DNA of 24,256 bases. Source: a bacterium (GTDB lineage Bacteria > ARS69). The position numbers and the translations under genes were made by a program. The stretch is from NCBI GenBank assembly GCA_025774865.1, contig JALGZO010000545.1, positions 1-24,256 on the forward strand. Direction: 5' to 3'. Of the stretch, positions 1 to 24,256 are shown one piece after another. The first letter of the stretch is position 1; the number at the start of each line of letters is the position of its first letter. Below the pieces are notes generated by a model. That model was not told where the DNA came from and made no database searches. It worked only from the letters and a program-made list of their open reading frames with translations.

Positions 1-1
1 G

Positions 2-310
2 GACTCGCACCTTCCGTTCTGCGACGAGCTGGCGCGCAGCTGGCCCCACCGGGCGGACGTCGACGACCGCGACATGACGATGGGGAAGAAGATCAAGGTC
101 GCGGAGCAGGAATGGGTTCCGTACATCGCGGTCATCGGAGATCGCGAGGTCGAAGGCGGCGACCTGCACGTGCGGGTGCGTGGTGGGTCGGAGTTCGTCG
201 GAAGCCGCGAGGCCCTCATCGCGCAGATGGACGAGCGCATGGGTGACAAGCCCCGGCGGCCCCTGAACACGCCCGGCCGGCTGAGCCTTCGTCCGGTCTT
301 CGTCGGGTAG
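2..310 (+). CDS. thrS: Threonyl-tRNA synthetase, C-terminal fragment (archaeal-like type)
   Basis: This is the 3' end of a gene that begins outside the window; 102 codons are visible before the stop. They match the anticodon-binding domain of class II threonyl-tRNA synthetase, which charges tRNA-Thr in the cytoplasm. The visible signature is VDVDDRD, then MGKKIKVAEQEW, VPYIAVIGDREVEGG and HVRVR, the usual order of the last strands and helices of this domain. The ending, with PRRPLNTPGRLSLRPVFVG, resembles archaeal-type ThrRS (PxRPL...LSxRPxF) more than the standard bacterial enzyme. That subtype is a judgement from memory of the families. The stop is 7 bases before gcvT, so the two genes are probably co-transcribed. 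The catalytic core is not in the window, so activity cannot be judged. Confidence 0.82.
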   Translation, partial: DSHLPFCDELARSWPHRADVDDRDMTMGKKIKVAEQEWVPYIAVIGDREVEGGDLHVRVRGGSEFVGSREALIAQMDERMGDKPRRPLNTPGRLSLRPVFVG

Positions 311-317
311 GAGCACG

Positions 318-1406
318 ATGGCCGGCGCAGAGCCCCTGCAGACGCCGCTCCACGACCGGCACGTGTCGCTGGGCGCCCGTCTCGTGGAGTTCGCCGGGTT
401 CCAGATGCCGGTGTCCTACGACGGCATCCTGGCCGAGCACCGACGCGTCCGATCGGTCGCGGGTGTCTTCGACGTCTCCCACATGGGAGAGGCAGAGGTC
501 CGAGGGCCTGAGGCCCAGTCCTTCCTCGATCAACTGACGACGAACGATGTGACCTCGCTGGAGCCGAACCAGGCCCACTACACGCTGCTCCTGAACCGAT
601 CCGGCGGGGTGATCGACGATTTGATTCTCTATCGGCTCGAAGATCGTTATCTTCTCGTGGTCAACGCGGCCAACGTCCAGAAAGACTTCGAGTGGATCGT
701 GAGCCACCAGCCGGAGGGCGTCGACTTCCGGAACATCTCGGAGGAGACGGCGCTCCTGGCCTGGCAGGGGCCGAGAGCGGCCGAGATCCTCGCGCCGCTC
801 GTCGACACGGACCTCGCGGCCGTTCCGAGCTTCGGAATCGTGAAGAGCCATCTCGCCGGGGTCTCCGTCGTCCTCGCCAGGACCGGATACACGGGCGAGG
901 ACGGGTTCGAGATCTTCGTCGGCGCGGCGGATGCGCCCTTCGTATGGGACGCGCTTCTCGAAGCGGGTGAGCCTCACGGGGCTGGTCCGACCGGACTGGG
1001 AGCGCGAGATACGTTGAGACTGGAGAAGCAGTACCGGCTCTACGGGCAGGACATGGACGAGTCGGTCACGGCACTGGAGGCTGGGCTCGGCTGGGCCGTC
1101 AAGCTCGACAAAGGGGACTTCCTCGGGCGGGATGCGTTGGCGAAGCTCAAGCGGGAAGGGGTCCCCCGGCTCTCGATCGGGCTCCGGGTGGACGAGCCGG
1201 GCCGTCACATCCCGCGGGCGGGTTGCGACGTCCTCGTGGGAGGCAAAGTGGTCGGAGAAGTGACCAGCGGTACGTTCAGTCCGACTCTCGAAGCCGGGAT
1301 CGCGCTGGCGAACGTGGAGCGCGCGGCCGTCAAGAGCGCCGACTTCGCGATACGGATTCGAGACCGGGATGCGCACGCGGTGCGCGCCCGCAAGACGTTC
1401 GTGTAG
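318..1406 (+). CDS. gcvT: Glycine cleavage system T protein (aminomethyltransferase)
   Basis: GcvT takes the aminomethyl group carried by lipoylated GcvH and, with tetrahydrofolate, releases ammonia and forms 5,10-methylene-THF. At 362 residues it has the usual length. The start is the ATG at 318, preceded by AGGAG. Visible family features are LVEFAGFQMPV near the N-terminus, DVSHMGE (about 52-58), GYTGEDGFEI (190-199), and RLEKQYRLYG (234-243) followed by MDESVTALEAGLGW, the folate-site region. The C-terminal part contains VTSGTFSPTLEAGIALA, typical of the small barrel domain. It is the first of four adjacent glycine cleavage genes, 36 bases before gcvH. With only 7 bases between thrS and gcvT there is no room for a separate glycine riboswitch. 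Confidence 0.97.
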   Translation: MAGAEPLQTPLHDRHVSLGARLVEFAGFQMPVSYDGILAEHRRVRSVAGVFDVSHMGEAEVRGPEAQSFLDQLTTNDVTSLEPNQAHYTLLLNRSGGVIDDLILYRLEDRYLLVVNAANVQKDFEWIVSHQPEGVDFRNISEETALLAWQGPRAAEILAPLVDTDLAAVPSFGIVKSHLAGVSVVLARTGYTGEDGFEIFVGAADAPFVWDALLEAGEPHGAGPTGLGARDTLRLEKQYRLYGQDMDESVTALEAGLGWAVKLDKGDFLGRDALAKLKREGVPRLSIGLRVDEPGRHIPRAGCDVLVGGKVVGEVTSGTFSPTLEAGIALANVERAAVKSADFAIRIRDRDAHAVRARKTFV

Positions 1407-1442
1407 ACACAAGACGCCCTGAGCAACACGAAGGGAGGCTCG

Positions 1443-1832
1443 ATGAACATCCCCGATGATCTCCGCTACACGCGGGACCACGAGTGGATTCTTCTCGAAG
1501 ACGGGATCGTGATCGTGGGGGTCACCGACTTCGCGCAATCCGAGCTCGGAGACATCGTCTACGTGGAGCTGCCTTCGGTGGGTTCGAAGGTGAAGGCGTC
1601 GGAGACGTTCGGGAGCGTCGAATCGGTGAAGAGCGTGTCCGATCTCTATTCGCCAGTGACGGGCATCGTCGCCGACATCAACACGCGCCTGGCCGAATCG
1701 CCAGAGCTCGTGAACAGCGATCCGTACGGCGAGGGGTGGATGATCCGCATCGAGCCCGGGGACCTCGCTGAGCTCGAGCAGCTGCTGGGCCCGCGGGAGT
1801 ACTCGGACTACATCGGTGCCGAAACCGAATGA
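1443..1832 (+). CDS. gcvH: Glycine cleavage system H protein
   Basis: GcvH is the small lipoyl carrier that shuttles the aminomethyl intermediate between the P, T and L proteins. It is 129 residues, a normal length, and opens with the family hallmark YTRDHEW. The barrel-sandwich fold is clear: VGVTDFAQSELGDIVYVELP, then the modification hairpin TFGSVESVKSVSDLYSPVTG with the lipoylated lysine at K63. The C-terminal part has NSDPYGEGWMIRIEP, also typical. The ATG at 1443 follows GGGAGG. Its stop overlaps the gcvPA start (ATGA at 1829), so translation of the two is probably coupled. No lipoate ligase or dihydrolipoyl dehydrogenase (L protein) is in the window, so these must be encoded elsewhere. 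Confidence 0.98.
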   Translation: MNIPDDLRYTRDHEWILLEDGIVIVGVTDFAQSELGDIVYVELPSVGSKVKASETFGSVESVKSVSDLYSPVTGIVADINTRLAESPELVNSDPYGEGWMIRIEPGDLAELEQLLGPREYSDYIGAETE

Positions 1833-3211
1833 CCGCGTTCGTCGAGCACACCGAGCACGATCGGAAACGCATGCTCGAGGCCATCGGGGTCACCTCGTTC
1901 GAGGAGCTCATCGGCGACGTTCCCGCCGGGCTTCGTCTTCCCGGGCTGCTCCCGATCGATGAGGGGCTGTCGGAGACGGAAACGCTGGCTCGGGCCCAGG
2001 AACTCGCGCGGCGCAATCGGGAGGCGGTGGACCTCGTCTGTTTCGCCGGGGGCGGCATCTACGACGTGTGCGTGCCGGCCGCGACGAAGGCGATCGCGAG
2101 CCGCCCCGAATACGCGACGAGCTACACGCCGTACCAGGCGGAGGTGAGCCAGGGTTCGCTCCAGGCGACGTACGAATTCCAGACGATCGTGACCCGGCTC
2201 ACCGGGATGGATCTCGCGAACGCGTCGATGTACGACGGCGGGTCGGCGCTGGCCGAGGCCGTGCTGCTCGCGCGGGCGACGTGCCCCGGCGATCGCATCC
2301 TGGTCTCGCCGCATTTGAATCCGAGCCACCGCGAAATCCTCGTGACGATGTTGGCTCCGTCGGGGGCTCGGATCGAAGAGCTTCCGGCCGCCGGTGCCCG
2401 CACTGAAGTGTCCGGGATCGTGCCCGAAGACCTCGCCGGTGTCTCCGCCGTCGTGCTGCAACATCCGAACTACCTCGGAGCGCTCGAGGACATGAGGCTC
2501 GCCGGAACTCTGCTGGAGGGCGAGAACACGCCGCTGTTCATCGCGTCCGTCGATCTGTCGTCCCTCGCGATTCTCGATTGTCCCGGCGCGTACGGCGCCG
2601 ACATCGCGGTGGGGGAGGCGCAGACGCTCGGGATCCCGATGAGCTTCGGCGGTCCGGTCGCCGGCGTGATCGCTGCGCGGCAGAAGTACCTGCGTCGGAT
2701 GCCCGGCCGCATCGTCGGGATGGGTCGTGACTCGAAGGGACAGCGCGCATTCACCTTGACGCTGCAGACGCGAGAGCAACACATCCGGCGGGCCCGCGCC
2801 ACGTCGAACATTTGTACGAATCAAGCGCTCGTGGCTCTGATGGCGACCGTGACCACCGCGCTGCTCGGTGAGACCGGGCGTCGTCTCGCCGCGACGTTGT
2901 CCGCCGAGAAGGCCGCGGTACTCGCTCAGAACCTCTCGGAGATTCCCGGAATCGCGCTCGCCGACCCGGAGGCTCCTTTCTTCCGGGAGTTCGCTCTCCG
3001 GCTTCCCGACGGAATGACCGGCGAGGACGTCGTCCGGAGAATGCGCCGGATCGGGATCCTGGCCGGCATTCCGCTCGAGCGCATCCCCGGCGGCGGCAAC
3101 GGCCTCCTCGTCGCGGTTTCCGAGAAGCGACTCTGGAGCGAGATCGAGAAATACGTGGAGACATTCCGAGAGATCATGGCCAGCGACGTGGTCGAGACGG
3201 GGGCAGGATGA
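1829..3211 (+). CDS. gcvPA: Glycine dehydrogenase (decarboxylating), subunit 1
   Basis: This is the N-terminal half of a split P protein, the PLP enzyme that decarboxylates glycine and transfers the remaining aminomethyl group to GcvH. At 460 residues it matches the two-subunit (PA/PB) form found in many bacteria and archaea. Visible family signatures are FAGGGIYD (72-79), SYTPYQAEVSQG (98-109) with SLQATYEFQTI following, and NASMYDGG (131-138). Further on are LGIPMSFGGPVAG and GRDSKGQRAFTLTLQTREQHIRR. The PLP lysine is not expected here; it lies in subunit 2. The start overlaps the gcvH stop by 4 bases, and the stop overlaps the gcvPB start by 4 bases (ATGA at 3208), which favours 1:1 production of the subunits. 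Confidence 0.97.
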   Translation: MTAFVEHTEHDRKRMLEAIGVTSFEELIGDVPAGLRLPGLLPIDEGLSETETLARAQELARRNREAVDLVCFAGGGIYDVCVPAATKAIASRPEYATSYTPYQAEVSQGSLQATYEFQTIVTRLTGMDLANASMYDGGSALAEAVLLARATCPGDRILVSPHLNPSHREILVTMLAPSGARIEELPAAGARTEVSGIVPEDLAGVSAVVLQHPNYLGALEDMRLAGTLLEGENTPLFIASVDLSSLAILDCPGAYGADIAVGEAQTLGIPMSFGGPVAGVIAARQKYLRRMPGRIVGMGRDSKGQRAFTLTLQTREQHIRRARATSNICTNQALVALMATVTTALLGETGRRLAATLSAEKAAVLAQNLSEIPGIALADPEAPFFREFALRLPDGMTGEDVVRRMRRIGILAGIPLERIPGGGNGLLVAVSEKRLWSEIEKYVETFREIMASDVVETGAG

Positions 3212-4692
3212 GCGAGCAGAGCGCCGCCGAGCTCCGAATCGTGGAGCCGACGCTATTCGAGCTGTCCCGAGCCGGTCGCCGCGGCTACCGCGTTCCCGAA
3301 GAGCGGACGGCGGGGCGCCACCCGCACGGGATCGAACCCCGGTTTCTCCGGCGCGAGCCCGCCGACCTCCCCGAGAACGGCGAGCTCTCCGTACTCCGCC
3401 ACTACACTCGGCTCTCGACGCTCAACCACCACATCGAGCGCGAGATGTACCCGCTCGGATCGTGCACCATGAAGTACAACCCGAAGATGGCGGAAGTGGC
3501 GGCCGACCTGGCGGGGTTCCGTGATCTGCACCCGGCGACTCCGGAGGACCTGACGCAAGGCGCGCTCGAGCTGCTCGTCGATCTGTCAGAGCGGCTCGCG
3601 CGGGTGACGGGAATGCACGCGGTCTCCCTGCAGCCGGCGGCGGGGGCCCAGGGCGAGCTCACCTGCCTCTTCATGGCTCGGAAGTACTTTCGAGATCGAG
3701 GGGAGGAGCGCCACAAGGTGGTGGTGCCCGACAGCGCGCACGGTACGAATCCGGCGAGTGCGAGCTTCGCCGGCTTCCAAACCGTCGAAGTCGCCTCGAA
3801 CGAACGCGGTGAAGTGGACGTGGAGAAGCTGCGGGAGGCGGTCGACGGCGACACCGCGGTGGTCATGCTCACATTGCCGAACACGCTCGGCCTGTTCGAA
3901 TCCGGCATCCGCGAGATCGAGCGGATCGTGCACGACGCCGGAGCGCTCTTCTACATGGACGGCGCGAATTTCAACGCCATCGTCGGGATTCTTCGCCCTG
4001 GCGACGTTCCGTTCGACTTCCTGCACCTCAACCTGCACAAGACCTTCGCGACCCCTCACGGGGGCGGGGGCCCGGGATCGGGCCCGATCGGGGCGTCGGA
4101 GGCGCTGGCTCCGTACCTGCCGGGCCCGGTGCCCTCCCGGCGGGCCGACGGGACGTTCTTCCTCGACGACGATCGTCCCCGCTCCGTGGGCCGGGTCCAT
4201 TCCTGCCTCGGGAACTTCGGAATCCTCGTCCGGGCGTACACCTACCTGCTGTTCCACGGCTCCGACGGCCTGAGGGAGATCTCCGAGGGAGCCGTTCTCG
4301 GAGCGAATTATTTGATGAGTCGGCTGCGCCGGGCCTTCGAATTGCCGTACGATCGGCCCTGCTTGCACGAGTTCGTCATCTCGGGCTCCCGACAGAAGGC
4401 CGGAGGCGTTTCGACCATGGACATGGCGAAGCGGCTCCTCGACTTCGGGTTCCATCCGCCCACGGTCTACTTTCCGTTGATCGTGGATGAAGCGATGATG
4501 GTCGAGCCCACGGAGTCGGAGAACGTGGAAACGCTGGATCGGTTCGCGGATGCGATGCTCGAGATCGCCCGCGAGGCGGAGACGTCGCCGGACGTCGTGA
4601 AGACGGCTCCGCACACGACACCCGTGGGCCGCCTCGACGAGGCGGACGCGAACCGACGGCCGAATCTCTGCTGGGGTGGGCGCTGCGGATGA
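3208..4692 (+). CDS. gcvPB: Glycine dehydrogenase (decarboxylating), subunit 2
   Basis: This is the PLP-binding half of the P protein, which forms an active enzyme with GcvPA. It is 494 residues, near the usual length for this subunit. It shows EREMYPLGSCTMKYNPK (77-93), the substrate-side motif, VVVPDSAHGTNPASA, MDGANFNAIVG, and the PLP Schiff-base segment HLNLHKTFATPHGGGGPG with the lysine at K278. The tail DEADANRRPNLCW is typical of the family. No key residue appears missing. It closes the glycine cleavage block. Its stop overlaps the next start by 4 bases (ATGA at 4689), so the small downstream membrane gene lies in the same transcript. Confidence 0.97.
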   Translation: MSEQSAAELRIVEPTLFELSRAGRRGYRVPEERTAGRHPHGIEPRFLRREPADLPENGELSVLRHYTRLSTLNHHIEREMYPLGSCTMKYNPKMAEVAADLAGFRDLHPATPEDLTQGALELLVDLSERLARVTGMHAVSLQPAAGAQGELTCLFMARKYFRDRGEERHKVVVPDSAHGTNPASASFAGFQTVEVASNERGEVDVEKLREAVDGDTAVVMLTLPNTLGLFESGIREIERIVHDAGALFYMDGANFNAIVGILRPGDVPFDFLHLNLHKTFATPHGGGGPGSGPIGASEALAPYLPGPVPSRRADGTFFLDDDRPRSVGRVHSCLGNFGILVRAYTYLLFHGSDGLREISEGAVLGANYLMSRLRRAFELPYDRPCLHEFVISGSRQKAGGVSTMDMAKRLLDFGFHPPTVYFPLIVDEAMMVEPTESENVETLDRFADAMLEIAREAETSPDVVKTAPHTTPVGRLDEADANRRPNLCWGGRCG

Positions 4693-5123
4693 TCGCGGAG
4701 AACCCGCCCGAGTTGACGTGGACCGCGTGGCCGCTGCGTCGACGCCCGGCGCGCGGCTTCTTCGCAGCCGTGCTCGTCGTCGGGACGTGTTACGCGGCCT
4801 GGGATCTGGCGCGGGACGCGTGGATCGCGATGCTGTCGTTCGTGGTCTTGGGGGTGGCGGTCGCTCCGTTCTTCGTGCCGACACAGTATCGGCTGTCGGC
4901 CGCGGGCGTGGAGATTCGCCGGCCCTGGCGGACGTCGCACCGTGACTGGGAGGATGTCCGAGGCGTGCGTTCAAACCGGAACCTCGTCGTGCTGTCGCCG
5001 CTGACTCGCAGTTCGTGGCTCGACGGGATCCGCGGAGAAGCGTTGTTCTTCGAAGGCAACCGAGGAGAAGTGCTCGAGTATGTGGAAAGGATGGTGGGGA
5101 AAAGCCGGGACGACGCAACCTGA
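4689..5123 (+). CDS. Small membrane protein with PH-like tail, function unknown
   Basis: I do not recognise a specific family. The 144-residue protein has a basic N-terminus, two hydrophobic segments likely to span the membrane (about 22-41 and 45-63), and then a soluble part of about 80 residues. The soluble part starts FFVPTQYRLSAAGVEIRRPW and continues with WEDVRGVRSNRNLVVLSP. The layout (two transmembrane helices, then TxYRLxxxGVEIRRPWR and a WEDV strand) resembles bacterial PH-like (bPH2/YdbT-type) membrane proteins; this is inference from pattern only. The ATG overlaps the gcvPB stop by 4 bases, so it is translated as part of the operon. It has no obvious role in glycine cleavage. Confidence 0.75.
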   Translation: MIAENPPELTWTAWPLRRRPARGFFAAVLVVGTCYAAWDLARDAWIAMLSFVVLGVAVAPFFVPTQYRLSAAGVEIRRPWRTSHRDWEDVRGVRSNRNLVVLSPLTRSSWLDGIRGEALFFEGNRGEVLEYVERMVGKSRDDAT

Positions 5124-5445
5124 TCGGGCGGACGGCGCGATCGGCGTGACACCACCGCGCAAGGGCCCGCGCGAGCGGACGGCGGAGGACGAAGCGTTGC
5201 TCGATCGGATCGCGACAGCCGTCGTGAAGTGGGGCATGTCGGTTCCGGCCGTGTTCCTGTTGGAGTCGTCGAAGCCCATGTCCTTCGTCGGCAGCCAGTT
5301 CCTCCACTTCCTTTCCCCGATCGTGCATTCGGTTCTGAACGCGCAGGAACTGGACCGGCTCGCCGTCATGCTGGAGCGTCGCGACACCATGGAGGTCCTG
5401 ATCCTGCGCATCGAGCGATTCGAGGAGGAGGCGAAGAAGCAGTGA
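5080..5445 (+). CDS. Small conserved-looking protein of unknown function before glmL
   Basis: I do not recognise this 121-residue reading frame. From the ATG at 5080 it overlaps the previous gene by 44 bases. A GTG at 5146 in the same frame would remove the overlap and give a 99-residue product beginning VTPPRKGPRERTAEDEALL, which looks more natural because the first 22 residues are low in recognisable structure. Neither start has a strong ribosome binding site. The body contains a hydrophobic stretch (about 50-80: VPAVFLLESSKP, FLHFLSPIVHSVLN) and a charged helical end (LAVMLERRDTMEVLILRIERFEEEAKKQ, split here for reading). The stop overlaps the GTG start of the next gene (GTGA, 5442-5445), so it is probably co-translated with the GlmL-like protein and may work with it. 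Confidence 0.7.
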   Translation: MWKGWWGKAGTTQPDRADGAIGVTPPRKGPRERTAEDEALLDRIATAVVKWGMSVPAVFLLESSKPMSFVGSQFLHFLSPIVHSVLNAQELDRLAVMLERRDTMEVLILRIERFEEEAKKQ

Positions 5446-7274
5446 CGGAACCACGAAATCTCGATCCGTCGCGGATCAGGTCGATTCTCGCGACCGACTG
5501 CGGCAGCACGACGACAAAGGCCATCTTCATCGAGGCACGCGATGGCGAGTTCCGCCTGATCGTCCGGGGCGAGGCCCCCACGACGGTGGAGGCGCCGTTC
5601 GAAGACGTCACGAAGGGCGTTCTGAACGCGATCGAGGAGGTCGAGGAGCTCGCCGACCGTAAGTTCCTCGAAGGCGACCGCATCATCACCCCGCCTCGCG
5701 ACGACGGATCGGGCGTCGACCTCTACGTGTCGACCTCCTCCGCCGGAGGAGGACTGCAGATGGTCGTGGCCGGCGTCGTGAAGACGATGACGGCCGAGAG
5801 CGCCGAGCGTGCTGCTCTCGGGGCCGGCGCGATCGTCATGGATGCCCTGGCCTCCAACGACGGACGCCGCCCGCACGAGCAGATTCGTCGCATCCGTCAC
5901 CTGCGCCCCGACATGATCCTCCTCTCGGGGGGAATCGACGGTGGGGCCGAAGAACACGTCGTGAGGCTCGCGGAGATCATTTCGGCCGCCGACCCGCGGC
6001 CTCGCCTCGGCTCCAGCTACCAGCTCCCCGTCATCTACGCGGGCAACAACAAGGCCACCGAGCACGTCACGAAATCCCTCGGGGACAAAACGGACCTCGC
6101 CGTCGTCGACAACCTGCGGCCGGTGATGGAGCGCGAGAATCTCGGGCCTGCCCGCGACAAGATCCACGACCTGTTCATGGAGCACGTGATGGCGCAGGCG
6201 CCCGGCTACAAGAAGCTGATGGAGTGGGTGGGCGTTCCGATCATGCCGACGCCCGGCGCGGTCGGGAACATCATCCAGACGATCGCGAAGCAGCACGGTC
6301 TGGACGTCATCGGGGTCGACATCGGCGGCGCCACGACCGACGTCTTCTCCGTCTTCGACGAGACGTTCAACCGAACCGTTTCCGCGAACCTCGGGATGAG
6401 CTACTCGATCTCTAACGTGCTCACGGAGGCGGGCATCGACAACGTGATGCGGTGGGTGCCCTTCACGATGGGCGAGAAGAGTCTGCGCAACCGCATCCGG
6501 AACAAGATGATCCGACCCACCACGATTCCGCATTCGCTCGAGGAGCTCATGGTCGAGCAGGCCCTCGCGCGTGAGGCCCTCCGGCTCGCGTTCGACCAGC
6601 ACAAGGAGATGGCGGTGGGGCTGCGCGGCGTGCAGAAAGAGCGCACCGTCTCGGATACGTTCGAGCAGACCGGCAGCGGGGACACGATCGTCGACATGAT
6701 GTCGCTCGACCTCCTGATCGGATCGGGCGGGGTCCTGTCTCACGCGCCGCGACGGCACCAGGCGGCGATGCTGCTCATCGACGCGTTCCTGCCGGAAGGT
6801 GTCACTCGCCTCGGTGTCGATTCGATCTTCATGATGCCGCAGCTCGGAGTGCTCGCGGAGGTGCACCCGGAGGCGGCCACCGAGGTCTTCGAGAAGGACT
6901 GCCTCATCTGGCTCGGGAGCTGCGTGGCTCCGCGCGGGGTGAGGCCGGACAAGCCCGTGCTCACCGCCGAGCTCCGTCGCGCCGGCGCACCGGAGGTGCA
7001 CGAGCTGCGCGCGGGCGAAGTGAAGCTCGTGCCGCTCGCGCTCGGTGAAACCGTGGAGGCGCGTCTCACGCCCGCGAAGGGCTGCGACCTCGGCGCCGGG
7101 CCCGGCCGCTCGATCCAGCAGGACATCCACGGCGGCGTGGTCGGTCTCGTTCTGGACGGCCGTGGCCGGCCATTGCAGCTCGATTCGTCGGATGCAAATC
7201 GCGTTGACGTCATCCGTCGCTGGGCGGCCGCCTACAAGGCCTACCCGGAGGCGGAAGCCGTGCCGGTCGGTTAG
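5442..7274 (+). CDS. GlmL/MutL-like ASKHA protein (methylaspartate mutase accessory protein family)
   Basis: The open frame extends upstream to 5229, but I chose the GTG at 5442 because it overlaps the preceding stop by 4 bases and puts the first motif near the N-terminus. The resulting 610-residue protein has the actin/hexokinase/Hsp70-type ATPase signatures of the GlmL/MutL family: phosphate-1 loop TDCGSTTTKA (18-27), GVDIGGATTDVFSV (phosphate-2, D293 in DIGG), and an adenosine-type LIGSGGVLSHAP near 427. Family members are found beside B12-dependent glutamate mutase and related aminomutases, where a role in handling or reactivating the mutase is assumed. No mutase S or E subunit is in this window, so the partner is unknown. 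It is followed 14 bases later by a companion gene, suggesting a two-protein unit. Confidence 0.88.
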   Translation: MTEPRNLDPSRIRSILATDCGSTTTKAIFIEARDGEFRLIVRGEAPTTVEAPFEDVTKGVLNAIEEVEELADRKFLEGDRIITPPRDDGSGVDLYVSTSSAGGGLQMVVAGVVKTMTAESAERAALGAGAIVMDALASNDGRRPHEQIRRIRHLRPDMILLSGGIDGGAEEHVVRLAEIISAADPRPRLGSSYQLPVIYAGNNKATEHVTKSLGDKTDLAVVDNLRPVMERENLGPARDKIHDLFMEHVMAQAPGYKKLMEWVGVPIMPTPGAVGNIIQTIAKQHGLDVIGVDIGGATTDVFSVFDETFNRTVSANLGMSYSISNVLTEAGIDNVMRWVPFTMGEKSLRNRIRNKMIRPTTIPHSLEELMVEQALAREALRLAFDQHKEMAVGLRGVQKERTVSDTFEQTGSGDTIVDMMSLDLLIGSGGVLSHAPRRHQAAMLLIDAFLPEGVTRLGVDSIFMMPQLGVLAEVHPEAATEVFEKDCLIWLGSCVAPRGVRPDKPVLTAELRRAGAPEVHELRAGEVKLVPLALGETVEARLTPAKGCDLGAGPGRSIQQDIHGGVVGLVLDGRGRPLQLDSSDANRVDVIRRWAAAYKAYPEAEAVPVG

Positions 7275-7288
7275 GAGGAAGAGCGACC

Positions 7289-8419
7289 ATGGCTCATGCG
7301 TACACCCCTGGCCTGCGGGTCACCGAGCTCGCGGCACTCCGCAAGGAGCGAATTCTTCCCCTGAAGGGGGAAGTCCTCGTGAAGGAGGGAGATCAGGTCA
7401 CCGCGGAGCAGGTGGTCGCGCGCACCGAGCTCCCCGGCAACGTTCACAGCGTGAATGTCGCGAACCTCCTCTCCATCCTGCCGGACGAGGTCCCGTCCAA
7501 GATGGAACGAACAGAAGGGGATCCGGTCGAGGCCGATGAAGTGATCGGGCGGAGCTCTACCCTCTTCGGTCTCTTCAGGTCCGTGGCGAAGTCCCCGGTG
7601 AAGGGCTTCATCGGCAAGGTGTCGAACGTGACCGGGCAGGTTCTCGTGCAGGAGCCTCCCATTCCGGTCGAGGTCGAAGCCTATGTCGACGGAGTCGTCG
7701 TGGAGGTTCGGCCAGAAGAGGGAGTCGTGGTCGAGACGCACGGCTCATTCGTCCAGGGGATCTTCGGGATCGGCGGCGAGACGTATGGCCCGATCGACGT
7801 CATCGCTTCGTCGCCGAACGAAGTCCTGGATGCTTCTTCGATCGATTCGCGACACGAGGGCAAGATCCTCGTGGGCGGAGCGATGGTCACGTCCGCCGCG
7901 CTCGAAAAGGCGGTGTCCTGCGGAGTGCACGGGATCGTCGCGGGCGGAATCGACGACGCGACGATCAAGGAGTTTCTCGGATACGACATCGGAGTCGCGA
8001 TCACGCGCACGGAGGAGAAGGGGATCACGGTGGTGATCACCGAGGGCTTCGGCCAGATCCACATGGCGGATGCGACGTTCGACCTTCTCCGGTCGCGCGC
8101 CGGCCTCCAGGCGTCGATCAACGGCGCCACGCAGATCCGCGCCGGCGTGATCCGCCCCGAGGTCGTGGTCCCGCTCGAGGGGCAGCGAGCCGAGGGTGGC
8201 CCGGCCGCGTCCGTCGTGGCCGGGGGTCTCGCGCCGGGAACGCGGGTGCGGATCATCCGCGAGCCCCACTTCGGCGAACTGGGCACGGTGTTGGAGCTGC
8301 CGGCTCCGCTGCAGAAACTGCCCACGGAGGCCATGGTCCGCGTTCTCGCGGTAGAACTCGAGGAGTCGCGCGAGAAGCACACGTTGCCCCGGGCCAACGT
8401 CGAGATCATCGAGAGTTGA
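7289..8419 (+). CDS. Barrel-sandwich/KOW-like protein paired with GlmL, function unknown
   Basis: I do not know a named family for this 376-residue protein. The ATG at 7289 is preceded by a strong AGGAGG. The N-terminal third has repeated glycine-turn strands like those of biotinyl/lipoyl or RnfC-type barrel-sandwich folds: LKGEVLVKEGDQVTAEQVVA, later SPVKGFIGKVSNVTGQVLV and AYVDGVVVEVRPEEGVVVET. No lipoyl or biotinyl lysine motif is evident. The middle (about 150-300) holds GIFGIGGETYGPI, GKILVGGAMVTSAALEKAV, GVHGIVAGGIDD and VVITEGFGQIHM. The C-terminal part (about 317-343) reads GTRVRIIREPHFGELGTV, a KOW-like strand-turn. It has no signal peptide and no membrane segments, so it is probably cytoplasmic. 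Its close spacing to the GlmL-like gene suggests joint function. Confidence 0.82.
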   Translation: MAHAYTPGLRVTELAALRKERILPLKGEVLVKEGDQVTAEQVVARTELPGNVHSVNVANLLSILPDEVPSKMERTEGDPVEADEVIGRSSTLFGLFRSVAKSPVKGFIGKVSNVTGQVLVQEPPIPVEVEAYVDGVVVEVRPEEGVVVETHGSFVQGIFGIGGETYGPIDVIASSPNEVLDASSIDSRHEGKILVGGAMVTSAALEKAVSCGVHGIVAGGIDDATIKEFLGYDIGVAITRTEEKGITVVITEGFGQIHMADATFDLLRSRAGLQASINGATQIRAGVIRPEVVVPLEGQRAEGGPAASVVAGGLAPGTRVRIIREPHFGELGTVLELPAPLQKLPTEAMVRVLAVELEESREKHTLPRANVEIIES

Positions 8420-8533
8420 GAGCTCTCGCGGTCGGTCTCGGGATCATCGGTGGACCGGGGGCGCGGTGCTGTTGATGGTGGTGATCAAGATCGGTCTCGT
8501 GATCCGGAACCGCCGGGTGTCCGGAGCCCGGGA

Positions 8534-10144
8534 GTGATCCGCCTCCGGCTGGCGGCCCGGGTTCAATTCGTGTCGCTGGTAGCCGTGATCGCGGCTGGCT
8601 GCGGCGGTGACGACCACCCGCGACGGGTGGAAGACCGATCTCCCGCGACACTCGTATGGGGAAACGGAATTCATCCCGGCCACCTGAGCCCCGTCGTCGT
8701 GGCGTCGGGCTTCGGGGTGGAGCTGTGCAATCTGCTGTTTCTTCGTCTCGTAGATTTCGGTCCGCCACCGGATCTCGAATTCGAGCACGTGCTCGCGGAG
8801 AGCTCGCACGTCGCCGAGGACGGCAAGACGCTCACGTACTTCCTGCGGCGGGACGTGATCTGGGAGGACGGGGTCCCCACGACCGCCCACGACGTCAAGT
8901 TCACCTTCGATACGATCTCGAACCCGGACGTTCCCTACCCACGTCGCAGCCAGATTCGAAACATCGAGTCGTGTGAGGTCGTGAACGACTGGACCGTGCG
9001 GTTCCATTTCTCGAAACCGTCGTGGGAGCCGCTCTTCGACACCCGCTTTCACATCGTGCCAAAACACGCTCTCGAGGCCGTCCCTCCCGAGGAAATGATG
9101 ACGACGGACTTCGATCGGCACCCGATCGGCAATGGTCGCTTCCGGTTCGTCGAATGGCTCGGGGAAGACCGTATCGTCTTCGAGGCGAGCGACAGCTGCG
9201 CGCTCGGACGTCCCTTCTTCGATCGCATCGTCTTTCGAATGGTCCCCGAAGACAATACGCTGCGCGCGGAACTGCTGACCGGAGGCGTCGACGTCTACCA
9301 CCGGTACCCGTCGGCGTTCTACCTCGACGATCGCGGCCGCCCGGACCTCGAGTTCGTCCGCTTCTCGGACCGCACCTACGTCTACCTCGGGTGGAATCAC
9401 CAGAGCCCGATGTTCCAGGATCGCCGCGTGCGGAGGGCGCTGACGTTCGCCACCGATCGGTGGACGATCATCGAGGCGTTCCGTTCCGGTCGGGGCACCG
9501 TCATGGCGGTACCGATGTACGAAGGTCATCCGGACCTGAATCCGAACGTGAAGCCGCTGCCGTTCGATGTCGCGGAGGCAGGACGCCTCCTCGACGAAGC
9601 GGGCTGGACCGACCGCGATGAGGACGGCGTACGCATGAAGGACGGTGAGCGCTTCGAGTTCACGTTCCTCTTGATCGCGAACAACCAGATCTCGGAGGAG
9701 ATCGGTACGATGACGCAGGCCGAGTTCGGCAAGCTCGGAATCGTCGTCCACACCGAGTTCATGGAGTTCGCAGTGTACCTGGAGCAGGTCGACACGAAGG
9801 AGTTCGACGCCATCATCCTGGCTCGGGGCGGCGATTTCATCTTCGATCCCGAGGACGTGTTCCACTCCCGCGGCATCGAGGGCCGCTACAACGACATCTC
9901 GTTCTCGGACCCCGAGATCGACCGGCTGATCGACCTCGCCAAGTCGACGAGAGATCGGGCCGAGCGTCGAAAGATCTGGTGGAAGTTCCAGGAGCGGTTC
10001 CACGAGGTGCACCCGATTACGGTCCTGTACGCATCGGACGCGATCTATCCCGTGCGGAAGGACAAAGTGGAGAACCCTGTAATGGACGTGCGCGGGGCCC
10101 TCTATCGTGTCCACGAGTGGCGGCCGGCGGGGAGGGGGACTTGA
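8534..10144 (+). CDS. Peptide-type ABC transporter substrate-binding lipoprotein 1
   Basis: This is a family 5 extracellular solute-binding protein (OppA/DppA-like), expected to capture peptides or similar ligands outside the inner membrane. The frame is open from 8450, but the GTG at 8534 gives a proper export signal: VIRLRLAARVQFVSLVAVIA followed by AAGC, with lipid-modified C23. A GGAG at 8523-8526 is 7 bases upstream. The mature protein (536 residues in all) shows LRRDVIWEDGVPTTAHDVKF, KHALEAVP, HPIGNGRFRFVEW and ALTFATDRWTIIEAF, all family 5 landmarks. A short stem, CCGGG (8513-8517) with CCCGG (8527-8531), would place the GGAG in its loop and could tune translation. The 114-base gap before it shows no clear promoter. 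The gene is followed by a paralogue. Confidence 0.92.
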   Translation: MIRLRLAARVQFVSLVAVIAAGCGGDDHPRRVEDRSPATLVWGNGIHPGHLSPVVVASGFGVELCNLLFLRLVDFGPPPDLEFEHVLAESSHVAEDGKTLTYFLRRDVIWEDGVPTTAHDVKFTFDTISNPDVPYPRRSQIRNIESCEVVNDWTVRFHFSKPSWEPLFDTRFHIVPKHALEAVPPEEMMTTDFDRHPIGNGRFRFVEWLGEDRIVFEASDSCALGRPFFDRIVFRMVPEDNTLRAELLTGGVDVYHRYPSAFYLDDRGRPDLEFVRFSDRTYVYLGWNHQSPMFQDRRVRRALTFATDRWTIIEAFRSGRGTVMAVPMYEGHPDLNPNVKPLPFDVAEAGRLLDEAGWTDRDEDGVRMKDGERFEFTFLLIANNQISEEIGTMTQAEFGKLGIVVHTEFMEFAVYLEQVDTKEFDAIILARGGDFIFDPEDVFHSRGIEGRYNDISFSDPEIDRLIDLAKSTRDRAERRKIWWKFQERFHEVHPITVLYASDAIYPVRKDKVENPVMDVRGALYRVHEWRPAGRGT

Positions 10145-11757
10145 TGCGTGGTGCACTCGCGTTGGCCGCCGCCGCTTCGCTCGCTCTCACTGGATGTGGG
10201 GGAAGAGGAGGAGCCGAGACGGCCGTCGTGCCGACCGAGCCGGTTCAGGGTGGCACGGCCGTGGTCGGCTTCTTCTCGGATCTCGACGGGCTGAACGAAT
10301 TCATCGCCACGGACGCGAACGCCACCGCCGTGATGGAACACATGCTCTACGTGCCGCTCTTGCGGTGGGGCGAGGATCTGCAGATCGAGGGTCGCCTTGC
10401 GAAGTCGTGGGATTTCTCGGACGACCGGCGCACGATCACGATGCAGTTGCGCGACGATGTTCGCTGGCATGACGGCGTCCCCACGACGGCCGAGGACGTC
10501 AAATACTCCTTCGACATGTTCATGACGCCGGAGCTCGCGTACCCGGATCAGGGGGCGTTGCGCCACATCGAATCGGTGGAGGTGCTCGGCCCTCACGAGA
10601 TCCGGTTTCGGTTTTCGCGCGCCTACGCCGACCAGCTCGCGCATCTCCGCAAGGTCATCATGCCGAAGCATCTGCTCGAGGGGATCGCGGCGGGCGAGAT
10701 GGAGGCGGCGGACTTCAACCGCTCTCCGGTGGGCAACGGCCCGTTCCGATTCGTGCGGTGGAAGCAACAGCAGGAAGTCGTCTTCGAGGCAAACCCCGAC
10801 TTCTTCGATGGACGTCCGCACGTCGATCGGGTCGTGATCCGGATCGTTCCCGACCAGACGGCACTCGAGACGGCGCTGCGCGCCGGTCAGATGGACCTCG
10901 TGGAGCGATTGCGCTTCGAGGCGGTGGGGCCGCTTCGCGACGATCCCCGGGTTCAGGTGTTCACGGTCCCACAACGCGGCTACCAGTTTCTCGGCTGGAA
11001 CACGCGAAACCCGCTGTTCACCAAGGCCGACGTGCGAAAGGCCATGACCCTCGCGATCGATCGTCAGCGGATTCTCGACGCGCTCGTCTTCGGCGAGGGA
11101 AGGGTGACGGCGAGCCCGATCATGTCTCTCTCCCCGTTCTACGCGAAGGACATCGAGCCTCACCCGTACGATCCGGACGAGGCGCGACGAATCCTGGAGG
11201 CGGAAGGGTGGTACGACCGCGACGGCGACGGGGTTCTCGAGCGGGACGGAGAGAAGTTCGAGTTCGTGCTCGTCACGAACTTGGGGAATCGGCTGCGAGA
11301 AGACACCCTCGTCATGATCCAGGACGACCTCCGCAAGATCGGGGTCTCCGTCGTGCCGAGTGTGCGGGAGTGGTCGGTGTTCCTCGATGACATCAAGGGC
11401 AAGCGGTTCGACGCCTTCCACATGGGCTGGGAGTCCGATTTCATCGTCTCCCTCTACGATACGTTCCACTCGGAGAGTATCGAGGAGAAGTACAACATGG
11501 GAAGCTACTCGCACCCGCGTGTCGACGAGCTCATCGACGCGGGCGACACGGCCCGCACGTCGGAAGCGGCAGCGCCGCACTGGCGAGAGCTCCAAGCTCA
11601 GCTGCACGACGAACAGCCATATTCGATTCTGTACGAGCTGGACTATTCGGTCGGGGTTTCGCAGCGCCTTCAGGGCGTGCACGTCGACGTCCGGAGCATC
11701 TTCATCGCAGTCGAGGACTGGTGGATCGCGCCGGACGGTCGTAAGTATGCTTCCTGA
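10144..11757 (+). CDS. Peptide-type ABC transporter substrate-binding lipoprotein 2
   Basis: This is a second family 5 solute-binding protein, paralogous to its upstream neighbour and nearly the same length (537 residues). The ATG at 10144 shares one base with the upstream stop (TGATG), so translation is coupled. The signal MRGALALAAAASLALTGC contains the lipobox LTGC with C18. Family landmarks are LRDDVRWHDGVPTTAEDVKY, MPKHLLEGI, SPVGNGPFRFVRW and KAMTLAIDRQRILDALVFG. The two copies share the order of motifs but differ throughout, so they probably bind different ligands or have diverged for a long time. The permease genes follow after 9 bases. Confidence 0.93.
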   Translation: MRGALALAAAASLALTGCGGRGGAETAVVPTEPVQGGTAVVGFFSDLDGLNEFIATDANATAVMEHMLYVPLLRWGEDLQIEGRLAKSWDFSDDRRTITMQLRDDVRWHDGVPTTAEDVKYSFDMFMTPELAYPDQGALRHIESVEVLGPHEIRFRFSRAYADQLAHLRKVIMPKHLLEGIAAGEMEAADFNRSPVGNGPFRFVRWKQQQEVVFEANPDFFDGRPHVDRVVIRIVPDQTALETALRAGQMDLVERLRFEAVGPLRDDPRVQVFTVPQRGYQFLGWNTRNPLFTKADVRKAMTLAIDRQRILDALVFGEGRVTASPIMSLSPFYAKDIEPHPYDPDEARRILEAEGWYDRDGDGVLERDGEKFEFVLVTNLGNRLREDTLVMIQDDLRKIGVSVVPSVREWSVFLDDIKGKRFDAFHMGWESDFIVSLYDTFHSESIEEKYNMGSYSHPRVDELIDAGDTARTSEAAAPHWRELQAQLHDEQPYSILYELDYSVGVSQRLQGVHVDVRSIFIAVEDWWIAPDGRKYAS

Positions 11758-11766
11758 GAGGGAAGC

Positions 11767-12732
11767 TTGATTCGATACATCATTCGCCGAGTGCTGGTCT
11801 CGATTCCCCTGATCTGGGCGCTGGCCACGCTCACCTTCTTCATCATCCGTCTCGCGCCCGGCGATCCGCTCGCCATGTACTACAATCCCGAGATCGACCC
11901 CGCGGTCATGGAAACCGTGCGGGCTCGGCTCGGCCTCGATCAACCTCTGCACATTCAATATGTACGCTGGCTCGCGTCGCTCGCGCAGGGTGAGCTCGGC
12001 GTCTCGTTCTCGCACCACCGTCCGGTCGCGGACATCCTGGCCGAGGCCATCCCCAACACGCTGACGCTCACCGTCTGGGCGCTCGTGATCAACATGGTGG
12101 CCGGCGTCGTGATCGGCGTCATCTCGGCGATCCGCCAGTACTCCTGGGTCGACAACGTGATCACGGGCGGAGCGCTCTTCATCTACTCGATGCCGAGCTT
12201 CTGGCTCGGGCTCATGCTCATCATTCTGTTCTCGCTGAAGCTGGGGATTCTGCCCGCGAGTCAAATGGAGTCGGTCGACGCGGAGTACATGTCCTTCGGG
12301 CAGCGGATGTGGGATCGCGGTCTTCATCTCGCGATGCCCGTCTTCGTCCTCGGAATCGGATCCGCCGCGTCGGTGGCTCGGTACATGCGCGGGAGCTTGC
12401 TCGAGGTCATCCGCCAGGACTACATCCGTACCGCCCGCGCGAAGGGGCTTCCCGAGCGAACCGTGATCTTCAAGCACGCGCTCCTCAATGCGATGCTCCC
12501 GATCATCACGCTGCTCGGTCTCTATATCCTGTTTCTGATGTCGGGATCCGTCGTGACGGAGACGATCTTCGCGTGGCCCGGGATGGGCCGGGTGACGGTC
12601 GGGGCAATCTTCGCGCGCGACTACCCGATCGTCATGGCCGCCAATCTCATCGCCGGCGTGATGGTCGTGGGCGGCAACCTCCTCGCGGACCTGCTGTACG
12701 GCGTGGTCGATCCGCGGATCCGGTACGACTGA
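11767..12732 (+). CDS. Peptide ABC transporter permease, DppB/OppB type
   Basis: This 321-residue inner-membrane permease forms half of the transmembrane channel of the importer. It has the standard DppB start (IRYIIRRVLVSIPLIWALAT) with a first membrane helix, then LAPGDPLAMY and LGLDQPLHIQYVRWL, both family landmarks. The cytoplasmic loop that docks with the ATPase is visible as QDYIRTARAKGL (RTARAKGL at 221-228) followed by KHALLNAMLPI. The C-terminal part has TETIFAWPGMGR. The start codon is TTG at 11767, preceded by GAGAGGGAAG; no ATG fits better. Its stop overlaps the ATG of the DppC gene by one base (TGATG). Confidence 0.94.
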   Translation: MIRYIIRRVLVSIPLIWALATLTFFIIRLAPGDPLAMYYNPEIDPAVMETVRARLGLDQPLHIQYVRWLASLAQGELGVSFSHHRPVADILAEAIPNTLTLTVWALVINMVAGVVIGVISAIRQYSWVDNVITGGALFIYSMPSFWLGLMLIILFSLKLGILPASQMESVDAEYMSFGQRMWDRGLHLAMPVFVLGIGSAASVARYMRGSLLEVIRQDYIRTARAKGLPERTVIFKHALLNAMLPIITLLGLYILFLMSGSVVTETIFAWPGMGRVTVGAIFARDYPIVMAANLIAGVMVVGGNLLADLLYGVVDPRIRYD

Positions 12733-13847
12733 TGAAGGTCGCTCTCTCTCTCCTCCCCGGTCTCGGACACGTGTTGCACGGACGCACGGCCCGCGGCGTC
12801 GGCGTGGGGTTGGCCTGGCTCGCTTTCGTGGCCGTGGCGGTCGCGGCCCGCGGCGAGATCGCTGTCGCATTCGCGGGGCGAGCCCTGGATGCGAAGCTCG
12901 CGACGGTATTCCTCGGGGTGATGCTCGTCGGGCTGCCGGTTCTCTCGATGGTCGATTGTCGCCGGTTGCGTCACGAAGACGCCCGAACGCACCGCGAGGG
13001 CGTGAGTCAGTGGAAGCTCGTGTATCGCCGGTTCATGCGGAATCGGGTGGCACGGGGGGGCTTCGGGCTGGTTCTCGTGCTCTACTGCGTGGCCATCCTG
13101 GCCCCGTTCCTGGCTCCCCACGACCCCAACGCCCAGGACGACATCGTGCACACGCGGTACCAGTCGCCGGGACAGGATTTCGTCCTCGGGACCGACAAGT
13201 TCGGGCGCGACATTCTCTCGCGAATCATCTACGGCGCCCGCATCTCGCTATCGATCGGCTTCATCGCCGTCGGCCTGGCGATCACCCTCGGGACTCTGCT
13301 GGGGGCGGTGGCCGGGTACTTCGGAGGAGCCGTCGAGTGGGCGATCATGCGATCGGTGGATGTGCTGATCGCCTTCCCCCGTCTCTTCATCGTGCTCACG
13401 CTCATCGCGGTCTACAGTCCTCAGATCTGGCTGATCATCGCGGTGCTGGGGGTCACGTCCTGGATGGGCGTGGCGCGCCTCGTCCGGGGGCAGATCCTCT
13501 CGATCAAAGAGCAGGAGTTCGTGCAGGCGACGCGCGCGCTCGGCGTGCCGCACCTGCGAGTGATCTTCCGTCACGTGCTGCCGAACACGCTTTCTCCGGT
13601 CATCGTCGCGGCCACTTTGATGATCGGGGACGTCATTCTGACCGAAGCGATCCTGTCGTTCCTGGGTCTTGGTGTGCAACCTCCCACCGCCTCCTGGGGG
13701 AACATCATCAACCAGGGGCGGGACAACCTGCTCGGCGCCTGGTGGATCGCGACCTTTCCCGGGCTCGCCATCGTGATCACGGTCGTTTCGTACAACCTGC
13801 TCGGCGACGGGTTGCGTGACGCGCTGGATCCACGGTTGAAAGAGTAG
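12732..13847 (+). CDS. Peptide ABC transporter permease, DppC type, with extra N-terminal membrane domain
   Basis: The start is the ATG at 12732, sharing one base with the dppB stop; the frame is open further upstream inside dppB, but that part is a shadow. Residues from about 93 onward are a standard DppC permease: WKLVYRRFMRNRVARGG, LAPFLAPHDPNAQ, FVLGTDKFGRDILSRI, the ATPase-docking loop QATRALGVPHLRVIFRHVLPN read as two parts around residue 265, and FLGLGVQPPTASWG. Before it lie about 92 extra residues that normal DppC lacks: LPGLGHVLHGRTARGVGVGL and two hydrophobic segments (about 23-39 and 55-75). The PGLG..L.GR...G pattern recalls small TM2-like membrane domains, which is inference. 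The total of 371 residues is longer than the usual 280-300. A palindromic element begins 18 bases after the stop. Confidence 0.93.
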   Translation: MKVALSLLPGLGHVLHGRTARGVGVGLAWLAFVAVAVAARGEIAVAFAGRALDAKLATVFLGVMLVGLPVLSMVDCRRLRHEDARTHREGVSQWKLVYRRFMRNRVARGGFGLVLVLYCVAILAPFLAPHDPNAQDDIVHTRYQSPGQDFVLGTDKFGRDILSRIIYGARISLSIGFIAVGLAITLGTLLGAVAGYFGGAVEWAIMRSVDVLIAFPRLFIVLTLIAVYSPQIWLIIAVLGVTSWMGVARLVRGQILSIKEQEFVQATRALGVPHLRVIFRHVLPNTLSPVIVAATLMIGDVILTEAILSFLGLGVQPPTASWGNIINQGRDNLLGAWWIATFPGLAIVITVVSYNLLGDGLRDALDPRLKE

Positions 13848-13864
13848 ACGGCAGAGTTGGATTT

Positions 13865-13980
13865 GTGGCGGGGATCCCGAACGCCCTCGCTCCGCTATAC
13901 GCTCCTCGTCGAACATCCAAGCCTCTTGAAGGAGACTGCGGTGCGCCACGCGGCTCGAGGACGACCGGGATCCCCGCCAC
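13865..13980 (+). repeat. Palindromic 3' element, copy 1 (sense of dppC)
   Basis: The outer arms GTGGCGGGGATCCCG (13865-13879) and 13966-13980 are perfectly complementary over 15 bp. Inside, 13885-13889 pairs with 13956-13960. A 2x2 mismatch follows, and then 13892-13895 pairs with 13950-13953. The core blocks 13883-13920 (38 bases) and 13934-13960 (27 bases) are identical to copy 2 read in the opposite direction. The segment between them (13921-13933) differs and can form a weak hairpin. The element starts 18 bases after the dppC stop. Confidence 0.85.
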
Positions 13981-14171
13981 CATCCCCTCCCGTGAGTCCC
14001 ACCTCCAGGGCTTCCAACGGATGGAAGCCCGCCCAACCCGTCGTCGACGGTGGACGACTCGCCGTCTCCCCGGGGCGAGCCCGGGGAACATCTCTGGGTG
14101 TGGGGTGGGAGCGGCCGATCCAGTCGGGCTCCCAGCCTCCCCCCATGGACTGGCTGGGCTTGCCCGCGCCT
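13981..14171. other. Spacer between palindromic elements, with hairpins and possible pseudoknot
   Basis: No gene is seen. There is a perfect 9-bp hairpin at 14008-14030 (GGGCTTCCA / TGGAAGCCC, loop of 5) and an 8-bp hairpin at 14067-14087 (TCCCCGGG / CCCGGGGA, loop of 5). At 14120-14158, CCAGTC can pair with GACTGG while CCCAG pairs with CTGGG in the order 1-2-1'-2', which is the arrangement of an H-type pseudoknot. Formation in the cell is unproven. Confidence 0.6.
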
Positions 14172-14279
14172 TCGGCCACGTGTGGGCCCTCGAGCCGCGT
14201 GGCGCACCGCAGTCACCCTTCTCGGGTTTGGATGTTCGACGAGGAGCGTATAGCGGAGCGAGGGCCCACACGTGGCCGA
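14172..14279 (-). repeat. Palindromic 3' element, copy 2 (sense of the fused ATPase gene)
   Basis: The outer arms 14172-14192 and 14259-14279 are perfectly complementary over 21 bp and begin with TCGGCCACGTGTGGG, a sequence unrelated to the arms of copy 1. Then comes the same 2x2 mismatch as in copy 1 (14193-14194 against 14257-14258) and the same 4-bp stem. Core blocks 14228-14265 and 14188-14214 are exact reverse complements of those in copy 1. The middle variable part contains ACCC and GGGT, which pair. Read on the minus strand, the element starts 8 bases after the ATPase stop codon. Confidence 0.87.
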
Positions 14280-14287
14280 GGTGCGGC

Positions 14288-16069
14288 CTAGCCCCGGCCC
14301 GCCTGCCGCGCGCGAATCGTCTCGGGCCGATCGTCGGGGATTGCTGCGATGAGACCTCGCGTGTACTCCTCACGCGGGTTCGCGTAGATCTCGTTCGCTG
14401 GACCGCGCTCGACGATCAGACCTTGATTCATGATCGCGAGATCGTCCGACATGAACTTCACCACGGCCAGGTCGTGACTGATGAAGATGTATGTGAGGCC
14501 GCGGTTTTCCTGGAGGTCCTTCAGGAGGTTGAGGACCTGCGCTTGCACGGAAACGTCGAGGGCGGAGACCGACTCGTCGCAAATGAGGAAGTTCGGGTCG
14601 ACCGATAGCGCCCGGGCTATGCATATCCGCTGGCGCTGCCCGCCCGAGAACTCGTGCGGGTACCGTTTCAAGTGACCCTCTTCGAGTCCGACTTCGCGGA
14701 GCAACGCGGCGGCTCGTTCGCCCCGGTCGCGTCGCGAGGCGCCGATCCCGTGAATCTCCATCGGCTCGACGAGCGCGCTTTCGACGGTGAGGCGAGGGTT
14801 GAGCGAACCGTAGGGGTCTTGGAAGATGATCTGCATGTGCTTGCGCAGCCGTCGAAGCTCCCGTCCACGTAACTGCGAGAGATCCTGCCCGCGGTAAAGG
14901 ACCCGGCCGGCCGTCGGCTCGACGAGCCGGAGGATCGCTCGACCCGTCGTCGTCTTGCCGCATCCCGACTCGCCCACGAGCCCCAGGGTTCGTCCGGGGC
15001 GCACCTCGAAGCTGATTCCGTCGACCGCCTTCACGTGCCCGGCGACGCGCTGGAGGATTCCCTTGCGGATCGGGAAGTGGACCTTGAGGTCGTGCACGGC
15101 GAGCTCGGGCTCGCCGGTCGCGGGTGCGCGGGTCTTGCGCGGACGCACCAGCCGCGACAAATCGGGCTGCCTCTCGATGATATCGATCTCGCCATCCGGG
15201 CCCTCCCGTACATCCATGAAGTCCGAGACGCTCGGTAGGCGGAGGTACGGCGTCTCCAACCGTGGGCGACACGCGAGGAGCCCCTTCGTGTAGGGGTGCT
15301 GGGGATTCTCGAACAGCTGGACGATGGGGCCGTATTCGACGAGCCGACCGCGGTACATGACGGCGACCTCGTCGGCGATCTCCGCGATCACGCCGAGGTC
15401 GTGCGTGATGAACAGAATGGACATCTTCCGCGTGTCACGAAGGTTCCGGAGCAGATCGAGGATCTGGGCCTGAATCGTGACGTCGAGCGCCGTCGTGGGC
15501 TCGTCGGCGATCAGAAGCTTGGGGTTGCACGAGAGGGCCATGGCGATCATGACGCGCTGCTGTTGGCCGCCGGAGAGCTCGTGCGGGTACATGTCCACGC
15601 GGCGCTCCGGGTCGGGAAGCCCCACCTCTTCGAAGAGCTGGATCGCCCGCTTTCTCGCCTCGCTCTTCTTTACCTTCCTTCCGCCGTCTTCCTGATGAAT
15701 CAGGATGGCCTCCATCACCTGGCTGCCCACGGTGAGGACGGGATTCAGCGACGTCATCGGTTCCTGGAAGATCATGCTGATCTGGGCGCCGCGGACTCCG
15801 TACATCTCGCGCTCCGGGAGAGTCAGGAGGTCCGTGCCCAGGAACCGGATCGTGCCACCCTCGATGACGGCCACCCGGTCGGGAAGGAGTCGAAGGACGG
15901 AGAGGCTCGTGACTGACTTGCCGGAGCCGGACTCTCCGACGAGGCCCAGAGTGCGCCCCTCATGGATCTCGATCGTGAGGTCTTGGACGGCGTGGACCGT
16001 CTCGTCCTCGGTGTGGAAGGTGGTCCGGAGGCCCTCGATGCTCAGAAGGGTCGGCGAAGCGGGCGCCAT
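14288..16069 (-). CDS. Fused dipeptide ABC transporter ATPase (DppD-DppF type)
   Basis: This 593-residue protein carries two complete ABC ATPase domains in one chain and would power the peptide importer from the cytoplasmic side. Domain 1 has Walker A GESGSGKS (45-52), signature LSGGQQQR (165-172), Walker B LLIADEP (185-191) and switch histidine H223, followed by the oligopeptide-family tail NPQHPYTKGL (255-264). Domain 2 has GESGCGKTT (366-374), FSGGQRQR (474-481), LICDES (495-500) and H532, with NPREEYTRGL. All catalytic motifs are intact, so both sites should hydrolyse ATP. Walker B of domain 2 ends in DES rather than the usual DEP, a common variant. The gene lies convergent to the binding protein and permease genes and has its own promoter, so subunit levels can be set separately. 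The ATG at 16069 has a GGGGGA about 11 bases upstream. Confidence 0.95.
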   Translation of the reverse strand: MAPASPTLLSIEGLRTTFHTEDETVHAVQDLTIEIHEGRTLGLVGESGSGKSVTSLSVLRLLPDRVAVIEGGTIRFLGTDLLTLPEREMYGVRGAQISMIFQEPMTSLNPVLTVGSQVMEAILIHQEDGGRKVKKSEARKRAIQLFEEVGLPDPERRVDMYPHELSGGQQQRVMIAMALSCNPKLLIADEPTTALDVTIQAQILDLLRNLRDTRKMSILFITHDLGVIAEIADEVAVMYRGRLVEYGPIVQLFENPQHPYTKGLLACRPRLETPYLRLPSVSDFMDVREGPDGEIDIIERQPDLSRLVRPRKTRAPATGEPELAVHDLKVHFPIRKGILQRVAGHVKAVDGISFEVRPGRTLGLVGESGCGKTTTGRAILRLVEPTAGRVLYRGQDLSQLRGRELRRLRKHMQIIFQDPYGSLNPRLTVESALVEPMEIHGIGASRRDRGERAAALLREVGLEEGHLKRYPHEFSGGQRQRICIARALSVDPNFLICDESVSALDVSVQAQVLNLLKDLQENRGLTYIFISHDLAVVKFMSDDLAIMNQGLIVERGPANEIYANPREEYTRGLIAAIPDDRPETIRARQAGRG

Positions 16070-16141
16070 CGGCGGGCGGATCCCCCTGCAGCCGGGCGCG
16101 GAGACCGGGAGCGGCGCGCGAAGCGGCTACAATAGGCGGCC

Positions 16142-16170
16142 AGGATAGAAGGGGCGACCGGGAGTGTCAA
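16142..16170 (-). promoter_or_regulatory. Sigma70-type promoter for the fused ATPase gene
   Basis: On the minus strand TTGACA (16165-16170) is followed after exactly 17 bases by TATCCT (16142-16147). It lies about 75 bases upstream of the ATPase ATG, giving an expected leader of about 65 bases. The -35 is perfect and the -10 is a 4/6 match. Confidence 0.6.
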
Positions 16171-16251
16171 ACGTGACCTCGAGCACTCATGGACTCACCC
16201 CCTCGGGTATGTGGAGAAAGGGCGGGCCTGTACCGAAAGTGCAATCGTAGC

Positions 16252-16278
16252 AAGGGGTTGGTGCTATTGACACCCCTT
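16252..16278. promoter_or_regulatory. Possible operator: inverted repeat across the -35 box
   Basis: AAGGGGT (16252-16258) and ACCCCTT (16272-16278) are perfect inverted copies separated by 13 bases. The centre-to-centre distance of 20 bases is close to two helical turns. The right half begins at the last base of the -35 hexamer, so a dimeric regulator bound here would block or contact RNA polymerase. No regulator gene is nearby. Confidence 0.4.
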
Positions 16279-16295
16279 CGGGCCTTCGCTATAGT
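16267..16295 (+). promoter_or_regulatory. Sigma70-type promoter for the TonB receptor operon
   Basis: A perfect -35 TTGACA (16267-16272) and -10 TATAGT (16290-16295) are separated by the ideal 17 bases. It is the best promoter in the window. Transcription would start near 16302 and give a leader of about 260 bases before the receptor ATG. Confidence 0.78.
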
Positions 16296-16404
16296 GACCG
16301 CGCCAGCCGGAGCAGGCGCGGCGTTTCGTGATGCGAGTCAATGACTTGCGCCGTCCCGAACAGCCGGCGGGCCGAGAGAGTGCGAGGGGAGGGGTCATCG
16401 ACGC

Positions 16405-16440
16405 AGCCGCCGGGCGCACAGCGTGCGCACCCGGAGTGGC
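16405..16440 (+). promoter_or_regulatory. Hairpin in the TonB receptor leader
   Basis: CCGGG (16410-16414) with CGCAC (16415-16419), then GTGCG (16423-16427) and CCCGG (16430-16434), form a near-continuous stem interrupted by a two-base bulge, with outer GCC/GGC able to extend it. It sits in the middle of the leader, about 130 bases before the start codon, so a direct block of the ribosome site is unlikely. A second stem, GCGAGTC with GACTTGC (16333-16349), lies upstream. Confidence 0.4.
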
Positions 16441-16563
16441 TGCTACCCTGGGTCACCCGCTCCTTCCGTCGCTTGGAGATTCATGCGAGCGGGTTTCCGC
16501 TCCGATTTATCGGCTGACGGCTCAGACCGCAAAAGCCCCTGTCTTCCACGGAGGGTGACCACG

Positions 16564-19338
16564 ATGCTCCGGAAGCGCCCCGCCGCGATCGTCACGTCTC
16601 TCCTCGCCGTATTCCTGATCTCGTTCCCCGCCGCGGCTCAGAGTCCGACGGGTGATATCGTCGGCACCGTCACCGACGACAAGGGAGATCCGCTTCCCTT
16701 CGCGACCGTGCGGATCAAGGCTCTCGGACTGAACGTGATCACGTCCGAAGCCGGTCGCTTTCAGATGTCGGACGTCCCCGCCGGTGCGCACACGCTGACC
16801 TTCGACCATATCGGCGCTCAGACCAAGGACATCTCCGGTGTCGTGGTCGAGGCGGGGCGCACGAAACGGGTGGACGCGGTCCTGCAGGAGGCGATTGCCG
16901 CAGAACTCGACGAGTTCGAGCTCACCGGGAAGAGGATCGACGAACTCAAGAAGGAGGCGTCGACGACCATCCGGACGATCGACACCCGGGAGACCACCAA
17001 GATCCGGGCAATCAACACCACGGAAGAGGCCATCCGAACGCAGGCTGGTGTGGTCAGTCTGGGCGACGATTTCATGGTGAGAGGGGGCCGTTCCTCCGAG
17101 GTCAAGACCGTCGTCGACGGCATGCCGGTCTCGGACGCGTTCGCGGGCGCGTCGGGGAGCGGCACGATGGACATCTCGTTGATGTCGCAGGAGAGCCTGA
17201 ACCTCCTCACCGGAGGTTTCGACGCCGAGTACGGCAACGCGCAGTCGGGCATCATCGAGATCGCGACGCGTGAGGGTGGCGAGGAGTACTCCGGTCAGCT
17301 CAAGTTCATCACCGACGATTTCGGCGCTCCGGACAAGACCTACTTCAACTACGACAACGTCGCGGTCGGCTTCGGCGGACCGATTCCCTTCACGAACGAA
17401 GCACTCCGATTCTACGCTTCAGCCGAGGGTGTCTTCGAAGACACCTACCTCAAGACGGTCGAGGAGCGCCCGTCCAGCAATATCGTTCTCAACAACAGCA
17501 AGCTCGCGAGCTACCGGGATCGGCAAGAGAACGCCACGCGCGGCCAGGGTAAGGTCACGTGGCGGCTCGGCGGCGCAAAGAAGCTGTCGGGGGAGGTCCT
17601 CTATTCCCGCTCAATGAACGACTGGTACCACCACGCGTTCAGTCGCATCGGCTTCTGGTCGGAGATCAGAGAGCACTGGTGGTTCGAACGGCCGAATCTG
17701 GACGTCCGAGATGAGAACGGAAGGCCACTGCCGGACACCACGTACACCTACTACAACGGACCGGCCCACCTTTCGCAGCGGACCAACCGCAGTGATCAGT
17801 ACAAGTTCGTCTACACCCACCCGCTGACCCAGGACTCCTTTTTCACGTTCCGGGGCGCGGTGTTCCGCTCTCGGTACGAGGAAGTGGTCGACAATCAGCA
17901 ACCGGGAGAGTACGTGCCCTTCACCGGTGACGACACGGAGCGCGATCCGGAGAACCTGTTCTTCGCCGTGACCGGAGACTACCCGTGGTGGGAGCAGCGC
18001 GAGTCACGCCAGTACACGGCGCGCGGCGACTACCAAAACAAGCTCGGGAGCGGCACGCACGAGCTCAGAACCGGGTTCACGTTCGACTACTTCGACCTGC
18101 GAAAGGACGCGCGGAACTCGCCCGAGGAAGGCAACGACGAGGGCGACTTCCCCAACCAGTACCACGAGAACGCGTACGGCGGCGTCCTGTACGTGCAGGA
18201 TCGACTCCGCTACAAGAAGTCGATGGTGATGAACGTCGGGCTCCGGTTCGACTTCTTCGACCCCGGGGAGAGTGCGATCCGGATCTCGAACCAGCGTGTG
18301 CTCGCGCTCGAGAAGCCCACGACCGGCATGAGCTTCCTGGAGCGGTGGAAGGCCCAGGTTTCGCCACGGCTCGGGATGTCCTATCCAATCTCCGACCGGG
18401 ACGTGCTGCACTTCCACTACGGGCGCTTCTTCCAGCTTCCGGACCTCGAGTACCTCTACGATTACTCGAACGAAGCGATCGTGGGGAATCGGCAGGTGGG
18501 GAACGCCTTCCTCGAGCCCGAGACGACCATCTCCTACGAGTTCGGCGTGCGCCGGCAGCTTTCCGAGCGGATCTACGTCGACGGCACGGTCTTCTTCAAG
18601 GACATCTTCGGGCTCGTCGGTACGGAGGCGCTCGAGGCGGAAAACGAGACCGAGGAAAACCCCTTCGCGCCGACGTCGTACGTGAACAAGGATTACGGTT
18701 CCGTGCGAGGCTTCGAGCTCTCCCTCGACAAGAAGTTCGCGAGCTACTGGCAGGGCGGTGTCTCGTACACGCTGTCGCGCGCCACCGGGTCCTCGTCCGA
18801 CGTGAACCAGGGCCAGGTGGTGCAAGCCGAAGGGCTCGACCGTGAGCCGATTCGCGAGGTCCCCCTTTCGTGGGATCGAACCCACGTGGTGAACGCACAC
18901 GTGCACTTCTCGGATCCGGGGGTCTGGGGCCTGAACTTCGACTTCTCGGTCGCGTCGGGAGCGCCCGCCACGCCGAAGCGGCTCGGCCAGCGCACGACTC
19001 GGGCCGAGGACATCAACACGATTCGGCTCCCGAGGACCATGAATCTGAACTTCCGCGGGAACAAGCAGTATTCATTGTACGGACAGGAGTTCCGCTTGTT
19101 CCTGGAGGGCCGGAACGTTCTCGATCGTAGGAACGTCGCGACGCACTTTCCGGATCTGTGGCCGCGCCCCGACCACGAGTACTACCGGGAATACTACACG
19201 GAGTTCGGTGAACTCGGTGGCGCCTACAACCTGAAGGACACCATCGCGGCCCCCGAGGACATCCTGGTCCCCCTGAACGATCCGCGCGTATACAGCCAGC
19301 CGCGCGTATTCCGGGTCGGAATCCAGTACGAGTGGTAG
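16564..19338 (+). CDS. TonB-dependent outer membrane receptor with carboxypeptidase-like N-terminal domain
   Basis: The frame is open from 16423, but the ATG at 16564 follows GGAGG (16550-16554) and gives a clean signal peptide: MLRKRPAAIVTSLLAVFLIS then FPAAAQS, cleaved near residue 25. The product is 924 residues. After the signal comes a CarboxypepD_reg-like domain (about 29-105: GDIVGTVTDDKGDPLPFATV, GRFQMSDVPAGAHTLTFDHI). The plug domain follows (EEAIRTQAGVVSL, FMVRGGRSSEVKTVVDGMPV, LTGGFDAEYGNAQSGIIEIA), and then a long beta-barrel ending in the aromatic VFRVGIQYEW. This is a SusC/CirA-like design for active uptake across the outer membrane, powered by TonB. No TonB box is obvious, and the substrate cannot be told. 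It opens an envelope operon with an exported protein and a PorV-like barrel. Confidence 0.93.
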   Translation: MLRKRPAAIVTSLLAVFLISFPAAAQSPTGDIVGTVTDDKGDPLPFATVRIKALGLNVITSEAGRFQMSDVPAGAHTLTFDHIGAQTKDISGVVVEAGRTKRVDAVLQEAIAAELDEFELTGKRIDELKKEASTTIRTIDTRETTKIRAINTTEEAIRTQAGVVSLGDDFMVRGGRSSEVKTVVDGMPVSDAFAGASGSGTMDISLMSQESLNLLTGGFDAEYGNAQSGIIEIATREGGEEYSGQLKFITDDFGAPDKTYFNYDNVAVGFGGPIPFTNEALRFYASAEGVFEDTYLKTVEERPSSNIVLNNSKLASYRDRQENATRGQGKVTWRLGGAKKLSGEVLYSRSMNDWYHHAFSRIGFWSEIREHWWFERPNLDVRDENGRPLPDTTYTYYNGPAHLSQRTNRSDQYKFVYTHPLTQDSFFTFRGAVFRSRYEEVVDNQQPGEYVPFTGDDTERDPENLFFAVTGDYPWWEQRESRQYTARGDYQNKLGSGTHELRTGFTFDYFDLRKDARNSPEEGNDEGDFPNQYHENAYGGVLYVQDRLRYKKSMVMNVGLRFDFFDPGESAIRISNQRVLALEKPTTGMSFLERWKAQVSPRLGMSYPISDRDVLHFHYGRFFQLPDLEYLYDYSNEAIVGNRQVGNAFLEPETTISYEFGVRRQLSERIYVDGTVFFKDIFGLVGTEALEAENETEENPFAPTSYVNKDYGSVRGFELSLDKKFASYWQGGVSYTLSRATGSSSDVNQGQVVQAEGLDREPIREVPLSWDRTHVVNAHVHFSDPGVWGLNFDFSVASGAPATPKRLGQRTTRAEDINTIRLPRTMNLNFRGNKQYSLYGQEFRLFLEGRNVLDRRNVATHFPDLWPRPDHEYYREYYTEFGELGGAYNLKDTIAAPEDILVPLNDPRVYSQPRVFRVGIQYEW

Positions 19339-19391
19339 CCGGTCCGGCGCAACTGCGGGCTAGGTCCGAGCATCGGGAGGTAGGCCTCGAG

Positions 19392-21578
19392 ATGATTCGG
19401 TGCGTTCGAAGAAGCGTACTCCTCTTGGTGGCGGGGTGGGGCGTGGCCATGGCGCCGGCTTCGTCCTCCGCTCGCGACTACGACTACCACGATTCCATGT
19501 GGGACGTGCCGCCGGGCGTCCGCGACGGCGGGTTGCGGCAGGACACCTTTGCCGGCTGGTTCCACAACGTCGGCAACCTTCTTCTCCATGTCTCCAATCG
19601 GGGGTACTTCGGGCGCCGGGGCAGCGACTCGACGAACCCCTCCGCCGAGTGGCCTGCGGGGTCGAACCACGAGTACCTGTTCGCGGCCGGGTTGTGGGTG
19701 GCCGGCGTCGTCGATCGGGGCGGCGTCCAGGACACTCTCTGCACCGCTGGGCTGTACCAGTTCGGCGAGTTCTGGAATCACGAACCGGACGAGGGCTGCG
19801 AGGGGGCCGGAATCTGCGTCACGTTCGAGGGGGCCCCGTCGGGCCAGCGAAACTTCGACGACGACGGCGACGGGCTCGTCGACGAAGACGACCTCGACGG
19901 TCTCGACAACGACGGAGACGGACGGGAGGATGAGGACTTCGCGGGAATCTCCCAGCAGATGTACCGCACCGTCTACTACGACACGTCGATGACATTCAAC
20001 GAGTTCAGACCACAAGACGAGAACAGGCACACCCCGCTCGGGCTTCAAGTGATTCAGGAGTCGTACGTCTGGACCGATCCCCAGTTCGCAGACTTCGTCG
20101 GGATCGAGTTCCGGATCAAGAACATCTCGAACCTGATCGATCCGGAAGGCTGGACGATCCGTGATTCCTATATCGGATTCATGGTCGACGGCGATGTCGG
20201 CATCGACGATGACGACCTCCGTTACTGGTTGGACGACAAGGGGGCGTTTGCGGAGTTCGATACCACGATCACGTCCGATACCGGCGGCGAAGACATCGAC
20301 CTGAGCCTTACGATGGGCTACATCTACGATGAGCTCGGAGGCGCGAACGCGGCGGACGACGTTCCCGGCTACTGCGGCGTGATGTTCCTCGGCCACAGCA
20401 TCGACACGACGGCGATTGACTTCGAGACGTCGACCGCACCGCGCTCGGTGGGAATCCACGCGTTTCGTATCTGGTCCGGTGGTGACCAGGATGCTCGCGA
20501 CGACCTGGATCGTTACCGTTTTCTCCGGGGGCTGTTCGATACCGCCCGGACGATCGACCCGCCGACGGCGCGTGAGGCCGACTATCGTTTCCTCGTTTCG
20601 GCCGGTCCGTTCAAGCAGATCGAGCCCGAGTCCACGCTCACGTTTCAGGTCGCGTTCGTTTGCGGGCTGATGCTCGACGTGGTTCAGGCGGACGGTACCA
20701 CGGATCGGATTCCCGACTTCACGAACCCGATCCAGGCGCAGCGTGTATACGACGGCTTCTTTGACGAAGCCCTCGGAAAGCAGGTCCACTGGGCCACGAG
20801 CTCGCCGCCGCCCCCCCCGAACATCAACGTCTTGCCCGGAGATCGGAACGTCGTCATCGAGTGGGATGACTTCCCCGAGGACGTTCCGGATCCACTCACC
20901 CGAGAACTGGATTTCGCGGGCTACCAAGTTTGGAAGGCGGAGGGCTGGCGCAGGGAGTCGAACATCCCCTCGGAGGAGATGTGGCGGCTCATCGCGGACT
21001 TTGACAGCACGGAGCTCTCCGATATCGACACGGGTATGAGCGGAGTCGGCAAGTACCGCTTCGCCGACACCCGCGTCAAGAACGGGTTCTGGTACTGGTA
21101 CGCCGTCACGGCGTACGACCGCGGGATCTTCCAGGCGGTCGATACCGACACGGGGACGGTGATGATTCGTTCCCCGGGCGGAGAGCCCAAGTTCGGGAAG
21201 TTCACGCAGAACATGACACGTGTCATGCCTCGCACCACGCCGGCGCAGACCCTGGACGACGTCTATGTGGTGCCCAACCCTTACCGGGCAGACGCGGCGT
21301 GGGATCTCGCCGAGACGAACTTCGAGCCGACGGGGCGCCGGATCAAGTTCTTCAACCTACCCATGCGGGCGACGATTCGCATCTTCACCCTCGCCGGAGA
21401 CCACGTGCAGACGATCGACCACGACGAGGGTGCGGGAGACCCCAGCGAACGTGGCCAGGCCTCGTGGAACCTGATCTCCAAGAACAATCAGGACACGGTG
21501 AGCGGGATGTACATCTACCACGTCCAGGATCGCGATTCCGGCCAGGAGACGGTTGGCAAGTTTGCGATCATTCGCTAA
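19392..21578 (+). CDS. Large exported protein with acidic repeat, FN3-like and C-terminal sorting domains
   Basis: The ATG at 19392 follows GGGAGG and yields a signal peptide (MIRCVRRSVLLLVAGWGVAM, then APASSSA). The 728-residue product has no known enzymatic motif. Residues 154-183 are an acidic DxDxDG-type repeat (DDDGDGLVDEDD, then LDNDGDGREDEDF) like calcium-binding thrombospondin type 3 or dockerin loops. About 476-575 is fibronectin-III-like (NVVIEWDDFPED, LDFAGYQVWKAEGWR). The last 110 residues (from VYVVPNPYRADAAW) end in IRIFTLAGDHVQTIDHD, GMYIYHVQDRD and VGKFAIIR. This is the FlgD-Ig/type IX-like C-terminal domain seen on exported proteins of FCB bacteria. It is probably surface-attached or secreted, and sits between the receptor and the PorV-like gene. 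An eight-C run lies at 20811-20818. Confidence 0.88.
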   Translation: MIRCVRRSVLLLVAGWGVAMAPASSSARDYDYHDSMWDVPPGVRDGGLRQDTFAGWFHNVGNLLLHVSNRGYFGRRGSDSTNPSAEWPAGSNHEYLFAAGLWVAGVVDRGGVQDTLCTAGLYQFGEFWNHEPDEGCEGAGICVTFEGAPSGQRNFDDDGDGLVDEDDLDGLDNDGDGREDEDFAGISQQMYRTVYYDTSMTFNEFRPQDENRHTPLGLQVIQESYVWTDPQFADFVGIEFRIKNISNLIDPEGWTIRDSYIGFMVDGDVGIDDDDLRYWLDDKGAFAEFDTTITSDTGGEDIDLSLTMGYIYDELGGANAADDVPGYCGVMFLGHSIDTTAIDFETSTAPRSVGIHAFRIWSGGDQDARDDLDRYRFLRGLFDTARTIDPPTAREADYRFLVSAGPFKQIEPESTLTFQVAFVCGLMLDVVQADGTTDRIPDFTNPIQAQRVYDGFFDEALGKQVHWATSSPPPPPNINVLPGDRNVVIEWDDFPEDVPDPLTRELDFAGYQVWKAEGWRRESNIPSEEMWRLIADFDSTELSDIDTGMSGVGKYRFADTRVKNGFWYWYAVTAYDRGIFQAVDTDTGTVMIRSPGGEPKFGKFTQNMTRVMPRTTPAQTLDDVYVVPNPYRADAAWDLAETNFEPTGRRIKFFNLPMRATIRIFTLAGDHVQTIDHDEGAGDPSERGQASWNLISKNNQDTVSGMYIYHVQDRDSGQETVGKFAIIR

Positions 21579-21634
21579 GGTGGCGGCGCTCCGCTCTCCA
21601 GGTCGACGATGAGCGCGAAAGAGGGAGGGCTCTC

Positions 21635-22603
21635 TTGATACGCCGATTGAGCGTCCTGCTGCTGGTTGCCGTGGCTCTCTTGGGAGCGTCGGACGCTGAC
21701 GCGGCCGCGATCTTCCGCAAAGTAGGGACGGCCGGCGCCCAGTTCTTGAAGATCGGGGCCGGGGCCCGCGCCGTCGGGATGGGAGAGACCTTTGTCGCTG
21801 TCGCCGACGACGCGAGCACGATCTGGTGGAACCCCGCCGGAGTCGCCCGGATCACGATGAATGGTGAGAGCCGTCTGACGCTCAACCATTCCACCTGGCC
21901 GGCCGACATCTCGCACGAATTCTTCGGCTACGCGTTCACGTACCGCGGCCTGCCTGGCTCGTTCGCCGTCAGCGCGACGGTCCTCCAGATGGACCCCATC
22001 GCGTTTCGGGATGCTTTCAATCCCAACGGGACCGGCGAGAATTTCGATGCCGGTAGCTTCAATCTCGCGGTCACGTGGGCCCGGAACCTGATCGACCGCT
22101 TTGCGTTCGGGCTCACGGGCAAGTACGTGCACGAGGGACTCGAGAACGAGAGCGCCGACGGGTTCGTGCTGGATTTCGGGACCATCTACTTCACGGACTT
22201 CCGTACGATCCGGATCGGGATGGCGATCCAGAGCCTCGGTCCGTCGCTTACCTTCATCGACCAATCCTATCCGATGCCGACGATGTTCAAAGTCGGAACG
22301 GCGATGGACGTGTATCAGAGCGACGACCACAACGTGCTGGCGGCGTTTCAGTTCGATCATCCGGCCGACAACGCGGAGCGAGCGAACTTCGGCGCCGAGT
22401 ACACACTGAAGACGTTCCAGCCCAACGTGACGCTCCAGGTGCGCGGAGGATATCGGTACAATCGAGACGAGGAAGGGTTGGCCAGTGGGTTCGGCGTCGA
22501 GTTTCCGACGGGCTCGGCGTCATGGATGCGCGTCGACTACGCGTATTCCGACATGAAGTTCCTCAATGCGACGCACAAGTTTTCGGCGGAGCTGCGATTC
22601 TGA
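21635..22603 (+). CDS. PorV/PorQ-family outer membrane barrel protein
   Basis: The start is TTG at 21635, preceded by GAGGGAGGG (21621-21629); the frame is open further upstream only as an overlap with the previous gene. The 322-residue product has a signal peptide (LIRRLSVLLLVAVALLGASD, then ADAAA). The family signature follows at once: KVGTAGAQFLKIGAGARAVG then MGETFVAVADDASTIWWNPA. The rest is alternating strand-like sequence of a FadL-like barrel (FGYAFTYRGLPGSFAVSATV, LIDRFAFGLTGKYVHEGL), ending in an outer-membrane-like FSAELRF with terminal phenylalanine. PorV in Bacteroidota carries type IX secretion substrates to the attachment machinery; here it immediately follows a protein with a sorting-type C-terminus, which fits such a role. 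That partnership is inferred from position. Confidence 0.87.
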   Translation: MIRRLSVLLLVAVALLGASDADAAAIFRKVGTAGAQFLKIGAGARAVGMGETFVAVADDASTIWWNPAGVARITMNGESRLTLNHSTWPADISHEFFGYAFTYRGLPGSFAVSATVLQMDPIAFRDAFNPNGTGENFDAGSFNLAVTWARNLIDRFAFGLTGKYVHEGLENESADGFVLDFGTIYFTDFRTIRIGMAIQSLGPSLTFIDQSYPMPTMFKVGTAMDVYQSDDHNVLAAFQFDHPADNAERANFGAEYTLKTFQPNVTLQVRGGYRYNRDEEGLASGFGVEFPTGSASWMRVDYAYSDMKFLNATHKFSAELRF

Positions 22604-22639
22604 TCCCGGCGCGCCCTCGCGAAGGCCGGCGCACAACCT

Positions 22640-22677
22640 GAGAGAGGGGGCGGGCACGGGGGTCCGCCCCCTTTCTC
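22640..22677 (+). terminator. Strong GC-rich hairpin, terminator-like
   Basis: The arms 22640-22653 (GAGAGAGGGGGCGG) and 22664-22677 (CCGCCCCCTTTCTC) form a 14-bp stem with one G-T wobble and a 10-base loop. It begins 36 bases after the PorV-like stop. The T-richness is inside the stem, and no T-run follows, so it may attenuate rather than fully stop transcription into the next gene. Confidence 0.6.
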
Positions 22678-22698
22678 GTGCAGTGAGAGGATCGATTC

Positions 22699-24246
22699 AT
22701 GAGGGAGCAACTCGGCGCCGCGTGCCTCGCGGCCGTGGCGCTCGTCACGAGCGAGGCGATCGCGGGTCAGGAGCTGGGCGAGCTACCGCTGGTGTCCGAG
22801 GGCTCTCTCGTGTTCCACGTCGACCTCGCGGGATACCGGGGGTCGGAAGGCCGGACCGATCAAGAGTTCTACGTCTCCATCACGAATGATCAGGTCGGGT
22901 TCTCGGAACAGGACGGCATCTGGCAGGGCGAGCTGCGCCTGGAGATCGTGGTCAAGGACGGGGACGGCAAGCGTGTACTCGAGCTGAAATCGAAGTTGCG
23001 ACCCGAGGCGCTCACCGATCTGGACGCCGAGGATCGGGGGATCGTCCAGATCATCCGTGAAGGGGGGGAGCTGGCTCCCGGCGTGTACGAGCTCGCGGTC
23101 AAGCTGGTGGACGAGAAGACGCTGAAGCCGGGTCTCTTCAACCAGATGCGCAACGTCAAGATGCGTGGGGTGGCATCCGGTTGGATCGAGATTCACGACT
23201 TCGGGGGCCCGCAAATGGGGCTGTCGGATCTCGCGCTCGTCCGGAGTGTCCGAGTCGCCGGCCAGGAAGCGTTCGGTCGCCACGGGGTGGACTTCGATCC
23301 GAACGCCTCCCGCCTCTATGGTCTCGTGCTGCCAGCGGTTCGATGCTACCTGGAGGTGTACGCAGGGAGCGCATTCTCGGAGGGCACCTCCTTCCTGGTG
23401 CGCACGCGCGTGCTCGACCGGGGCGAGGTGCCGGTTCTCGAGCGGAAGACGCGGATGGTACCCAAGGGCGGATCGTTCGTGGTCGTGGACGAGCTGCCGC
23501 TGCGGCCGCGCGAGATCGCGCCCGGCCGGTACTTCCTGGACGTCGGTGTCTTCAACGAGAGCACCCGGGAGATGGCGAGCGTGCGACGGTCCTTCGACAT
23601 CATCTGGTCGGTGACTTCGTGGGGCCAGGACCCCGAGGCGCTCCTCCAGGAGATGGCGCTTCTGATGCGCGATTCGGAGTACAGGGAGCTCACGAAACTC
23701 TCCGCGGGCGCCCGCGAGGTCTACCTGGCGGAATACTGGCGAGACCTGGACCCTGACCCGGATACGGCGCAGAACGAGGCGCTGATCGCGTTCCGGCAGC
23801 GCGTGATCCACGCGGATCGCCAGTTCGAATCGACGTTGCAGCGGGGCGTCCTGACCGACCGCGGCCGGATCTACGTCCGGTACGGTCCTCCCGACGACAT
23901 CGCGTTCGAGTACTCGTCGGCCGGGTTCGGCCTCGATGGCACGTCAGAACGGGTCGCTGGCCCGGGAGAGCGCGCTGGTCGCTGGCCCGGGAGAGCGCGC
24001 TACCCTGTCGAACCGGCCGTCGGCCTCGTTCCTGGGATCCGACGAATTCCGGGAAGGGGATGTCTCCGACGTATCGGGGCAGACGGGCGGGGCGAACATC
24101 AAAGCCAAGTCACTCGAGGTGTGGACCTACGACGGTCCGGGCCGGCCGCTGTCGAAGATCGAGCTCGACGCCGACAGCCACCGGGGTCTGAAGTTCATCT
24201 TCGCGGACGAGATGGGGGACGGAAACTACCAGCTCATCGGAAGTAG
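22699..24246 (+). pseudogene. GWxTD-domain exported protein, frame broken by a 25-bp duplication
   Basis: The ATG at 22699 has GAGAGG upstream and gives a signal peptide (MREQLGAACLAAVALVTSEA, then IAG). The N-terminal part is beta-rich with no recognised domain. Residues about 335-405 are the start of a GWxTD domain: REVYLAEYWRDLDPDPDTAQ, FRQRVIHADRQFESTLQ, then RGVLTDRGRIYVRYGPPDDI. The motif tryptophan is replaced (GVLTD instead of GWxTD). The function of GWxTD proteins is unknown; they occur in envelope clusters of FCB-type bacteria. Codons 1-426 read normally; an exact 25-base duplication (second copy 23977-24001) then shifts the frame, and the shifted reading is an arginine- and glycine-rich tail of 89 residues ending at 24246. 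The true continuation lies in another frame. This may be a real mutation, a phase-variable switch or an assembly error. Confidence 0.82.
23952..24001 (+). repeat. Exact 25-bp tandem duplication inside the GWxTD gene
   Basis: Copy 1 is 23952-23976 and copy 2 is 23977-24001, both beginning GGTCGCTGGCCCGGG and ending GCGCT, with no mismatch. Twenty-five is not a multiple of three, so one extra copy changes the reading frame by one base. Confidence 0.97.
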
Positions 24247-24256
24247 CGGAGCCCCG
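24002..24256 (+). CDS. Continuation of the GWxTD protein in the restored frame (partial)
   Basis: From 24002 the frame that would follow codon 426 if one repeat copy were absent stays open for 85 codons to the window edge. It reads TLSNRPSASFLGSDEF, then AKSLEVWTYDGPGRPLSKIE, LKFIFADEMGDGNYQLIGSS. The pattern EVWxYD...G....FxFxDxxGxGxYxLI is the usual second half of GWxTD domains, so this is the genuine C-terminal part of the same gene. It has no start of its own and ends outside the window. Confidence 0.82.

Follow-up and report, generated by a model that had tools for sequence, protein, structure and literature searches.

Small dispersed palindromic repeats are a known kind of bacterial element, and several families of them bear comparison with the pair of hairpins described here. 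The Correia elements (NEMIS) of Neisseria are small dispersed palindromes near genes whose long-stem transcripts can be cleaved by RNase III (PMC2229807, PMC2649163, PMC10969869); they combine an inverted repeat with a conserved core structure and with promoter and IHF motifs (PMC2649163, PMC2229807). In pneumococcus, the small interspersed repeats SPRITE, BOX and RUP are over-represented between convergent genes, and SPRITE has been proposed to be a co-opted terminator; the enrichment of IS elements and other small repeats in such gaps was read as tolerance and not as function (PMC3049150). ERIC and YPAL of enterobacteria are palindromic intergenic elements of 127-168 bp, and ERIC copies at gene 3′ ends alter transcript level (PMC2229807, PMC10969869). 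REP and REPIN palindromes are found at gene ends, at times as inverted pairs (PMC3116915, PMC3733652).

The elements reported here resemble Correia/NEMIS in being small, dispersed, palindromic and close to genes, but in them conservation is lowest in the outer inverted repeats, whose sequence varies between copies and of which only the pairing is kept. The SPRITE stem is 18 bp long and comes with a U-rich tract, whereas the present elements have stems of 25-35 bp, no U-tract and a complex nested core fold; the portions of PMC3049150 drawn on here make no mention of compensatory change or covariation. By description, ERIC and YPAL are similar in being palindromic elements of intergenic regions, and the portions of the cited literature drawn on here do not report several distinct stems around one core. 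REPs differ in their length of 20-40 bp and their tagged end (GTAG or CGTC), and membership of REP/RAYT was ruled out by the absence of PF01797 (the Y1/REP-associated, IS200/IS605-type transposase) from the source genome, in an assembly that is 92.65% complete and with positive controls detected. Integron attC sites were also rejected as a match: they have conserved outer R″/R′ sites, a variable center and a place in cassette arrays, whereas our elements have variable outer ends and lie singly or as inverted pairs between ordinary genes. An Rfam search gave nothing at gathering score, its weak matches being to miRNA-type hairpin models and, once, to chrB-b at E 5.7. By these tests, the elements fall outside REP/RAYT, Correia, attC and every Rfam family. 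Like intrinsic (Rho-independent) terminators, the elements are GC-rich hairpins right past a stop codon; unlike them, they have a structured core of ~60 nt in place of a short loop.

The window, meaning the whole stretch of 24,256 nucleotides that was analyzed, contains two of these elements between a + strand gene for an OppC-like ABC transporter permease (12732..13847; PF00528, 2.5e-32; PF12911, 6.4e-16) and a convergent − strand gene for a two-domain Opp-type ABC ATPase (14288..16069; PF00005, 1.4e-64; PF08352). A first-pass annotation had placed two palindromes at 13865-13980 (copy a) and 14172-14279 (copy b), and we found both there, inverted relative to each other and beginning soon after the stops, copy a 17 nt past the permease stop (13847) and copy b 8 nt past the ATPase stop (14288). 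Elsewhere in the window, a glycine cleavage cluster (T protein, H protein and P protein in two parts) is recognizable by sequence at 318-4692, and a MutL-family gene (PF13941) follows it at 5442-7274.

Both copies are nested hairpins of a type that we call F1, scoring 106 bits (copy a, − strand favored for folding) and 110 bits (copy b, + strand favored) with a covariance model, and in copy a inverted arms enclose the core. The outer stem of copy a pairs the arm beside the + strand gene (13865..13889) with 13956..13980; its 25 positions comprise 22 Watson-Crick pairs, two pairs that are G-U on the − strand and one mismatch, and they include the perfect 15-bp self-complementary arm noticed earlier (13865-13879 with 13966-13980). 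In copy b the perfect 21-bp arm (14172..14192) pairs with 14259..14279, and its innermost 5 bp belong to the core. As had been claimed, the outer arms of the two copies are unrelated in sequence, and two core blocks, GCCCTCG...CATCCAA (38 nt) and GACTGCGG...CTCGAGG (27 nt), are identical between the inverted copies. The whole conserved core, with the inner stem counted in, spans 77 nt in copy a (13884..13960, − strand), and that of copy b (14188..14264, + strand) is 92% identical to it; an F1 core is not expected by chance within the window. None of 200 shuffles folded as well as either copy, the fold z-scores being −5.8 (+ strand) and −8.6 (− strand) for copy a and −9.2 (+) and −9.3 (−) for copy b. 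The spacer between the copies (13981..14171, no strand assigned) contains no repeat detected elsewhere and had no match at the other F1 or F3 loci. No T-run follows either arm of the two window copies or of the other copies examined, which makes an ordinary intrinsic terminator unlikely; terminator-like sites with a T-run numbered seven in the window against 9.5 expected, and thus were not above chance.

The source genome (4.7 Mb in 785 contigs, assembly 92.65% complete) contains many further copies. A BLAST search with the core gave 15 matches at E<1e-7, both window copies among them, and nearly all of the intact ones have paired outer arms of their own (C509 is degraded). The covariance search of the same genome that the first-pass annotation had proposed was likewise productive: model R1, built from 12 of the 15 copies, detected a diverged set, F2, at about 50 bits, which supports a relation between F1 and F2, and a search with the partner of F2 recovered a set designated F2b and more copies. 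A third type, F3, was met beside one F2 copy and has a different core; it was missed by the F1 model and shares only architecture and short motifs with F1, so we do not claim common descent. The counts are about 13 copies of F1, about 20 of F2/F2b and five loci of F3, or roughly 40 dispersed hairpin elements, mostly between gene ends, and the true number is probably higher because several copies sit at contig ends. All follow a common plan in which an outer stem of about 25-35 bp encloses the core, and perfect stems reach 34 bp in copy C216, which is separated by 2 and 9 nt from the stop codons of two convergent genes. A few copies (C235, C703) have lost core and pairing, so some sites do not require the element. 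Two structural details noted in the window pair hold for part of the family. The A-G/G-A internal loop is kept on the 3′ side of most F1 copies and is missing from F2 and F3, and the variable central piece pairs well in every F2 copy but in only part of the F1 copies.

What is unusual about the family is that the core is conserved while the arms around it retain pairing but not sequence; MITE-like repeats mostly show the reverse, with conservation in their inverted ends. The outer arms change fastest and yet remain paired, with 956 of 1016 outer-stem pairs across the element family being Watson-Crick. Selection on structure, as proposed from the window pair, is borne out in F1, where 16 of the 32 modeled pairs show double compensatory changes. 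The proportion of F1 cells that pair was 97.9%, compared to 82% in shuffled and 36-47% in slid alignments, and 55 cells showed double changes against a shuffled mean of 16.6, a count that none of 500 shuffles reached. Within F2, F2b and F3 the arms can be aligned and differ by paired changes, and in each set none of 5000 trials that scattered the same substitutions at random gave as many Watson-Crick pairs as were observed. Compensatory change exceeded every randomization tried and goes beyond column composition, as in a structure-selected RNA. An outer stem that varies but stays paired on one strand points to selection for a folded RNA and not for a sequence. Copies C160 and C313, apparent alleles of one locus that are 94% identical over 198 nt, differ by a 2-nt loss that is the same in both arms. 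In a census of 442 kb of the source genome that favored contigs with hits and left out one contig of the set, long inverted repeats whose spacer did not exceed 160 nt were almost only these elements, and no long hairpins with a short loop turned up, which argues that the arms were not borrowed from ordinary terminators.

A mutation that produces a G-U pair on one strand produces A-C on the other, so G-U pairs mark the strand that folds. When the arms were aligned with both kinds of mismatch scored alike, the favored strand had 37 G-U vs. 7 A-C across all sets, and 28 vs. 6 after repeated sites were collapsed (P about 1e-4). The strand of F1 was chosen after its better folding had been seen; that of F2 was preset by homology to F1, and F2 alone gave ratios of G-U to A-C of 10:0 raw and 9:0 collapsed. 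In collapsed counts, the bias is clear for F1 and F2 together (21 vs. 2) and weak for F2b and F3 together (7 vs. 4). Because the non-Watson-Crick pairs are mostly G-U on one strand, that strand appears to have been selected to fold, as RNA or possibly as single-stranded DNA; RNA fits the asymmetry best and single-stranded DNA next, and the asymmetry is not expected under template switching or neutral decay of a palindrome. The strand that the first-pass annotation had read as sense is the weaker folder (in copy a, −64 kcal/mol on the + strand vs. −78 on the − strand), and it is the other strand that tolerates G-U. The sense orientation of each element to its own gene does occur in inverted pairs, but the strand concerned is the less favored one.

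Using gene calls made for this purpose, we compared the 15 element-bearing gaps (10 convergent, 4 tandem and 1 divergent) with 147 gaps of at least 50 nt that lack elements, of which 13 are convergent and 134 are not (Fisher P about 9e-7). The suggested preference for the downstream side of genes appears as a strong bias, with 10 of 15 loci convergent. Location alone proves nothing, since IS elements and small repeats are likewise enriched between convergent genes (PMC3049150). In the inverted pairs (the window pair, C72 and the five F2b/F2 pairs on C515, C660, C729, C381 and C183), the favored strands point away from each other, and the element nearest a gene is read in the less favored orientation. 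Of the 10 loci with a single element and both flanks readable, 9 have the favored strand in sense orientation to the closest gene upstream, an exploratory pattern that we noticed post hoc.

Several features point to a mobile origin. F2b and F2 lie inverted to each other in a MITE-like unit, about 0.4-0.5 kb in size, that has 22-nt terminal inverted repeats CTAGTGTTCCGTCTCGAAAGTC (in the source genome, at L092:421-853, L094:10407-10930, L096:1960-2490 and others); unit sizes vary, and some units contain a single hairpin. This arrangement of repeats occurs at 15 places with up to 3 mismatches, and the reversed pattern at none. All of the matches inspected bound short units or remnants, and no transposase-bearing element was seen among them. 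CTAG is present at both ends of several F2 units and could be a duplication or part of a terminal inverted repeat. The F1 unit is bounded by its outer inverted repeats, whose sequence is not conserved, and the copies on C28 and C72a are 95% identical over the palindrome, with homology ending there. Deletion remnants also occur, in which the F2b outer arm is joined to the F2 3′ arm and both core and pairing are lost (L215:1501-1620, L219:1501-1620).

We put the chances at about even that this is a dispersed repeat family of mobile origin whose copies persist as 3′-UTR hairpins with an RNA fold on one strand. The two alternatives in the first-pass annotation, a 3′-end RNA element and a mobile palindromic repeat, both fit and do not exclude each other. 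Most likely the elements work like MITE-derived 3′-UTR hairpins, with the putative function of halting exonucleases or read-through. Copies would insert downstream of genes and then persist in the 3′ UTR, where transcription of the folded strand would come from the gene upstream or, for inverted pairs, from read-through of the opposing gene. The long duplex of the 25-35-bp stem could block 3′-5′ exonucleases, read-through antisense transcription or both. It may also be a substrate for RNase III, and processing as in Correia elements is possible given the length of the stem (PMC10969869, PMC2649163). The arms would be free to drift, since pairing alone would be needed, and the core may be held by a putative binding partner or by its own fold. 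A bolder proposal, which we regard as doubtful, is that transposition has spread a new family of structured RNAs whose long stem is maintained after insertion by selection on pairing alone, at dozens of unrelated gene junctions; the family would then stand in for U-tract terminators in this genome or protect against antisense read-through where genes converge. We know of no described 3′-end system in this phylum, for which very few genomes are available. A conserved middle with evolving paired ends records, in natural copies, selection that has acted on a fold since insertion, and about 40 insertions offer a testable set for mobile DNA turning into gene-end machinery.

Possible, though in our judgment rather unlikely, is that the elements are selfish MITE-like DNA, with a strand-specific fold (of single-stranded DNA or of a transposition RNA) that serves mobility and with convergent gaps as places of harmless insertion. 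The F2 pairs inside units with terminal inverted repeats agree with this, as do the C28 and C72a copies, whose homology stops at the palindrome, the known enrichment of IS elements in convergent gaps (PMC3049150) and the fact that single-stranded DNA, too, tolerates G-T better than any other mismatch. However, neutral decay predicts equal numbers of G-U and A-C, and the copy-specific mismatches of F2 are all G-U, so pairing seems to have been maintained after insertion; nor was a Y1/REP-associated transposase found in the genome or a transposase-carrying element seen. Template switching at palindromes (quasipalindrome correction) could keep arms paired by mutation with no selection on RNA, and the loss shared by both arms in C160/C313 is what one switch would produce, as perfect stems as long as that of C216 might be. 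Such switching would erase G-U and A-C alike, yet the residual mismatches are heavily skewed on one strand; it may contribute to arm pairing, and as the sole cause it is improbable. The unrelated arms of the window copies would also be expected if a mobile element had inserted in the loop of pre-existing terminator hairpins, with outer arms that are host sites. We consider this very unlikely, as almost no long hairpins lacking such a core occur in the 442 kb and the arms of most F1, F2/F2b and F3 copies can be aligned within each type, with compensatory differences, so the arms descend with the element. Hardly credible is a guide or address function in which the arms would pair with targets elsewhere in the genome or in other RNAs: variable arms around a constant core would suit it, but the arms are fully self-paired, and a 15-mer of the copy b arm, sought with up to 1 mismatch, occurs elsewhere in the genome only once, on C514, with 1 mismatch.

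The expectation that related genomes would carry copies was not upheld, as the element family is missing from all four of the other genomes searched in this phylum. It was also not found in 55 further genomes, where one weak match was judged to be chance. The five genomes covered represent one taxonomic family of a thinly sampled phylum, so absence elsewhere says little on the wider range. A pattern scan of 84,980 species genomes gave eight matches, all judged to be chance and none with the palindrome, and viral contigs and plasmids gave no matches. Matches of model R1 in genomes G020 (E 0.0076) and G004 (E 1) were rejected, as they lack the sequence features of the family.

Other repeats were observed during these searches. 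Genome G020 has unrelated GTAGGG-type palindromes of its own, reminiscent of GTAG-tagged REPs (L149:10115-10226, L155:9657-9721, L158:2326-2382), and one palindrome of this type mimics the element to the covariance model. Genome G002, from the same taxonomic family as the source, has a different dispersed inverted repeat that starts with CTAG (CTAGCCYGCATTTCTCACCAG) and has spacers of 28-30 or 130-140 nt (L133:10893-10972, L134:4458-4652, L139:7287-7468, L139:12875-13060, L140:10784-10848). In the source genome, tandem half-copies of the F1 element with a period of about 100 nt are present at contig ends (L030:13894-14064, L040:1-165). Next to F1 and F3 elements a short repeat around GTCAACCGGAGTACGC turns up repeatedly, in tandem or inverted form (L030:13617-13790, L201:538-682, L203:1608-1745), and at L204:1048-1070 and 1288-1316 it forms an inverted pair that flanks F3.
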